62,893 nucleotides of DNA from an uncultured Kiloniellales bacterium (GTDB lineage Bacteria; Pseudomonadota; Alphaproteobacteria; Kiloniellales; JAKSDN01). A model generated the notes under the pieces. The model was given only the letters and a program-made list of their open reading frames with translations. It searched no databases and was not told where the DNA came from. Where the stretch lies: NCBI GenBank assembly GCA_947258885.1, contig CAMYKD010000019.1:1-62893 (forward strand), in the 5' to 3' direction. Below, one piece after another: positions 1 to 62,893 of the stretch (the first letter of the stretch is position 1; every line of letters begins with the position of its first letter). The translations under genes were made by a program, and so were the position numbers.

Positions 1-1
1 C

Positions 2-508
2 AACAGCAACGATATCTTCCTGGCCAACCTCTTCGTCTATGCGGGCCCGAACCGGCCGGTCGCCAACGACTTCAACGGCGACGGCGAATCGGACATCCTG
101 TGGCGTAACCAGAGCACCTTCGAGACGTCGATGTGGCTTATGGACGGGGCGGATGTGGTGGACTTCGGATCGATCGGCACCGTCGATACGGTCTGGTCGA
201 TGGTTGGCTACGGCGACTTCAACAGGGACGGCCGAGCCGACATCCTGTGGCGAAATACCAACCCCGGCGACCGAACACTCGCGATTTGGCTAGTGGATGG
301 GTTTACCCTCCTGGCCGGGCGGACGATCGGCAGACCGCCTTTCGAGTGGCGGATCAGGGGCATCAGTGACCACAACGGTGACGGCGCGGCCGATATCCTG
401 TGGCACCACACAGACGGGAGGACCGCGGTCTGGCTGATGAACGGATTTGTCTTGCAGCGAGGCAGGCAGATCGCCAGCCCGCCGCCGGCCTGGCAGATCG
501 AGGACTAG
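2..508 (+). CDS. C-terminal part of a VCBS/FG-GAP-like repeat protein (5' end outside window)
   Basis: The reading frame is open from the window edge and stops at 506-508. It encodes about three and a half copies of a roughly 50-residue repeat with the core D-[FH]-N-x-D-G-x-[AS]-DILW followed by W-L-M-[DN]-G-[FA]. The same repeat forms the C-terminal third of the S8 peptidase encoded about 0.7 kb downstream, so the two are tandem paralogues at least in this module. The D-x-[DN]-x-D-G cores are of the calcium-binding, beta-propeller FG-GAP/VCBS type found in secreted proteins. The N-terminal catalytic or targeting part cannot be seen, so the function is unknown; a second secreted peptidase is possible but is inference. 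Confidence 0.8.
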   Translation, partial: NSNDIFLANLFVYAGPNRPVANDFNGDGESDILWRNQSTFETSMWLMDGADVVDFGSIGTVDTVWSMVGYGDFNRDGRADILWRNTNPGDRTLAIWLVDGFTLLAGRTIGRPPFEWRIRGISDHNGDGAADILWHHTDGRTAVWLMNGFVLQRGRQIASPPPAWQIED

Positions 509-1182
509 GCACGCGGCGCGCCCGGCACTCGCTGAGATCGGTGAGTCCTGGGCGCGATCGGAAACTTGAAGTGACATTGCGATGGGCCGGCCGGCGCAAG
601 CCCGCCGGCCCGTCGTTTGTCGTGAGCCCGCGACCGAAGAGTGGAGTCCGACCGGAACACGAACAGGCGGGGCCGAAGGCAGTCCAACGCGCCCCCTGGA
701 TGGCCGCCCGGTAGAAAGCGTCTCGCACAACACCCCTCTGGCCGACCTTCGCCGGATAGTCAGATTTCCAGGATCTATAGAATTAATGTCAAATGTATAC
801 GGAATTAATCTTGGGTAGATATATACTAATTAGATCTAATTTTATGAATACCCAATCGATTTAAATAATTATATCAAATTGTATCAAATTTTTACCAATG
901 GTTTACAATTTCAACACTAAAATTGCGTGACCGTAAGGAGGTAAAGGGCTGTCGATGCGGCGTTTGGCCGCGTGTTGGCGAAGCTTCGGTGTCGGATACG
1001 ACGCCGAGGGCTCGATGCCCTTTCAGTGGAGGATAACGGTGCCGGGAAGATTCGGGCAGACCGTTGAAAAGACAGAATACTCTGACACCTCCTTGCGGGG
1101 CGAGGGCGGCCTTGACCGTCCTGCACCGGGTGTTGGTTCCGTACCGGGGATCGCTCCCAACAGACCGATCAGGAGGTTGGCC
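509..1182. other. Intergenic region with an AT-rich island (about 770-930)
   Basis: This 674-base gap has no convincing gene. Its first half is normal GC-rich DNA. From about 770 to 930 it becomes strongly AT-rich, unlike almost everything else in the window. The island holds a perfect palindrome (828-841), a 10-bp near-direct repeat (871-890, TATCAAATT twice) and a TACAAT box at 904-909 that could be a -10 element. A GGAGG at 936-940 precedes an in-frame ATG at 955, but the second in-frame ATG at 1183 gives a clean signal peptide. The stretch 955-1182 is therefore either untranslated leader or an N-terminal extension. Confidence 0.6.
828..841. promoter_or_regulatory. Perfect 14-bp palindrome, possible operator
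   Basis: AATTAGATCTAATT is its own reverse complement and sits inside the AT-rich leader upstream of the S8 peptidase gene. A perfect palindrome of this length in an AT-rich promoter region suits a dimeric regulator. No matching regulator is recognisable in the window, and AT-rich DNA produces such palindromes by chance more readily than the surrounding GC-rich DNA. Confidence 0.35.
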
Positions 1183-3891
1183 ATGAATCGACAGTTCGCA
1201 TCCGTCGCGGGGAGTGTACTGGCAGGTCTTCTCGCGGGCATGACTCTGAGCGCCGCGGCTAGCGCGCAGGAACCGCGGATCAGCGCCACGGCTCTCCAGC
1301 AGATCGAGACCCTGATGCAGGAGAAGGCCTCGCGCACGCCGGCACAGCGCCGGTTATCCTCCGACCTCTTGTTAGAGATCAGGCGGCAACGCGGCGAGAC
1401 GATCGTCGAAGGCCTGTCCAGCGTGCGCTCCTCGGTCAGGAGCGACCGGACCGGCCGAGTGCCGATCGACATCCAGGCCGAGGTCACGGACGGTCTGCTA
1501 CGGCGCATCGCGGCCTTGGGCGGCCGGGTGGTCAGTGCCCACGCGGGCTATGGGGCCATCCGCGCCAACGTTCCGCTCAAGCAGCTGGAGGCCCTGGCCC
1601 AGTCGCCGCAGGTGCGGTTCATCCGCACGGCCTCTCTCCCCATCGCCAGCAAGTTCAACACCTCGGAGGGCGACGTCACCCACATGGCGGATCTGGCGCG
1701 CACCGATCTGGGCGTCGACGGCACCGGGGTCAAGGTTTGCGTGCTGTCGGACAGCGTCGATTCCCTGGCGGACGTACAGGCCTTGGGCGACCTGCCGCCG
1801 ACCATAGACATCCTGCCGGGCCAGGACGGCGTCGCCCTCGGGGCGGCCGAGGGAGTGCCGGAAACCATCGGCGAGGGCACGGCCACCCTGGAGATCATCC
1901 ATGACCTCGCGCCGGGCGCGGCCCTCGGCTTTGCCACCGGCTGGCTCGACCAGGCATCCTTCGCCCAGAACATCAGCGACCTGCGCACCTCTGGGTGCGA
2001 CGTCCTGATCGACAACGTGATTCATGTCACCGAGCCGGTGTTCCAGGACGGCATCATCGCGCAGGCGATCGATAACGTGGTCGCCGACGGCGCCGTTTAC
2101 TTCTCAGCGGCCCAGAACTTCGGCAATCTGAGCAACGGCACCTCGAGTGTGTGGGAAGGCGACTATTTCGCCACGGCCGTTCCCGTCGTCGGGTCCCTCG
2201 GCTCCGAATACGAGACCGCGCACGACTTCGGCGGCGGCACCGCTCTCAACACGATCAGCACCGACTCGCCGTTCGGCTTCACCCTTCAATGGTCCGATCC
2301 CCAGGGCGCTTCGACCAACGACTACGACCTCTTCCTCGTCAGTGCCGACGGCAATTCGGTGGTCCTCGCGTCCACAACCTTCCAAACCAGCGGATCACCA
2401 GGGAACCCTTTTGAGTTCATCGATTCGCGCAGCCTCGACCATACCGGGATGCATCTTTTGATCGCGCGGATGGCGGGTGCTGCCGACCGCCACCTGCACC
2501 TCAACGCCTTGGGCGGGCAGTTGGCCGTCGCCACGGCCGGGCAGACCTGGGGTCACAGCAGCGCCAGGAGCGCCGTCAGCGTCGCCGCGGTGAACTGGTT
2601 CCAGGGCTCGGCCACGCCCACCCCCTTTACGGGCGCCGAGTCTGTCGAAAACTACAGCTCCGACGGCCCGCGGCGGGTCTTCTACGAGGCCGACGGCACC
2701 CCGATCACGCCGGGCAACGTCTCGGCGACGGGCGGCGAACTGCGGCAGAAGCCGAATCTTGCGGCGGCCGACAACGTCTCGACGGCAACGCCGGGATTCG
2801 AAACCTTCTTCGGCACCTCCGCCTCGGCGGCGCACGCCGCGGCGATTGCCGGTCTGATGCTGTCGAAGAAACCGGCTCTCAGCACGGCCGATCTGCGCGA
2901 TATCCTTGCCCAGACCGCCCTCGACATCGAGGCCCCCGGCGTGGACCGCGACTCGGGCGCCGGCATCGTCGATGCCGCGGCTGCTCTCCGCGCGTTGAAG
3001 GATGCCGTCGCGACCGACTTCAACGCCGATGCCCTCTCGGACATCCTGTGGCGCAATTCCAGCACCGGCAACACGGTCATCTACCAGATGGACGGCTTCA
3101 ACAAGAGCGCCATAGCCTCGATCGGGACGCCGAGCACAGATTGGTTGATCAAAGATGTCGGCGACTTCGATAACGATCTACGGGCCGACATCCTGTGGCG
3201 GAGGAATGTCACGGGCGAGGTCGTCATCTGGATGATGGATGGGTTCACCCTGGTGTCCTCGGGTTCGATCGGGGCCGCCGGCGGCGCTTGGGATGTGGCG
3301 GGCCTTGGCGACTTCGACGGCGACCGTAATCTCGACATATTGTGGCGCGACGGTAGCAGCGGACAAACCGCGATTTGGCAGATGGACGGCTTCGTCTTGC
3401 TGCTCGGCAAGAACATCGGCACGATCCCTCTCGCGTGGAAGATCGCGGGCGTTGCCGATTTCAACAACGACGGTGTGTCCGACATCCTGTGGCGCAACTC
3501 GGACAGCGGAAGCACTGCCGTCTGGCAGATGAACGCGCTTGCCATGGCCGACAGTATCACGATCGGCACGCCGGCTCCTGCCTGGAAGATCGTGGGCATG
3601 GCCGACTTCGATGGCGGCGGCCAGGACGATATCCTGTGGCGCAACAGCATTACCAACCAGGTCGTCATCTGGCAGATGAACGGTTACACCTTGGAGGCTT
3701 CGTCGGCAATCGGGACCGTCGACTCCGATTGGCTTGTCGCCCGCCTTGGCGATTACAATGGCGGCGGCGAGGCGGACATCCTGTGGCGGCGGCGCAGCGA
3801 TGGAAACACGGTGATCTGGCAGATGAACGGGTTCGACTTGGAGGCCGCCCAGTCGATCGGGACCGTTACCGGCGGATGGGAAGTGCAATAA
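1183..3891 (+). CDS. Secreted S8 (subtilisin-family) serine peptidase with six C-terminal VCBS-like repeats
   Basis: This 902-residue protein starts at ATG 1183, chosen because AGGAGG lies 6 bases upstream and the product opens with a signal peptide (MNRQFASVAGSVLAGLLAG, Ala-rich cleavage region near 25). The catalytic triad is visible in S8 order: Asp190 in VCVLSDSVD, His240 in EIIHDLAPG and Ser546 in FGTSASAAH. Residues from about 612 to the end are six repeats of 48-49 residues with D-[FY]-[DN]-x-x-x-x-x-DILWR cores and W-Q-M-[DN]-G-[FY] ends, typical of calcium-binding propeller repeats. It is probably exported and degrades or processes extracellular protein; substrate unknown. An in-frame start at 955 would add 76 residues without a signal peptide. 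The upstream gene ends in the same repeat type. Confidence 0.88.
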   Translation: MNRQFASVAGSVLAGLLAGMTLSAAASAQEPRISATALQQIETLMQEKASRTPAQRRLSSDLLLEIRRQRGETIVEGLSSVRSSVRSDRTGRVPIDIQAEVTDGLLRRIAALGGRVVSAHAGYGAIRANVPLKQLEALAQSPQVRFIRTASLPIASKFNTSEGDVTHMADLARTDLGVDGTGVKVCVLSDSVDSLADVQALGDLPPTIDILPGQDGVALGAAEGVPETIGEGTATLEIIHDLAPGAALGFATGWLDQASFAQNISDLRTSGCDVLIDNVIHVTEPVFQDGIIAQAIDNVVADGAVYFSAAQNFGNLSNGTSSVWEGDYFATAVPVVGSLGSEYETAHDFGGGTALNTISTDSPFGFTLQWSDPQGASTNDYDLFLVSADGNSVVLASTTFQTSGSPGNPFEFIDSRSLDHTGMHLLIARMAGAADRHLHLNALGGQLAVATAGQTWGHSSARSAVSVAAVNWFQGSATPTPFTGAESVENYSSDGPRRVFYEADGTPITPGNVSATGGELRQKPNLAAADNVSTATPGFETFFGTSASAAHAAAIAGLMLSKKPALSTADLRDILAQTALDIEAPGVDRDSGAGIVDAAAALRALKDAVATDFNADALSDILWRNSSTGNTVIYQMDGFNKSAIASIGTPSTDWLIKDVGDFDNDLRADILWRRNVTGEVVIWMMDGFTLVSSGSIGAAGGAWDVAGLGDFDGDRNLDILWRDGSSGQTAIWQMDGFVLLLGKNIGTIPLAWKIAGVADFNNDGVSDILWRNSDSGSTAVWQMNALAMADSITIGTPAPAWKIVGMADFDGGGQDDILWRNSITNQVVIWQMNGYTLEASSAIGTVDSDWLVARLGDYNGGGEADILWRRRSDGNTVIWQMNGFDLEAAQSIGTVTGGWEVQ

Positions 3892-3927
3892 GAGCGCACG
3901 AAACCGCCAGGTAACTGCCGGCTTCGG

Positions 3928-3951
3928 GGGCGGCGGCGCGGTCCGCCGCCC
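3928..3951 (+). terminator. GC-rich hairpin after the S8 peptidase gene, possible terminator
   Basis: GGGCGGCGG at 3928-3936 pairs with CCGCCGCCC at 3943-3951 over a six-base loop, 36 bases after the peptidase stop codon. The following TCGGTCGTTT is only weakly T-rich, so intrinsic termination is plausible but not certain. Confidence 0.4.
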
Positions 3952-4137
3952 TCGGTCGTTTGCCGCAACGAAAGGAGGTGGGCCGGTTCCGAGACGTAAA
4001 ACCCTCTAGTTCGACCAGCAGTCCCGCGATATGGTGAATGGGCCGGGACCGGCACGGGGAGAGCGCTCGCGGCTCTTGTTGATAGGCCGCGACAGGCGCC
4101 GGGATATGAGCTTGTTCGATATCGAAAAGGCGGCAGG

Positions 4138-5148
4138 ATGAGGGCGAGCGGCCTGGTCAGCGCGGTGATGGTGACCTACCGGACCGGCCCTGCTCTGTTC
4201 GGGGCGATCGAGGCCGTGCTCGGCCAGGCCGGCCTCGACGAACTGGTGCTCGTCGACAACGGCAATCCGCAGCCGGTCCGCGCGGCCCTGAACCGGCTCG
4301 AGGCCGCCGAGGACCGGGTCAGGCTCCTGACCGGTCACGGCAACGTCGGCTACGCCGCGGCCTGCAATCTGGGCGCCGGCGCGGCGCGGGGCGACTATCT
4401 GCTTTTCGTGAATCCCGATTGTCTGCTGCCGGCCGACGCCATAGCGCAGTTCCTCGCCGTCGCGCGGCGCACCCCGCGGCCGGCGGTGCTGGGCTGCCGG
4501 CTGAGCAATCCCGACGGTACGGAGCAGCGCGGCTCCCGGCGCGAGGCTCTGACGCCCTGGACCGCCTTGGTCGAGGCTTTGCGCCTCGACCGCCTGGCGC
4601 CGGACAATCCGCGCATCGTCCGGCTCAACCAGCACGACCGGCCGGCCCCCGAGGAGGTCGCGGAGGTCCCGGTCGTCAGCGGCGCCTGCCTATTCCTGGC
4701 AGCCCGCGATTTCCAGGCGCTCGACGGCTTCGACGAAGGGTATTTCCTGCACGTCGACGACATCGATTTCTGTTTTCGGATGCGCAAGGCCGGGGGCCAT
4801 GTGCTCTTCCTGCCGCAGGTCCGGCCGGTGCATTACCGGAGCACGAGCCGGGCGCACCCGGTCTTCGTCGAATGGTGCAAGACGCGCGGCTTCCTGCGCT
4901 ACTTCCGCAAGAACTTTTCCGACAGCCATTCGCGATTCGTGATCCTGCTTACGAACCTTGCCGTCTGCCTCAGGTTCGTTGTCAGGGCCGGTTGGCTCAC
5001 GCTGCGGGGACTGCTGCGCAGGGATGCGCCAAGCGATTCGCAGAGGAGAGCGCGGGGCCGGGGTCTCGAGGGACCCGGCGTGGCGGGCGAAGGAGTTTCG
5101 GGCGAGGACCTCGTGGGGCCGAGCTCCACCACCGGCCGGTCGGTCTGA
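4138..5148 (+). CDS. GT2-family glycosyltransferase (rhamnosyltransferase-like)
   Basis: The 336-residue product is a GT-A fold family 2 glycosyltransferase of the kind that adds sugars during O-antigen or exopolysaccharide assembly at the cytoplasmic face. Visible marks are the N-terminal VMVTYRTG strand, VDNGN at 39-43, the N-P-D acidic motif at 92-94 (equivalent of DxD), and the acceptor/base motif HVDDIDFCFR around 207. A hydrophobic stretch after residue 265 may anchor it to the membrane. The last 50 or so residues are Gly/Arg-rich low complexity and probably not part of the fold. Donor and acceptor cannot be told from sequence. Confidence 0.82.
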   Translation: MRASGLVSAVMVTYRTGPALFGAIEAVLGQAGLDELVLVDNGNPQPVRAALNRLEAAEDRVRLLTGHGNVGYAAACNLGAGAARGDYLLFVNPDCLLPADAIAQFLAVARRTPRPAVLGCRLSNPDGTEQRGSRREALTPWTALVEALRLDRLAPDNPRIVRLNQHDRPAPEEVAEVPVVSGACLFLAARDFQALDGFDEGYFLHVDDIDFCFRMRKAGGHVLFLPQVRPVHYRSTSRAHPVFVEWCKTRGFLRYFRKNFSDSHSRFVILLTNLAVCLRFVVRAGWLTLRGLLRRDAPSDSQRRARGRGLEGPGVAGEGVSGEDLVGPSSTTGRSV

Positions 5149-5341
5149 GCCTCGGCTTCCGATCGCCGACCGGCAACGGGAGAGGCAGACCGCCCAGGTT
5201 GCGAATCAGAGCCGTTTCCGTCACACCGGGTCTTCACACCGCTCCGGGGACCCGGACAATGACGAAGGCAGACCTCAGCCGGACCCTCCAACTCGTCATA
5301 GGCGCCGCTCTGCTTCCCCTTGCAGCCGGCCGTACCGCGAC

Positions 5342-6208
5342 ATGACAGAGGAAAGGAACGCCGTCGTTCTGGGCGCTCGAAGCCTCATCGGCCCATATCT
5401 CGTGGGGCGCTTGGTCGATCTCGGCTACACGATCGAGTGCATCACGCGACATGGCGAGGCGGCCGGCCCTTCCCCCGGTCTGCACTGGACGACGCTCGAC
5501 GCGAGCGCGCCGGGCGACTGGGCCCCACGCCGGGATGCGGTGGTCTTTTCCCTCCTGCCGCTCTGGCTGCTGTCCGCGGTCCTTCCGAACCTGCAGCCGG
5601 CCCGTCAGATCGTCGCCTTCGGGTCGACCTCCGCGACCGTCAAGGCGACCAGTTCGGATCCCGGCGAGCGCGGCCTTGCCGAAAGCCTGCAGTCGGCGGA
5701 GCGCGTCTTGGCCGAGTCTTGCGAGCGCATGAGCATTCCCTGGACCCTGTTGCGGCCGACCCTGGTCTATGGCGGCGGGCGGGACCGCAACATCAGCGCG
5801 ATCGCCGGCTTTATCCGCCGCTTCGGCTTCTTTCCACTGGCCGCGCCGGGACGCGGCCTGCGCCAGCCGGTCCACGCCGACGATCTGGCGGGCGCGGCGC
5901 TCTCGGCGGTCGACAACCCCGCCGCGAGCGACACCGGCTTCGACCTGCCCGGCGGCGAGACGTTGACCTACCGCGAAATGGTCGAGCGGGTCTTCGAGGC
6001 CTCGAACCGGCGTCCCCTGATCCTGCCGCTCCCTGAGCTGGCGCTGGCCGCCGCCGTCGGCGGGGCGCGGCGCCTGGGGTTGCTCGGCGTCACGGCCGAG
6101 GCGGTCAGGCGGATCAACCGGGATCTGACCTTCGATAGCGCGCCGGCGCGCTCGTGCCTCGATTTTGCGCCGCGAGGCTTTGCGCCGGAACTGCCGGCCG
6201 AGCGCTGA
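5342..6208 (+). CDS. Atypical extended SDR / NAD(P)-binding epimerase-like protein
   Basis: This 288-residue protein has a Rossmann start with VVLGARSLIGPYLVG (dinucleotide-binding glycines shifted relative to GxxGxxG), a VFSLLPLW strand, and the LLRPTLVYGGG and PVHADDLAGA motifs characteristic of extended or atypical SDRs. The YxxxK catalytic pair is not obvious, which fits atypical SDRs that act as NAD(P)-binding proteins or reductases of unknown substrate. The ATG at 5342 puts the Rossmann strand at the N-terminus as expected; the frame is open further upstream but that part has no similarity to the fold. It follows the GT2 gene, so a role in surface sugar metabolism is possible but inferred. 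Confidence 0.78.
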   Translation: MTEERNAVVLGARSLIGPYLVGRLVDLGYTIECITRHGEAAGPSPGLHWTTLDASAPGDWAPRRDAVVFSLLPLWLLSAVLPNLQPARQIVAFGSTSATVKATSSDPGERGLAESLQSAERVLAESCERMSIPWTLLRPTLVYGGGRDRNISAIAGFIRRFGFFPLAAPGRGLRQPVHADDLAGAALSAVDNPAASDTGFDLPGGETLTYREMVERVFEASNRRPLILPLPELALAAAVGGARRLGLLGVTAEAVRRINRDLTFDSAPARSCLDFAPRGFAPELPAER

Positions 6209-6239
6209 CACCAGAGGTCGCTATCGATGACCTCCGGTA

Positions 6240-6545
6240 TTATTTGGGGAGAGTGACGCCGGCGCGGCCTTCCTCGATGCCGTGCAACAGGTAGTGCTGC
6301 CACCCGGATTCGAACTTGCCGCTGCGTACCGCCGCGGCCACGTCCGGATTTTGATCCAGATAAGCCTGTTCGACCCAGCCAGGCGGGGGGATCATGCTTT
6401 GCTTCATGCCTGCTTCGAGGTCCATCGAAAAGCGAAAGCCGACAACCAATGCCACGACCATGAGACAGGAGATTGCAAAAAACAGACCTTTTAGAGCCCT
6501 GTCCTGCTTGCGAAATAGGTTTAGTTGTTTTTCTACGTTGATCAT
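6240..6545 (-). CDS. Small single-pass membrane protein with a PDVAA-type C-terminal motif
   Basis: A 101-residue protein starts at ATG 6545 (an in-frame TTG lies two codons upstream) with TAAGG as a likely ribosome binding site. Residues about 20-40 form one transmembrane helix. The C-terminal half contains YLDQNPDVAAAV followed by GWQHYLLHGIEEGR. This pattern (Y-L-x-x-N-P-D-V-A ... H-Y-x-x-x-G-x-x-E-G-R) recurs as repeats in bacterial glycosyltransferases and calcium-binding surface proteins. Having one copy on a membrane stub is unusual. It runs opposite to its neighbours. Function unknown. Confidence 0.7.
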   Translation of the reverse strand: MINVEKQLNLFRKQDRALKGLFFAISCLMVVALVVGFRFSMDLEAGMKQSMIPPPGWVEQAYLDQNPDVAAAVRSGKFESGWQHYLLHGIEEGRAGVTLPK

Positions 6546-6822
6546 GAGCAAAACCTTACGCCCCGCCTCGCACGGCGGTCAAGGCGTTGGCCGTGCGTGA
6601 CGCGGCTCGACCGCCGCGCTCCCGCCGGTTCCGCGACGCGACGCGAAAACGGCGCGCCCGTGGAGTCGGCCGGACAAATCGACGGACGGCGCCACTTCGG
6701 TTTTGACCCGGGGCGCTGTATCGCGCATGGTTCCACAGACGAGCCCGGCCGGTACGGCAGAGCGGTCTTCGATCCGGGGCCGGCGAACGGCCAGGACCCC
6801 GGCAGTCCAGGGAGGGGGCGAC

Positions 6823-7539
6823 GTGGGCTCGGTTCTGTTGCTTGGCTTCCTGATCGGCATGCAGCATGCGCTCGAGGCCGATCATGTCGCCGCGGTGGCG
6901 TCGATTGCGACGCGAAGCGGTTCGGTCGGGCGCATCGTGCGGCAGGGCGCGGCCTGGGGGCTCGGCCACAGCATGACGTTGCTGGTCGTCGGTGCAGCGG
7001 TGCTGTCCTTCGACGCGGCGGTGCCCGAGAGCTTGGCCCGGATCCTGGAGCTTGCGGTCGGCGTCATGCTGCTCTTGCTCGGACTGGGCGTCCTGCGCCG
7101 CGTGCTGCGCCGAAGGGTCCACTTCCACCGGCATCGGCACGGCAACGGGATCGTGCATATCCATGCCCATTCTCACGCCGGCGAGCGGGGACCGCATGAT
7201 CCCCGGCTGCACCGGCACGACCATCCGCGCGCCCTGCCACTGCGCGCGCTGCTGATCGGCACGATGCATGGCATGGCGGGCTCGGCGGCCCTCCTGGTCC
7301 TGGCGCTGGCCTCGGTTCAATCGGCGCTTACCGGCCTGCTCTATGTCGTGATCTTCGGTTTCGGCTCGATTGTCGGCATGGCGGCGCTCTCGGCCGTCAT
7401 CGCCGTGCCGCTCAGCTGGTCCGCGCGCCTGCTCACCCGGCTGAACCAGGCCCTCCAGGCGGCGATCGGCTGCGCCACACTGGTGCTTGGCGTCGTGATT
7501 GTCTACGAGACCGCTTTCGTCGTTTGGATGGGTGGTTGA
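6823..7539 (+). CDS. NiCoT/UreH-like nickel-cobalt transporter family membrane protein
   Basis: A 238-residue polytopic membrane protein. GTG 6823 is preferred because GGAGGGGG lies just upstream and the first helix then starts immediately. Helix 1 contains HALEADHVAAVASIA, matching the H-A-x-x-x-D-H signature of nickel/cobalt permeases (His15 to His21). A second conserved His lies in GTMHGMAGSAALL. A very His-rich cytoplasmic or periplasmic loop (about 94-132) probably collects metal. It should move Ni2+ or Co2+ across the inner membrane; B12-dependent icmF elsewhere in the window could use cobalt, but no link is shown. No cobalamin riboswitch was seen upstream. Confidence 0.82.
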   Translation: MGSVLLLGFLIGMQHALEADHVAAVASIATRSGSVGRIVRQGAAWGLGHSMTLLVVGAAVLSFDAAVPESLARILELAVGVMLLLLGLGVLRRVLRRRVHFHRHRHGNGIVHIHAHSHAGERGPHDPRLHRHDHPRALPLRALLIGTMHGMAGSAALLVLALASVQSALTGLLYVVIFGFGSIVGMAALSAVIAVPLSWSARLLTRLNQALQAAIGCATLVLGVVIVYETAFVVWMGG

Positions 7540-7635
7540 GCGGTTCGGGTGCGAGGGGGCAAATAGTCGACCTTTCGGTCACGATATAACAGGGCTCTGG
7601 TCGTGAGTATTGTGTTTGGCTAGGTAGGTCACATC

Positions 7636-8736
7636 ATGGCGGTCACGAAGCGGGTGAGACAGCTGTGCCGGTTCGGTCTCGTGTTGTCTTTGACAGTGCT
7701 GACCGCCTGCACGACCGGCACGGGACTCGAGACGGAATCGGCATCCGCCGCGCTCGTGGCGCGGGCCCAGGCGCTTTTGGCCGAGATGGATTACCGGCCG
7801 GGCGTGGTCGACGGGATCGAGGGGCCGCTGACCGGCGAAGCGGTTCGTGCCTACCAGACCGTAGCCGGCCTCGAGGTCGACGGCCGGGTCAGCGAGTCTT
7901 TCGTTGCCCGGCTCGAGCGCGACAAGCAAATGCGCCTGGTCGCGGAGGTGCAGGAACAGCTGGCGGCTCTCGGCTATGAGCCGGGCCCCGCCGACGGCAA
8001 GGTGGGGGCACGGACGCGGCGCGCGGTCGAGGCCTTTCAAGAAGCCCAGGGTCTGCCGCGGGATGGCCGGGCCACGGCGCGGTTGCTCGACCAACTGGCC
8101 AAGGCCCGGGATGCGGCGGGGGCCCGGCCCGGCGACACGCAACCCGAGCCCTCGATGGAGGTCTCTGCCGGGACCGGGGACAAATCGGCCGAGATCGCGG
8201 CCCCGGACCCGCAAGACCTCATTCTTGCGCCCGGCGACCGTGTTCTGCTCAGCTATCGCGGCAGGGAGACGACGCCCGCCGAGGTCGAGATCGGTCCGGA
8301 CGGGCGGGTCGCGCTGCCCGAGGCGGGCAGCGTGCAGGCGGCCGGCCTCGACCTCAAGCAACTGCGGGACCAAGTGACCGTCGGGCTGATCGAGAGCTAC
8401 CTGGGCAAGCTCGATGTTAGGGTGACCCTGATCGAGGCGCACGGGGAGCCCGGCGCCATCGCGGGTGAGACGCCCGACTCCAAGACGCATATCCTTGCGC
8501 CCGGCGACCGCCTTTCCGTGAGCCTGGCCGCGGAGGCGGCAAATCCGGCCGACCTCGAGGTCGGGCCGGACGGGTCGCTGGCGCTGCCCGAGACGGGCCG
8601 TGTCCCGGCCGCCGGCCTCGGCCTCGCGGAGCTGCGCGACAGCATCACGGTGAAGCTGCTCGAAACCTACATGGGCAATCTCAGGGTGAAGGTCGGCTTG
8701 GCCGACGCCGGCCAAACGCGCCCCGCGGTAGAGTGA
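7636..8736 (+). CDS. Lipoprotein with two peptidoglycan-binding and two polysaccharide-export (Poly_export) modules
   Basis: The 366-residue product begins with a lipoprotein signal ending LTVLTAC, with Cys25 as the lipidation site. Residues about 39-92 and 98-152 are two PG_binding_1 repeats (A-Q-x-L-L/Q-L, V-D-G...G, A-V-x-x-[FY]-Q, G-L-x-x-D-G-R). Residues about 195-270 and 284-355 are two copies of the Wza-type N-terminal export motif: LAPGDR, VGPDGxxALPExG, AAGLxLxxLRD. The two halves look like an internal duplication. The combination suggests a peptidoglycan-anchored outer-membrane accessory of polysaccharide export, but the SLBB repeats and C-terminal helix of true Wza channels are absent. 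The strand is opposite to the following gene, with a REP-like hairpin between. Confidence 0.75.
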   Translation: MAVTKRVRQLCRFGLVLSLTVLTACTTGTGLETESASAALVARAQALLAEMDYRPGVVDGIEGPLTGEAVRAYQTVAGLEVDGRVSESFVARLERDKQMRLVAEVQEQLAALGYEPGPADGKVGARTRRAVEAFQEAQGLPRDGRATARLLDQLAKARDAAGARPGDTQPEPSMEVSAGTGDKSAEIAAPDPQDLILAPGDRVLLSYRGRETTPAEVEIGPDGRVALPEAGSVQAAGLDLKQLRDQVTVGLIESYLGKLDVRVTLIEAHGEPGAIAGETPDSKTHILAPGDRLSVSLAAEAANPADLEVGPDGSLALPETGRVPAAGLGLAELRDSITVKLLETYMGNLRVKVGLADAGQTRPAVE

Positions 8737-8747
8737 CGGTTGCCGCC

Positions 8748-8850
8748 GGAGAATTGGGGTCAGACTCGATTTAACAGGCCTCAGCCTCTGAGGTTCATGG
8801 CAAGGTCGGATTAAATCGAGTCTGACCCCAATTCTCCAATTCTCCGACCC
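8748..8850. repeat. REP-like element with perfect 26-bp inverted repeat
   Basis: Positions 8748-8773 and 8812-8837 are perfect 26-bp inverted repeats around a 38-base loop, followed by a degenerate half copy to about 8850. The core AATTGGGGTCAGACTCGAT recurs in modified form at 26736-26800. It sits between two convergent genes (stops at 8736 and 8871) and could also act as a bidirectional transcription stop. Such elements are commonly spread by RAYT (Y1-type) transposases; none is in this window. Confidence 0.8.
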
Positions 8851-8870
8851 CAACTCTCCCGCTGCCGCCC

Positions 8871-10433
8871 CTAAGACCAGCGCCGGCCTTTGCGTTCGAT
8901 CACGCCCTCCGGAGTCAGCCTCTGGTTGGCGAGCGTGCGCTCGTCGTGGTTCATGCGCCAGGACAGCAGTTTCTGGGCATGGGCGAGCATCGGCTCCCGG
9001 TGGGCGGGGTCCCCGGCCAGGTCGCGCAGCTCCATGGGGTCCGCTTCCAGGTCGAAGAACAGCGGGGGCAGGGCGGTGAAGTGGACGTATTTGTAGCGTT
9101 CGCCCCGGATCACGTTCATCGCGCACTGGTCGGGGGCGAGGCCGAGCGCCTGCTGCGTCCTGTGGCCGACGATATCCCGAAAGTCGTATTCCCAGTGCGC
9201 CTCCCGCCGCCAGCCGGCCGGCTGCTCGCCATGGCAGAAGGGCAAGAGCGACAGGCCGTCGCACTGGACCGGCGTCTCGAGTCCGAGCCATTCCACGATG
9301 CTCGGCAGGACGTCGACGTTCTCGGTGAAGTCCGTGACCTGGCGGCCGCGTGCCTGGTCCGCCGCGGGACGCGGGTCGCGCAGGATGAGCGGGATGTGGA
9401 AGGACTGGTCGAAGTAGCCGTACTTGCCGAACAGCCAGTGGTCGCCGAGCTGCTCGCCGTGGTCCGAGGCGAAGACGATCAGGGTCCGCTCGTAGGCGTC
9501 CTCGGCCTCGAGGAAATCGATCAGGCGGCCGATCTGGGCGTCCACCTCCGACATCATGGCATAGTAGGTGGCCCGGGCCTGGCGCAACTCGCGCTCGCCG
9601 AAACCGATCGTGTCCGTGACCGGCACGCCGTGCGAGGGTCCGGTGCCCTTCTGATTGAACAGGTAATGGGCGAGCCAGGGATGCTGGGCCGCCTCCGCCT
9701 CGGGGCTCTCCGCGCGGACCGGAAGCGGCACCTCGGCCGGGTCGTAGAGTTCGTGGTAGGGCTCGGGCACGATGAATGGCGGGTGCGGCGCGAGATAGGA
9801 GAGGTGCACGAACCAGGGCCGGTCGCGGCGCACCGAGATGTACTTCATGGCCTCGCCGGTCAGGAAGGCGGTGTTGCTGTCCTCGGCCTTGTAGAGCGCC
9901 GGCGCGAAGGTCGGGCCGCGCCCGGCCGCCCCCGGCACGTTCGCCTTGGGCCGGAACACCTCGGCGTGACCGGAGGGGATGTCGTAGCCCTTGGCCCTGA
10001 GGTCGGCCAGCCAGGGGAACTGGTCGTCCTTCAGCCAGACGACCGGCGTCATGCCGGGCAGCAGGCCCTCGTAGCCGGTCAGCGCCGGGTCGCCCGGGTG
10101 ATGGGCGCGGGGATCGGCGCTGACGTCGGTATAGCCGAACAGCGCCGGCTCGTAGCCGGCCTTGCGCGCCTCGAGGGCCACGTTGCCGTGGCGCGCGTCG
10201 AGCGGGGCGCCGTTCACCACAGAGCGGTGGTTCATCAGGTACAGGCCGGTATAGAGCGAGGCCCGGCCCGGCCCGCAGGGCGTCGCCTGGCTGTAGTGCC
10301 GGGCGAACAGCGTGCCCTCGGCGGCGAGCCGGTCCAGTTTCGGGGTCCTGAGGCAGGGATGGCCCAGCGCCGAGAGGCAGTCGCCGCGCCACTGGTCGGC
10401 CGTGATGAAGAGAACGTTCGAAGGTTGGGTCAC
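8871..10433 (-). CDS. Phosphonate monoester hydrolase-type alkaline phosphatase superfamily enzyme
   Basis: The 520-residue protein belongs to the sulfatase/phosphonate monoesterase branch. ATPCGPGRASLYTG carries the C-x-P-x-R formylglycine signature with Cys53 as nucleophile precursor. Metal ligands are expected in ITADQWRGD near the N-terminus and SDHGEQLGDH in the C-terminal half. Long stretches such as GLYLMNHR, PLDARH, YEPALFGYT, EAEAAQHP, YKYVHF and ALPPLFFDLEADP agree, from memory of the family, with rhizobial and Burkholderia phosphonate monoester hydrolases rather than arylsulfatases. It should hydrolyse phosphonate or phosphate esters, often promiscuously. The start is GTG 10433. 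No signal peptide is visible, so it is cytoplasmic. No C-P lyase genes are nearby. Confidence 0.87.
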   Translation of the reverse strand: MTQPSNVLFITADQWRGDCLSALGHPCLRTPKLDRLAAEGTLFARHYSQATPCGPGRASLYTGLYLMNHRSVVNGAPLDARHGNVALEARKAGYEPALFGYTDVSADPRAHHPGDPALTGYEGLLPGMTPVVWLKDDQFPWLADLRAKGYDIPSGHAEVFRPKANVPGAAGRGPTFAPALYKAEDSNTAFLTGEAMKYISVRRDRPWFVHLSYLAPHPPFIVPEPYHELYDPAEVPLPVRAESPEAEAAQHPWLAHYLFNQKGTGPSHGVPVTDTIGFGERELRQARATYYAMMSEVDAQIGRLIDFLEAEDAYERTLIVFASDHGEQLGDHWLFGKYGYFDQSFHIPLILRDPRPAADQARGRQVTDFTENVDVLPSIVEWLGLETPVQCDGLSLLPFCHGEQPAGWRREAHWEYDFRDIVGHRTQQALGLAPDQCAMNVIRGERYKYVHFTALPPLFFDLEADPMELRDLAGDPAHREPMLAHAQKLLSWRMNHDERTLANQRLTPEGVIERKGRRWS

Positions 10434-10571
10434 GGGCGGGAATCATCCCTGGGGCGGAGAAATCCCGGCGGATTCTAGACGCAACCCGCGCCGCGCGCCA
10501 TCACCGATCCCGCCTGGCCGAAGTCGGCCCTTGGCGCGCCCGCCGGCGGATCGCACGACGCCTTGAAGGAG

Positions 10572-10645
10572 TGGCTGGGGGACCTGGATTCGAACCAGGG
10601 CTGCGCGGGTCAGAGCCGCGAGTTCTACCGCTAAACTATCCCCCA
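10572..10645 (-). tRNA. tRNA-Gln (anticodon CUG)
   Basis: On the minus strand a full cloverleaf folds: acceptor TGGGGGA/TCCCCCA, D arm closing AGTT/AACT, anticodon stem CGCGG/CCGCG with loop CTCTGAC giving anticodon CTG, T arm CCTGG-TTCGAAT-CCAGG, discriminator G and an encoded CCA. The U1-A72 first pair is typical of bacterial tRNA-Gln. It reads glutamine CAG codons. The 3' end faces the phosphonate monoesterase gene; no attachment-site duplication is seen. Confidence 0.95.
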
Positions 10646-10716
10646 GCGACGGGGCCGGACGGGCCGCAGGCGCCCCGCAGCGCTCCGAGCAGGGCCGTCC
10701 GTGCCCTTATGTAGTC

Positions 10717-10764
10717 CGACCAAGGGGCCGATTTCAACCGCGACCAAGGGGCCGATTTCAACCG
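10717..10764. repeat. Perfect 24-bp tandem duplication
   Basis: CGACCAAGGGGCCGATTTCA plus ACCG occurs twice with no spacer (10717-10740, 10741-10764), upstream of the tRNA-Gln gene on its 5' side. The rest of the 10646-11025 gap holds a short AT-rich patch (10855-10905) that may be a promoter for the Ppx/GppA gene, and no other gene. Confidence 0.85.
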
Positions 10765-11025
10765 TCTTGGACGGGTTCCGTGGCGCTCCTGGCGGCTGCG
10801 AGCGGGCCATGAAGGTGGACGGTTTGGCCGAGGAAGCCGGCGGATCTGCGCAATAATCTCGTAATGATAGTATATCAATATCAATATACAATCTTAAGTA
10901 TGCATGTCTTTGCGGTACTACTGCCGGCCTCAGCCCCCTGGCCGCGGGCCGGCAATTCGGTTTAGGATAGCTGACGACGATAAACGGCCGGCGATGCGGA
11001 CAAGGGCCGGCCGAAGGCATAGGGG

Positions 11026-12102
11026 GTGTGCTTGGCGGTTGTCGGCGACGACCGGCTTTCGGACGCGCGACCTGGCCCGCGGGACGGAGTCCTGCGGCGC
11101 GACGTTTATGCGGCGCTCGATCTCGGCACCAACAACTGCCGTCTGCTGGTGGCGCGCCCGGCGGGGGGCGGGTTTCGGGTGATCGACGCCTATTCGCGCA
11201 TCGTGCGCCTGGGCGAGGGCCTGTCGGCGAGCGGACGGCTGTCCGAGGCGGCCATGACGCGCAGCCTGGCCGCGCTGGCCGCCTGCGCCGGCAAGCTGCG
11301 CCGGCGCCGGGTCACCCGCCTGCGAGCCGTGGCGACCGAGGCCTGCCGGCGGGCCGCCAACGGCGGGCCCTTCCTGGAGCGGGTGCGCGAAGAGACCGGG
11401 CTCGAGCTGGAGATCATCTCCAACAGCGAGGAGGCGCATCTGGCGCACGCCGGCTGTGCGCCGCTGCTCGATCCGCGCCGGCGCCACGCGCTGATTTTCG
11501 ATATCGGCGGCGGCAGCACGGAGGTGAGCTGGCTCGAGCTCTCCGGGGGCGGAGACGCGGAGCGCCGGCCTGCCCGGGCCCTGCGCGGCTGGCACTCGGT
11601 GCCGATCGGCGTCGTCACCCTGTCCGAAGCCTTCGGCGGCCGGGACGTCCCGGCCGAGACCTATCGCAGGATGGTCGCCGAGGTGACGGCGGCGCTGGCG
11701 CCCTTCGAGGCACGGCACGGCCTGGCGGATCTGGCCGCGCGCAGCCAGATGCAGATGCTCGGGACCTCGGGCACGGCGACCACCCTGGCCGGCGTCCACA
11801 AGCGGCTGCGTCGCTACGACCGGACCCGGGTCGACGGCGCCTATCTGCGGTTCGGGACGGTTCGCGCGCTGTGCCGGCGCCTGTCGCATATGAGCTACCA
11901 CGAAAGGGCCGCACAGCCCTGCGTCGGGCGGGAGCGCGCCGACCTCGTCGTCGCCGGCTGCGCGATTCTGGAGGCGATCTGCCGGACCTGGCCCGTCGGG
12001 CGGCTGCGCGTCGCCGACCGGGGCCTGCGCGAAGGCATCCTGTTCAACCTGATGCAGGGGAGCACCCCCTGCAGTCCCTGCGCGGCGGGCGGCGTCGGGT
12101 GA
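11026..12102 (+). CDS. Ppx/GppA-family exopolyphosphatase / pppGpp phosphohydrolase
   Basis: The 358-residue protein has the ASKHA ATPase fold of Ppx/Gpp[16 protein letters not shown] (phosphate-1 loop) near 28-42, [14 protein letters not shown] in the middle and [12 protein letters not shown] (adenosine-side loop). Such enzymes hydrolyse polyphosphate or convert pppGpp to ppGpp in the cytoplasm. It is the short two-domain form without the C-terminal HD domain. The start is uncertain (GTG 11026 assumed); the conserved fold begins near residue 27. Its stop overlaps the GTG start of rlmE (GTGA), so the two are translationally coupled, a pairing common in alphaproteobacteria. Confidence 0.85.
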
Positions 12103-12827
12103 GCGGTGCCGGTCGGGGCGACGGGCGGGGTCGGCGGCGCGGCCGGACCGCCACGCCCCGGGGCCGCGGCCTGAGCGTTCGGGTCGAGACCGCGAAACGG
12201 CGCTCCAATTCCTCCACCCGCTGGCTCCGGCGCCAGCTCAACGATCCCTATGTGCGCGAAGCACAGGAGCGCGGCTACCGCTCGCGCGCGGCCTTCAAGC
12301 TGCTCCAGATCGACGACAAGCTGGGCCTCCTGAAGCCCGGCGCGCGGGTCGTCGACCTGGGTGCCGCGCCGGGCGGCTGGAGCCAGGTCGCCGTGGAGCG
12401 CTGCGGCCCCGAGGGGCGCGTGGTCGGCATCGACTTGGCCGAGATCGAGCCGCTGGCCGGGGCGGTCTTCCTCGAGGGCGACTTCCTCGACGAGACGGCG
12501 CCCGAGCGCCTGAAACAGGCCCTCGGCGGGCCGGCCGACCTGGTGCTTTCCGACATGGCGGCGGCGGCGACCGGCCATGCCGGGACCGACCATTTGCGGG
12601 TCATGGCGCTGGCCGAGGCGGCGCTCGCCTTCGCCGAGGAGGTCCTGGCCCCCGGCGGCGCCTTCCTCGCCAAGGTGCTCCAGGGCGGTGCGGAGCGCGC
12701 GCTGCTCGATCGCCTGAAGCAGGACTTCGCTAAGGTGCGCCACATCAAGCCGCCGGCCAGCCGCAAGGACTCCGCCGAGCTCTACGTCGCGGCGACCGGA
12801 TATCGGGGGGCAAGGCCCGGCGGCTGA
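12099..12827 (+). CDS. rlmE: 23S rRNA (uridine-2'-O)-methyltransferase RlmE (FtsJ/RrmJ)
   Basis: A 242-residue SAM-dependent methyltransferase. Motif [16 protein letters not shown], the acidic DLAEIEPL after strand 2, [17 protein letters not shown] with the catalytic Asp, and FLAKVLQGG with the catalytic Lys are all present, as is the [15 protein letters not shown]-terminal element. It methylates the ribose of the conserved U in the A-loop of 23S rRNA during 50S maturation. The N-terminal 30 residues are Arg/Gly-rich, usual for alphaproteobacterial RlmE. GTG 12099 overlaps the preceding stop codon. Confidence 0.9.
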
Positions 12828-13617
12828 AGGCCGCGCCCTCCGATCGGCCGTGCAGTTGCGGTGGTTAGAAATCTAGATGGTTGGAATCGGCCCGTTTAGG
12901 CCGCACGGTCGGTGGCGCGACAGTCGGCTTTCGGATCATAAACCGGTCGTCCAACTGCGCCCGTCAGTTAGGGCGTCCCTAGCCGGGAGGCGACATCGGT
13001 CTGGTACGCAGATACCAGGTGGAAACGAACCGATTGAGGCAATCACTCGCGAAGTGAATGGAATTGCAGTCTACAAGCCGCGCCTGTAAAACCGTCATCC
13101 ATGCCCCAGGACGACGATATCATTTAGTATTTGGAACGCCAGGATTGTCGGTGGACAATCGTTCGATTGAAGTCCGGCTCCACCCTTCGGGTCCACAATA
13201 GGTTACGATCTCGGTGACGAGTATGCACACATCACGACAAACATAAGTCCATTTCAAGATGGTGCGCCAATAGACTTCTTTTACACAAGCGAAATCGCAG
13301 AGATTATCGATGAGGAAAGTGGTCGCATAATCTTCCGTGCAAAGTAACATTTCAGGGCTTTGACGGTGCGCCCCGAACGACCGATTTGGGTCACCTGGAC
13401 GCCCGCCGGCCGAGGCCAAGCGCCGCTACCACCACGCCACCGCAGGCGCCCGACAACCCTCAACACCTACGGACGATGGGGCGAGGTGCCCAACGGGTCC
13501 GCGGTCGAGGGTCAAGCCGACGATGACGGGCGCGACCATCCGGCCGCTTGGCTTCGCTCGCCCCTTCGACAAGCTTCTGCAATCGGGTGCAAGTGTAGAA
13601 TGGCTCCAGTGGGGCTG
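12828..13617. other. Long intergenic region, possible coding remnants, no intact gene
   Basis: About 790 bases separate rlmE from the promoter of the PA14 gene. From 13090 to 13350 the GC content drops. Two plus-strand frames read protein-like text but lack good starts: one ending at 13089 (NEPIEAITREVNGIAVYKPRL) and one at 13171-13347 listed separately. The rest shows no recognised feature. Confidence 0.5.
13171..13347 (+). pseudogene. Possible 3' remnant of an unidentified gene
   Basis: After an in-frame stop at 13168-13170 a 58-codon frame runs to TAA at 13345-13347 without a usable start codon in its first part. The translation has a natural composition with mixed acidic and hydrophobic residues (for example DEYAHITTNI, APIDFFYTSEIAEIIDEE) and lower GC than neighbours, as expected for the tail of a transferred and decayed gene. 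No family is recognised. Confidence 0.35.
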
Positions 13618-13646
13618 TTGACCAAAATCGGGAGCGGGCTGATACT
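13618..13646 (+). promoter_or_regulatory. Sigma-70-type promoter for the PA14 protein gene
   Basis: TTGACC at 13618-13623 and GATACT at 13641-13646 are separated by 17 bases. Five of six and four of six positions match the consensus. Transcription would start near 13653, about 23 bases before ATG 13676. Confidence 0.6.
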
Positions 13647-13675
13647 GATTCATGCAGATGCATCAGGGGGAAAGC

Positions 13676-14245
13676 ATGCGAAACTTGAGTGCGGTCCAGG
13701 CCTGTGCCCTCGTCGTCGCGGGCGGGCTTCTGGCCTGGGCGCCCGGCGGCCGGGCGCAGGTCTCCACCGCCGCGACCGACCTGAAGCCGGGGCTGGCGGT
13801 CTGCTACATCTACGAGTTCGTCCGGCATATCGACGAGATCGCCGAGTGGGAGAAGTACAAGGACTGCAAGCCGGGCGAGCCGCTGGCACATCTGGACTCC
13901 CGGGTCGGAAAGGACAAGGTCCTGACCAGCGAGTCGGACGACGGCGTGATGGCGAAGATCACCGGGTTCATCCATCTCGACACGCCCGGCGCCTACGGTT
14001 TCACCTTCGAGTCGAACGACGGTGTGCGCCTGGAGATCGACGGGAAGCTGATCATCGAGGACCCGGACGTCCACGGCGACCGCTATTCCGACATCGGCAT
14101 CATGGAGGTGGCGAAACCCGGCTGGTATCCCCTCGCCATCAAGTACTTCGAGCGCAAGAACACCTCGACCCTGCGCATGTTCTGGGGACCGCCGGGCGTC
14201 GAGGGAACCATGCCTCTCGTGCCGGCCGAGGCCTTGGCGCATTAG
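13676..14245 (+). CDS. Exported PA14-domain protein
   Basis: This 189-residue protein starts at ATG 13676 behind AGGGGGAAAG and has a signal peptide (MRNLSAVQACALVVAGGLLA, cleavage near GGRAQ). The mature part is one PA14-like beta-barrel: GFIHLDTPGAYGFTFESNDGVRLEIDG, the DPDVHGDR loop, GWYPLAIKYFE and LRMFWGPPG are the usual PA14 strands, a carbohydrate-binding or adhesion module. It is a stand-alone PA14 domain with no attached enzyme. A role in binding surface or environmental glycans in the periplasm or outside is inferred. Confidence 0.75.
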   Translation: MRNLSAVQACALVVAGGLLAWAPGGRAQVSTAATDLKPGLAVCYIYEFVRHIDEIAEWEKYKDCKPGEPLAHLDSRVGKDKVLTSESDDGVMAKITGFIHLDTPGAYGFTFESNDGVRLEIDGKLIIEDPDVHGDRYSDIGIMEVAKPGWYPLAIKYFERKNTSTLRMFWGPPGVEGTMPLVPAEALAH

Positions 14246-14292
14246 CGCCCGCCGGCAGGACACCTCGCGGGCTTTTTTCGAGAGCTGGCGCC

Positions 14293-14346
14293 GAGAAAAA
14301 GGGGACATTCTACTTTTCGGGAAAAGTTGAATGTCCCCTTTTTCTC
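14293..14346. repeat. REP-like hairpin of the AAAAAGGGGACATTC type
   Basis: Positions 14293-14318 and 14321-14346 form a 26-bp inverted repeat with one mismatch and a two-base loop. It lies between the convergent PA14 and protease genes, and its right arm overlaps the stop codon of the protease gene (14345-14347). It may also terminate both transcripts. Confidence 0.8.
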
Positions 14347-15079
14347 ATTTGGCCATCAGGATGATCTGGTCCTTGGCGTCCTCGATGGTGAGGCGGAAGT
14401 GCTCGAGGAAGCTCATGCCCAGCAGCGAGAGCTCCATGCCGGCGTCCTCCTCGGCGAAGAAGGCGACGGCGACGTCCTTGGCGAGCGCGTGGCCGACCTT
14501 GACCGTCTTGAGCTTGCCCAGCTTGACCGGGATCCGGCCGCCCACGGTCCGGGACCAGCCGTCCCTCAGGTCCTTGTCCTGGAATCCGAGCAGCTCGATC
14601 ATCTCCTGCGGCAGGACGATCGTGGTCGCGCCGGTGTCCAGGACCAGCGCCATATCCTGGCGCCGCCCGTTGGGGCCGACCAGCGCGGTCTCGACCAGGT
14701 GGTGCCGGCCGCGCCGCGTGGTGCCGACCGCATAGCGGCCGACCACCGCGGTGGCCGTGGGCTTGGGCTCGAGGATCCACAGCTCGCGGACGCCGCCCTT
14801 CCGGTCGTGCAGCAGCAGGTAGTTGTAGTCGCTCAGCAGGGCCGAGATCCGCCGCGCCAGACCCTTTGCCCGGAGCTTCCTGGGCGGGGCGTCGTCGATC
14901 AGATCCAGGCCGCTGACCTGGAAGCCCTCGGTCAGGGCCAGTTCGAGCACCTGCGCGCGCAGGTCCTCGGCCGCCGCCTGGGCCGCCGCCGGCAGCGCCC
15001 AAGTCAGCATCGCCCAAACCAGCGCACCCGAAAGCACGATGCCGCGACGTCCTCCTTCGAGATGGCGCAACGTCCCCAT
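14345..15079 (-). CDS. Retropepsin-like aspartic protease (clan AA), exported
   Basis: A 244-residue protein from ATG 15079, preceded by GAGGTGG. It opens with a membrane/signal segment (IVLSGALVWAMLTWALPAAAQA). The C-terminal 120 residues are the single-lobe aspartic protease domain: ALVLDTGATTIVLP contains the catalytic D-T-G, followed by a VGHALAKDVAVAFF strand and the LLGMSFLEHF flap/hydrophobic motif of the TIGR02281-type family. These act as dimers in the periplasm. The central region (about 40-115) is not assigned. Substrate unknown. Confidence 0.82.
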   Translation of the reverse strand: MGTLRHLEGGRRGIVLSGALVWAMLTWALPAAAQAAAEDLRAQVLELALTEGFQVSGLDLIDDAPPRKLRAKGLARRISALLSDYNYLLLHDRKGGVRELWILEPKPTATAVVGRYAVGTTRRGRHHLVETALVGPNGRRQDMALVLDTGATTIVLPQEMIELLGFQDKDLRDGWSRTVGGRIPVKLGKLKTVKVGHALAKDVAVAFFAEEDAGMELSLLGMSFLEHFRLTIEDAKDQIILMAK

Positions 15080-15291
15080 GATCCACCTCTCTGCCCAGGC
15101 CGCCCCCCAGCCAGCCACCAGCTTAGCACGAAGCGTGGCCCGGGATCGAGCCTCCCGCCGCCGGGGACCTCTGCCCCGCGGAAGAAAATCCCACGCCGGT
15201 CGCAACTCTCAGGAGTCGTGTGGGATCAAAGGCTTAACCCGGCGGTAACCTTGGTAGCCTACACTTGTCCCAAATTGGATCGAGGGTGGAC

Positions 15292-16143
15292 ATGTCTGTC
15301 CCGGGTCACAGAAAGCGCGGCGAGGCGGCGCAACCTCTCGGCGACTCGGCCGAGGCGCGCGGCATGCCAGAGGGCGCAGTGGACGCAGTGGACGCGGCGG
15401 GCGAGGACGAGGCGCCGGCGGCTTTCTCGCGTCGCCTGCAGGCGATGCTGGACGCCGCCGCGCAAGAGTCGGCCGAGACGGCCGACGGGCCGCCGGACGC
15501 GCCTTCCGCGCCCAGCGGGCCGGGCGATCGCGCCGCCACGCCTGACACCCCGGCCCGGGCCCGGGCACCGGCCCCGGCCCGGACGCCCGCCCTGCGGGCG
15601 TCCCGCGAGCTGCGCACGGCGATCAGCGAGCCGCCCGGCGACGGCGCGCCCGCGGAACCGTACATGGAACCGGACATGGAACCCGAGCGGGCCCCGAACC
15701 GGGCGGCCTCGCTGGCCCTTCGCCTCGGCTCCATGATGGGGGTGGTCATCGCCGGGGTCTTCGTGGCGCGTCTCTTCGACTTCGCCCTGGGCCTGCAGAC
15801 GCGGCTTCAGGGCCTGGGCGTCCTGGCGGTCTATCTGGTCGTGCTCGCGGTGATTCTCGCCCCCGGCCTCAATCCCCGGACGCGCAAGCAGTGGATCGTC
15901 GTGATCGGCGGCTTCGCCGGGGTCATCGTCGCGATCGCCATGGGCTCGGCCTTCGCCCGCCTCATGCTGCAGACCAAGGACTTCCAGCATGCCGGCCTCT
16001 ACGTCGAGCTCGTGGTCGAGTTCGGCGTGATGTTCGCCTTCTGGGGCCTGGCGGTGCTGGCCTTCGTCCGAATTCTGCGCGCCGTCGGTCTGGGGATCGG
16101 CGGGGACCCCGGGCCTTCCGGGCATGGGTCGCAAGGCCCTTGA
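15292..16143 (+). CDS. Four-helix membrane protein with long low-complexity N-terminus
   Basis: The 283-residue protein starts at ATG 15292 behind GAGGG. Residues 1-135 are Ala/Pro/Glu-rich and probably disordered cytoplasmic. The C-terminal half has four transmembrane helices, beginning LALRLGSMMGVVIAGVFVAR. Helix boundaries, the RTRKQW loop and the FAFWGLAV helix match the protein encoded next door at 16232, so the two are tandem paralogues. No known family is recognised; function unknown. Confidence 0.65.
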   Translation: MSVPGHRKRGEAAQPLGDSAEARGMPEGAVDAVDAAGEDEAPAAFSRRLQAMLDAAAQESAETADGPPDAPSAPSGPGDRAATPDTPARARAPAPARTPALRASRELRTAISEPPGDGAPAEPYMEPDMEPERAPNRAASLALRLGSMMGVVIAGVFVARLFDFALGLQTRLQGLGVLAVYLVVLAVILAPGLNPRTRKQWIVVIGGFAGVIVAIAMGSAFARLMLQTKDFQHAGLYVELVVEFGVMFAFWGLAVLAFVRILRAVGLGIGGDPGPSGHGSQGP

Positions 16144-16231
16144 GCGCCCGCCGGGACGACCCTTTGGACTCCGCAACCCAACAACGACCGTGGTGCGATG
16201 AAATGCATCCCTTCAACACCCGAGGACGGAC

Positions 16232-16747
16232 ATGAGCGCGACTGATCCCGAGGCCGTCGGCACGCCGGCGGCGCCCCCCGAGAGGACCAAGCCCTTGGCG
16301 GGCCGATTTTCCACCCTGGCGCTCAAGGCCGGCCTCTTCGTGGCGGCCCTGGTCGCCAGCGTGTTCGTGGGGCGTCTTGCATACGCCCTGCTGGGCGTGC
16401 CGCTGCAGCCCGGGGAGATGGGGCTCGGTTCGGCGGGTTGGGTCACGGCCCTGGTGGTCCTGATGACCGTCCGCCCGCGCGCCTCGCGGCACTGGCTGCT
16501 GGTCGCCGCCGGCATCGCCGGGCTGATCGTCGCGGCGAGCCTGGGCGCGGCCGTCGGCGAGCTGGTCCTCAGCCGGGCGGTCGTCGCGGACGCCGGCGCC
16601 GTCGTCGGGACGGTCCTGAGGGTGGCGGTCCTGCTGGCCTTCTGGGGACCCGTCATGGTGGTCTTCGCCAAGCAGCTGTACCGCGTCGGCCTGGTCGTCG
16701 AAAGCTGGGAGTCGCGACCGGCCGAGGACGCCTCGAAAAGCGCCTGA
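16232..16747 (+). CDS. Four-helix membrane protein, paralogue of the preceding gene
   Basis: This 171-residue protein repeats the four-helix unit of its upstream neighbour without the long disordered N-terminus: LALKAGLFVAALVASVFVGR, then RPRASRHWLLVAAGIAGL, then LLAFWGPVMVVFAKQLYRVG. The spacing of 88 bases and same strand suggest co-transcription. The pair may form a hetero-oligomer; this is inference from similarity and adjacency only. Confidence 0.7.
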   Translation: MSATDPEAVGTPAAPPERTKPLAGRFSTLALKAGLFVAALVASVFVGRLAYALLGVPLQPGEMGLGSAGWVTALVVLMTVRPRASRHWLLVAAGIAGLIVAASLGAAVGELVLSRAVVADAGAVVGTVLRVAVLLAFWGPVMVVFAKQLYRVGLVVESWESRPAEDASKSA

Positions 16748-16807
16748 TCCGCGTGCTCGCGGCGCTTCGCTCCGGGAGAAGATAACTTCGGTCGGCGGCG
16801 AACCTTA

Positions 16808-16871
16808 ACCGCAAAGGCACGAAGACACGAAGACGTTCGATACGCTCTTGGTGTCTTCGTGCCTTGGCGGT
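16808..16871. repeat. REP-like hairpin of the GGCACGAAGACACGAAG type
   Basis: Positions 16808-16828 and 16851-16871 are a 21-bp inverted repeat with one mismatch around a 22-base loop. The motif is unrelated to the other hairpins in this window. It lies between the convergent four-helix protein gene and the threonine ammonia-lyase gene. Confidence 0.75.
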
Positions 16872-16919
16872 GACTCCGTCCATGTGAACATCGGGGTATC
16901 ATACGCGCATCACGTCGTC

Positions 16920-18149
16920 TCAGCCCCCCGCCTCGTCGCTGCGGGCCGAGAGCACGCGGGTCGGGAAGCCGCCGGCCCGCAGGCGGGCGACGATCTCGTG
17001 CACGTGGTCGGCGTTGCGGGTCTCGACGACGACGTCGATCTCGGCCTGCTTGGCCGGCACGTTGTAGAACAGGCGCTGGTGGTGGACCTCCATGATGTTG
17101 CCGCCGCACGCGCCGATGAACTGCGCCAGCTTGGCCAGCACGCCGGGCTGGTCGACGATCTCCACGCGCAGCCGCACCAGCCGCCCGTCGCGCACCAGGC
17201 CGCGGGTGAGCACCCAGCTGAGCAGGCGGATATCGATATTGCCGCCGCAGATCACGACGCCGACCTTGCGGCCGCGGAAGCGCTCGGGCCGGGCGAGCAG
17301 GGCGGCCAGGCCGGCCGCGCCGGCACCCTCGGCGACCAGCTTGCGCAGCTCGCAGAGCAGCACGACCGCGGTCTCGATGGTCGGCTCGTCGACCAGGACG
17401 ATCTCGGCGGCCAGCGCCTCGATCACCGGCCGGGTCAGCGCGCCCGGGTTCTTGACCGCGATGCCGTCGGCCAGGGTCGTGCCGCCGGCGCTCGGCGGCA
17501 GGCCGTTGATCGCCTGGTACATCGAGGCGAAGTGCTCGGCCTCGACGCCGACCAGCTCGATCTCCGGCTTGAGCGCCTTGGCCGCGACGGCGATGCCCGC
17601 GAGCAGGCCGCCGCCGCCGATCGGCACGACGATGGTCCCGAGCTCGGGCTCGTCGGCCAGCATCTCCAGGCCGATGGTGCCCTGTCCGGCGATGATCGCC
17701 GCGTCGTCGTAGGGGTGCACGAAGGTCAGGCCCTCCTCTTCGGCGATCTCGCGCGCCGCCACCGCCGAGGCGTCCAGCGTGTCGCCGGTCAGCACCACCC
17801 GGGCGCCGAAGCCGCGCGTGCGCTCGACCTTGGAGAAGGGCGCGAACTCCGGCATCACGATGACCGCCGGGATGCCCAGGCGCCGGGCGTGGTAGGCGAC
17901 GCCCTGGGCGTGGTTGCCGGCCGACATGGCGATCACCCCGGCCTCGGCCTCGGCGGGCGTCAGGCTCTTGAGCTTGTTGAAGGCGCCGCGGTCCTTGAAC
18001 GAGCCGGTGATCTGCAGGTTCTCCAGCTTGAGGAAGACCTCGGCGCCGAGCCGCTCGGAGAGCCGCGGGGCGGACACCAGCGGCGTGCGGATCACCGCGC
18101 CCTCGATGGTCTTCGCGGCGGCCCGGATGTCGTCGATCGAAACGGCCAT
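16920..18149 (-). CDS. ilvA: Threonine ammonia-lyase (threonine dehydratase) with C-terminal ACT domain
   Basis: A 409-residue PLP enzyme converting L-threonine to 2-oxobutanoate and ammonia. The PLP lysine lies in LQITGSFKDRGAFN, the Asn/Gly phosphate cup includes SAGNHAQGVA and PIGGGGLLAG, and the C-terminal 80 residues (RLRVEIVDQPGVLAKLAQFI and onward) form a single ACT regulatory domain. This length and single ACT domain match the TdcB-like/IlvA short class. It supplies 2-oxobutanoate for isoleucine synthesis or threonine catabolism. A catabolic assignment cannot be excluded. Confidence 0.88.
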   Translation of the reverse strand: MAVSIDDIRAAAKTIEGAVIRTPLVSAPRLSERLGAEVFLKLENLQITGSFKDRGAFNKLKSLTPAEAEAGVIAMSAGNHAQGVAYHARRLGIPAVIVMPEFAPFSKVERTRGFGARVVLTGDTLDASAVAAREIAEEEGLTFVHPYDDAAIIAGQGTIGLEMLADEPELGTIVVPIGGGGLLAGIAVAAKALKPEIELVGVEAEHFASMYQAINGLPPSAGGTTLADGIAVKNPGALTRPVIEALAAEIVLVDEPTIETAVVLLCELRKLVAEGAGAAGLAALLARPERFRGRKVGVVICGGNIDIRLLSWVLTRGLVRDGRLVRLRVEIVDQPGVLAKLAQFIGACGGNIMEVHHQRLFYNVPAKQAEIDVVVETRNADHVHEIVARLRAGGFPTRVLSARSDEAGG

Positions 18150-18180
18150 GTCTGCTCCCAGCCCCCTGGTCGGGACAATC

Positions 18181-20660
18181 CTAACCCGGATCGAGTGTCA
18201 GCCGATAGCGCGGCTCCGTCCCGGCGCCGTCCAGCTTCAGGTAGTCGCCGTCGCGCCAGCGGCTGGCCAGGCTGCCGTAGTGCGCCGATAACGGGTTGCC
18301 GGACTGGCCGGTGGCGATCATGAAGCGCGATTCGTCCAGGTTCGCCAGGTCGTAGACCGCGCGGAACCCCGGGCCGTGGCGGTCCTCGAAGCGGCTGTCG
18401 GGCGGCCCGTCCAGGCGCGGCCCGCCGCGGTTGACCGTGTAGAAGCCGCCGTCGGCCTCGACCGCGAACTCGAGCCAGTCGCCGATCACCGGGATGTGCC
18501 GCAGCACCGGGTGGGGGAAGCGCGCGACGTGGGCCTCGCCCCAGCGCCAATCGCCGATGTCCGGGCCGAAGCGCGCCTCGATTTCCTTGAGGGTGGCCGA
18601 CAGGGCCGTGCCGATCAGCTGGTCGCAGGTCTCCGTCGCGTGCGTCGTGATGTCATCGCACCACTCTGTCCGCTCGGTCAACACCGCGACCAGCAGGTCG
18701 GCCTTGGCACGCTGGTAGCTCGGGAAGGCCCCGTTCAGTTCGTCGGCAAGAACGGCTTCGTTGAGCGCCGCCAGCCAGGCTTGGAAGATCAGCGGCTCGG
18801 GCCGGCCGCGCGCCATGCGGTGGTCCCACTCGGCCAGCAGCGCCCGCGCCCGGGCCACCTGTTCGCTCTCGGGCAGCGAATGGCGGAGCAGCAGGGGCAA
18901 GAGCCGCCGCGCGGCCAGCGACACCGCGTCCTGCTGCAGCGCCAGGCTGTCTTCCACCGTCGCCTTGTCGAGCGCGTCCAGGACCAGCGCGATGCGCCGG
19001 GCGCGATAGGGGTCGGGCCAGTCGGCGGCGATCAGGTGCGGGTAGGTCCCGTCCACGACCCGGTTGTTGGCGTTGACGATGCGCCCGCCCGGCGGGTTCG
19101 CGACCTGCGGCAGCTCGGCGAAGGGGATGGATCCGCGCCAGTCGTGCCCGCCGCTCCAGCCGGGCACCGGGACCCGGCCGTCGCCCGCCTCGCGGAGTGG
19201 GACGCGGCCCGCGGTGACGAACCCGATGGTGCCGGCCGTATCCGCATAGGCGACGTTCTGCACCGGGGCGTCGAAGCGCTCCATGGCGGCCAGGAAGTCC
19301 GGCCAACCGCGGGCGCGGTTGAGGCGGTAGACCGCCTCGGCCGTCCGGTCGTCGGCCCTCAGCGCCGGCCAGGCAAGCGCCAGCACCTGGCCCTCGGGAA
19401 GCGTCTCGGCCAGCCCCGGCCGCAGGTCGGAGAAGACCGGCCCATGCCGGGTCGCGCGGACCGTCAGGACCACGGGCGCCTGGCCGCGCACCGCGATCAC
19501 CTCCTCGCGGACCTCGAAGGGCCTGGGGCCGTCGGGGGTGTCGTAGTGGCCGGGCCTGTCCGCGCTCAGGCGCTCGACGAACAGGTCCTGGGTGTCGGCG
19601 TGGGTCGTGGTGAAGCCCCAGGCGATATGGCCGTTGTGGCCGACCACGAGGTGGGGCACGCCGGGAGCGGTCGCGCCGGCGAGCGTCAGCGCCGGCGTTT
19701 CGATCCGCGCCAGGTACCACTGCCCGGGCGCCTCGAGCGGCAGGTGCGGGTCGTTGGCCAGGATCGGCCGGCCGGTCACCGTCCGCGCGCCGTCCAGCAC
19801 CCAGAGGTTCGACGCGTCCTTGGGCGCCCAGGACCAGGGCAGCGGTTCGCCGAGGAGGGGCGTTGTCGGCGCCGCCGCGCCCCTGTCCGGCCGAGGTGTC
19901 CTGGCGACGGCCGCTGCGCGTGCATCGGAAGCCCCCGGCGGTGCCGCCCTTGACGCCCGCCGCGGGCCCGTCGGAGGCGTCAGCGTGACCGGTCCGTCGG
20001 GCGGATATGCGGGCCAGAGGGAATCGATCTGCGCCGGGGTCAGGCGCTCGGCCAACTGCAGACGCCGGACTTCGTCCGGCCAGTTGCTCGAGAGCTGAAA
20101 GGCCATGAGCCGGCCCCAGACCAGGCTGTCGGCCGGGCGCCAGGGCTCGGGCTCGGTGCCCAGCAGCTGGAACTCCGGCGGCCAGGGCCCGCCCGGCGCG
20201 GCGATGAAGGCGTTGACGCCCTCGGCATAGGCGTCGAGCAGGGCGCGGACCTCGGGCGTCAGGTAATCCAGGCTGGCCTCGGCCAGGCGGTAGAGGCCGA
20301 GGCCGCGCATCAGGCGGTCGAAGCCGAGCGTCGCCGGGCCGACGACCTCGGACAGGCGCCCCGCCCCGGTGCGGCGCATGAAGTCCATCTGCCAGAGGCG
20401 GTCCTGGGCGTGCACGTAGCCGAGCGCCCGGGCCGCGTCCAGCTCGCCGCCGGCGCGAGCTCGCCGCCGGCGCGTATCGTGACGATACCGTCGGCGTCGC
20501 GCAGCACCTCGACCTCCGCCGCCAGGCCGACGACCCGGTGAGTGCCGTCCAGGTCCGGCAGCGAACCGCGCAGCCAGACCAGCCCCGCACCCAGGACGAC
20601 GGTCGCCAAGCCGGGGACCAGGCCCAGGGTCCAGTAGGTCAGGCGGTGGGATCTCCGCAT
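18181..20660 (-). pseudogene. Penicillin acylase-family amidohydrolase gene, frameshifted by a 17-bp tandem duplication
   Basis: The first reading frame (start 20660) gives a signal anchor (LGLVPGLATVVLGAGLVWLR) and the family N-terminus up to IVTIRAGGEL. The remaining 744 codons lie in another frame and start inside AQDRLWQMDFMRRTGAGRLSE, a hallmark of penicillin acylases. Removing one copy of the duplication at 20441-20474 joins them as RAGGELDAARALGYVHAQDR, about 820 residues, the usual size. The autocatalytic Ser is in KDASNLWVLDG (codon 19810-19812), preceded by the linker of the precursor. Such periplasmic N-terminal nucleophile hydrolases cleave amides including acyl-homoserine lactones and beta-lactam side chains. 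As sequenced the gene cannot make the full protein. Confidence 0.85.
20441..20474. repeat. Perfect 17-bp tandem duplication inside the penicillin acylase gene
   Basis: AGCTCGCCGCCGGCGCG occurs at 20441-20457 and again at 20458-20474 with no spacer. Seventeen bases change the frame. A single copy restores the canonical family sequence across the junction, so the duplication is the disrupting event. Confidence 0.92.
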
Positions 20661-20986
20661 CGCTGGTGCCGTTCTCCGCTGTCCGTTCGGCCCATCATTG
20701 GGGCGGCGGGGGCTTTTCGGTCAAGTCCCGGGTTCGGGCCGCGCCGGTTTCGGCTGTCACAAAACGCTTCGGCCGCCATGCTCCCGGTACCGTCTTCGCC
20801 GATTCGGAAAGTAAGCATGGCCGGACACGCCTCCTCGTGCAAAGTGATCTTCGCCTTGGGCGCCGGGCCGCCGGCTGGGGGGGGCGGCGCGTTTGCCGCC
20901 TTGATGTAGAACAATACGGGCGATCGAAGTTCGTGCTAGTCTTGTCTCCATCGGGCGCCGTTTCGGGCGCGCGCGGGTCTGGGCCG

Positions 20987-21559
20987 ATGTGCAGCGAAGC
21001 AACTGGCCATAAGAACGCGGAAACGCCGTTTGGGCCGGAGGACTTTCGAGAGCCGATCGAGTTCCTCTACGGCGCGCACGAGCGCTTGCGCCGGCAGTGC
21101 GAAAACCTAGTCCGGCTGGCCAAGGACCCGGCGGCCGCCGGGGCGCCGGAGATCGCCGCGGCAATCCTGGGTTTCCTGGAGACCGACCTGCCGTTGCACA
21201 GGGCCGACGAGGAAGAGGACCTCTTTCCGCTTCTCGAGCGGCGCTCTCCGATCCCGGAAACGGGCTCCCACGACGAGCTCCTGTCTTCGCTCGTGGTGCT
21301 GCGCCAGGAGCACCGGGACGATATCGAGCAGGGCCACTCGCTGTTCGCGTCCCTGCGTCTGATCGCCGAAGGCGAGACGCCCAAGGATCCCGAAATGTTC
21401 CGGCACTATGTCCACGCCTTCGTGAAGCTTCAGCGCGGCCACCAGGCCCTGGAGAACCGGGTCGTGCTGCCCGCCGCCTTCGAGCGCCTGACCCCGGAGG
21501 ACCTGGCCGAACTCGGCCGCAAGATGGCAGCCCGCCGCGGCCTGCTCTTCGCCGGCTGA
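20987..21559 (+). CDS. Hemerythrin HHE-domain protein
   Basis: A 190-residue four-helix-bundle protein; ATG 20987 is the first start that matches the fold. Di-iron ligands are visible in order: YGAHERLRRQC, DLPLHRADEEEDLFPLL, LRQEHRDDIEQG and KLQRGHQALENRVVLP, matching the H...HxxxE...H...HxxxE arrangement of HHE domains. These cytoplasmic proteins bind O2 or NO or sense iron and redox state. It diverges from the penicillin acylase gene across a 326-base gap with no other feature, and converges on matB with only 10 bases between the stops. Confidence 0.82.
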   Translation: MCSEATGHKNAETPFGPEDFREPIEFLYGAHERLRRQCENLVRLAKDPAAAGAPEIAAAILGFLETDLPLHRADEEEDLFPLLERRSPIPETGSHDELLSSLVVLRQEHRDDIEQGHSLFASLRLIAEGETPKDPEMFRHYVHAFVKLQRGHQALENRVVLPAAFERLTPEDLAELGRKMAARRGLLFAG

Positions 21560-21569
21560 ACGGCTGGCG

Positions 21570-23090
21570 CTATGCCGTCCCGCTGAAGGTCGCCGCGTAG
21601 CGCTCCCTGAGCGCGTTCTTCTGCACCTTGCCCATGGCATTGCGCGGCAGCTCGTCGACGAAGAAGACGCGTTTCGGCACCTTGTAGTTGGCGAGCTCGG
21701 CCTTGGCGGCTTGGATCACCGCGGCCTCGTCGGGGGTGCCGTCCGACGCGCGCTTGACCACGGCGGCGACCGCCTCGCCGAAGTCGGGGTGGGCGAGGCC
21801 GATCACGGCGGACTCGACGACGCCCTCGACCGCGTCGACCACCAGCTCGACCTCCTTGGGGTAGACGTTGAAGCCGCCGGAGATGATCAGGTCCTTGGCG
21901 CGGCCCACGATGTGCACGTAGCCGTCCCCGTCGATCCGCGAAATGTCGCCGGTGACGAAGAAGCCGTCCGGACGGAACTCCTCGGCCGTTTTCTCCGGTT
22001 GGCGCCAGTAGCCTTGGAACACGTTCGGCCCGCGCAGCTCGAGCACGCCGGTCTCGCCGGGCCCCAGGACCGCGCCGTCCTCGCCCGCGACCCGGACCTC
22101 CACATCCGGCAGCGGAAAGCCGACCGTGCCGGCGCGGCGCTCGCCGTCGAGCGGGTTCGAGGTGTTCATGCCGGTCTCGGTCATGCCGTAGCGCTCGAGT
22201 ATCGTGTGGCCCGTGCGCTCGCGGAAATCTTCGAAGGTCTCCTCCAAAAGCGGCGCCGAGCCGGAGACGAAGAGGCGCATGTTGCGGCAGGCCCCGGCGT
22301 CGAAATCCGGCCGCGCGAGCAGGCGCGTATAGAAGGTCGGCACGCCCATCATCACGGTGGCGCGCGGCAGCAGGCGGATCACCTGCTCGGTGTCGAATCT
22401 CGGCAGGAAGAGCATCTCGGTGCCGTTCAGGAGCACGCAGTTGATCGCCACGAAGAGGCCGTGGGTGTGGAAGATCGGCAGGGCGTGGAGCAGCACGTCG
22501 CCGGCCTCGAAGCCCCAGATTCGGTGCAAGGCGATCGCGTTCGACGCCAGGTTGCCGTGGCTCATCATGGCGCCCTTGGCGCGCCCCGTGGTGCCCGAGG
22601 TGTAGAGCAGGGCGGCCAGGTCGCCGCTCGTCGCCGGAACGGGTGCGAAGTCCGGGGCGAAGCCGCGGCTGGCCTCGATCAGGCTGCCCTCGCCGGCCTG
22701 GCCCAGGGTCAGGAGCTGGCTGCCGGCCTCGGCCGCGAGGGGCGCCAGCGCGGCCTCGGCCTCGGGCCGGCAGACCGTGACCTTGGGCTCCGCGTCGCCC
22801 AGGAAATAGGCGACCTCGGCCGCGGTATAGGCGGTGTTGAGCGGCAGGTAGACCGCGCCCGCGCGCAGGGTCGCCAGATAGAGGAAGACCGCCTCGGGCG
22901 ACTTCTCGACGATCGCCGCCACCCGGTCGCCCGCGGCGACGCCGCGCGCGGCCAGCAGCCGGGCCATGCGCCCGGTCGCCGCCTCCAGATCGCCGTAGCT
23001 TATGGTGCGCCCGTCGGGCGTCTCGATGAAAGGCCGGGAGATGTCGGCCGGAAAGCGCGACCGGAACAGCTCGAACAGGTTGTCGCTCAT
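21570..23090 (-). CDS. matB: Malonyl-CoA synthetase (MatB)
   Basis: A 506-residue acyl-adenylate-forming enzyme. The A3 motif LLYTSGTTGRAKGAMMSHGN, A5 ERYGMTETGMNTSNP, A8 GGFNVYPKEVE and the catalytic A10 lysine in MGKVQKN are all present. The stretches LPLNTAYT, HALPIFHTHGLFVA, MGVPTFYTRLL and ERYGMTET(G/N)MNTSNP are those of rhizobial and Rhodopseudomonas MatB rather than general fatty acyl-CoA ligases. The reaction is malonate + ATP + CoA to malonyl-CoA. ATG 23090 aligns with the family start. With malonyl-CoA decarboxylase at 35.8 kb it would form a malonate-to-acetyl-CoA route. Confidence 0.88.
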   Translation of the reverse strand: MSDNLFELFRSRFPADISRPFIETPDGRTISYGDLEAATGRMARLLAARGVAAGDRVAAIVEKSPEAVFLYLATLRAGAVYLPLNTAYTAAEVAYFLGDAEPKVTVCRPEAEAALAPLAAEAGSQLLTLGQAGEGSLIEASRGFAPDFAPVPATSGDLAALLYTSGTTGRAKGAMMSHGNLASNAIALHRIWGFEAGDVLLHALPIFHTHGLFVAINCVLLNGTEMLFLPRFDTEQVIRLLPRATVMMGVPTFYTRLLARPDFDAGACRNMRLFVSGSAPLLEETFEDFRERTGHTILERYGMTETGMNTSNPLDGERRAGTVGFPLPDVEVRVAGEDGAVLGPGETGVLELRGPNVFQGYWRQPEKTAEEFRPDGFFVTGDISRIDGDGYVHIVGRAKDLIISGGFNVYPKEVELVVDAVEGVVESAVIGLAHPDFGEAVAAVVKRASDGTPDEAAVIQAAKAELANYKVPKRVFFVDELPRNAMGKVQKNALRERYAATFSGTA

Positions 23091-23289
23091 CGCAGTGATC
23101 TTCCAGGACAGTTGCCGCGCCGGTGGGCGCAAGCTAACCGCTCGGCACGCCGCGACCAAGGGGTTAGGCTATCCGCCCGCGAAAAGGCCGGCGATGGAAC
23201 CGGCACGAACTGGATCGGCTGGCACCTTGCGGTTTCCTGCCGGACCGCTGCAGGACGTCTTTGGAACCAGGAACGAAAGGAAGTGCGCG

Positions 23290-23661
23290 ATGCCTTACGA
23301 TCCCGGCGCGATCAATCTGGACGACAAGTTCAGCAAGTTCTCCAAGCACTGGTCGCCGCATATCATCGCCCAGGTGAACGATCTCCATATCAAGTCCGTC
23401 AAGGTGCAGGGAGAATTCGTCTGGCATCGACACGAAGACACCGACGAGCTGTTCCTCGTTCACAAAGGAAAACTCACGATTAAATACAGGGACCGGAACG
23501 TGACGCTCGGGGCCGGCGAGCTGCACGTCATTCCGAAGGGCGTCGAGCACAAGCCGATCGCCGCGGAGGAATGCGAAATTCTCCTCATAGAACCGGCCGG
23601 AACGATCAACACGGGCGATGCCGGGGGCGAGCTTACGGCCCACGAGGAGCCCCGGATCTGA
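23290..23661 (+). CDS. Small cupin-domain protein
   Basis: A 123-residue single-domain cupin. Cupin motif 1 is FVWHRHEDTDELFLVHKG with two His and one Glu metal ligands; motif 2 is LHVIPKGVEHKPIA with the last His. It starts at ATG 23290 behind AAAGGAAG. It could be a small metal-dependent enzyme or a ligand sensor. It lies divergent from matB and 170 bases upstream of the TRAP transporter genes on the same strand, so a role linked to their substrate is possible. Confidence 0.8.
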   Translation: MPYDPGAINLDDKFSKFSKHWSPHIIAQVNDLHIKSVKVQGEFVWHRHEDTDELFLVHKGKLTIKYRDRNVTLGAGELHVIPKGVEHKPIAAEECEILLIEPAGTINTGDAGGELTAHEEPRI

Positions 23662-23831
23662 GCGTCAATTGCGGCCCCGAATGGAACCCCGGAAGGGAAG
23701 GGCGGGCGCGGCGTGTCTCCAGACAGTTATCGATTCGCCGGGGGCGACATGCTAACTTGCCGGCATCGCGAACAAAACGGCCGGCCGCACGTATGAGGCC
23801 GGCGGGAAATCCAACAGGGAGAGGAAAACCC

Positions 23832-24839
23832 ATGACCAAGCTATCGAGAGTTCTAACCGGCGTCGTCGCCTTGGCCGCGGTCGCGGCGGTGGCGGGTTCG
23901 GCCGTGGCCGGCGAGATGAAGCTGCGCGCCTCGCACCAGTGGCCCGGCGGCAAGGGCGACGTGCGCGACGAGATGGTGCAGATCATCAAGCGCGAGGCCG
24001 AGGCGGCCAACGTCGGCCTGACGGTCCAGATCTATCCCGGCAAGTCGCTGTTCAAGCCCAAGCAGCAATGGGACGCCATGGTCAAGGGCCAGCTCGACAT
24101 CTCGGCCTTCCCGCTCGACTACGCCTCGGGCCGGCACCCGCAGTTCAGCGCGACGCTGATGCCGGGCCTGGTCAAGAACCACGACCACGCCAAGCGGCTC
24201 AACGGCTCGCCCTTCATGGACGACATCAAGAAGATCGTCAACGACGCGGGCGTGGTCGTGATCTCCGACGCCTGGCTGGCCGGCGGCTTCGCCTCCAAGA
24301 AGCAGTGCATCCTCGACCCGGCCGACGCCAAGGGCCAGGTGCTGCGCGCGGCGGGCCCGGCCTTCGAGCAGATGCTGGTCGCGGCCGGCGCCTCTATCAA
24401 CTCGATGCCCAGCTCCGAGATCTATTCGGCGCTGCAGACCGGCGTGCTCGACGGCGCCAACACCTCCTCGGGCAGCTTCGTCTCCTACCGCATCTACGAG
24501 CAGGTCACCTGCCTGACCGAGCCGGGCGACTATGCGCTCTGGTTCATGTACGAGCCGATCCTGATGTCGAAGAAGAGCTGGGACAAGCTGGACGGCAAGC
24601 AGCAGGCGGCCCTGAAGAAGGCCGGCCAGGTGGCCGAGGAGTTCTTCTTCGACGCCGCCAAGGGCCTCGACGGCAAGCTGGTCGATGCCTACAAGAAGAA
24701 CGGCGTCGAGGTCGTCGGCATGAACGCCGCGCAGCACGCCGCGTGGCTCGATATCGCCAAGCAGTCGTCCTACAAGATCTTCTCCGAGAAGGTTCCCGGC
24801 GGCAAGGAACTGATCGAAAAGGCGCTGGCGGTCGAGTAA
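23832..24839 (+). CDS. TRAP transporter substrate-binding protein (DctP-type)
   Basis: The 335-residue protein has a signal peptide (MTKLSRVLTGVVALAAVAAV, cleavage after GSAVA) and the DctP fold. LRASHQWPGGKGD, the YPGKSLFKPKQQWDAM helix and the DGANTSSGSFVSYRIYEQV region with the ligand-site neighbourhood are visible. It binds a carboxylate in the periplasm and delivers it to the QM permease encoded just downstream. The ribosome binding site is GGGAGAGG. Neighbouring matB suggests malonate or a related dicarboxylate, by context only. Confidence 0.87.
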   Translation: MTKLSRVLTGVVALAAVAAVAGSAVAGEMKLRASHQWPGGKGDVRDEMVQIIKREAEAANVGLTVQIYPGKSLFKPKQQWDAMVKGQLDISAFPLDYASGRHPQFSATLMPGLVKNHDHAKRLNGSPFMDDIKKIVNDAGVVVISDAWLAGGFASKKQCILDPADAKGQVLRAAGPAFEQMLVAAGASINSMPSSEIYSALQTGVLDGANTSSGSFVSYRIYEQVTCLTEPGDYALWFMYEPILMSKKSWDKLDGKQQAALKKAGQVAEEFFFDAAKGLDGKLVDAYKKNGVEVVGMNAAQHAAWLDIAKQSSYKIFSEKVPGGKELIEKALAVE

Positions 24840-24906
24840 CCGCTAGATCGTCGCTTAGCGAGGGCGGCCGCCGGGGCCGGCGGCCGTTCCCTCGGGACTC
24901 TCGGCC

Positions 24907-25422
24907 ATGACGCTCTTCATCGATACGGTGCGCCGCTTGTCGCAGCTCTGCGGCGCGATCTCGGCCGCGCTGCTCCTGGCCGCCGTGATCGTGGTCTGCC
25001 AGCTCGTGGTCGTGCGTTACGCGCTCGGCGAGTCGGCGATCTGGCAGCACGAGTTCGTCACCTTCGCCCTGGTCGGCGCCACCCTGATCGGCAGCCCCTA
25101 CGTCCTGCTGACCCGGGGCCACGTCAACGTGGACCTGCTGCCGCTCTACCTGGGCCCGCGCGGCCGCCTGGCCCTGGCGCTCCTCGCTTCGGGGCTCTCG
25201 CTGGCCTTCTGCGTGACCATCGCGGTGACCGGCTTCTTCTGGTGGCACGAGGCCTGGGCCGGCGGCTGGCGGGGCGATACCGTCTGGGCGCCGCCCCTGT
25301 GGATCCCCCGCCTGGCCCTACCGGTCGGCGTCGGCCTGCTCAGTCTGCAGTACCTGGCCGATATCCTGGCGCTCGTGACCGGCCGCGACATGCCGTTCGG
25401 GATCGAGAGGCCGCGCCCATGA
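24907..25422 (+). CDS. TRAP transporter small permease (DctQ-type)
   Basis: The 171-residue protein has four transmembrane helices with the DctQ features ESAIWQHEFVTFALVGATLIGSPYVLL and RGHVNVDLLP. It forms the inner-membrane Q subunit with the M subunit, whose ATG overlaps its stop (ATGA at 25419-25422). It is 67 bases downstream of the binding-protein gene, so dctP-Q-M is one operon. Confidence 0.88.
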   Translation: MTLFIDTVRRLSQLCGAISAALLLAAVIVVCQLVVVRYALGESAIWQHEFVTFALVGATLIGSPYVLLTRGHVNVDLLPLYLGPRGRLALALLASGLSLAFCVTIAVTGFFWWHEAWAGGWRGDTVWAPPLWIPRLALPVGVGLLSLQYLADILALVTGRDMPFGIERPRP

Positions 25423-26735
25423 GCCCGCTCGCCCTCGGCCTGCTGGTCGCCGCCGTGACCATCGTGGTGCTGATGGCCGGCGCCCCGGTCGCCTTTTCGC
25501 TCGGTGCGGTGGCGATCGGCTTCCTGCTGATCTTCGAGGGGACGGGGGCGCTCACGATCGTGGCGGACGTGTTCTACGGCGGGCTCGACAGCTTCGCGCT
25601 GCTGTCGATCCCCATGTTCATCCTGATGGGCGGGGCGATCGCCTCCTCGCGGGCCGGGTCCGACCTCTACGAGGCGCTCGACCGCTGGCTGACCCGGGTG
25701 CCGGGCGGGCTGATGATCTCCAACATCGGCGCCTGCGCGATCTTCGCCGCGCTCAGCGGCTCCTCGCCGGCGACCTGCGCGGCGATCGGCAAGATGGGCA
25801 TCCCCGAGATGCGCAAGCGCGGCTATCCGGCGGGCCTCGCGACCGGCTCTATCGCGGCGGGCGGCACGCTCGGCATCCTGATCCCGCCCTCGATCACCAT
25901 GATCGTTTACGGCATCGCGACCGAGACCTCGATCGGCCGCCTGTTTATCGCTGGGCTCCTGCCGGGCGCCATGCTGACCGGCCTGTTCGTCCTCTGGGGC
26001 CTGTTCTCGGCCTGGCGGCGCGGCTACAGCTTCGCCGGGCAGGCGACGCGCTATACGCTCGCCGAGCGGCTGGAGATCCTGCCCAAGGTGCTGCCCTTCC
26101 TGGCGATCATCGCGGGCATTCTCTGGGTGCTCTACGGCGGCGTGGCGACTCCGTCCGAGGCGGCCGGGGTCGGCGCCGTGTTCTGCATCCTGCTGGTCGT
26201 GGCGATCTACCGGATGGTGGATCCGATGGCCCTGTGGCGGGTGCTGCGCGAGGCCACGCGCGAATCCGTGATGATCCTGATGATCATCGCCGGGGCCGCC
26301 CTGTTCAGCTACATGATGTCCTCGCTGTTCATCACCCAGTCGCTGGCGCTGTGGATCGGCGAGCTGGAGGTGAACCGCTGGGTGCTGATGGGCTGCATCA
26401 ACGTGTTCCTGCTGGTCGCCGGCTTCTTCCTGCCGCCGGTCGCGGTGATCCTGATGACCGCGCCCACGCTGGTGCCGATCATCGAGGCCGTGGGCTTCGA
26501 CCCGATCTGGTTCGCCGTCGTGCTCACGGTCAACATGGAGATCGGCCTGATCACGCCGCCGGTCGGCCTGAACCTCTACGTCATCAACGGCATCGCGCCC
26601 GACGTTCCCTTGACCCAGATTCTCTGGGGCGCCTTGCCCTTCATGCTGTGCATGGTGGCCGGGATCGTGCTGCTCTGCCTATTCCCGCAGATCGCGCTCT
26701 GGCTGCCCACCGCCATGATGGGCCAGCAGCTCTAG
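25419..26735 (+). CDS. TRAP transporter large permease (DctM-type)
   Basis: A 438-residue protein with about twelve membrane segments. GAPVAFSLGAVAIGFLLIF at the N-terminus, LSGSSPATCAAIGKMGIPEM, GGTLGILIPPSI and EIGLITPPVGLNLYVIN are the signature loops of the DctM/SiaM sodium-coupled transporter subunit. It drives uptake using the sodium or proton gradient. Its start overlaps the Q subunit stop, giving translational coupling. A REP-like element follows immediately. Confidence 0.9.
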   Translation: MSPLALGLLVAAVTIVVLMAGAPVAFSLGAVAIGFLLIFEGTGALTIVADVFYGGLDSFALLSIPMFILMGGAIASSRAGSDLYEALDRWLTRVPGGLMISNIGACAIFAALSGSSPATCAAIGKMGIPEMRKRGYPAGLATGSIAAGGTLGILIPPSITMIVYGIATETSIGRLFIAGLLPGAMLTGLFVLWGLFSAWRRGYSFAGQATRYTLAERLEILPKVLPFLAIIAGILWVLYGGVATPSEAAGVGAVFCILLVVAIYRMVDPMALWRVLREATRESVMILMIIAGAALFSYMMSSLFITQSLALWIGELEVNRWVLMGCINVFLLVAGFFLPPVAVILMTAPTLVPIIEAVGFDPIWFAVVLTVNMEIGLITPPVGLNLYVINGIAPDVPLTQILWGALPFMLCMVAGIVLLCLFPQIALWLPTAMMGQQL

Positions 26736-26800
26736 GGAAATTAGGGGAAAATTAGGGTCGGACCCCAATTTCCCCCTAATTAGGGTCTGACCCCAATTTT
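26736..26800. repeat. REP-like element, two units of ATTAGGGTCKGACCCCAATTT
   Basis: Near-palindromic units at 26751-26771 and 26779-26799 differ at one inner base. The first is flanked by GGGGAAA/TTTCCCC, extending the hairpin. The core is the same family as the element at 8748. It starts directly after the dctM stop codon. Confidence 0.78.
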
Positions 26801-26825
26801 GAGCGATCCAATCACGGAGAACGTG

Positions 26826-27422
26826 ATGAAGGTGCCTGACTTTCAATTGCGCAGGGCAAACAACGCCGATCTGGATGCCTTTTACGGCTTGTTCGCGCAG
26901 GTGCAGTCGATCCACGCGGATGCCGAACCGGAATTCTTTCGTCCGCCCGAGAAGGACGAGACTTTCCGACAGTATTTCGAAGGCATCCTGGGCGATCCGG
27001 ATCAACACCTTCTGTTCGCCTGCCTCGATGGCGTTGAGGTCGGATTCGTCCAGTACGTCCTGGGCCTCCGCCCCCGGAACATCTTTCAGCCGGAACGGCG
27101 GGTTGGCTACGTCCATGGCTTGGTTGTCGACAAGGAGCATCGCCGGACGGGTTGTGCCGCCATGCTCATCGAGCATGTGAAGCAGGCGGCAAGGCAGGAG
27201 GATATTGCCCTGTTGGGCATCGATTTCTGGTCGTTCAACGATGCGGCCCGAGCCTGTTTTGAGAAAGCCGGATTCAAAGTGAACAAGGAGTTCGCGTGGC
27301 TTATACCAAAGGTAGGAAATACTGACCCATTTCACCGGGACGATTTTGGCCGCCAGTTAGGCGCGCGTTGTGCCGTGGTGCTGGCACCACAAGCGACGCG
27401 CGCCTCATCAAAGGACGGCTGA
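26826..27422 (+). CDS. GNAT-family N-acetyltransferase
   Basis: The 198-residue product from ATG 26826 has the acetyl-CoA-binding core VHGLVVDKEHRRTGCAAMLIEH (here split by the R/Q-x-x-G-x-G/A loop RRTGCA), preceded by FACLDGVEVGFVQY and followed by FWSFNDAARACFEKAGFK. Substrate unknown. GC content is lower than in neighbours. The domain should end near EFAWLIPK; the last 38 residues are unrelated, reading into DNA after a likely older stop, so the gene tail may be a fusion or rearranged end. Confidence 0.75.
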   Translation: MKVPDFQLRRANNADLDAFYGLFAQVQSIHADAEPEFFRPPEKDETFRQYFEGILGDPDQHLLFACLDGVEVGFVQYVLGLRPRNIFQPERRVGYVHGLVVDKEHRRTGCAAMLIEHVKQAARQEDIALLGIDFWSFNDAARACFEKAGFKVNKEFAWLIPKVGNTDPFHRDDFGRQLGARCAVVLAPQATRASSKDG

Positions 27423-27514
27423 TGGTTCCCTGCCCTGTTGGACGAGCAGGAACCCGGACATGACAAGCGCCGGGCACATGCGTGCCCGGCGCCGGCCGTC
27501 TCGATTGGCGCGGA

Positions 27515-27949
27515 TCAGCCCTGGGGCTGCGGCGCGGGGCCTTCGGGGGCCTCGGGCCGCCCGGACCGGCGCTTGCGGTCGGCCATGAACTGGTCGAACT
27601 CGGCCTTGTCCTTGGCGTGGCGCAGGCGCTCGAGGAAGTCCTTGAACTCCGTCTGCTCGTCCTCGAGACGGCGCAACGTCTCCTCGCGATATTCGTCGAA
27701 GGCGTGGTTGCCGCTCGACGCCGCGCGCCGCTCCCCGCCAAACCAACTCTCGGCGCCCGAACGCTTGCGCTCGGTGCCGTCACGGTGCCAGCGGCCGGGG
27801 CCGCCATGTCTCCAGCATCCCATACGTCCACTCCATATCAGATAGGCCAGGATCGCCAAGCCGATGGGCCAGAAGAGGATGAATCCGAGGACCATCACAA
27901 GGATCCAGGCCGGCTTGCCGTAGTCGTCCAATTTCGCCGCGAGTTCCAT
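27515..27949 (-). CDS. DUF2852 membrane protein
   Basis: A 144-residue protein with one N-terminal hydrophobic segment (WILVMVLGFILFWPIGLAIL) followed by a Trp/Arg/Gly linker and a helical, charged domain with FDEYREETLRRLEDEQTEF and FLERLRHAKDKAEFDQFMADR. This is the DUF2852 layout common in alphaproteobacteria. Function unknown; envelope location inferred. A palindrome 9 bases upstream of its ATG matches one at the tetR start, so it is probably controlled by that regulator. Confidence 0.82.
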   Translation of the reverse strand: MELAAKLDDYGKPAWILVMVLGFILFWPIGLAILAYLIWSGRMGCWRHGGPGRWHRDGTERKRSGAESWFGGERRAASSGNHAFDEYREETLRRLEDEQTEFKDFLERLRHAKDKAEFDQFMADRKRRSGRPEAPEGPAPQPQG

Positions 27950-27957
27950 CGGAGCCT

Positions 27958-27978
27958 CATGTAAATGGTGTTTACATT
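27958..27978. promoter_or_regulatory. Putative TetR operator upstream of the DUF2852 gene
   Basis: CATGTAAA-TGGTG-TTTACATT is an imperfect 21-bp palindrome (8-bp arms, one mismatch) immediately upstream of the start codon at 27949. It matches the palindrome at 28690-28710 in both arms and spacer length. Confidence 0.7.
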
Positions 27979-28047
27979 AATCTAGCTGGCGACGATCTTT
28001 CCGCCTGTCAAGGGCTGCCGCATTCTCCGCAGCGAAAAAAAACCGAC

Positions 28048-28692
28048 TCAGCGATTCTGGTCGCCGCCGAGGCCGAGCCCGCCCAGGTAGACCAGCAGGC
28101 CGGCCTCGAGCAGGTCCTCCGGCGGCATCGGCAGCGCGCGCCGTGCGGCATCGCCCCGGGCGAACAGCGTGGCGATGCCGTGCGCCATGGCCCAGACGTG
28201 CAGGCTCACCATGAGGGACGGCGGGCGGGTCGGCTTCGGCAGCCGCGCGCAGAGCGTTTCCGAGGCCTGTCGCACGACCGCGAAGGCCTGGTCCGCGGCC
28301 CGCGCCAGCTCCGGGTCCAGGTCGGGCGGAAGCTGGGCCTCGAACATCGCCGTGAAATAGGCCGGCTCGGTCCTGGCGAAGGCGAGGTAGGCCCGGCCGG
28401 TGTTTTGCAGAGCCTCGAAAGGCTCGGGCCGGCCCTCGTCCCAGGCCCGCGCGAGCTCGGCCGCGAAGCGCTCGAAGCCGCGCCGCGCGACATCGGCCAT
28501 CAGCGCGTCGCGGTCGCGGAAATGCCTGTAGGGCGCGGCCGGGCTGACCCCGGCCAAACGGGCGGCTTCGGCGAAGGTGAAGCCGGCGGGGCCTTTTTCG
28601 GCGATCAGATCCAGCGCCGCCGCGATCAGGGTCTCGCGCAGATTTCCGTGGTGATAACCGCGCCGTTTGCGGCCCTGTCTCGACCAGCTCAT
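28048..28692 (-). CDS. TetR/AcrR-family transcriptional regulator
   Basis: A 214-residue regulator. The N-terminal HTH is AALDLIAEKGPAGFTFAEAARLAGVSPAAPYRHFRDRDALM, with recognition helix around VSPAAPYRHF. The C-terminal ligand domain contains GRAYLAFARTEPAYFTAMFE and SLHVWAMAHGIATLF, typical of the WHG-type TetR_C class. ATG 28692 is chosen because the palindrome 28690-28710 straddles it; a longer frame upstream would bury the operator inside the gene. It likely represses itself and the downstream DUF2852 gene. Ligand unknown. Confidence 0.85.
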   Translation of the reverse strand: MSWSRQGRKRRGYHHGNLRETLIAAALDLIAEKGPAGFTFAEAARLAGVSPAAPYRHFRDRDALMADVARRGFERFAAELARAWDEGRPEPFEALQNTGRAYLAFARTEPAYFTAMFEAQLPPDLDPELARAADQAFAVVRQASETLCARLPKPTRPPSLMVSLHVWAMAHGIATLFARGDAARRALPMPPEDLLEAGLLVYLGGLGLGGDQNR

Positions 28693-28710
28693 GTAAAGGG
28701 CTTTTACATG
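28690..28710. promoter_or_regulatory. Putative TetR autoregulatory operator
   Basis: CATGTAAA-GGGCT-TTTACATG is a 21-bp palindrome with perfect 8-bp arms; its left end overlaps the tetR start codon. The second copy precedes the DUF2852 gene. Confidence 0.75.
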
Positions 28711-28767
28711 AATTGCGCCTCGCGCGCAGCCCAAATACCAAAGGTCGTTCAGAGCGGCCTTCGGTCT

Positions 28768-30078
28768 CTACTCATCCGGCGTCTGGTCCTGGGCGGATTC
28801 CAGGGCGATGGCGACGGCGACCGGCGAGGTGCGCGGCACGTAGACGTGCGGGCCCTGCTCCTCGGGCGGCATGCCGGCGCGCCGCGCCATGCGGTAGAGG
28901 GCGAAGCCGCCGAGCGCCACGTGGACCAGGGCCAGGAACCAGAAGAAACCGGCCGTGCCCAGGAACGACATGGCGAGCGCGGCGCCGATCGGCCCCAGGG
29001 TGGCGCCGGCCCCTGTCACCAGCACCAGGCTGCTGCTGGCCCCGACCATCTGCTCGGGCGTCAGGTGGTCGTTGGTGTGGGCCAGGCTGAGCGAATAGAG
29101 CGGGAACGACAGCGCGCCGAACAGGCCGACCAGGGCCAGCAGGCCCCAGACCGAATGGCCGGCGACCGCGACCGCCGCGCCGGCGGCAAGCGCGGCGGCC
29201 AGGGTGACGACGATCATGACCCGGCGCCGGTCGAAGCGGTCGGATAGGTGGCCGATCGGCCACTGCAGGGCGACGCCGCCCAGGATCGCGGCGCTCATGA
29301 AGAAGGAGATCTGGGCCAGGGACAGGCCGGCGTTCTCGGCGTAGACGGCGCCCATGCCGACCAGTGCGCCGTTCGACAGGCCGGTCGCCACGCAGCCCAG
29401 GACGCCGAGCGGCGAGATGCGGTAGAGCTGCCTCAGGCTGACCTTCGCCGTCGTGTCGAAGCGCGGCGCCGGGCTGGCGGTCAGCAGGATCGGGATCAGC
29501 GCGAGCGAGACCAGGATCGAGACGGCGACGAAAAGAAGGAACCCGCCGGGATCGGCCGCGTTCAGCAGCAGCGGGCCGGCCGCCATGCCGGCGAGGCCCA
29601 CGACCATGTAGACCGAGAGCAGCTGGCCGCGCAGCTCGTTGGTGACCCGGTCGTTTAGCCAGCTTTCGGCGACCACGTAGATCCCCGCGTAGCAGAACCC
29701 GGTGGCCAGCCGCATGGCGGTCCAGCTGACCGGCGTCAGGAAGACCACGTGGAGCAGCGCCACGATCGAGGCGAGCGAGGCGAGGGCCGCAAAGACCCGG
29801 ATGTGGCCGACCCGGGCGACCAGCTTGGGCGCCAGGGTCGAGCCCGCCGCGAAGCCGGCGAAGTAGCCCGACATGACAAAGCCGGTGGCCGTCGTCGGAA
29901 ATCCCTCGAGCATCGCGCGGACGCCGAGCAGAGAGGCCTGCAACCCGTTTCCGAGCATGACCAGGGCCATGCCGAGAAGCAGCGCCCAGCAGGCCGCGAC
30001 CGCCGCAACCATCGGGTTGTTGGCACCGCCCCCGGCGATCATCGGGCCGGATGCGCCGTCCGGATTCATGGCCGTCAT
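28768..30078 (-). CDS. MFS transporter (YcaD/UMF-like)
   Basis: A 436-residue twelve-helix carrier from ATG 30078, behind GGGGGGACC. Visible motifs are GNGLQASLLGVRAMLEGFPTTATG, FCYAGIYVVAESWLND and HLSDRFDRRRVMI (the D-R-x-x-R-R loop A between helices 8 and 9). The sequence style is that of YcaD-type MFS proteins of unknown substrate, often efflux carriers. It lies upstream of tetR on the same strand and diverges from a LysR gene, with a palindrome between them. Confidence 0.83.
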   Translation of the reverse strand: MTAMNPDGASGPMIAGGGANNPMVAAVAACWALLLGMALVMLGNGLQASLLGVRAMLEGFPTTATGFVMSGYFAGFAAGSTLAPKLVARVGHIRVFAALASLASIVALLHVVFLTPVSWTAMRLATGFCYAGIYVVAESWLNDRVTNELRGQLLSVYMVVGLAGMAAGPLLLNAADPGGFLLFVAVSILVSLALIPILLTASPAPRFDTTAKVSLRQLYRISPLGVLGCVATGLSNGALVGMGAVYAENAGLSLAQISFFMSAAILGGVALQWPIGHLSDRFDRRRVMIVVTLAAALAAGAAVAVAGHSVWGLLALVGLFGALSFPLYSLSLAHTNDHLTPEQMVGASSSLVLVTGAGATLGPIGAALAMSFLGTAGFFWFLALVHVALGGFALYRMARRAGMPPEEQGPHVYVPRTSPVAVAIALESAQDQTPDE

Positions 30079-30159
30079 GGTCCCCCCGCGGAACAACCGA
30101 ATCTGATGGAATGTGGCGTCGGCGGTTGCGATTGGGAAACGAATTATCTAAACCATATC

Positions 30160-30176
30160 GATCGAATTTTTCGATC
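30160..30176. promoter_or_regulatory. Palindrome in the MFS-LysR intergenic region
   Basis: GATCGAA-TTT-TTCGATC is a perfect inverted repeat with 7-bp arms, 20 bases upstream of the LysR start codon and 82 bases from the MFS start, in the most AT-rich part of the gap. Such spaced palindromes are typical LysR binding sites. Confidence 0.5.
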
Positions 30177-30195
30177 AACGTGCGGAGTAGAGCCG

Positions 30196-31056
30196 GTGAA
30201 CATCGAGCACATCCGGAGCTTCCTCGAGGTCGCGGCGACGGGAAACTTCCACCGCGCGGGCGAGCGCCTGCACGTCACCCAGTCGACCGTGAGCGCCCGG
30301 GTCCAGGCACTCGAGCAGCGCATCGGCCAGCCGCTGTTCACCCGCGGCCGCGGCGGGGTCGCGCTGACCACGGCCGGGCGGCGCTTCCACCGCTACGCCG
30401 TGGCCACAGTGCGCGCCTGGGAGCAGGGGCGCCAGGAGACCGCGTTGCCCGAGGGCTTCCGCGCCTCCATCGCGCTGGGCACCCAGGTCAGCCTCTGGGA
30501 GCGCCTGGTGCTGAAATGGATCCCCTGGATGCGCGCGGCCCTGCCGGACGTCGCGCTCAGGCTCGAGGCCGACTATTCGCCCAGCCAGATGCAGAAGCTG
30601 GGTGACGGCCTGCTCGACATCGGCGTCATGTACATGCCGCGCCACATGCCCGGCCTGGCGGTCGAGACGCTGCTGGTCGAGAAGCTGGTCCTGGTGTCGA
30701 CGCGGCCGCGCAAGGTGGCCCCGGACTGGGTCGCCGACTACGTCTTCGTCGACTGGGGCGAGGACTTCCTGGTCCAGCACCGCCAGGCCTTCCCCGAGAT
30801 GGAGACGCCGGCCGTCTCGGTCGGCCTCGGCGCCATGGGCCTGCAGCACATCCTGGCCGGCGGGGGCTCGGGCTATTTCCCGCTGCGCGCGGTGCAGCCC
30901 CTGCTCAAGGACAAGCGCCTCTACCGGGTGGCCAAGGCTCCGGTGTTCCAGCGTCCGGCCTACCTGGTCTACAGCGCCGATCCCAGCGACCAGGACCTGC
31001 TCGACCAAGCCCTCGAGGGCCTGCGCCGCGTTGCCCGGCAGGCGGCGGACGGATGA
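30196..31056 (+). CDS. LysR-family transcriptional regulator
   Basis: A 286-residue LTTR from GTG 30196. The winged HTH is visible as HIRSFLEVAATGNFHRAGERLHVTQSTVSARVQALEQRIGQPLFTR. The effector domain begins around residue 90. Its last 133 codons exist in a second, truncated copy at 32751-33149. It probably regulates the divergent MFS gene or the downstream dehydrogenase; the palindrome at 30160 is a candidate site. Confidence 0.88.
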   Translation: MNIEHIRSFLEVAATGNFHRAGERLHVTQSTVSARVQALEQRIGQPLFTRGRGGVALTTAGRRFHRYAVATVRAWEQGRQETALPEGFRASIALGTQVSLWERLVLKWIPWMRAALPDVALRLEADYSPSQMQKLGDGLLDIGVMYMPRHMPGLAVETLLVEKLVLVSTRPRKVAPDWVADYVFVDWGEDFLVQHRQAFPEMETPAVSVGLGAMGLQHILAGGGSGYFPLRAVQPLLKDKRLYRVAKAPVFQRPAYLVYSADPSDQDLLDQALEGLRRVARQAADG

Positions 31057-31553
31057 TACTGAGCGGGCAGGACGTAGAGACCGCGTTTCAGGCCTTCCAG
31101 GTCCAGCCGGCGACACGCCGAGCCTAGCCGACCTCGGGGCCGGTTGGATGGCTTCCGCGATGACCCGGCTCGAACACTGCCTCGAGGATGCCACCCTTCA
31201 CGCGAATCGGCTTGTCGGCTACCATTGGCGATGCCCTACGGGTCATGATGGAAAGCGCTGGCGGGCTTATGCCTTTAGTATTATACCAGCGAGCCGATGA
31301 ATGAAGTCGTTGCGAACTCGCCCTCATACTTCGTCCCTCGACAAGCTCGGGATGAGGAAGCTCAGAGCATGAGGGCTTCAAATTGAGCCCCTCATCCCGA
31401 GCCTGTCGAGGGACGGAGGCCGGATCACCGGCGGGACGCTCGCGCTACACGCGCCATTCGATGCGCGAGACCTGGTATCCGATCGGCCCGGGCGACCCGA
31501 TCCGCTCCCATGAAATGCGTCATTATCAGTGATCTTTGGTATGAGGATCGAGC
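31057..31553. other. Intergenic region with REP-like hairpin and a possible coding remnant
   Basis: About 500 bases without an intact gene. It holds the hairpin at 31332-31415. From about 31434 to the TGA at 31537-31539 a frame reads protein-like text (TRHSMRETWYPIGPGDPIRS) with no start of its own, which may be the C-terminus of a lost gene. Confidence 0.5.
31332..31415. repeat. REP-like hairpin of the CCTCGACAAGCTCGGGATGAGG type
   Basis: Arms at 31332-31357 and 31390-31415 are 26-bp inverted repeats with one or two mismatches; a smaller CCCTCAT/ATGAGGG pairing lies around and inside them. This motif is widespread in GC-rich proteobacteria and is unrelated to the other hairpins here. Confidence 0.75.
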
Positions 31554-32645
31554 ATGAGCAAGAAAATCAAAAGCGTCGCCGTGCTCGGCCTGGGCAAGGT
31601 CGGAACGCTCGCGGCGGTGCTGCTGCACGAGACGGGCTTGGACGTCACGGGCTTCGACGTCGACATGCCGCAGGACGACCTGCCGTTCCGGGTCGAGCAC
31701 AAGTCCGCCGCCGCCGAAAGCGAGGTCGAGGCGCTGTGCGGCGGATTCGACGCGATCCTGTCCTGTCTGCCTTATCATATGAACGTCGGGGTCGCGACCG
31801 CGGCGCACCGGCTGGGGCTGCATTATTTCGATCTGACCGAGGACGTGCCCACGACCAAGGCGATCCTGGAGATGAGCGGGACGTCGAAAGGCGTGATGGC
31901 GCCGCAGTGCGGCTTGGCGCCGGGTCTCGTCGGCATCATCGGCGCCCATCTCGCCGAGCAGTTCGAGCAGGTCCGCTCCATCAAGCTCAGGGTCGGCGCC
32001 CTGCCGCAAAATCCGACCGGCTTGCTGGGCTACGCCTTCAACTGGTCGCCCGAGGGGGTGGTCAACGAATACCTCAACGACTGCGAGGTGATCGAGGAGG
32101 GGCAGCACAAATGGATCTCGCCCATGGAGTGGGTCGAGAAGATCTACGTCGACGGACACCGGCTGGAGGCCTTCACGACCTCCGGCGGCCTGGGTACCAT
32201 GTGCGAGACCTATCTGGGGCACATCGAGAACCTCGACTACAAGTCGTTGCGCTACCCGGGACACGTGGAGTTGATGAACTTCTTCTTTCATGAACTGCTG
32301 ATGCGGGAGAAGCGCGACCTTGCCGGCGAGATTCTGACCTACGCGAAACCGCCCGTCGACGACGACGTCGTTCATATCCACGTTTCGGCGGAGGGCATGA
32401 TCGATGGGAGCCTGCAGCGGAAGGAATACGTCCGCTCCTACTACCCGATCGAGATCTCGGGCCGCGTTTGGCGCGCCATCGCCTGGACGACCTCCGCCTC
32501 GGTCTGCGCAGTGATCGAGATGGTCAACCGGGGAGATCTGCCGGCCAAGGGGTTCCTCAAGCAGGAGCAGATCCCGCTCGACCCGTTCCTGCGAACCCGC
32601 AACGGCCGCCTTTACCAGGCGGCGCAGGGAGGCCGTGCCGGATAG
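31554..32645 (+). CDS. Saccharopine dehydrogenase-family oxidoreductase
   Basis: The 363-residue protein starts with the Rossmann motif VAVLGLGKVGTLAAVLLHETG and D38-type VTGFDVD. SCLPYHMNVGVATAAHRLGLHYFDLTED and APQCGLAPGLVGIIGAHLAEQ are the family signatures, and the C-terminal part carries the alpha/beta insertion domain. Members include saccharopine, lysine 6- and carboxynorspermidine dehydrogenases; which amino acid is used here is unclear. A remnant of an aminotransferase faces its 3' end, hinting at a former amino-acid catabolic cluster. Confidence 0.8.
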   Translation: MSKKIKSVAVLGLGKVGTLAAVLLHETGLDVTGFDVDMPQDDLPFRVEHKSAAAESEVEALCGGFDAILSCLPYHMNVGVATAAHRLGLHYFDLTEDVPTTKAILEMSGTSKGVMAPQCGLAPGLVGIIGAHLAEQFEQVRSIKLRVGALPQNPTGLLGYAFNWSPEGVVNEYLNDCEVIEEGQHKWISPMEWVEKIYVDGHRLEAFTTSGGLGTMCETYLGHIENLDYKSLRYPGHVELMNFFFHELLMREKRDLAGEILTYAKPPVDDDVVHIHVSAEGMIDGSLQRKEYVRSYYPIEISGRVWRAIAWTTSASVCAVIEMVNRGDLPAKGFLKQEQIPLDPFLRTRNGRLYQAAQGGRAG

Positions 32646-32750
32646 GGTTCTTCCTCGACGGTGATCGCCGCATCGAGAAGCTGCCGACCAAGAGTGCGGC
32701 AAGCCGCGTCGAGGATCCGCAGGGTGTCTTCCAGCTCCGCCGGACCGTGC
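32612..32750 (-). pseudogene. Remnant of a class III aminotransferase C-terminus
   Basis: On the minus strand, just before the LysR-copy junction, the frame reads STAHGPAELEDTLRILDAA and continues CRTLGRQLLDAA, matching the usual C-terminal STAHTxxDIxxTLxxxDxA helix of class III (glutamate-1-semialdehyde-like) aminotransferases. It is cut at 32751 where the LysR duplicate begins, and its stop at 32612-32614 overlaps the end of the dehydrogenase gene on the other strand. Assignment is by motif memory only. Confidence 0.4.
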
Positions 32751-33149
32751 GCGGTCGAGACCCTGCTGGTCGAGAAGCTGGTCCTGGTATCGACCCGGCC
32801 GCGCAAGGTGGCCCCGGACTGGGTAGCCGACTACGTCTTCGTCGACTGGGGCGAGGACTTCCTGGTCCGGCACCGCCAGGCCTTTCCCGAGATGGAGACA
32901 CCGGCCGTCTCGGTCGGCCTCGGCGCCATGGGCCTGCAGCACATCCTGGCCAACGGCGGCTCGGGCTACTTTCCGCTGCGCGCGGTGCAGCCCCTGCTCA
33001 AGGACAAGCGTCTTTACCGGGTGGCCAAGGCCCCGGTGTTCCAGCGTCCGGCCTACCTAGTCTACAGCGCCGATCCCAGCGACCAGGACCTGCTCGACCA
33101 GGCCCTCGAGGGCCTGAGCCACGCCGCCCGACAGGCGGCAGACGGGTGA
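32751..33149 (+). pseudogene. Truncated duplicate of the LysR regulator (effector domain only)
   Basis: This segment aligns without gaps to 30658-31056 (constant offset 2093) and ends at the equivalent stop codon. Translated, it differs from the intact copy at five residues near its end and middle. The HTH and the first half of the effector domain are missing; upstream is the aminotransferase remnant. It cannot bind DNA. Confidence 0.88.
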
Positions 33150-33234
33150 GCGGGCGGGGCGAATGTGGTGAGCGCGTGTCGTGATCGGCTATTCATGACC
33201 CGACGCGGCCAATGAGCCGCGAAAGTCGCCGCGC

Positions 33235-33726
33235 TCAGATGTACCGATAACCAGAATCCAATGGCACTTGGCGCGACTTTGCGGCCTCCGCGATTCGGCC
33301 ACGGACGAATTCGCAGAAGCGCTCTTCGTCTTTCCTGCTGGCGAAGGCGCGCCGCGGAACGGGGACAAAATGCACGGACGTGAGCATAAGCAGGATCATG
33401 GCCCTGGTCTTCCGCAGCTCGCGGATCGCGGCCCAGCGATAGACCGCGTTCCAGGCCGCGCCGCGCAGCGTGAGGTCGTCCGGCCCCGCGATCATCCGCT
33501 GCGCCCCGCAGTGCACCCCGTCCTGCCCGCGGTTCGCCGGGTCATCGCGGTCCAGGAGCATGCCCACCCAGGCAAACGGAATCAGGACGATGAATATGAT
33601 ACGAATACACAGGGACGCCATGACGGGCCAGCTACGGCATATCTGCTTAGCCTTCAGCTTGGAATAGACGCGGTCCAACTCCTTGCCCGAGACGGTGAAC
33701 GCGAGCTCGATGCCGCCGGTCTTCAT
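33235..33726 (-). CDS. YcxB-like domain membrane protein (first of a pair)
   Basis: A 163-residue protein with a hydrophobic segment near residues 33-58 (VMASLCIRIIFIVLIPFAWVG). The C-terminal strand-helix unit SVHFVPVPRRAFASRKDEERFCEFVR is the YcxB-like ending also present in its neighbour. Its ATG at 33726 overlaps the stop of the upstream gene (33723-33725), so they are co-translated. The GC content is lower than average. Function unknown. Confidence 0.65.
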   Translation of the reverse strand: MKTGGIELAFTVSGKELDRVYSKLKAKQICRSWPVMASLCIRIIFIVLIPFAWVGMLLDRDDPANRGQDGVHCGAQRMIAGPDDLTLRGAAWNAVYRWAAIRELRKTRAMILLMLTSVHFVPVPRRAFASRKDEERFCEFVRGRIAEAAKSRQVPLDSGYRYI

Positions 33727-34292
33727 TTACGGTCCCCGATGCGTGACGCGACGAGATCCTTGAAGCTTTCACCGGCCGCTTCGTCCGTGAAGGCCCGCTT
33801 GGGTACGATGATGTTGTCGCGTTTGGTGAACACCAGATAGAAGGTGTCCGGGCCTTCGCCGAAGTCGCGAAAACCCTCCCAGGCGTAGAAGTTTCGCACC
33901 AAGCCAAAGGTGACGGTAAGGCCCTCGGGCCGCAGGTCGAAGCGCGCCCGGCCAAGGTTAAACCCCTCGCGCAGCGCCGAATGGTCGAGCCTGTCGCCAT
34001 CCCAGCGCCTGTGCTCCCATGACACGGCTAAGCCAAGGCAGGCGAACAACAGCCCAATCACGAGGACGGTGAAGTAGATTGGATGTTGGATCCAGTGGTC
34101 CAGGCCTTTGCTATAGATGAGATAGGGGGCAAACCCGACAAAGGCGACTGCCGCTAGGAGGGCAAGAACCGACTCTCGGGCAGATTCGGGATCCCGATCC
34201 TGGGAGCCACCGTTCTCCTCGGCGTACCGCTCGTCGAGGAAAGCGATGAAATCACGTTGATCGTCCGGCGAAATGTCGGCTGAGAACTGCAC
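33723..34292 (-). CDS. YcxB-like domain membrane protein (second of a pair)
   Basis: The 189-residue product from GTG 34292, preceded by GGGGGAG, has two transmembrane helices (VLALLAAVAFVGFAPYLIY and YFTVLVIGLLFACLGLAV) and then the YcxB domain: LTVTFGLVRNFYAWEGFRDF, FYLVFTKRDNIIVPKRAFTD. This is the full YcxB arrangement of two helices followed by a small beta domain. A longer frame upstream (to 34433) would run into the preceding gene, so the GTG start is preferred. The pair may form a membrane complex; role unknown. Confidence 0.72.
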   Translation of the reverse strand: MQFSADISPDDQRDFIAFLDERYAEENGGSQDRDPESARESVLALLAAVAFVGFAPYLIYSKGLDHWIQHPIYFTVLVIGLLFACLGLAVSWEHRRWDGDRLDHSALREGFNLGRARFDLRPEGLTVTFGLVRNFYAWEGFRDFGEGPDTFYLVFTKRDNIIVPKRAFTDEAAGESFKDLVASRIGDRK

Positions 34293-34350
34293 GGCTCCCC
34301 CACGATCCTTACAGATCCCTCGATTCTGCCACCGATCCTTGAATTTTTGT

Positions 34351-35694
34351 TTAAGATTTCGCGCTTTTCTCTTCCGGGCGTTCTTCACGAACTTGCCCTT
34401 TGCCGGCCGGCGGTTCTCCGAGGCGGCCGGCACTCGCTCGTTGCTGCGCGCCCAGCATTTCCTCTTCGTTCACGCCTTCGTCGTTCCCGGCCGCCAGTTC
34501 GGCGATGCGCAGGCGTTGGACCTTGGGGACCGCCATGCCGGCCGCCCGCATTCCCTCCAAGCGCGCCCAGACCGCGCGCTTCTTGCGCACCTGATGGGGC
34601 TGGAAGAGGTCCATGTCGCGGAACCCGATGGCGCGCACGACCGTGAGCGCGCCGTCCGCGACGGCCCTCTCGAACAAACGCACCCCGGCTCGCGTTCGAG
34701 AGAGGACGGCGTTGAAGCCCTCGTCCTCGCCTTCGGGTGCGCCGCCGGGCCAGCAGTCGGCGGAGACCAGGTCCGCCGCCTCGCCGATCGCATCGGGGCA
34801 GATCTTGCAGCGAGATTGGACCCGCCAGCCCGCCTCGTCCCCCCACATCTCCTGGTACGTGAGGTCGAAGCGGCGGCCGTCCTTCGTCTCCACGCGGGTC
34901 GGGCCGGGGTTGCCGTGGCCGCGATAGCGGAACAGGCGCAGGTCCTTCTCCCGCACGCCCAGGCGGTCCAGCACATCGAGCGACTTGCCCAGGTCGGACG
35001 CGCCGCCGCACGCCAAGGTCAGGCAGTGACGGACCAGCTCGTTCGCCCTGTCGTCGACCTCGGCCAGGCGCCGGACCGCGCCAATGTCGCAGGGCTTCGC
35101 GATGACCGCGAGCCGGCGCCCGCGCGCCAGGACGCCGCCCAGGTCCTCCAGCACGGCCGCCGGACCGTAACGCGAGGCGGCCGCTTCGAGAACGGCCTCC
35201 GGCGTCTCGCTGACCGTCGCCAGACTGCGCAAGGGCGCGTCCGGCGATGCCTTGACGTGCAGCACCAGCTCGACCTCGCCGCTGCGCAGGAGATACTGCC
35301 CCAAGGCCGTGAGGACGCCGCCGGCGGCGCCGCGATGGCGGACGACCGGGTCGCTGGCGTGGGCGATCGCGAGCGTGGACGGCACGGCGGGGCCCCAGAT
35401 CGGGTCGGTTTCGACGTCGTCGGGAAGAGTCTCCGGCCTCGCGCCCTCGATTTGCGTCCCCGGGCAGACCGCGTTGATCGTCGCGAGCGCCTCGTCCGGG
35501 ATCGGCCTCACCGCGACTGGACGCTCCCGCCCCCCGGGTGTCGTCACCATGCGGATGCATTCCGCCCCTGCAACGCTCTTGCAGAGGCCGCAACCGATGC
35601 ACAAACCGCCGGTGACGATTTCGTCGATACCCAGCAACTGGTCCGCCGCCTTTGAGTGCGCCCCGTGAACAGTCTCTGGTCGTGGCTCGACCAC
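34351..35694 (-). CDS. FrhB/FdhB-type (coenzyme F420 hydrogenase beta-subunit family) iron-sulfur protein
   Basis: A protein of about 447 residues. The N-terminus carries a ferredoxin-like cluster site GGLCIGCGLCKSVAGAECI. The middle has HRGAAGGVLTALGQYLL and AVIAKPCDIGAVRRL of the FrhB N-terminal domain. The C-terminal domain has SRCKICPDAIGEAADLVSADCW with further Cys ligands. Homologues are flavin and Fe-S reductases, including F420-reducing subunits and the 7-hydroxymethyl chlorophyll reductase class. Nothing in the window suggests F420 use, so a flavin-dependent reductase is more likely. The start is uncertain: GTG 35694 is used because longer versions overlap the divergent gene at 35781. 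The last 60 residues are charged and unstructured. Confidence 0.72.
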   Translation of the reverse strand: MVEPRPETVHGAHSKAADQLLGIDEIVTGGLCIGCGLCKSVAGAECIRMVTTPGGRERPVAVRPIPDEALATINAVCPGTQIEGARPETLPDDVETDPIWGPAVPSTLAIAHASDPVVRHRGAAGGVLTALGQYLLRSGEVELVLHVKASPDAPLRSLATVSETPEAVLEAAASRYGPAAVLEDLGGVLARGRRLAVIAKPCDIGAVRRLAEVDDRANELVRHCLTLACGGASDLGKSLDVLDRLGVREKDLRLFRYRGHGNPGPTRVETKDGRRFDLTYQEMWGDEAGWRVQSRCKICPDAIGEAADLVSADCWPGGAPEGEDEGFNAVLSRTRAGVRLFERAVADGALTVVRAIGFRDMDLFQPHQVRKKRAVWARLEGMRAAGMAVPKVQRLRIAELAAGNDEGVNEEEMLGAQQRASAGRLGEPPAGKGQVREERPEEKSAKS

Positions 35695-35780
35695 CGCCCA
35701 GTAGAGCACGCCGGGGAAGCTGTTGGCGAGCTTGTCGTCGCGGCTTGACGCCCCGGGGGGCGGCGGACATTGTGCCGGGC

Positions 35781-37208
35781 ATGAACGAAACGCCACGCGA
35801 ATCCTTCTTCGAGCGCGCGCTCGCCAACCTGGCGGGCGCTTGGCGCGAGGTCGCCGCCGGCGCCGCGCGCAACGTGGGCTTGAGCGGGCTCGGCTCGCCG
35901 GCGCGCGACGCCGACGCGCTGGAGCGCCTCATGGCCGAGTGCCTCGAGGCGCGCGGCGGCGAGGTCTCGGCGCGTCTGCGCGCGGCCGAGCTGGGCCGCG
36001 CCTACCTGGACCTGGACGGCCCCGGCCGGCGGGGCTTCCTGGAGGTGCTGGCGCGTCGCTTCGCGGTCGAGGTGGCGGCCCTGGAGCGGGCGATCACGGA
36101 CTATCGGGACGCCGAGGAACCGGACCTGAAACTGGCCGCGGAGGACGCGCTGCGCCGCGCGCTCGTACCGCCGCGGGTCAAGCTGCTGACCCAGTTCAAC
36201 GTGCTGCCCGAGGGCGTCAAGTTCCTGGCCGACCTGCGCAGCGACCTGCTGTCGGTGATGGCCGACGACCCCCACCTGCGCGGCCTGGAGGGGGACCTGC
36301 GCGAGCTGCTGGAGTCCTGGTTCGACGTCGGTTTTCTGGACCTGCGGGCGATCAACTGGGATTCGCCGGCCTCGCTCCTGGAGAAGCTGATCGCCTACGA
36401 GGCGGTGCACGAGATCCGCTCCTGGGACGACCTGCGCAACCGTCTCGATTCGGACCGCCGGCTCTACGCCCTGTTCCATCCGCGCATGCCCGACGAGCCG
36501 CTCGCCTTCGTCGAGGTCGCCCTGGTCAAGGGCATGGCCGGCAACATACAGGCGCTGCTCGACGAGTCGGTGCCGCCGATCGACCCGCGCGAGGTCGACA
36601 CCGCGATCTTCTATTCGATCAGCAACACCCAGCGGGGTCTGACCGGCATCTCCTTCGGCGACTACCTGATCAAGCGGGTGGTCGAGCGCTTCAGCAAGGA
36701 GTTGCCGCGCCTCAAGACCTACGCCACTCTGTCGCCCGTCCCCGGGTTCCGGGGCTGGCTGGAGCGGGCGCCGGCGGAGCTGGTCGCCCAGGCCTTCGCC
36801 GGAGAGGAGCTGGACGGCATCCGCGCGCTCGGCGGCAGCGAGGACGCCGGCGTGGCGCTGCTGGCGGTCCTGGCCCGCGCCGACTGGCACCGGGACCCGG
36901 CCGTCGCGGTGGTGCTCAAACGACCGCTCACGCGGCTCTGCGGGCGCTATTTTCTCGAGACCGGGAAGAACGGCACGCCGATCGATCCGGTCGCGCGCTT
37001 CCACCTGAGGAACGGCGCGCGTCTTGAGCGCATCAACTGGCTGGCCGACACCTCGGACAAGGGCCTAGGCCAGTCCGCCGGCCTGATGGTGAACTACCGC
37101 TACCTCCCAGGCGACATCGAGAAGAACCACGAGGCCTACATGGAGCAGGGCCAGGTCGTCATGAGCGCCGAGGTCAGGGGGCTGGCGAAACAAGCGGGGC
37201 GCCGGTAG
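35781..37208 (+). CDS. matA: Malonyl-CoA decarboxylase
   Basis: The 475-residue protein begins with the helical N-terminal domain (to about 150) and continues with the GNAT-like catalytic domain. HEIRSWDDLRNRLDSDRRLYALFHPRMPDEPLAFVEVAL, FYSISNTQRGLTGISFGDYLIK, FxTLSPVPGFRGWL and the C-terminal HLRNGARLERINWLAD plus SAGLMVNYRYL with the catalytic Ser/His region are clear family signatures. It converts malonyl-CoA to acetyl-CoA and CO2. Together with MatB (21.6-23.1 kb) it completes malonate catabolism. ATG 35781 matches the family start; divergent from the FrhB-like gene. Confidence 0.9.
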   Translation: MNETPRESFFERALANLAGAWREVAAGAARNVGLSGLGSPARDADALERLMAECLEARGGEVSARLRAAELGRAYLDLDGPGRRGFLEVLARRFAVEVAALERAITDYRDAEEPDLKLAAEDALRRALVPPRVKLLTQFNVLPEGVKFLADLRSDLLSVMADDPHLRGLEGDLRELLESWFDVGFLDLRAINWDSPASLLEKLIAYEAVHEIRSWDDLRNRLDSDRRLYALFHPRMPDEPLAFVEVALVKGMAGNIQALLDESVPPIDPREVDTAIFYSISNTQRGLTGISFGDYLIKRVVERFSKELPRLKTYATLSPVPGFRGWLERAPAELVAQAFAGEELDGIRALGGSEDAGVALLAVLARADWHRDPAVAVVLKRPLTRLCGRYFLETGKNGTPIDPVARFHLRNGARLERINWLADTSDKGLGQSAGLMVNYRYLPGDIEKNHEAYMEQGQVVMSAEVRGLAKQAGRR

Positions 37209-37341
37209 GCCGGCCTAGCGCGCCGGGATTAACAATCGGTAAACCATAAATCGGATAAACCGGGGAATCGCTCCGGCCGCGGCGCCGGGCTCTTGCGCCG
37301 GCGCTCCGGTCTTGCCATAAGCCGGTTTATTCGAGACGACG

Positions 37342-38556
37342 ATGACCCCACCTGTCAGGGCAGATCGCCGCAGACTCACGGGCCGGAGGGTGCCGCGCGT
37401 GACCGACAATGGCCAAGGTTTCCCCGATACCCGCTCGGTGGTCGCTGCCTTGCGGCCGAGCTATCCGGTCTACTGCCTGCGCCCGGAGATCCTGGAAAAG
37501 AACGCCCGGCGCTTCATCGGCCAGTTTCCCGGCACGGTGCTCTACGCGGTCAAGTGCAATCCGCACGATCTCGTGCTCGAGGCGCTCTACCGCGGCGGTA
37601 TCCGGCACTTCGACACCGCCTCGCTGCCCGAGATCGCACAGGTCTGCGAGTCCTTCGAGGAGGCCAAGGCCTATTTCATGCACCCGGTCAAGGCCCGGGC
37701 GGTGATCAAGAGCGCCTACACGGTCTACGGCATCCGTCACTTCGTGGTCGACCACGAGAACGAGCTGGCGAAGGTGCTGGACGAGACCGGCGGCGAGGGC
37801 GTGGTGATCGTCGTGCGCCTGGCGACGCCGCCCGACGAGGGCACGCTCTATCACTTGGCCGACAAGTTCGGCGCGCCGCCGGGTGCCGCCGCCGAGCTGC
37901 TGCGCGAGGCCGCCCGGCGCGGCTGTAGCACCGGCCTGGCCTTCCACGTCGGCTCGCAGTGCCCCAACCCCAAGGCCTACCGCGCGGCGCTCAACGTGGT
38001 CGGCGATGTCATCGAGGCGGTTGGGCAAGACCCGGCCTGCGTCGACGTCGGCGGCGGCTTTCCCGCCGAGTACCGCAACCGGCCCATGCCGCCGCTCGAG
38101 GACTACATCGACCAGATCCGCGCCGGCCTGAAGGACATCAAGCTGAAGCCGGCGGTCGAGGTCTTCGCCGAGCCCGGCCGGGTGCTGGCCGCGCCGGGCT
38201 GCTCGCTGCTCACCCAGATCCAGCTGCGCAAGGGCGATCAGCTCTACATCAACGACGGCATCTACGGCAGCCTGTCGGAGCCGTCGCAGGTCGGCATCGA
38301 GCTGCCGGCGCGCCTGATCCGCCTGGACGACCCACCGGCTGCCGAGACCCGCGCCTTCACGCTCAACGGCCCGACCTGCGATTCCCTGGACGTGCTGCCC
38401 AAGACCTTCGCGCTGCCCGACGATGCGCGCGAAGGCGACTGGATCGAGATCGATCAACTGGGCGCCTACTCCAACGCGCTCTCGACGCGGTTCAACGGCT
38501 TCTATCCGGAGACCTTCGTCGAGGTGCACGACCTGCCCCCGGCGGCGGCGACATGA
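37342..38556 (+). CDS. Fold-III PLP ornithine/diaminopimelate-type amino acid decarboxylase
   Basis: A 404-residue alanine-racemase-fold decarboxylase. The PLP lysine is in LYAVKCNPHDLVL, GLAFHVGSQC carries the His over the ring, DVGGGFP and EPGRVLAAP form the phosphate-binding glycine loop, and FTLNGPTCDSLD brings the catalytic Cys across the dimer interface. The CDSLD signature favours ornithine/lysine-type over diaminopimelate decarboxylase, giving putrescine or cadaverine. The first 19 residues are not conserved; GTG 37399 is an alternative start. Its stop overlaps the following hydrolase start (ATGA). The 133-base leader contains an ATAAACCGG ... CCGGTTTAT inverted repeat. Confidence 0.85.
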   Translation: MTPPVRADRRRLTGRRVPRVTDNGQGFPDTRSVVAALRPSYPVYCLRPEILEKNARRFIGQFPGTVLYAVKCNPHDLVLEALYRGGIRHFDTASLPEIAQVCESFEEAKAYFMHPVKARAVIKSAYTVYGIRHFVVDHENELAKVLDETGGEGVVIVVRLATPPDEGTLYHLADKFGAPPGAAAELLREAARRGCSTGLAFHVGSQCPNPKAYRAALNVVGDVIEAVGQDPACVDVGGGFPAEYRNRPMPPLEDYIDQIRAGLKDIKLKPAVEVFAEPGRVLAAPGCSLLTQIQLRKGDQLYINDGIYGSLSEPSQVGIELPARLIRLDDPPAAETRAFTLNGPTCDSLDVLPKTFALPDDAREGDWIEIDQLGAYSNALSTRFNGFYPETFVEVHDLPPAAAT

Positions 38557-39419
38557 CGGCCGCGGACCCCCGCACCGGGAGCTGTCTCGGCCTCTCGAAG
38601 TCCGGCTTCCATCGCCTGGCCTACACCGAATGGGGCGGGCCGCAGGCCGGCCACGCGGCGTTCTGCGTCCATGGCCTGACGCGCAACGGCCGGGACTTCG
38701 ACGTGCTCGCCGGCGCGCTCGCCGAGCGGGGCCTCAAGGTCGCCTGTCCCGACGTGGTGGGGCGCGGCCGCAGCGACCGGCTGTCCGATCCCGCCGGCTA
38801 CGGCTATCCGCAGTACCTCGCGGACATGAACGCCCTGATCGCGCGCCTCGACGTGCCGTGGCTCGACTGGATCGGCACCTCCATGGGCGGGCTGATCGGC
38901 ATGATGATGGCGGCCCAGCCGAACACGCCGCTCCGCCGCCTGGTGGTCAACGACGTCGGCCCCTTCATTCCGGTGGCGGCGCTCCGGCGGATCGGCGACT
39001 ACGTCGGCCGCGACCCGCGCTTCGCCGGCCTGGACGCGGCCGAGGCCTACTTTCGCGAGGTGCACAGGCCCTTCGGAGCCCTCACCGACCCGCAGTGGCG
39101 CCGCCTCACCGAACACAGCGTGGTGTCGGCCGGGGATGGCTACCGGCTCGCCTACGACCCGGCGATCGCCACGCCCTTCCAGGTCGAGGAGCTGAAGGAC
39201 GTGGACCTATGGCCGGTCTGGGAGGCGATCGATATCCCGGTGCTGGTGCTGCGCGGCGCGGACTCGGACCTGCTGCTCTCCGAGACGGCCGCGGAAATGG
39301 CCACGCGCGGCCCCCGGGCGGAGATCGTCGAGATTCCCGGCTGCGGCCACGCGCCGGCCCTGATGGACGAGCGCCAGATCGCGCTTGTCCGCGACTGGCT
39401 CTTGGCGGAAGCTCCGTAG
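38553..39419 (+). CDS. Alpha/beta hydrolase
   Basis: The 288-residue protein has the alpha/beta hydrolase plan: CVHGLTRNGRDFD oxyanion region, nucleophile elbow WIGTSMGGLIGMMMA with the catalytic Ser, acid in VLRGADSDLLL and base in EIPGCGHAPALMD. ATG 38553 overlaps the decarboxylase stop. Substrate unknown; the operon position suggests an ester or amide connected with polyamines, but that is only inference. Confidence 0.82.
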   Translation: MTAADPRTGSCLGLSKSGFHRLAYTEWGGPQAGHAAFCVHGLTRNGRDFDVLAGALAERGLKVACPDVVGRGRSDRLSDPAGYGYPQYLADMNALIARLDVPWLDWIGTSMGGLIGMMMAAQPNTPLRRLVVNDVGPFIPVAALRRIGDYVGRDPRFAGLDAAEAYFREVHRPFGALTDPQWRRLTEHSVVSAGDGYRLAYDPAIATPFQVEELKDVDLWPVWEAIDIPVLVLRGADSDLLLSETAAEMATRGPRAEIVEIPGCGHAPALMDERQIALVRDWLLAEAP

Positions 39420-39453
39420 GTTCGAAGGCATCGATTCCTGGGACTTTTGGAGA

Positions 39454-40491
39454 ATGCCTGATCAACCGCAAGCCCATGGCAAGCGCTTCCTGCTCAGCCT
39501 CGTCGTGCCGATGCACAACGAGGAGGACAGCATCGGCGAGTTCATGACCCACGTGCTGCCGGCGGTGCAGCAGGTCGGCTGCGACTACGAGGTCGTCTGC
39601 GTCAACGACGGCAGCACCGATCGAACGCTGGAGCTGCTCACGGCGGCGCGCGCGCGCGACCGGCGCATCAAGATCGTCGATCTGGCACGGAATTTCGGCA
39701 AGGATCTGGCGATGACCGCGGGCATCGACCATGCCGAGGGCGACGCGATCATTCCGCTGGATGCCGACCTGCAGGACCCGCCCGAACTGATTCCCGATCT
39801 GGTCGCCAAGTGGCGCGAGGGCAACGACATGGTGATCGCCGTCAGGCGCGACCGCCAGGGTGATTCCCTCGTAAAACGCCTCAGCGCAAACCTCTTCTAC
39901 CGGGCCATCGGGCGCATGAGCGACGTGCCCATTCCGGCCAACGCCGGCGACTACCGGATCATGGACCGGCGCGTCATCGATGCCCTGAAGGCGATGCCCG
40001 AGCGCAATCGTTTCATGAAGGGCATCTTCGCATGGGTCGGCTTCAGGCAGGCCAGCATCGTGTTCGACCGTCCGGCCCGGGTCGCCGGCGCGAGCAAGTG
40101 GAGCTTCTGGAAGCTGTGGAACTTCGCGCTCGACGGGATCTTCTCCTTCAGCACCCTGCCGCTGCGCATCTGGACCTATTTCGGGGCGATCATCGCCGTC
40201 TTCTCCCTGGGCTATGCGGTCCTGATCGCCGTGCGCACGCTGGTCCTGGGTGTCGACGTGCCCGGCTATGCGTCGATCATGGTCATTCTGCTGTTCTTCA
40301 GCGGCCTCAACATGATCGGCCTCGGCATCATCGGGGAATACCTGGGCCGCGTGTTCATCGAGGTGAAACACCGCCCGTTGTACCTCGTGCGCGACACGAT
40401 CGGCTTCGACCGGCCGGAGACGGCCGGGGCGCACGCTCCGAAGTTTGCCGACGTGCGGCAGGACAGGCCGCGCGGACCATCGCGCTCCTAG
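39454..40491 (+). CDS. Polyprenyl-phosphate glycosyltransferase (GtrB/ArnC/DPM1-like GT2)
   Basis: The 345-residue protein has an N-terminal GT2 catalytic domain with SLVVPMHNEEDSIGEF, VNDGSTDRTLELL, PLDADLQDPPELIP (D-A-D-L-Q-D metal site) and FMKGIFAWVGFRQ, followed by two C-terminal transmembrane helices (IIAVFSLGYAVLIAVRTLVL and ILLFFSGLNMIGLGIIGEYLGR). Such enzymes attach a sugar to undecaprenyl phosphate at the inner membrane to make the donor for periplasmic GT-C enzymes. ATG 39454 lies 34 bases after the hydrolase gene; the next gene is a GT-C protein. Confidence 0.88.
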   Translation: MPDQPQAHGKRFLLSLVVPMHNEEDSIGEFMTHVLPAVQQVGCDYEVVCVNDGSTDRTLELLTAARARDRRIKIVDLARNFGKDLAMTAGIDHAEGDAIIPLDADLQDPPELIPDLVAKWREGNDMVIAVRRDRQGDSLVKRLSANLFYRAIGRMSDVPIPANAGDYRIMDRRVIDALKAMPERNRFMKGIFAWVGFRQASIVFDRPARVAGASKWSFWKLWNFALDGIFSFSTLPLRIWTYFGAIIAVFSLGYAVLIAVRTLVLGVDVPGYASIMVILLFFSGLNMIGLGIIGEYLGRVFIEVKHRPLYLVRDTIGFDRPETAGAHAPKFADVRQDRPRGPSRS

Positions 40492-40705
40492 TCGAACCGG
40501 CCGCACTCACGCGGGCCCCGGGGCGGCTCTGCGGCGCCAAGGCCATGATCCGGAGTTACCTGCCGGCCTATTGAAGTTCGCCGTGCCGTCTATAGAGTGG
40601 CCGGGAACGTAGAGCGCTTTCGGTTTGCTTGGAATCGGCCGGTTCCGCCAAGACCGAAACCGTTTCGGGCTTGCCCGCAAGCATCGCGCAGGACAAGTAT
40701 TCGAC

Positions 40706-42445
40706 TTGAGAAACCGTCTCCCGCCCGGACCCGCTCACAAGCTGCTGGGCACCACTCGACTCGACCGCTTCTGGCCTCAGGGACTCGTCCTTGCCTTGGT
40801 CGTGGCCGCTTACTCGTACAGCTTGTTCGGAGGGTTCACCAGAGACGACTGGGCCATGATTGTCGACAACGAAGAGAACATGGGATCGTTAGCAGCCATC
40901 CCGAAGTTCTTCACCTCAGGGGTCTGGGCCTCCAGCAATCTCAACCATGACGACGGTGCCCTCTATCGTCCCATGTGGCTCGTTTGGCATTTCCTCAACT
41001 ACCAGATCAGCGGACAAGACCCTTTCGGATGGCACGTGGCCAATGTGGCGCTTCACGCCGTCAACACCCTGCTGGTTGCGGCGCTGATCAGGCGCGTGCT
41101 GCCCGAGGCTTCGGTCGCCGAGCAATACGCGGGCGCCGCGCTTTTTGGGGTGCATCCGGCCCTTACACAATGCGTTGCCGGGATCAGCGGTTCCACGGAT
41201 ATCCTCTTGACCACCGCCTTCGTCGCCGCCTTTCTCTGTTACGCCCGTTTCCGCGAGAGTGGTCGAAGGCGGGATTTCGCTTGGGCATCGATATGGTTCG
41301 CGATCGCCGTTCTGACCAAAGAGCCGGGGTTCGTCTTTCCGTTCGTCGTGATCGCCTACGACGTATCCAAAGGGCGGTCCTGGAGGGATCTGCCGATCAG
41401 CACTTACGTTGTCCTCCTGGCGATCGCCGGCAGCTACCTTGCCGTCCGCGCAGTGGCCTTGACATCGTCTCCACCGGACGGCGAAAGCCATTTCGAAATG
41501 TCGGTCGAGTCGCTCTCTCGACTTGTCGAATACGCACTGCTCTATGCCCGGTTCCTGGCCGTGCCGTGGCCGGTGGTGGACTATATGAGGCACGTCCCGG
41601 GGGGCGTAGCCGACGGCTACGACATCTTCATCGGCGTTGTCGCCGCCGCGGGCATGGTCTATGGCGTCCTTCGACACCGCGAAGGCCGATTTGCGGTCAT
41701 ATGGATGGTCTTCGCCCTGGCGGCGCCACTGCTTCTCGCGCTGCACGCAAATGGGCAGTTTGCCGTACGCTTCCTCTATCTTCCAGCCGCGGGCGGCGCC
41801 GTTTTCGCCACTATTTTTCTGACGGCGGTGAAAAAGCATTGGCAGTGGGTTTGGCCCTCGCTGCCGATCGGCCTGGCGGTGATCTTGACGACGCTCACCG
41901 TCGTCGAAACGCAGACTTGGAGGAGCCAGGAGGCCTGGGCTAAGAAGATCGTGTCGCTCGATCCGGGCGCGATAGGCGGTTGGATCGCTCTGCTGAGGTA
42001 CCACCTTTACCTAGGAGAGGTTCCAAAGGCGACGGCGGTCTATCGCGAGGTCATGGACCAAGACCTTCCGGCATCGGACAAGACCCAAGCCGCCGAAGTG
42101 CTCGGGCTTCATTACGCGGACGAACGCAAGTTTGCCGAAAGTCTGGAAATCTACCGCTGGATTTCGGAGCAGGAAGGGTTCGAAGCGAAGGGCCTGCTTG
42201 GCGTCGGCAACAACTACTGGATGTTGCGTCGCTACCAGGATGCGCGGGATGCCTACGAGCAGGCCAGGCGCTTTGCGCCGGCCGATCTCCTGCTGCTGTT
42301 CAATCTGGGCCTGTTGAGCGAGCAACTCGGTGATGCCTCGGACGCGGCCAAGTACTACGGGGAGCTCCTCCGCTTGGCGCCGAACTGGAGCAACGTCCAG
42401 GCTCTGGCACGAGCGCGCCGGTTCCTCGAGGCGACGGGCCGCTGA
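40706..42445 (+). CDS. TMTC-like GT-C membrane glycosyltransferase with C-terminal TPR repeats
   Basis: A protein of about 579 residues with roughly ten to twelve transmembrane helices followed by TPR repeats (from about 440: TAAVYREV, LHYADERKFAESLEIYRWI, NNYWMLRRYQDARDAYEQA, LLFNLGLLSEQLGDASDA). The first lumenal loop has GGFTRDDWAMIVDN, the D-D pair of GT-C enzymes, then ALYRPMWLVWHFLNY and GWHVANVALHAVNTLL. Next come FGVHPALTQCVAGISGSTDIL and further motifs that match TMTC/DUF1736 O-mannosyltransferases. It probably transfers a sugar from a polyprenyl-phosphate donor to exported protein or glycan. The start is uncertain: TTG 40706 is assumed, with an in-frame TTG at 40625. Confidence 0.75.
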   Translation: MRNRLPPGPAHKLLGTTRLDRFWPQGLVLALVVAAYSYSLFGGFTRDDWAMIVDNEENMGSLAAIPKFFTSGVWASSNLNHDDGALYRPMWLVWHFLNYQISGQDPFGWHVANVALHAVNTLLVAALIRRVLPEASVAEQYAGAALFGVHPALTQCVAGISGSTDILLTTAFVAAFLCYARFRESGRRRDFAWASIWFAIAVLTKEPGFVFPFVVIAYDVSKGRSWRDLPISTYVVLLAIAGSYLAVRAVALTSSPPDGESHFEMSVESLSRLVEYALLYARFLAVPWPVVDYMRHVPGGVADGYDIFIGVVAAAGMVYGVLRHREGRFAVIWMVFALAAPLLLALHANGQFAVRFLYLPAAGGAVFATIFLTAVKKHWQWVWPSLPIGLAVILTTLTVVETQTWRSQEAWAKKIVSLDPGAIGGWIALLRYHLYLGEVPKATAVYREVMDQDLPASDKTQAAEVLGLHYADERKFAESLEIYRWISEQEGFEAKGLLGVGNNYWMLRRYQDARDAYEQARRFAPADLLLLFNLGLLSEQLGDASDAAKYYGELLRLAPNWSNVQALARARRFLEATGR

Positions 42446-42619
42446 TCGGGACCGCCAACAAATGGGGGAAATCGGTAACGGCGGGGGCGTGTCCGGTGGT
42501 AGCGTTGCGCGAGGCCGGTTGACCCGGGAGGGGGACCAGCGCCGCGTAACTGTGAATGTGATACCGGCAGCGGAACGATGGCCGGCGCCGGGGCGCCAAG
42601 CGTGTGGGAGCAAAGGGAC

Positions 42620-43651
42620 ATGAAGGTTTGCATCTACGGAGCCGGAGCGATCGGCGGCTACCTCGGCGTGGAGCTGTCGCGGGCCGAGGGCGTCGAGGTG
42701 TCGCTGATCGCTCGCGGCGCCCATCTGGCGGCCATGCGCGAGAACGGCCTCAAGCTGCTGATCGGCGGCGAGGAGCGCGTTGCGCGCCTGCCATGCACCG
42801 ACGATCCGGCGGAGCTCGGTCCGCAAGACCATGTGATCATCGCCCTGAAGACCCATCAGGCCTGGGAGGTGGCGGAGCAGATGATGCCGCTGCTCGGGCC
42901 CGAAACGGCGGTCGTGACCTGCCAGAACGGCGTGCCCTGGTGGTACTTCCACGGGCTGCGGGGCCAGTACAAGGACCTGCGCCTGGCCAGCGTGGACCCG
43001 GACGACCGGCAGTGGAACGCGATTGGGCCGGAGCGCGCGATCGGCTGCGTCGTCTATCCGGCGACCGAGATCGTCGAACCCGGCGTCATCAAGCACACCT
43101 ACGGCAACAAGTTCGCGCTGGGCGAGCCGGACGGCAGCACGTCCGAGCGCTGCCAGCGCTTGAGCCGGGCGCTGGAGAGCGCCGGCATCAAGGCGCCGAT
43201 CCTGCCGCACATCCGCAACGAGATCTGGCTGAAGCTCTGGGGCAACCTCTGCTTCAACCCGATCAGCGCGCTCACGCGCGAGACCCTCGACGTGGTGGCG
43301 ACCGACCCCGGCACCCGCACCTTGGCACGCGAAATGATGATGGAGGCGCAGCGCATCGCCGTGCGCCTGGGGGTCCACTTCCGGGTCGATGTCGAGCGGC
43401 GCATCAACGGCGCGGCCAAGGTCGGCGCGCACCGCACCTCGATGCTCCAGGACGTGGAGCGCGGCCGCCAGCTGGAGATCGACGCGCTCCTGACCGTGGT
43501 TCAGGAGATGGGCCGCATGGTCGACGTGGAGACGCCGCACATCGACTCCGTGCTCGCCCTGGTGCAGCAGCTCGGGCGCCAACTGGGCCTGTATCCGACC
43601 TTCCCGGAGCACGAGCCGGCGGACGAGGACGCCGAGATCGCGGTGGACTGA
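42620..43651 (+). CDS. panE: 2-dehydropantoate 2-reductase-family protein
   Basis: The 343-residue NADP-dependent reductase has the Rossmann motif VCIYGAGAIGGYLGVELSR at the N-terminus, VIIALKTHQAWEVAEQM with the catalytic-domain Lys, TCQNGVPWWYF (N-G substrate loop) and the C-terminal KLWGNLCFNPISALTR and SMLQDVERGRQLEIDAL motif with the catalytic Lys/Glu partners. The usual reaction is ketopantoate to pantoate in CoA synthesis. It is longer than housekeeping PanE (about 300) and could act on another 2-oxoacid. It starts at ATG 42620 behind AAAGGG. Confidence 0.8.
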   Translation: MKVCIYGAGAIGGYLGVELSRAEGVEVSLIARGAHLAAMRENGLKLLIGGEERVARLPCTDDPAELGPQDHVIIALKTHQAWEVAEQMMPLLGPETAVVTCQNGVPWWYFHGLRGQYKDLRLASVDPDDRQWNAIGPERAIGCVVYPATEIVEPGVIKHTYGNKFALGEPDGSTSERCQRLSRALESAGIKAPILPHIRNEIWLKLWGNLCFNPISALTRETLDVVATDPGTRTLAREMMMEAQRIAVRLGVHFRVDVERRINGAAKVGAHRTSMLQDVERGRQLEIDALLTVVQEMGRMVDVETPHIDSVLALVQQLGRQLGLYPTFPEHEPADEDAEIAVD

Positions 43652-43809
43652 CGGCGGCCGGGTCGGCGCGGCCTGTCGTGCCCGCGGGTCACCCCGAGGA
43701 TCGGTGCGCTGCAGGCAAGCAAGCAGTGGTTGAAATGTGCGCATGCATCAGCAGATAATTTGCTGTAATCTGGCACCGCAAGTATCGGCAGCATCGGCGA
43801 AGGGACGCC

Positions 43810-44526
43810 ATGACGAGGGTGCCACACATCCTGATCGTCGACGACGACCCGAATATCCGCTCCCTGTTGGAGCGGTTTCTGAGCGACGAGGGATTCTCGG
43901 TCGACACGGCCGCCAGCGGCGCGCTGATGCGCCGGCTGATGGCCGATAAGGCCGTCGATCTCGTGATCCTGGACGTGATTTTTCCGGGCGAAGACGGGTT
44001 CGAAATCGCCCGGTCGCTGAGGCGGGAGTCCGACGTCGGCATTATCATGTTGACCACCAAGATCGAAACCTCCGATCAGGTGGTGGGATTGGAGACCGGG
44101 GCCGACGATTACGTGCCGAAACCCTTCGATCTGCGCGTCTTGCTGGCCCGGGTGCGCAGCGTGCTGCGCCGCCGCCGGGCCGAGCGGCGCGCGCCCAAGG
44201 CCGAGACGAGGAAGACCGCGAAATTCGCCGGGTGGCGGCTCGATTTCGGGGCCCGGGAGTTGACCTCGCCGCGGCGCGAACGCGTGCGTCTGACGAATGC
44301 CGAGTATAAGCTGCTTGCCGTTCTGGTTGGCCGGGCCGGGGAGGTCCTCGATCGCGACGAGTTGTTGAGCGCTGTAGCCGATCGGCGCTGGACCCCATAC
44401 GATCGCAGCATCGACGTGCTGGTCGCCCAACTCCGTCAGAAGATCGAGGCCGATCCGAAATCCCCGCGCATGATCAAAACGGTGCGTAGCGCGGGCTATA
44501 CCTTCGTTGTCGAGGTGGAGCCCTAA
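43810..44526 (+). CDS. OmpR-family response regulator, no cognate kinase nearby
   Basis: A 238-residue two-domain regulator. The receiver has acidic D11-D12-D13-type VDDDPN, phospho-acceptor Asp in LVILDVIFPGEDG, the Thr/Ser switch in IMLTTK and the Lys in YVPKPFD. The winged-helix DNA-binding domain ends RSIDVLVAQLRQKIEADPKSPRMIKTVRSAGYTF. No histidine kinase gene is adjacent; the following gene is a hydrolase on the same strand. The 158-base upstream gap contains an AT-rich promoter-like patch around 43740-43790. Confidence 0.9.
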   Translation: MTRVPHILIVDDDPNIRSLLERFLSDEGFSVDTAASGALMRRLMADKAVDLVILDVIFPGEDGFEIARSLRRESDVGIIMLTTKIETSDQVVGLETGADDYVPKPFDLRVLLARVRSVLRRRRAERRAPKAETRKTAKFAGWRLDFGARELTSPRRERVRLTNAEYKLLAVLVGRAGEVLDRDELLSAVADRRWTPYDRSIDVLVAQLRQKIEADPKSPRMIKTVRSAGYTFVVEVEP

Positions 44527-44605
44527 TGAGCGGCGCGCCTCTGCGCGTGGTGCGCCGGTGGCCGGCCACGAGACAGCTGTTCAGTGCGAGATTGCAGGTC
44601 GTGGA

Positions 44606-45625
44606 GTGAATCTCGCGGAACCGGCTGTTTCGAGTGCTGCCGCGAAGCGGTTTCCGCCGTTCCGGCCACGTCTGCCCTGGCTGGGCGGCGACCTGCAGAC
44701 GCTGCGCAACTATCTGCGCGCCCGGCCGCCGGAGCTGGCGGGTTGGCCGGGGCGGCGGCTCGAGCTGGCACTGGCCGACGGCAGCGGCGACCGCTTGGCC
44801 GCCATGCTCCATCGCCCCGAAGCGCCGGACGGCCGGCCACTCTCCGTGTTGATCCACGGGCTCACCGGCTGCGAGGACTCGAGCTATATCCGTGCCTCGG
44901 CCCGTCATCTGCTGGGGCTCGGATATCCGGTGCTGCGGCTCAGCCTGCGTGGCGCCGGTCCTTCCGGCCCGCTCTGCCGGTTCCGCTACCACGCCGGGCG
45001 AAGCGAGGACTTGCGCGACGTCCTCGCCGCCCTCGCGCGGCTGGCGCCCGACCTCTTTGCCGGCGGCCTGCTGCTGGTCGGCTATTCGCTGGGCGCGAAC
45101 ATGCTGCTCAAGTTTCTGGCCGAGCACGGCGGCCGTTTTCCCGTGCTAGCCGCCGCCGCAGTCTCGGCGCCGATCGACCTCAAGGCCGCGCAGCTCCGGC
45201 TGATGGCGCCGCGCAACGCGCTCTACCACCGCTACCTGCTCGCCCGCATGAAGGCCGAGACCCTGGCCGGCGCGGCCTTGAGCGCGCCCGAGCGAAGGGC
45301 CGTTGCGCGGGCCCGCTCGGTCTACCAGTTCGACGACGGCTTCGTGGCGCCCGTCGGCGGTTTCGCCGATGCCGAGGACTACTACCGGCGCTGCAGCGCC
45401 CGGCGCTTCCTTGACGCCGTCGCGGTGCCGACGCTGGTCGTCCATGCCCGCGACGACCCCTGGATCCCGGCCGCCGCCTACGACGCGGTCGACTGGCGCG
45501 CCAACCCCAGGCTGACACCGCTGCTGCCGGCCGCCGGCGGCCACGTCGGCTTCCACGGCCGCGGTGCCCGCGCCGCCTGGCACGACCGCTGCATCACGAA
45601 CTTCGCTGAGAGCATTCTGGCGTGA
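44606..45625 (+). CDS. YheT-like alpha/beta hydrolase
   Basis: The 339-residue product from GTG 44606 (start uncertain) has the YheT/EMB8 features PWLGGDLQTLRNYL at the N-terminus, LIHGLTGCEDSSYIR, LSLRGAGPSG, the nucleophile elbow LLVGYSLGANMLLKFL and the late HARDDPWIP acid and AAGGHVGFHG base. Members are predicted carboxylesterases; the substrate is unknown. It is convergent with the DUF3105 gene, with one base between the stops. Confidence 0.82.
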   Translation: MNLAEPAVSSAAAKRFPPFRPRLPWLGGDLQTLRNYLRARPPELAGWPGRRLELALADGSGDRLAAMLHRPEAPDGRPLSVLIHGLTGCEDSSYIRASARHLLGLGYPVLRLSLRGAGPSGPLCRFRYHAGRSEDLRDVLAALARLAPDLFAGGLLLVGYSLGANMLLKFLAEHGGRFPVLAAAAVSAPIDLKAAQLRLMAPRNALYHRYLLARMKAETLAGAALSAPERRAVARARSVYQFDDGFVAPVGGFADAEDYYRRCSARRFLDAVAVPTLVVHARDDPWIPAAAYDAVDWRANPRLTPLLPAAGGHVGFHGRGARAAWHDRCITNFAESILA

Positions 45626-45626
45626 T

Positions 45627-46250
45627 CTAACGCACCGGGTGTTCCGGGCCGCGGCCGCGGTAGGCGTCGATGAAGGCGGCGGCGAGCGGCGGGTCGAACT
45701 CGTCCAGGCGCAGCTGCTTGGTCCAGGCGGTCAGCATGAGGCTCTCGCCGAGTCCGGACATGGGGACCGCGAGCAGGCCGTCCCACTGGCCTGTGTAGAG
45801 GCCGGCCCAATCCTCCAGAGTCTCGACGACATCTTCGCTTGGCCGGTCGTAGTAGATCACGATGTTGCCGTGCTCGAGCGCATGCACCAAGAGGGTCGGG
45901 TGCGGCGCCGTCTCGTGGAAGCCGGCTGGTGCCCCGGTCTGCGCGTGCGGGCCGGAGGTCGGGAAGCTCTCCCCGTAGTTATAGCGCTCGCCCGCGTTAA
46001 GGTGCCGGCGGCCCTTGTTCTGCTTGGTCTCCACGGCGTCGAGCCGGTCGCGGCCCTGCGCCGCCAGGACCTCGAAGGCGCTTTCGACCTTCGAGGCGTT
46101 GACCCAGTAGACGCCGCCGGCCACCAGCGCGGCCAGCGCCACGACCGCGATCGCGGCGTTGAGCCACCGCGTACCGGGCGTGGCCTTGCCGCCCCAGCCG
46201 ACCTTTCCGGCCTGGGACCCCGTTTTCTGCCGTTTCTTCGATTTGGGCAT
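45627..46250 (-). CDS. DUF3105 membrane-anchored protein
   Basis: The 207-residue protein has a Lys/Arg-rich cytoplasmic start, one transmembrane helix (WLNAAIAVVALAALVAGGVY) and a periplasmic domain with YGESFPTSGPHAQTGAPAGFH, LVHALEHGNIVIYYD and LLAVPMSGLGESLMLTAW. The conserved H/GHxx and TSGPH motifs define DUF3105. Function unknown. It is 44 bases downstream of the permease gene in the hemB block. Confidence 0.82.
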   Translation of the reverse strand: MPKSKKRQKTGSQAGKVGWGGKATPGTRWLNAAIAVVALAALVAGGVYWVNASKVESAFEVLAAQGRDRLDAVETKQNKGRRHLNAGERYNYGESFPTSGPHAQTGAPAGFHETAPHPTLLVHALEHGNIVIYYDRPSEDVVETLEDWAGLYTGQWDGLLAVPMSGLGESLMLTAWTKQLRLDEFDPPLAAAFIDAYRGRGPEHPVR

Positions 46251-46294
46251 GGTCTTTCCCCGCTGCGTTTTCCCGTCCCTTGAGATAGCGGATT

Positions 46295-48777
<2,483 letters not shown>

Positions 48778-48845
48778 CTAGGCCTGCAGGTGCGAGGCCA
48801 ACAAGAGGGCACCATACACTGCGGCGACCCGGGGCGCGATGTCTC

Positions 48846-50057
48846 TCACTTCACCGTCGGGGCCCAGCCTGCGGTGCGTGACAGCAAGGCGACAAAGAGT
48901 GCCGTGAGCACCAAGGGCGCCATGGGAGAGGCCCTGAGGAAGTCAACCACCACCAGTATCGGCAGAGCCCACGCAGTGACGAGCAGCACGCGCTCGCCCG
49001 GCGCGAAACCTTTCTTCATTGCCTCTTGCAGGCCCCAAAGCGCTGCGACGCTGACCAGGGTCATGTCGTAGTTGAGCGCATAGGGGCTCGCCAGCAGGGC
49101 GCCGGCCAGGAGCACCGCGGTCTGGGCCCTTCTGCTCGCTGTCTCGCGGAAGGTCAGGAAGACGCCCGCGGCGACGGCGATCGAAAACAGCGCCTGAACA
49201 AGGTGGGAGACGCCGGGCTGGGCGCCTAGCCCGAGGGCGACCATGTGGGGCGTGACCGCGATGTTGAATTTCCATCCCTCGCTCTGATTGAGCACGTTCA
49301 GCTGATTCAGCGTGCCGAGCTCGAAATAGGCCTGCCAAGCGACTGGCCCGAAGACCACCACGCTGAGCGCGACCAGCGCCAAGAGGGTAGCGGCGGCGCT
49401 GAAGAAAGTCCGCCACAGGCCGCCTGCCAGCAAAGCGACGGGCACCAGGAGGCCAAGGTGCGGCTTGAAGGCGAGCAGGCCGAGCAGCACGCCGGCGAGA
49501 ATCGGCCGCTTGTCGATCAACCTCATACCGCCGATCAGGAGTGCCGCGGTGAGGAAGCCGTTCTGGCCCATCACGAAGTTTACAAAGGTGGCCGGCGCCA
49601 GGACCAGGGCGGCGAAGGCAAACTTCGGCTGATCGCGTTCCACTACGGCCCAGAGAAACAGGCCGAAGCTCGCCAAAGACCATAGGACATACGCCGCGAG
49701 ATAAGGAAGCCAGGCTACGAAAAGCGAATACAATAGGGTGTGCGGCGGATAGAGGTAGGGCCGGAGCGGCAGGTCGCCGACGAACTGCTGCTGGGCGCCA
49801 TGGAACAGGGCGAGGTCGTAGATCTCCTGGATACGGCCGGACAGGGCCAGTTTCGACGCCGTCCACAAGACCACGAAGTCTCGGCCGATCAGCTGGCCGG
49901 ACGCTTCGAACAGTCCGGATGCGGAGACGTAGTTCCGGTAAACGAAAGCGCCGTAGAACAGGACGAGGCCGAAGCCCAAGAGAGCGGCGAAATAGTAATC
50001 CGTGCGGTAGAGGGGCCGGAGGCGCAGGTTCTTGGTGAGAGCGAACCTGGTCACCAC
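48846..50057 (-). CDS. GT87-family (DUF2029) membrane glycosyltransferase
   Basis: The 403-residue protein from GTG 50057, behind GGGAGAG, has about ten transmembrane helices. After the first helix the loop GQLIGRDFVVLWTASKLALSG carries the Asp and the F-x-x-x-W of GT87 enzymes, then PYLYPPHTLLY, NFVMGQNGFLTAALL, LLGLLAFKPHLGLLVPVAL and SPYALNYDMTLVSVA. These use polyprenyl-phosphate mannose-type donors in the periplasm. Acceptor unknown. The polyprenyl-P glycosyltransferase at 39.5 kb could supply the donor (inference). A longer frame upstream has no membrane or family signal. Confidence 0.8.
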   Translation of the reverse strand: MVTRFALTKNLRLRPLYRTDYYFAALLGFGLVLFYGAFVYRNYVSASGLFEASGQLIGRDFVVLWTASKLALSGRIQEIYDLALFHGAQQQFVGDLPLRPYLYPPHTLLYSLFVAWLPYLAAYVLWSLASFGLFLWAVVERDQPKFAFAALVLAPATFVNFVMGQNGFLTAALLIGGMRLIDKRPILAGVLLGLLAFKPHLGLLVPVALLAGGLWRTFFSAAATLLALVALSVVVFGPVAWQAYFELGTLNQLNVLNQSEGWKFNIAVTPHMVALGLGAQPGVSHLVQALFSIAVAAGVFLTFRETASRRAQTAVLLAGALLASPYALNYDMTLVSVAALWGLQEAMKKGFAPGERVLLVTAWALPILVVVDFLRASPMAPLVLTALFVALLSRTAGWAPTVK

Positions 50058-50760
50058 GGTCGCTCTCCCGTCTGGGATCCGGGGTCCGTCATCGCCCGTT
50101 CCGCTTTCCGTGCTCACGGCCGCGCGCGTTTCGAAGGCGCCGCTTCGCGAAACCCCCGAGCGGCCGTGCGGGGCCGGCACCCCAGGGATGCAGGACGCGG
50201 CGGTCCCGCCACCATGTTCCCGCCCGCGAATCTTCCGCCGTGAACGTTCCAGCCGAAAACAGTCTGAATCAGACGTTTTCCCTGTATGCCGTGTTCCGGT
50301 CACCGGTTGGCGGATCCAGGCATCCCAGCGGTCGGACAGTGTCCACACCGATGGATAGGTACCCGAAGGCGCGGCCGTCTGCTGCGGGAGGCGCAGAGGG
50401 AAGAGGATGCCTTTGGCGTTGGGTATGGCAATGGTTGAGCTTAGCGTGGATTTGTCTGCACGCACCAGTATAAATCAGATGGCAGATAGCAACAAGGGCC
50501 TGCGCATCCTCCTGGTGAAATCAATATTGGTTTTGCCAGCGTGGAGAACCGGCCGGGAACTGCCATGCGAGCGGCGACCGGCTGGCGGCGGGTCTGCTCG
50601 ACGCTGGCGCCACGGCAGTCCACCAAGTCCTCATGGTTGAGATCGGCGCACCGCGCGTCGCGTCGGGACGGACAGCAGGATCGAACCGCGCTCCCGGGCA
50701 AACCGGTCTGCGGCGGTTTTCACGCACCCGGCAGCAACGGCACGGCTGGCTCCGACGGGT
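50058..50760. other. Intergenic region between metA and the GT87 gene
   Basis: About 700 bases without a supported gene on either strand. It contains the inverted repeat at 50255-50280 and a moderately AT-rich stretch around 50440-50540. Otherwise nothing recognisable is seen. Confidence 0.55.
50255..50280. promoter_or_regulatory. Inverted repeat, possible operator of the GT87 gene
   Basis: GAAAAC-A-GTCTGA-A-TCAGAC-GTTTTC is a near-perfect inverted repeat with 12 paired positions, one bulged base and a one-base centre, about 200 bases upstream of the GT87 start. Such a tight palindrome suits a dimeric protein better than an RNA hairpin. Confidence 0.4.
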
Positions 50761-51708
50761 TCAGCCGACCTCGGCCAGGCTGGGGGCGCCTTCGCGGCCG
50801 ATCTGCGAGATGTCGTAGGGGGTGTGCTGGTACATCTCGTTGATCCAGTTCCACAGCAGCAGGTGGGCGTAGGCGCGCCAGTAGTTGACCGGCGGGTTCT
50901 TCGGATCGTCGCCGGGGAAGTAGTTCTTCGGCAGCTGGATCTCGGCGCCCGCGTCGATATCGCGATCATACTCGTGCTTGAGCGTATCGGCGTCGTATTC
51001 CAGGTGGTTGAACATGTAGACCGCCCGGTGCGGGATATCCTCCATCAGGCAGAGGCCGGAGACCGGCGATTCGGCGAGGATGCGCAGGCCCGGCTTGTCC
51101 GGGATCTCCTCCCGGCGCACCTCGGTGTGGCGCGAGACCGGGATAGAGAACTCGTCGTTGAAGCCGATCAGCAGGCTCGACCTCAGCCCCGTCAAGCGGT
51201 GGCTGAAGATGCCGAACATCTTCTGCTCCAGCTCGTGCTTGGGCACGCCGTGGAAGTGGTGGAGCGCGGCCTGCGCGCCCCAGCAGATGTAGAAACCCCG
51301 GAAGACGTTCTCCTGCGCCCAGTCGAAGATGGCGGTCAGCTCCCGCCAGTAGTCGACCTTTTCGAAGGGCATGGTCTCGATCGGCGCGCCGGTGACGATC
51401 AGGCCGTCGAACTTCTCGTGACAGACCTCGTCCCAGGTCTTGTAGAAGTCGATCAGGTGCTTCTTGGGCGTGTTCCGGGGTCGGTAGGAGCCGGTCTGCA
51501 GCAGGGTCATCTCGACCTGCAGCGGCGTGCTGCCGATCAACCGGGCGATCTGGGCCTCGGTCCGGATCTTGTTCGGCATCAGGTTCAGGAGCGCGAGCCG
51601 GAGCGGGCGGATATCCTGACGGATCGCGTCGGACTCCTTGATGACCATGACGCCTTCCTCCTCGAGGATGCGTCGGGCGGGCAGATCGTTGGGGATCTTT
51701 ATGGGCAC
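50761..51708 (-). CDS. metA: Homoserine O-acyltransferase MetA (probably acetyltransferase)
   Basis: The 315-residue enzyme has the MetA order: MPIKIPNDLPARRILEEEGV start, LLNLMPNKIRTEAQIARLIG, VTGAPIETMPFEKVDYW, catalytic Cys in FYICWGAQAALHHF, and the His/Glu pair in FNHLEYDADTLKHEY. GTG 51708 gives the canonical MPIKIP start with GGGGAAG upstream; an ATG ten codons earlier is possible. It activates homoserine for methionine synthesis. The operon partner metY uses O-acetylhomoserine, so acetyl-CoA is the likely co-substrate. It is third in the metY-osmC-metA series. Confidence 0.9.
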   Translation of the reverse strand: MPIKIPNDLPARRILEEEGVMVIKESDAIRQDIRPLRLALLNLMPNKIRTEAQIARLIGSTPLQVEMTLLQTGSYRPRNTPKKHLIDFYKTWDEVCHEKFDGLIVTGAPIETMPFEKVDYWRELTAIFDWAQENVFRGFYICWGAQAALHHFHGVPKHELEQKMFGIFSHRLTGLRSSLLIGFNDEFSIPVSRHTEVRREEIPDKPGLRILAESPVSGLCLMEDIPHRAVYMFNHLEYDADTLKHEYDRDIDAGAEIQLPKNYFPGDDPKNPPVNYWRAYAHLLLWNWINEMYQHTPYDISQIGREGAPSLAEVG

Positions 51709-51777
51709 GTTTGGACTTCCCCGTTTGTCATCGAACAAATATAGGGCGAAGGCACCGGATTACGCTCCGAAATTGGC

Positions 51778-51812
51778 GCGGGGCCGGAGGCGCCGTCGCG
51801 CCCCGGCCCCGC
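51778..51812 (-). terminator. Intercistronic hairpin between osmC and metA
   Basis: GCGGGGCCGG and CCGGCCCCGC pair over 10 bases around a 15-base loop, a few bases after the osmC stop at 51817. No T-run follows, so it may stabilise or attenuate the message rather than end it. Confidence 0.45.
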
Positions 51813-51816
51813 GGGC

Positions 51817-52347
51817 TTATTCCGCGGCCTGCGTTTCTGCGCGGTCCGCCTCGGCGAAGGTCAGGCTCACCGGGGTCCTGTTGCCCAGGATGTCGAGCAC
51901 CGGGCAGAAGCGGTCCACCGTGGCCTTGAGGCGGTCGAGCTCGGCCTCGCTGGCCGGGCTGTCCAGGGTCACCTCCGCCCGGATCGCCTGGAAGCCCGGA
52001 CGAACCGCCTCGTCGACCGAGAAGAAGCCGCGCAGGTCGAGATCGCCGTCGACCTTGACCGAGACCGAATCGAGCGGGATGCCCAGGCTGTCGGCGTAGA
52101 GCCTGTAGGTGATCTCCTGGCAGCTCGCCAGGGCCGCCAGCACCAGCTCGACCGGGTTGGGGCCCTGGTCGGTGCCGCCGAGCGCCTCGGGCTCGTCCAC
52201 CGTCAGGCTGAACTGGCGGGTTTGCACCTCGCTGCGCAGCCCTTCGGCCTGGCGGCTTTCCGCGGTGAAGGTGGCAAGCGCCTGGCCGGGCTCGGCGCGC
52301 AGGGCCTCCTGGGTGCCGTCGAATACGGTCTTGTAGCTCTGGGTCAT
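51817..52347 (-). CDS. OsmC/Ohr-family protein
   Basis: The 176-residue protein has the OsmC fold: NPVELVLAALASCQEITYRLYADSLG holds the first catalytic Cys in the central helix, and VDRFCPVLDILGNRTPV holds the second (C-P-V). Such proteins reduce organic peroxides with a Cys pair. It sits 31 bases downstream of metY and 108 bases upstream of metA, between two methionine biosynthesis genes, so it should share the riboswitch-controlled transcript. A link to thiol or sulfide chemistry is inferred. Confidence 0.82.
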   Translation of the reverse strand: MTQSYKTVFDGTQEALRAEPGQALATFTAESRQAEGLRSEVQTRQFSLTVDEPEALGGTDQGPNPVELVLAALASCQEITYRLYADSLGIPLDSVSVKVDGDLDLRGFFSVDEAVRPGFQAIRAEVTLDSPASEAELDRLKATVDRFCPVLDILGNRTPVSLTFAEADRAETQAAE

Positions 52348-52378
52348 GGGTCTTTCTCCTTCTGTCCGTAGGTGTTCG

Positions 52379-53692
52379 TCAGGCGGCCTGCCGGGTCGCG
52401 CCGGCGGCCTCCAGCGCCTGGTCCAGATCGGCCAGGATGTCTTCGATGTGCTCGATGCCGACCGAGAGCCGCACGTAGCCCTCGGAAACCCCCGTGGCGA
52501 GCTGCTCGTCGGGCGACAGCTGCGAGTGGGTCGTGGTCGCCGGGTGGATCGCCAGCGAGCGGGCGTCGCCGATATTCGCGACGTGGTAGAACAGCTTCAG
52601 CGCATCGATGAAGCGCCGCCCCGCCGCCTTGCCGCCCTTCAGCTCGAAGCCGACCAGGCCGCCGGCGTGGCGGCCCAAGTAGGTCTCGGCCCTTCGCTTC
52701 TGCTCGCCCTCGAAGAGGCTCGGGTGGATCACCTTGGTGACCGTCTCGTGGACAGCGAGGTAGCGGGCGACCGCCTCGGCGTTGCGGCAGTGCTCGCGGA
52801 TCCGCAAGGGCAGGGTCTCGAGGCCCTGGATGAACAGGAAGGCGTTGAAGGGGCTCAAGGCATAGCCGAGGTCGCGCTGCAGGGTGACCCGGGCCTTCAG
52901 GATGTAGGCGATCGGCCCCAAGGGCTTGGCCGCCTCGGTCCAGACCGCGCCGTGATAGCTCGGGTCCGGCTGGGTCAGGAGCGGGAAGCGCTCGGCGTGG
53001 GCCTCCCAGTCGAAGTTGCCGCCGTCGACGATCAGCCCGCCGATCGATGTGCCGTGGCCGCCGATATACTTCGTGGTGGAATAGACGACGATGTTGGCGC
53101 CGTGGTCGAGCGGCCGGCAGATGATCGGCGCCGCCGTGTTGTCGACGATCAGCGGAATGCCCAGATCGCGGCCGATCCCGGCCACCTCGGCGATCGGGAA
53201 GACGGTCAGCTTCGGGTTCGGCAGGGTCTCGGCGTAGAAGGCGCGGGTGCGCGCATCAGCCGCCCGGCGGAAGTTCTCGGGATCGGCGGGATCGACGAAG
53301 CGGACCTCGATGCCGAAGGTGTCGAAGGTGTTCGCGAAGAGGTTCCAGGTGCCGCCATAGAGGTCGGTCGAGGAGACGATGTTGTCGCCGGCCCGGGCGA
53401 TGTTCTGGATCGCGATCGCCGAGGCCGCCTGGCCGGAGCTGACCGCGAGCGCCGCCGCGCCGCCGTCGAGCGCCGTGATGCGCTCCTCGAGCACGGCGGT
53501 GGTCGGGTTCATGATCCGCGTGTAGATGTTGCCGAGCTCCTTGAGTGCGAAGAGGTTGGCCGCGTGCTCGCTGTGCTCGAACTGATAGGACGTGGTCTGA
53601 TAGATCGGCACGGCGACCGAGCCGGTGCCGTCGTCCTTGCGGTAGCCGGCGTGCAGCACGAGGGTTTCGGGGTTCTGGGTGTTCACGGGCAT
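52379..53692 (-). CDS. metY: O-acetylhomoserine aminocarboxypropyltransferase (sulfhydrylase) MetY
   Basis: The 437-residue PLP enzyme of the Cys/Met metabolism family starts at ATG 53692 behind GGAGG. ETLVLHAGYRKDDGTGSVAV and VPIYQTTSYQFEHSEHAA form the N-terminus. YTRIMNPTTAVLEERI, AVSSGQAASAIA, DNTAAPIICRPLDHGANIVVYSTTKYIGGHG (PLP lysine in STTKYIGGHG) and the C-terminal GIEHIEDILADL are characteristic of MetY rather than MetB/MetC. It makes homocysteine from O-acetylhomoserine and sulfide. It heads the operon under the tandem SAM-II leader; a 50-codon frame overlaps its first ten bases. Confidence 0.9.
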   Translation of the reverse strand: MPVNTQNPETLVLHAGYRKDDGTGSVAVPIYQTTSYQFEHSEHAANLFALKELGNIYTRIMNPTTAVLEERITALDGGAAALAVSSGQAASAIAIQNIARAGDNIVSSTDLYGGTWNLFANTFDTFGIEVRFVDPADPENFRRAADARTRAFYAETLPNPKLTVFPIAEVAGIGRDLGIPLIVDNTAAPIICRPLDHGANIVVYSTTKYIGGHGTSIGGLIVDGGNFDWEAHAERFPLLTQPDPSYHGAVWTEAAKPLGPIAYILKARVTLQRDLGYALSPFNAFLFIQGLETLPLRIREHCRNAEAVARYLAVHETVTKVIHPSLFEGEQKRRAETYLGRHAGGLVGFELKGGKAAGRRFIDALKLFYHVANIGDARSLAIHPATTTHSQLSPDEQLATGVSEGYVRLSVGIEHIEDILADLDQALEAAGATRQAA

Positions 53693-53835
53693 GTCGGATC
53701 CTCCGTCTGGTCGGTTAGTCGGGATTTGGGGCGGGCCGCGGAAAGCGGCGCGGCGGGCAGCCAGCGGTCGAGCGCGGCGCGCCAGAGCGCACCGTCGGAC
53801 CAGTCGGGGAGGGGGTTTGAAGGAACGGTCACCAT
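53683..53835 (-). CDS. Putative 50-residue leader peptide overlapping the metY start
   Basis: ATG 53835 has GGGAGAG five bases upstream, one of the better ribosome binding sites in the window. The frame reads 50 codons (MVTVPSNPLPDWSDGALWRA at the start) and stops at TGA 53683-53685, overlapping the metY ATG by ten bases in another frame. It lies between the proximal SAM-II aptamer and metY. No family is recognised, and a chance frame is possible. If real, its translation would be coupled to metY and would be the first target of aptamer 2. Confidence 0.5.
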   Translation of the reverse strand: MVTVPSNPLPDWSDGALWRAALDRWLPAAPLSAARPKSRLTDQTEDPTCP

Positions 53836-53883
53836 GTGGACTCTCCCGGCACCAGTTGCTTACAACCGCGGGGCCCACAAGAG

Positions 53884-53940
53884 TGGCGCTTTAGCTTTTG
53901 GTGACCCGGTGCAAGCTGCCCCAATCAAATCCCGGGGGTC
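53884..53940 (-). promoter_or_regulatory. SAM-II riboswitch aptamer, proximal copy (aptamer 2)
   Basis: Read on the minus strand, P1 is CCCGG (53935-53931) paired with CCGGG (53909-53905). Loop 1 starts with the conserved GATTTGA and ends AGCTTGCA. The 3' segment is CACCAAAAGCTAAAGCGCC, where AGCT can pair back to AGCT of the loop to form the pseudoknot. This is the SAM-II plan GATTTgA ... TTGC ... GCTAAAG. It is about 50 bases upstream of the leader-peptide start, with no terminator after it, so translational control is more likely. Confidence 0.82.
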
Positions 53941-53966
53941 CGTTTTCCGGCCGGACCGCGCCGAAC

Positions 53967-53997
53967 AAAAAAACCGCCGCGGCTCTTGCCGGGCGGT
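53967..53997 (-). terminator. Intrinsic terminator following the distal SAM-II aptamer
   Basis: On the minus strand ACCGCCCGGC, loop AAGA and GCCGCGGCGGT form a ten-pair stem with one bulged C, followed directly by seven T (53973-53967). The upstream GCGGT (54005-54001) can instead pair with ACCGC of the left arm (53997-53993), a competing antiterminator. This fits SAM-dependent premature termination. Confidence 0.85.
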
Positions 53998-54002
53998 CGA
54001 AC

Positions 54003-54060
54003 CGCTCGCTTTAGCCGCATTTCTAGAGCGCCCGCAAGCTAAGCTTCAAATCGGCGCTTG
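54003..54060 (-). promoter_or_regulatory. SAM-II riboswitch aptamer, distal copy (aptamer 1)
   Basis: Read on the minus strand, P1 is AGCGCC (54058-54053) pairing perfectly with GGCGCT (54032-54027). Loop 1 is GATTTGAAGCTTAGCTTGC, with the conserved GATTTGA and TTGC. The 3' segment ATGCGGCTAAAGCGAGCGG contains GCTAAAGC, which pairs with loop segment GCTTAGC with one bulged A to close the pseudoknot. All SAM-II landmarks are present. The antiterminator and terminator follow at once. Confidence 0.88.
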
Positions 54061-54105
54061 GGCCTAGGCAACACCAAAGGGGGCCCGTCTGTCAAGCGCC
54101 GATTT
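54048..54105. repeat. 13-bp perfect inverted repeat spanning the metY promoter and aptamer 1
   Basis: AAATCGGCGCTTG (54048-54060) and CAAGCGCCGATTT (54093-54105) are perfect inverted repeats. The first is the 5' half of P1 plus the conserved loop of aptamer 1. The second overlaps a consensus TTGACA (-35, minus strand, 54095-54090). If RNA begins upstream of this point, the copy could sequester aptamer 1. Confidence 0.7.
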
Positions 54106-54192
54106 CGACCCGCGGTCAACGTCGGGTGCGGGATTCCGTGCGAAAAGAGCCACGCGAACCGAAAAAAAGATGCAAAAATCGAGCGTTTATAG

Positions 54193-54198
54193 TATAAT
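54193..54198 (+). promoter_or_regulatory. Candidate -10 box (TATAAT) for the 54302 gene
   Basis: A consensus TATAAT lies in an AT-rich stretch (54160-54225) about 100 bases upstream of ATG 54302. No good -35 hexamer is at 17 bases (ATGCAA, three matches), so the promoter may be of the extended or activator-dependent type. Confidence 0.45.
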
Positions 54199-54301
54199 AA
54201 TCATAGTAATCTTAAGGGCTTTCGCCGATGTACGGCGAGGTTATGCCTGGGATCTACTACAAGGGGGTATGGGCTCGAAGATCAGGTAGAGGGGCTAGGA
54301 A

Positions 54302-54874
54302 ATGGAAACCGGTTTGATTCTGGCTGGGGGGCTGGTAATCGTGATCGGGCTTGTTGCGGCGGGCGCCTTCGGGGGAACCGGCGTCCGCAGGGGCGAGGCC
54401 CGGCAGGATACGAATGTCGCGCGCGGATCCGCAGGGGTCGGCAAGCCGGCATCGGGATTTTCGGATGCCGTGGGCTCCGCCGAGCGGCTGAGGTCGGCCG
54501 CCCGGGCGGCCTACGAGATGGGCTGGGACAAGGCCGAGTTGGGGGGCAAGGCGCTCGGGAAGTGCCACGAGACGGCGCTGGTTAACGTGCTCTACGAGCG
54601 CTGGCGGGTCGAGCCCAGCGCGCCGCCCGCCAACGAGGTCACGTTTCAGGCTTTCGTGCTGGAATCGCTGCCGTTCAACGTGCTGCCGATCCGCCAGGGG
54701 CGGACCGCCATGGTCGAGTACATGGTCTGGCGCGAGTTTCCCGAGGACGCCGATACCGCGGTGATCGGACCCGCCGTCCAGCAGGCCGTGGGCCGCCTGC
54801 AGACGGACAGCGGCCCCGACGTGGCGGCGCGCCTCAAATCGACCCCCATGCCCTGGACCGAGTTCATCGCTTAG
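54302..54874 (+). CDS. Hypothetical membrane-anchored protein
   Basis: The 190-residue protein opens with a hydrophobic anchor (METGLILAGGLVIVIGLVAAGAF), then a Gly/Arg linker and a soluble domain from about 55 with ARAAYEMGWDKAELGGKALGKCHETAL, FQAFVLESLPFNVLPIRQGR and YMVWREFPEDADTAVIGPAV. No family is recognised. It is divergent from the methionine operon and upstream of icmF on the same strand, but a separate promoter precedes icmF. Confidence 0.6.
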   Translation: METGLILAGGLVIVIGLVAAGAFGGTGVRRGEARQDTNVARGSAGVGKPASGFSDAVGSAERLRSAARAAYEMGWDKAELGGKALGKCHETALVNVLYERWRVEPSAPPANEVTFQAFVLESLPFNVLPIRQGRTAMVEYMVWREFPEDADTAVIGPAVQQAVGRLQTDSGPDVAARLKSTPMPWTEFIA

Positions 54875-54970
54875 CGCCAACCAAAGGGGGGTCGCACTGG
54901 CCCTCCTTCGGCGCCCCCCACGAGATGCGCAAAAAGCCGTGGCTAGCCGCCAATCCTAGACCGGCCGGCA

Positions 54971-55011
54971 TTGACAGTCTTAGGCCTAAAGAGTATTTAC
55001 GTTGACGTAAA
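54971..55011 (+). promoter_or_regulatory. icmF promoter with a TTTACGT-TG-ACGTAAA palindrome
   Basis: A perfect TTGACA (54971-54976) is followed after 17 bases by TATTTA. A perfect palindrome TTTACGTTGACGTAAA (54996-55011) overlaps the -10 region, and a further CGTAAA follows. The site resembles, from memory, operators of LiuR-type MerR regulators of branched-chain amino acid and acyl-CoA catabolism, which would suit icmF. No such regulator is in the window. Confidence 0.55.
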
Positions 55012-55141
55012 CGTAAACTTTGCCGGATACGCTCGGCCGGCCGCGAGGGTGCGGTTTGGCCGCCCGGCGCCCAATTCGCTGTTGCATTGCGCCCCGGGGC
55101 TGGGACAATGAAGCGGGTCCCGCGGGTGCGAGGAGAAGACC

Positions 55142-58100
55142 GTGCCGGACGAAGGAATCCGTAAGCCGATACCGGCCAGGAAGAAATCCTACAAGGCGAA
55201 GCACAAGGTCCGCTTCGTTACGGCCACCAGCCTGTTCGACGGCCACGACGCCTCGATCAACATCTTCCGCCGCATCCTGCAGGGCTCGGGCGCCGAGGTC
55301 ATCCACCTGGGCCACAACCGCTCGGTCGAGGAGATCGTCACCGCGGCGCTCCAGGAGGACGTGCAGGGCATCGCCGTCAGCTCCTACCAGGGCGGCCACG
55401 TCGAGTTCTTCAAGTACATGATCGACCTGCTGCGCGAGCGCGGCGGCGCCCACGTCAAGGTCTTCGGCGGCGGCGGCGGGGTCATCGTGCGCGAGGAGAT
55501 CCAGGAACTGCACGACTACGGCGTGGCCCGGATCTACGCGCCCGAGGACGGCCAGCAGATGGGCCTGCAGGGCATGATCGACGACATGCTGGCGCAGGCC
55601 GATTTCGACCTGAACGCGGAGCCGCCGGCCTCGCTCGACGGGCTGGCCGGCGACGGGCGGGTCCTGGCGCGGGTCGTCACGGCCCTGGAAAGCGGCGTTC
55701 TGGATCCCGGCCTGACGGCGGAGCTGAAGAAGGTGGCGGAGAAAGCGGCCGCGGTTCCTGTGCTCGGCATCACCGGCACCGGCGGCGCCGGCAAGTCCTC
55801 GGTAACCGACGAGCTGGTGCGCCGTTTCCGCCTGGACGACCCCGAGCGGCGCATCGCGCTGATCGCCATCGACCCCTCGAAGCGCAAGAGCGGCGGCGCG
55901 CTCCTGGGCGACCGCATCCGCATGAACGCGATCGACGGCCCGCAGGTCTACATGCGCTCGCTCGCCACACGCGGCTCCGACAGCGAGACCCCGGCCTGCC
56001 TGCCCGACATCGTCGTGGCCTGCAAGGCGGCCGGCTTCGGCCTGGTCATCGTCGAGACTCCCGGGATCGGCCAGGGCGACGCCGGGATCGTGCCCCACGT
56101 CGATTGCTCGCTCTACGTCATGACGCCGGAGTTCGGTGCCGCCAGCCAGCTCGAGAAGATCGACATGCTGGACTTCGCCGACCTCGTCGCGATCAACAAG
56201 TTCGACCGGCGGGGCGCCCGGGACGCGCTGCGCGACGTGCGCAAGCAGGTCCAGCGCGGCCGCGAGGCCTTTTCGCAGTCGCCCGAGGACATGCCGGTCT
56301 ACGGCACGATCGCCGCGCACTTCAACGACGACGGGGTGACCGCGCTCTACCACGGCCTTCTGAGCGCCCTGAACGCGCGCGGCCTGGGTACCTGGTCGAG
56401 CGCCCTGCCGCCGGTCGAGGGCGTCGCGTCCTCGGCGCGCACGGCCATGGTGCCGGCCGGCCGGGAGCGCTATCTGGCCGAGGTCGCCGAGACGGTGCGC
56501 GCCTACCACGGTTTCGTGCGCGAACAGGCGGCGGTCGCCCGCGAGCGCCAGCAGCTCGGCGAGGCTAGGCGCATGCTCGCGGAGGCCGGTCAGGACGGCG
56601 CGGCGCTGGACCCCCTGGTCGCCGCGCGCGAGGAGGCGCTGGATCCGCGCTGCCGTAAGCTCTTGGACATCTGGCCCAAGGTGAAGGAGAGCTATTCCGG
56701 CGAGGAGTACGTGGTCAGGATCCGCGACCGGGAGGTGCGCACCAAGCTCACGGCGACGTCGCTCTCCGGCACGAAGATCCCCAAGGTCGCGCTGCCCAGG
56801 TTCGAGGACCACGGCGACATCCTGACCTGGCTGCTCGAGGAGAACCTGCCCGGCAGCTTCCCCTATACCGGCGGCATCTTCGCCTTCAAGCGCGAGAGCG
56901 AGGACCCGACGCGCATGTTCGCCGGCGAGGGCGACGCGTTCCGCACCAACGAGCGCTTCAAGTACCTGTCGCGCGACAGCGAGGCCAAGCGCCTCTCGAC
57001 CGCCTTCGACTCGGTGACGCTCTACGGCTTCGACCCGGACGAGCGGCCGGACATCTACGGCAAGGTCGGCACATCCGGCGTCTCGATCGCCACGCTCGAC
57101 GACATGAAGGCGCTTTACGACGGCTTCGACCTGTGCCACCCGATGACCTCTGTCTCGATGACCATCAACGGCCCGGCGCCGACCATCCTGGCGATGTACT
57201 TCAACACCGCGATCGACCAGCAGCTCGCGCGTTTCGAGGCCGAGAACGGCCGCCCGCCGACCGACGAGGAGATCGACAAGATCGGCGCCTGGGCGCTCGA
57301 GACCGCGCGCGGCACGGTCCAGGCCGACATCCTCAAGGAAGACCAGGGCCAGAACACCTGCATCTTCTCGATCGAGTTCGCGCTCAGGATGATGGCGGAT
57401 ATCCAGGAGTACTTCGTCCACCACCGCGTCCGAAACTTCTACTCGGTCTCGATCTCCGGCTACCACATCGCCGAGGCCGGGGCGAACCCGATCTCGCAGC
57501 TCGCCTTCACCCTGGCCAACGGCTTCACCTACGTCGAGGCCTACCTGGCGCGCGGCATGGAGATCGACGACTTCGCGGCCAACCTGTCGTTCTTCTTCTC
57601 CAACGGCATGGACCCGGAGTATTCCGTGATCGGGCGCGTGGCGCGGCGCATCTGGGCGACGGCCCTGCGCGACAAGTACGGCGCCAACGAGCGCAGCCAG
57701 AAGCTCAAGTACCACATCCAGACCTCGGGCCGCTCGCTGCACGCCCAGGAGATGGACTTCAACGACATCCGCACGACCTTGCAGGCCCTGATCGCCGTCT
57801 ACGACAACTGCAATAGCCTGCATACCAACGCCCACGACGAGGCCTACACCACGCCGACCGCCGAGTCGGTTCGGCGCGCCATGGCGATCCAGATGATCAT
57901 CAACAAGGAGTGGGGCCTGGCCGGGAACGAGAACCCGGGCCAGGGCGCCTTCATCATCGAGGAGCTGACCGACCTGGTCGAGGAGGCCGTGCTCCAGGAG
58001 TTCGAGCGCATCTCCGAGCGCGGCGGCGTGTTGGGCGCCATGGAGACCGGCTACCAGCGCGGCAAGATCCAGGACGAGTCCCTGCATTACGAGAGCCTCA

Positions 58101-58408
58101 AGCACGACGGCGCGCTGCCGATCGTCGGCGTCAACACCTTCCTCGACCCCGAGGCCGCCAAGGACCCGGGGCCGATCGAGCTGAGGCGCTCGACGGAGGA
58201 GGAAAAGCAAGGCCAGATCACCCGCCTGCGCGACTTCCAGGCGGGCCACGCCGCGGAGGCGCCGGTCCTGCTCGCGCGCCTTAAAGAGGCGGCGACAAGC
58301 GGCGGCAACGTCTTCGCCGTGCTGATGGAGGCGGTGCGCTGCTGCTCGCTCGGCCAGATCACCGACGCGCTCTTCGAGGTCGGCGGCCAATACCGCCGCA
58401 ACATGTAA
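55142..58408 (+). CDS. icmF: Fused isobutyryl-CoA mutase IcmF (B12-dependent mutase with MeaB-type GTPase)
   Basis: A 1088-residue fusion. The N-terminal B12-binding domain has [12 protein letters not shown] with the lower-axial His35, and [12 protein letters not shown]. The central G-protein chaperone has Walker [13 protein letters not shown] near 209, SATRG-type [24 protein letters not shown] and [12 protein letters not shown]. From about 560 the acyl-CoA mutase TIM barrel follows, with [54 protein letters not shown] and [11 protein letters not shown]. It interconverts isobutyryl-CoA and n-butyryl-CoA or related branched acyl-CoAs with adenosylcobalamin, and repairs its own cofactor. GTG 55142 is the start. 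A palindromic operator lies upstream. Confidence 0.93.
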
Positions 58409-58416
58409 GCGGCGCG

Positions 58417-59364
58417 CTAGGGTCGGCGCAGCGTCTCGGAGGGATGTTCGCCGAAGCGCTGCCGGTAGGCCGCCGAGAAGCGGCTGAGATGCGCGAAGCC
58501 GTTATCCAGGGCGATCTCGGTCACGGAGGCGGCATCCGGATCGGCCGCCAGCAGCTGCGCCTGCGTCCGCTCGAGCCGGCTCTCGCGGACCAGGGCCATC
58601 ACGCTCGCGCCGTGCTGCCTCTGGAAAGCCCTTTGCAGCGTTTTGGCATTGACGCCCGCCGCGGCGGCGATCCGGCCGAGGGACAGGGGCTCGTCCAGGT
58701 GCGCCATGATGAAATCGACGGCGCGGCGCAGATAGGCCGGCGGCACCGTCCCTGCGGTGTCCTGTTGCCGGGCGTCGGCCGCGAGCAGCAACGCGCCGAG
58801 CAGCGACTTCTCCAACTCCTCGACCACGAGGTCCGAGGCGAGGAGCGGGCTGCGACGTTCAATCTCCGACCAGAGGAAGGTCAGATAGCGCTGGAAGGCC
58901 CGTCCGGCCGGATGGTCCAGCCGCAGACGGTTCGGCAGGCGACGGGGCTGGCCGCCCGTGCCGCCGTCCATCGCGGCCGCATAGTCGTCGAGCGTGGGCC
59001 GGAACACGTTCATGACCAAGCAGTGCCCGTTCCGGGGAAAGCCCAGGTCGAAAGGATCCTCCGGGTTTACGACGTAGGCTGAGTCACGTGCGAAGGTCTC
59101 GGCGTACCCGTGGCGGCCGAGGCTCGACCAGAGTGGGCGGGACAGGGATATGTTGACGGAGAAATAGCCAAGCTTGTCGAGGGAAGCCACCCGGGCTTCG
59201 GTCATCGCGATCCTGAACAGGGCGACATCGCCAAGCCGCACGGCGTTCAATCGTGCCTGGTACGCCCCCCATCGGGTCGGGCGAACCGCGAAATCCCTCG
59301 CGACGCTCGACATGCGCTCGGGCATCTCCTCGGGATCGTCGAACGTGATATCCAGGCGATCCAT
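58417..59364 (-). CDS. AraC-family transcriptional regulator
   Basis: The 315-residue regulator from ATG 59364 has an N-terminal AraC-binding-like domain with LGYFSVNISLSRPLWSSLG and HGYAETFARDSAYVVNP, and a C-terminal AraC HTH: AVDFIMAHLDEPLSLGRIAAAAGVNAKTLQRAFQRQHG (first HTH), then SVTEIALDNGFAHLSRFSAAYRQRFGEHPSETLR (second HTH). It is convergent with icmF (8 bases between stops) and divergent from the outer-membrane channel and sulfatase genes, which are its likely targets. Confidence 0.87.
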   Translation of the reverse strand: MDRLDITFDDPEEMPERMSSVARDFAVRPTRWGAYQARLNAVRLGDVALFRIAMTEARVASLDKLGYFSVNISLSRPLWSSLGRHGYAETFARDSAYVVNPEDPFDLGFPRNGHCLVMNVFRPTLDDYAAAMDGGTGGQPRRLPNRLRLDHPAGRAFQRYLTFLWSEIERRSPLLASDLVVEELEKSLLGALLLAADARQQDTAGTVPPAYLRRAVDFIMAHLDEPLSLGRIAAAAGVNAKTLQRAFQRQHGASVMALVRESRLERTQAQLLAADPDAASVTEIALDNGFAHLSRFSAAYRQRFGEHPSETLRRP

Positions 59365-59581
59365 GTGCGGCCTCAGCACTGCTTCCAAATGGTTCTTTAC
59401 CCTCCGATTGCAGGTCGGCTCTGATCCCCTACTGCAACCGCGCCCTGAAAGTGTGCACCAACAAGGCCCGAATATGGATAGTGCCGCTGCGAACCGGATA
59501 GCGCGTACTCCAACCTGCACAATAGAGTCAGTCCAAGGTCCAGAAGAACTGGACCCTTTAGCGGGGAAGGAGGCCAGTCCG

Positions 59582-60512
59582 ATGAGGAAGATCCTGTTCG
59601 TACTCGCCGGCGCGCCGCTGCTGGCGGTGGGGGCGACGGCCATGCCGGGTTCGATGGCGGTCGCCGATCCGGCGGAAGACGCGATAGACGCCGGCCCGGC
59701 GCGGGTCGAGGCGACCGTCGGCGCCGAGGCGCCGCCCGATCCCGCTGGGCTGAAGTTCGACAGGGACTGGGAGAAGAAGCTCGACTCCTTCGACAATCCG
59801 CAGGTCTCGCAGGCGACTCGGGCTCGGCGGCGATTGGATCATGGTCAACCGCCCGACCTTTCCTTTCATCATGAACGCGGACCTCACGGACATCAAGGCG
59901 ATCCAAGCCGGCCTTGGACCCGGCGGTGGGCCCCTGCCGCCGGGGGATTCCATCCCCGGCAACCTTCCCTGCACCTCCAAGAGCGGCTTCGGCGACATCG
60001 TCCACTTTTCGTTGGTCGGTCAGTCGCTCCCGACAGAGAAATGGGGAGGCGGCGACCTCGTGTGGGGTCTTGGCCCGACCTTCCAGTTTCCGACCGCCAG
60101 CAAGGACGCACTTGGGTCGGAGAAGTGGTCCGCCGGTCCGGCCGGCGTCACCGCCTTCATTGGCCGCGATTTCATCCTCGGCGGTTTGAGCCAGAACTGG
60201 TTTTCCTATGCGAGTGCGGACAGCGACCGCGACGACGTCAAGTTCAGCTGGCTCAACCTGTTCTACTTCTTGAACTTCGAGGATGGCTGGCAGGTCGGCG
60301 GCACGCCGGTCATCACGGCGGACTGGCAGGCCGACAGCGACAACCGCTGGTCCGTGCCGATCGGGCTGGGCGTCTACAAGACCCACTTCTTCGGCAAGAT
60401 GCCGAACAAGCTGGGGATCGAAACACAATACTACCCCATCAGTCCGGACATCCTCGGCGAACAGTTCAATATCCGCTTTGTCATAGCGCCGATCATCCCG
60501 GCGCTGTTCTAA
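59582..60512 (+). pseudogene. Outer-membrane channel/transporter-like gene with a frameshift
   Basis: From ATG 59582, behind GGGAAGGAGG-like sequence, a signal peptide (MRKILFVLAGAPLLAVGATA) and the start of the mature chain (DWEKKLDSFDNPQVSQAT) are read. Then the family sequence continues in a different frame as LGLGGDWIMVNRPTFPFI, INADL-type NADLTDIKAIQ and the beta-strands GDIVHFSLVGQSL, FQFPTASKDAL and NRWSVPIGLGVYK to TAA-type stop 60510-60512. The frame change lies near 59810-59825 and equals one extra or two missing bases. The product would be a beta-barrel of the neuromedin-U/transporter-like family. Either a pseudogene or a sequencing error. Confidence 0.72.
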
Positions 60513-60598
60513 AGCGGGAAAGTCGCGGACAAGTTTGCAGAATTCCCATGTCGGGTATATTGGCCAGCCAGATCGGGCTGTCAGGGAGGAAACGACAG

Positions 60599-62218
60599 GT
60601 GACTCAGAAGTCCAGACAATCAGCATTGCGTCTTCCGCTTGCCGCATTGGCGGCGGTTCTCATGAGTGCGCCCGGCGCTGCGCCGGCGTTTCAGCCCGAT
60701 GCGCCCTTCCTGGCGCAGCAGCAGAAGAACAAGGACACGTGGGCCGGGCAAGACAAACAGATCGACGCCAAGCTCGCCGCGCTCGAGAAGAAGTTCGGCA
60801 AGAAGCCCAACATCGTCTACATCCTGGCCGACGATGTCGGCTGGGGCGAGCTCGGCTGGCAGGGCGGTGGCAAGCACCGCGGCACACCGACGCCCGAGCT
60901 CGACAAGATGGCCTTCGAGGGCATGCGCTTCTGGGCGGCCTATGCCGAGCCGTCCTGCACGCCGTCGCGCATCGCGATCAACACCGGCCGCCATCCGGTG
61001 CGCACGGGACTTCTCAGCGTCCTGTGGCCGGGCCAGACCGAGGGCCTGTCGCCGGAGGAGGTGACCGTGGCCGAGGTGCTGTCCGAGGCGGGCTACCACA
61101 CCGCCATGTGGGGCAAGTGGCATCTCGGCGAGCTGCCGGAGCAGGCACCCGAGAACCAGGGCTACGACTACGCCTACTATGGCCTGTTCAACGGCGCGCC
61201 AGACATGTGGCCGGACAGTGCCGCTCTGTTCGATCAGCCGACCTCGCTGAAGGGCCCGTTCTACGATTTTCCGGGCGTCGAAAAGTACAAGGAGATGACC
61301 GGCATCGACCTCAGCGTCGCCGGCTACGTCGGCGAGAAGGGCAAGGGGCGCAAGCCGATCGAGGGATTGGCCGGCACGCTCGGCGGCAAGCGTCAGGCGG
61401 CCTTCGAAGAGGAGTCCGCACGTCAGATCATCGACTACGTCAAGGAAAAGGGCAAATCCGACAAGCCCTTTTTCATCTACTGGGCGACCTATACCCAGCA
61501 GATTACGGGTGTCGACGCCTTCAAGGACGCGCCGCACGTCGATCGCGCCAATGCCCAGGCCTCGATGATGATGCAGCACAACGCGCACATTCGGCGTCTC
61601 CTCGACACTCTCCAAGAGGAGGGCATTGCGGAGAACACCCTGGTGGTCTGGTGGAGCGACAACGGGCCGATGTACGCCTTCTGGCCGACGGCCGGCTACT
61701 CCTGGCTGAACGGCGCCAAGGGCGACGTGCTCGAGGGCGGCGTGCGCGTACCGGCCATGGCCTGGTGGCCCGGCATGATCGAGCCAAACCAGGATCCCAC
61801 CGACATGGTTCACCTAGTCGATCTCTACACCACCGCGGCGCGCCTCGGCGGGGCCATGAAGAACATCCCCGGCGACCGCGTGACCGACGGCATCGACCAG
61901 ACCGCCCTGCTGCTCATGGGCGAGGGCAACTCGCGGCGTAACTACATGTTCCATTACAGCGGCGGGCAGATCGGCGCAGTCCGCTACGAGGACTTCAAAA
62001 TCCACATCAAGCCGGGCGGCCACGGCGGCCTGCCCAACATGGACTTCTACAATGTCAGGCGCGACCCGGGCGAGAAGCGCGGCGAGTTCTACCCCGGCCT
62101 CTTCGCCGTGACGCCGCTGCAGAACCATCTGCGGGCGCACATGATGATGATCGGCAAGTTCCCGCACCGCGTCTCCGGGACCATGCCCAAGGGCGCCGAG
62201 ATCACGCCGCACGACTGA
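60599..62218 (+). CDS. Exported sulfatase (arylsulfatase-type, formylglycine C-T-P-S-R)
   Basis: The 539-residue product from GTG 60599, with GGGAGG nine bases upstream, has a signal peptide (LPLAALAAVLMSAPGAAPAF). PNIVYILADDVGWGELG supplies the metal aspartates, EPSCTPSRIAINTGRHPVRTG is the sulfatase signature with Cys120 to be converted to formylglycine, MWGKWHLGE the Lys/His, and WWSDNGPMYAFWP the late Asp/Asn. It should hydrolyse sulfate esters in the periplasm. It follows the channel gene on the same strand, suggesting uptake and desulfation of a shared substrate. A second enzyme of the superfamily is at 8.9-10.4 kb. Confidence 0.88.
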   Translation: MTQKSRQSALRLPLAALAAVLMSAPGAAPAFQPDAPFLAQQQKNKDTWAGQDKQIDAKLAALEKKFGKKPNIVYILADDVGWGELGWQGGGKHRGTPTPELDKMAFEGMRFWAAYAEPSCTPSRIAINTGRHPVRTGLLSVLWPGQTEGLSPEEVTVAEVLSEAGYHTAMWGKWHLGELPEQAPENQGYDYAYYGLFNGAPDMWPDSAALFDQPTSLKGPFYDFPGVEKYKEMTGIDLSVAGYVGEKGKGRKPIEGLAGTLGGKRQAAFEEESARQIIDYVKEKGKSDKPFFIYWATYTQQITGVDAFKDAPHVDRANAQASMMMQHNAHIRRLLDTLQEEGIAENTLVVWWSDNGPMYAFWPTAGYSWLNGAKGDVLEGGVRVPAMAWWPGMIEPNQDPTDMVHLVDLYTTAARLGGAMKNIPGDRVTDGIDQTALLLMGEGNSRRNYMFHYSGGQIGAVRYEDFKIHIKPGGHGGLPNMDFYNVRRDPGEKRGEFYPGLFAVTPLQNHLRAHMMMIGKFPHRVSGTMPKGAEITPHD

Positions 62219-62312
62219 CCGACCGAAAGCCAAGGGTTCGGCGCGATGGTGTAGGCTGGAGGGGCACGCAGCGGCGAGCGGTTGGAAAGATCAGGCGCGG
62301 GGAAACGCAGGC

Positions 62313-62893
62313 ATGTTGAGCCGACATCTTTGCGCCGTGGTGGCCGGCTCGTTGCTCTGCATCGTCGCGTGGTCCCCGCCCGGCGCAGGCGACGACGCCC
62401 CCAGCGGCCGAGCGCCCAGCTATGTGACCAGGGCCGTCTGCGCTGAATGCCACGCCGCGCAGGTCCGGGCCTGGACCGGCTCGCACCACGACCTGGCGAT
62501 GCAGGAGGCCACGGCGGCGACGGTCCTCGGCAACTTCGACGACGCCGAGATCAGCCACTTCGGGGTGACCTCGACGTTCTTTCGGCGCGACGGCGGGTTC
62601 TACGTCCGCACCGACGGGCCGGACGGCGAATTGCGCGACTACCGCATTGCCTACACCTTCGGCGCCACGCCGCTGCAGCAGTATCTGATCGCATTTCCCG
62701 GCGGCCGCTACCAGGCGCTGGGCCTGGCCTGGGACGCGCGGCCGGCGGCCGAGGGCGGCCAGCGCTGGTTCCACCTCTATCCGAACGAGGAGATTCCGCA
62801 CGGCGACGAGCTGCACTGGACCGCCCGGCTGCAGAACTGGAACGGCCAATGCGCCGAGTGCCATTCGACCCGCCTGCGCAAGGGCTACGATCC
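62313..62893 (+). CDS. Multihaem cytochrome c-type protein, 5' part (runs off the window)
   Basis: The frame from ATG 62313 stays open to the window end (193 codons). A signal peptide (MLSRHLCAVVAGSLLCIVAW) precedes haem motif C-A-E-C-H at 43-47 (VCAECHAAQVRAWTGSHHD), and a second C-A-E-C-H lies near the end (GQCAECHSTRLR). GSHHDLAMQEAT and WFHLYPNEEIPHGDELHWTA are typical of cytochrome c554-like/TPR-linked multihaem proteins. A periplasmic electron-transfer role is likely. It is on the same strand as the sulfatase, about 95 bases after it. Confidence 0.75.
   Translation, partial: MLSRHLCAVVAGSLLCIVAWSPPGAGDDAPSGRAPSYVTRAVCAECHAAQVRAWTGSHHDLAMQEATAATVLGNFDDAEISHFGVTSTFFRRDGGFYVRTDGPDGELRDYRIAYTFGATPLQQYLIAFPGGRYQALGLAWDARPAAEGGQRWFHLYPNEEIPHGDELHWTARLQNWNGQCAECHSTRLRKGYD

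Follow-up and report, generated by a model that had tools for sequence, protein, structure and literature searches.

Why does a single methionine operon carry two aptamers that look alike in its leader, and do both act at the same level of gene expression? In the window, i.e., the whole stretch of 62,893 nucleotides from an uncultured Kiloniellales bacterium analyzed here, two SAM-II-type aptamers lie ahead of metY-osmC-metA on the minus strand, with their GATTTG motifs 121 nt apart. We consider it likely that one transcript meets two SAM-II-type OFF switches in turn, of which the distal one would act on transcription and the proximal one on translation; we infer the ligand, the sign of the proximal switch, and its coupling to metY. 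All features described below are on the minus strand unless stated otherwise.

Two SAM-II-type aptamers precede metY-osmC-metA

The first gene, metY (52379-53692), encodes an O-acetylhomoserine aminocarboxypropyltransferase (TIGR01326, 607.9 bits; cut-off 495.1); its start was picked by homology, and the frame stays open further upstream. An OsmC-like gene (51817-52347; NF041052, E 2.2e-23, 82.8 bits, below the cut-off of 95) and a metA-like gene for a homoserine O-acetyl/succinyltransferase (50761-51738; NF047918, 443.9 bits, below the cut-off of 460.5) follow. The plus strand carries icmF, which encodes a fused isobutyryl-CoA mutase/GTPase (55142-58408; NF045497, 1922 bits). A 573-aa plus-strand open reading frame (52346-54067) over the same DNA as metY and its leader was regarded as mechanical.

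Using cmscan on 53600-54400, we obtained two minus-strand matches to RF00521, one for the distal aptamer at 54067-53990 (26.0 bits, E 0.0012) and one for the proximal aptamer at 53945-53871 (18.7 bits, E 0.12). The first-pass annotation had described the SAM-II pattern in both aptamers on the metY strand and had expected two separate, high-scoring Infernal matches. The pattern, its coordinates, and the two separate matches were borne out; however, the scores are not high by Rfam's rule because both are below the RF00521 gathering score of 36 bits, and a scan of the whole window at gathering threshold reported only one tRNA and neither aptamer. Our own models, the alignments of which include the window copies, score 84.3 bits for the distal aptamer (R1) and 64.3 bits for the proximal aptamer (R2). 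Based on the RF00521 alignment, the P1 stem, the P2 pseudoknot, and the GAUUU/UUGC/GCUAAA core are present in both elements; P1, P2, and the outer helix of the distal element covary, and the canonical outer helix of the proximal element is short.

Exact matches to the pattern GATTTGA-AGCTTGC-GCTAAAGCG occur at two positions in the window (53931-53887 and 54052-54007) and nowhere in 100 shuffles. A looser motif has three matches in the 4.9-Mb genome, i.e., both window aptamers and one site on contig C53, and none when the genome is read backwards. These counts and, above all, the recurrence of the motif in relatives exclude a chance origin. One other match in the genome, on contig C154 (15.8 bits), was regarded as chance and is absent from the genome motif scan. 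In 53600-54400, the SAM-II long loop family (RF01726) reached 14.6 bits compared with a gathering score of 44 bits (E 8.6), and SAM-V was rejected as the class of the second aptamer, with no Rfam SAM-V match at E values up to 10. The leader places two aptamers ahead of one operon in the manner of a tandem riboswitch, and, judged from sequence, SAM is the presumed ligand common to both.

The distal aptamer is followed by a terminator and an overlapping antiterminator

A −35-like element, TTGACA (54090-54095), which we suggest is part of a promoter, is located just upstream of the distal aptamer. Of 56 distal-type sites, many of which are related, 54 have TTGAC at most 75 nt upstream of GATTTG, nearly always at −40 to −46; among 73 proximal-type sites, 16 have it in the same interval, and most of these are between −57 and −75. 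The spacing at the distal sites would fit a promoter with a transcript beginning near P1, and because the distance is nearly fixed at distal and not at proximal sites, one transcript probably runs through both aptamers. A simple promoter and terminator scan reported neither at this leader.

The distal aptamer (53996-54060) consists of P1 (AGCGCC at 54058-54053 with GGCGCT), GATTTGA (54052-54046), AGCTTGC, GCTAAAGC, and the outer helix GCTT/GAGC. It is followed by an intrinsic terminator (53967-53997) with a stem at 53997-53973, in which ACCGCCCGGC pairs with GCCGCGGCGGT, and a T-run at 53973-53967. The terminator fold (−21.8 kcal/mol) is more stable than shuffles (z −2.18), 4 of 10 stem pairs have double changes, and 91.2% of the cells are paired. 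The antiterminator (53979-54018), in which GCGGCT (54018-54013) pairs with AGCCGC (53984-53979) and encloses GCGG/CCGC, has bases in common with both the distal aptamer strand and the terminator: GCGGCU contains the GCU of the conserved GCUAAAG and can pair with the AGCCGC of the terminator. Its outer helix is paired in 91.4% of the cells, with GC-to-AU changes; taken together with the inner hairpin, pairing is hardly above that of shuffles (81.5% versus 80.3%, with 46 of 500 as high). Based on computed energies, the antiterminator (−21.9 kcal/mol) and the terminator with the aptamer strand free (−21.8 kcal/mol) are equal, as a switch requires.

Compensatory covariation in relatives had been set beforehand as a test of this structure. 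In 33 distal sequences, P1, P2, and the terminator have 27 double-change cells versus 11.8 ± 2.7 in shuffles, and 91.8% of the cells pair versus 36-47% when slid. This alignment (A4) comprises 38 listed sequences minus six with another layout, plus the window copy; the source list already lacked near-identical sequences, two that had no T-run, and any of at least 115 nt. The A4 counts for the outer P2 helix are lowered because MAFFT shifts one family (f4) by one column.

The terminator and overlapping antiterminator that the first-pass annotation had placed after the distal aptamer only are both present in the sequence, the terminator also by folding, and no U-run hairpin was seen after the proximal aptamer. 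The distal aptamer most likely acts on transcription via this terminator. A single transcript would start just upstream of the distal aptamer and meet both switches in turn. Without SAM, GCGGCU would pair with AGCCGC to form the antiterminator; with SAM, this strand would be locked in the aptamer pseudoknot, allowing the terminator to form and transcription to stop near 53967.

The proximal aptamer has an added hairpin and a loop strand with two possible partners

The proximal aptamer (53885-53936) consists of P1 (CCCGG at 53936-53932 with CCGGG at 53909-53905), GATTTGA (53931-53925), the loop strand GGGGC (53922-53918), AGCTTGC, GCTAAAGC, and the canonical outer helix GGC/GCC. Directly 5' of P1, a hairpin referred to as P0 (GGTCC/GGACC, 53937-53957) was noticed by eye, as were P0-like hairpins with other letters ahead of many proximal-type aptamers. 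While the first-pass annotation had recognized the aptamers, the terminator, and the antiterminator, it missed a second hairpin, P3, and the exchange of partners by the loop strand. P3 (CCAC tctt GTGG, 53875-53886) is located after GCUAAAGC, and GCCCC or a related sequence comes next. The 5' arm of P3 overlaps the canonical outer helix, and the 3' arm overlaps the anti-RBS helix described below. P3 reads CCAC..GUGG in the window and CCACGG..CCGUGG in many other sequences, with equivalent hairpins of other letters in relatives, and is ~8 bp in many relatives; the P3 column is not clean because the hairpin finder often chose a helix of the start region instead.

The loop strand is complementary to two places, of which one is the canonical site at the base of P3 and the other the stretch directly after P3, where GCCCC (53870-53874) can pair with GGGGC (53922-53918) as an alternative pseudoknot. 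We compared the two pairings in 69 proximal sequences (74 minus near-identical ones, with an ungapped identity >0.80, and ones with a short downstream part); because the 69 are still related, tests with one sequence per family were used in addition. The canonical partner GGC/GCC is present in 47 of the 69 sequences, with U-A and G-U replacements in others; for this pairing, p was 0.0006 over all sequences, and the median with one per family was 0.07 (range 0.003 to 0.33). For the loop strand and the stretch past P3, the mean score was 15.06 versus 13.73 (sd 0.24), with none of 5000 permutations as high, and one sequence per family (17 families) gave a median p of 0.004 (range 0 to 0.06). The loop strand and its partner covary as GAGGATC/GATCCTC in two loci (L115 and L123) and as GGAGC/GCTCC in a third (L113). 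Two metY leaders (L154 and L158, the same sites as L115 and L123) have a larger domain in place of P3 and retain the GAGGATC/GATCCTC pairing.

Among 48 new distinct proximal-type sequences, which are 60 fetched class sites minus motif-less ones and duplicates, 46 have a stem of at least 5 bp at the place of P3 versus 24.2 ± 3.2 when shuffled, a test also passed by 53 of 57 distal-type aptamers, which have antiterminator/terminator hairpins. Hairpin and partner together are present in 36 of the 48; permuting the loops gave 24.6 ± 2.9, and none of 300 permutations reached 36. This test is not specific either, as 32 of the 57 distal-type aptamers pass it too. Our alignments A1, A2, and A3 took 42 of 50, 22 of 28, and 20 of 22 aptamers, respectively; the invariant core of the proximal alignment counts little because the sequences were chosen by a motif scan for that core. 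In other families of the class (L266-L269, L275, L288-L290, L298, L300-L302, L319, L320, and others), the core is followed by a CCACGA..TCGTGG-type hairpin, which is present even where no loop partner was detected; the loop strand of these elements is quite different. In L183 (minus strand), the GCTAAA segment of one aptamer, the first copy, seems to be duplicated.

The start region and the sign of the proximal switch

Past the proximal aptamer, the earliest start codon to have a ribosome-site-like sequence belongs to a 50-codon frame (53683-53835), which starts 143 nt upstream of metY and whose TGA overlaps the metY start. The predicted anti-RBS helix (53830-53885) pairs TGTGGGC (53879-53873) with GTCCACA (53841-53835), CCCG (53872-53869) with CGGG (53848-53845), and 53885-53882 with 53833-53830; in this way, it occupies the CGGG of the Shine-Dalgarno-like CGGGAG plus two bases, A and G, of the ATG at 53835-53833. 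The helix is the minimum free energy fold of the RNA from GCUAAA on (53895-53805; −26.9 kcal/mol), but its stability does not exceed that of shuffles (z −0.11). The same holds for longer leader folds, unlike the terminator fold. Using RNAduplex, the window (L002) scored −20.6 versus a median of −16.1 with the downstream regions of other genomes. Over the 69 sequences, 1 of 5000 permutations paired the 3' arm of P3 and the following bases with the start region equally well; with one sequence per family, p was ~0.06 on average and up to 0.25. For the window folds, we calculated −21.7 for OFF with the aptamer strand free and −15.0 for ON, plus about −10 for the extra pseudoknot; with this last term an estimate, the modeled ON and OFF folds would be near balance.

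Based on this anatomy, the proximal aptamer is probably a translational OFF switch, the sign of which we infer from sequence features. Without SAM, P3 would form, GGGGC would pair with GCCCC past P3, and the anti-RBS sequence would be hidden, leaving the start open. With SAM, the loop strand would switch to its canonical partner, located at the base of P3, and this hairpin would open; the freed 3' arm of P3, together with CCCC, would then close over the ribosome site. A canonical outer helix of 2-3 bp fits a translational switch, as in metX (accessible text of PMC6061858). Because the ribosome site belongs to the frame that overlaps the metY start, we propose that metY itself is controlled by translational coupling. 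The split control of metY suggested by the first-pass annotation, with one aptamer acting on transcription and the other on translation, is still the best reading of the anatomy; however, the start nearest to the proximal aptamer is that of the 50-codon frame and not that of metY. In three genomes of the genus, this frame is identical in length and position, and the synonymous/nonsynonymous differences are 1/9 (L005/L006), 0/8, and 1/7 in the pairs compared. A conserved protein was rejected, as the substitutions reveal no protein-level constraint, and because they favor no synonymous sites, we treat the frame as a possible coupling device rather than a conserved peptide.

A weakness of the OFF assignment is that the better-supported loop pairing is the one assigned to the SAM-free state. 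Moreover, with a P3 of ~8 bp in many relatives, a 3-bp canonical helix would not alone open P3. If, instead, the pseudoknot between loop strand and GCCCC, with P3 as a hairpin inserted in P2, were the SAM-bound fold, the proximal switch would be ON and oppose the distal one. The strong covariation of the past-P3 pairing, the strongest that we found and inclusive of the L115, L123, and L113 variants, and the wide occurrence of P3-type hairpins argue in this direction. However, the canonical partner is kept as well, with its U-A and G-U replacements; the translational SAM-V and SAM-II switches in the accessible texts of PMC6061858 and PMC9373788 are OFF; and an ON switch would have little purpose for methionine genes that SAM already turns off through the distal terminator. 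Because it would counteract that terminator on the same genes, we regard an ON switch as unlikely.

Somewhat less probable still is that the translational OFF switch proposed here acts mainly via transcription, in that SAM would block translation of the upstream frame and expose the leader to Rho, with the result that both aptamers terminate. The target in the window is indeed a short frame that starts 143 nt ahead of metY, and inspection by eye revealed short frames behind the proximal-type aptamers of L138-L141 and L172-L175 as well, of which L138 and L172 precede metN. Against this idea, the first good start in metY loci of three families (f2, f5, and f7) is, by eye, metY or osmC itself; some f4 loci have very short frames. 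The short frames of L172-L175 begin with a similar M-x-x-LFLLP peptide, as noticed by eye.

Relation to known SAM-II riboswitches

The first-pass annotation suggested that a SAM-II/SAM-II tandem with split mechanisms might be new. This is not the case: The accessible text of PMC9481103 (2022) already describes 44 tandem SAM-II riboswitches, in some of which the first aptamer has a terminator and the second acts on the ribosome site; in the literature searched, we found no other report of such tandems. Similar to those, the leader described here has two SAM-II aptamers, the first with a terminator, and ribosome-site control by the second is the arrangement in some of them. In contrast to what that text describes, the proximal type has an added hairpin and a partner swap; some of the present leaders may be among the 44. 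Neither the hairpin nor the swap was found described in the available texts of the literature searched. A study of contiguous riboswitches (PMC12452182) pools the SAM classes in its accessible part. Thus far, a tandem SAM-II with a terminator followed by ribosome-site control is already known, while the proximal type looks new.

The SAM-II/SAM-V tandem of marine bacteria, as described in the accessible text of PMC9481103 (cf. PMC11508383), similarly combines a transcription stop first with translational control second in response to the same ligand, as is presumed here; in contrast to that tandem, the second aptamer here scores as SAM-II and has no SAM-V match. According to the part of PMC6061858 available, the SAM-II outer helix is 5 bp in 60% of members and 2 bp in the translational metX, and P3 is absent in SAM-II. 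The proximal aptamer resembles the translational SAM-II switches of metX (PMC6061858) and Sinorhizobium meliloti metA (PMC9373788), as far as described in these texts, in its short outer P2 helix and in the proposed OFF logic on translation, but differs from SAM-II as portrayed in PMC6061858 in having a P3. Also, in S. meliloti metA, the Shine-Dalgarno sequence is in the pseudoknot strand (PMC9373788, accessible text), whereas here, we propose that a hairpin arm, once released, closes the ribosome site from a distance. The text of PMC4239095 (2014), in the part available, gives metY as the core target of SAM_alpha, a target in common with the window, and places SAM_alpha in Rhizobiales and Rhodobacterales only; its table has no SAM_alpha in nine Rhodospirillales genomes.

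Distribution in the order and in the class

The same architecture, which the first-pass annotation had suggested looking for in related genomes, is common: Of the 61 genomes of the order, 31 have a window-type tandem, with 33 such sites in total. The distal model matched in 53 and the proximal model in 38 of these 61 genomes. In the class sample, the distal model matched in 98 and the proximal model in 76 of 387 genomes (E up to 1e-5), where each model can match the other aptamer type weakly; the tandem is present in at least 23 of the 387, three of them from the window's order, based on rows chosen by eye. Both searches used stricter filters, by which weak matches are lost. Based on the motif scan, the best 30 metY loci by score from 58 genomes, including that of the window, have both aptamers in 20 cases, only the distal one in 8, and only the proximal one in 2. 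Among 80 metY loci of named genome records, also judged by motif scan, 8 have the tandem, 7 have only the distal aptamer, 64 have none, and 1 match (L217) was judged false; tandem holders include Aquibaculum arenosum (L207) and a Kiloniellaceae MAG (L190).

At the Rfam cut-off, 4 of 19 distal-type elements pass (20 scanned metY loci), and the homologous distal element therefore counts as an RF00521 member elsewhere. For the proximal type, 3 of 94 scanned elements (L172, L280, and L303) pass, i.e., none of 14 in metY loci, 1 of 20 in further loci, and 2 of 60 in class sites. These 60 further sites, which are weaker class matches of the proximal model, include 53 with the motif, of which 38 also have the hairpin and a loop-strand partner; the others are 7 without the motif and 15 that fail the hairpin-plus-partner test. 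That the proximal element is decayed or non-binding, leaving regulation to the distal aptamer alone, would suit its low Rfam score of 18.7 bits and the 8 distal-only loci among the best 30 but is highly improbable given the covarying loop-strand pairing, the proximal-type aptamers that stand alone ahead of other sulfur genes, and the three that pass the Rfam cut-off.

Tentatively, and stopping short of calling it probable, we suggest that the proximal element represents a widespread, largely unannotated alphaproteobacterial SAM-II subtype, in which one pseudoknot strand has two partners flanking an added hairpin and which would act at a distance to switch how genes for methionine, cysteine, and siroheme, and in some cases a short upstream frame, are translated; combined with a terminating SAM-II aptamer, it would provide two-level SAM control. 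If so, SAM control in Rhodospirillales-like bacteria would be much wider than indicated by Rfam-based annotation (distal-model matches in 53 of 61 genomes of the order versus none of 9 Rhodospirillales genomes in the table of PMC4239095, as available). In addition, the expression platform of a translational SAM-II switch would become directly testable, as nature offers many variants of the two mutually exclusive pseudoknots that share one loop strand.

Genes downstream of these aptamers in other loci

We compared eight N-terminal stretches encoded after proximal-type aptamers with NCBIfam. By best match, seven derive from sulfur or methionine genes, i.e., siroheme synthase CysG (L136 and L180), MetN (L138 and L172), MetX (L147), O-succinylhomoserine sulfhydrylase encoded by metZ (L157), and a sulfate-binding protein (L170); the eighth (L140), which we read as MetQ, had no NCBIfam match. 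Most stretches score below the curated cut-offs because they are fragments and the cut-offs are meant for whole proteins. By reading alone, further genes are siroheme-synthase-like (L126, L137, L160, L177, and L183), metZ-like (L162), or metY-like (L151-L154 and L158). Sulfur genes behind proximal-type aptamers are as expected of a SAM switch. In several loci (L126, L136, L160, L177, L180, and L183), the proximal-type aptamer is ahead of a siroheme-synthase-like gene, and some of these aptamers are in turn behind a distal-type aptamer.

The genome of the window contains a second distal-type aptamer with a terminator on contig C53 (3926-3990; L001/L165), for which no proximal partner was found. 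It precedes a frame that we read as rhodanese-like, with no NCBIfam match, and a metZ-like gene, the best match of which is O-succinylhomoserine sulfhydrylase (548.6 bits).
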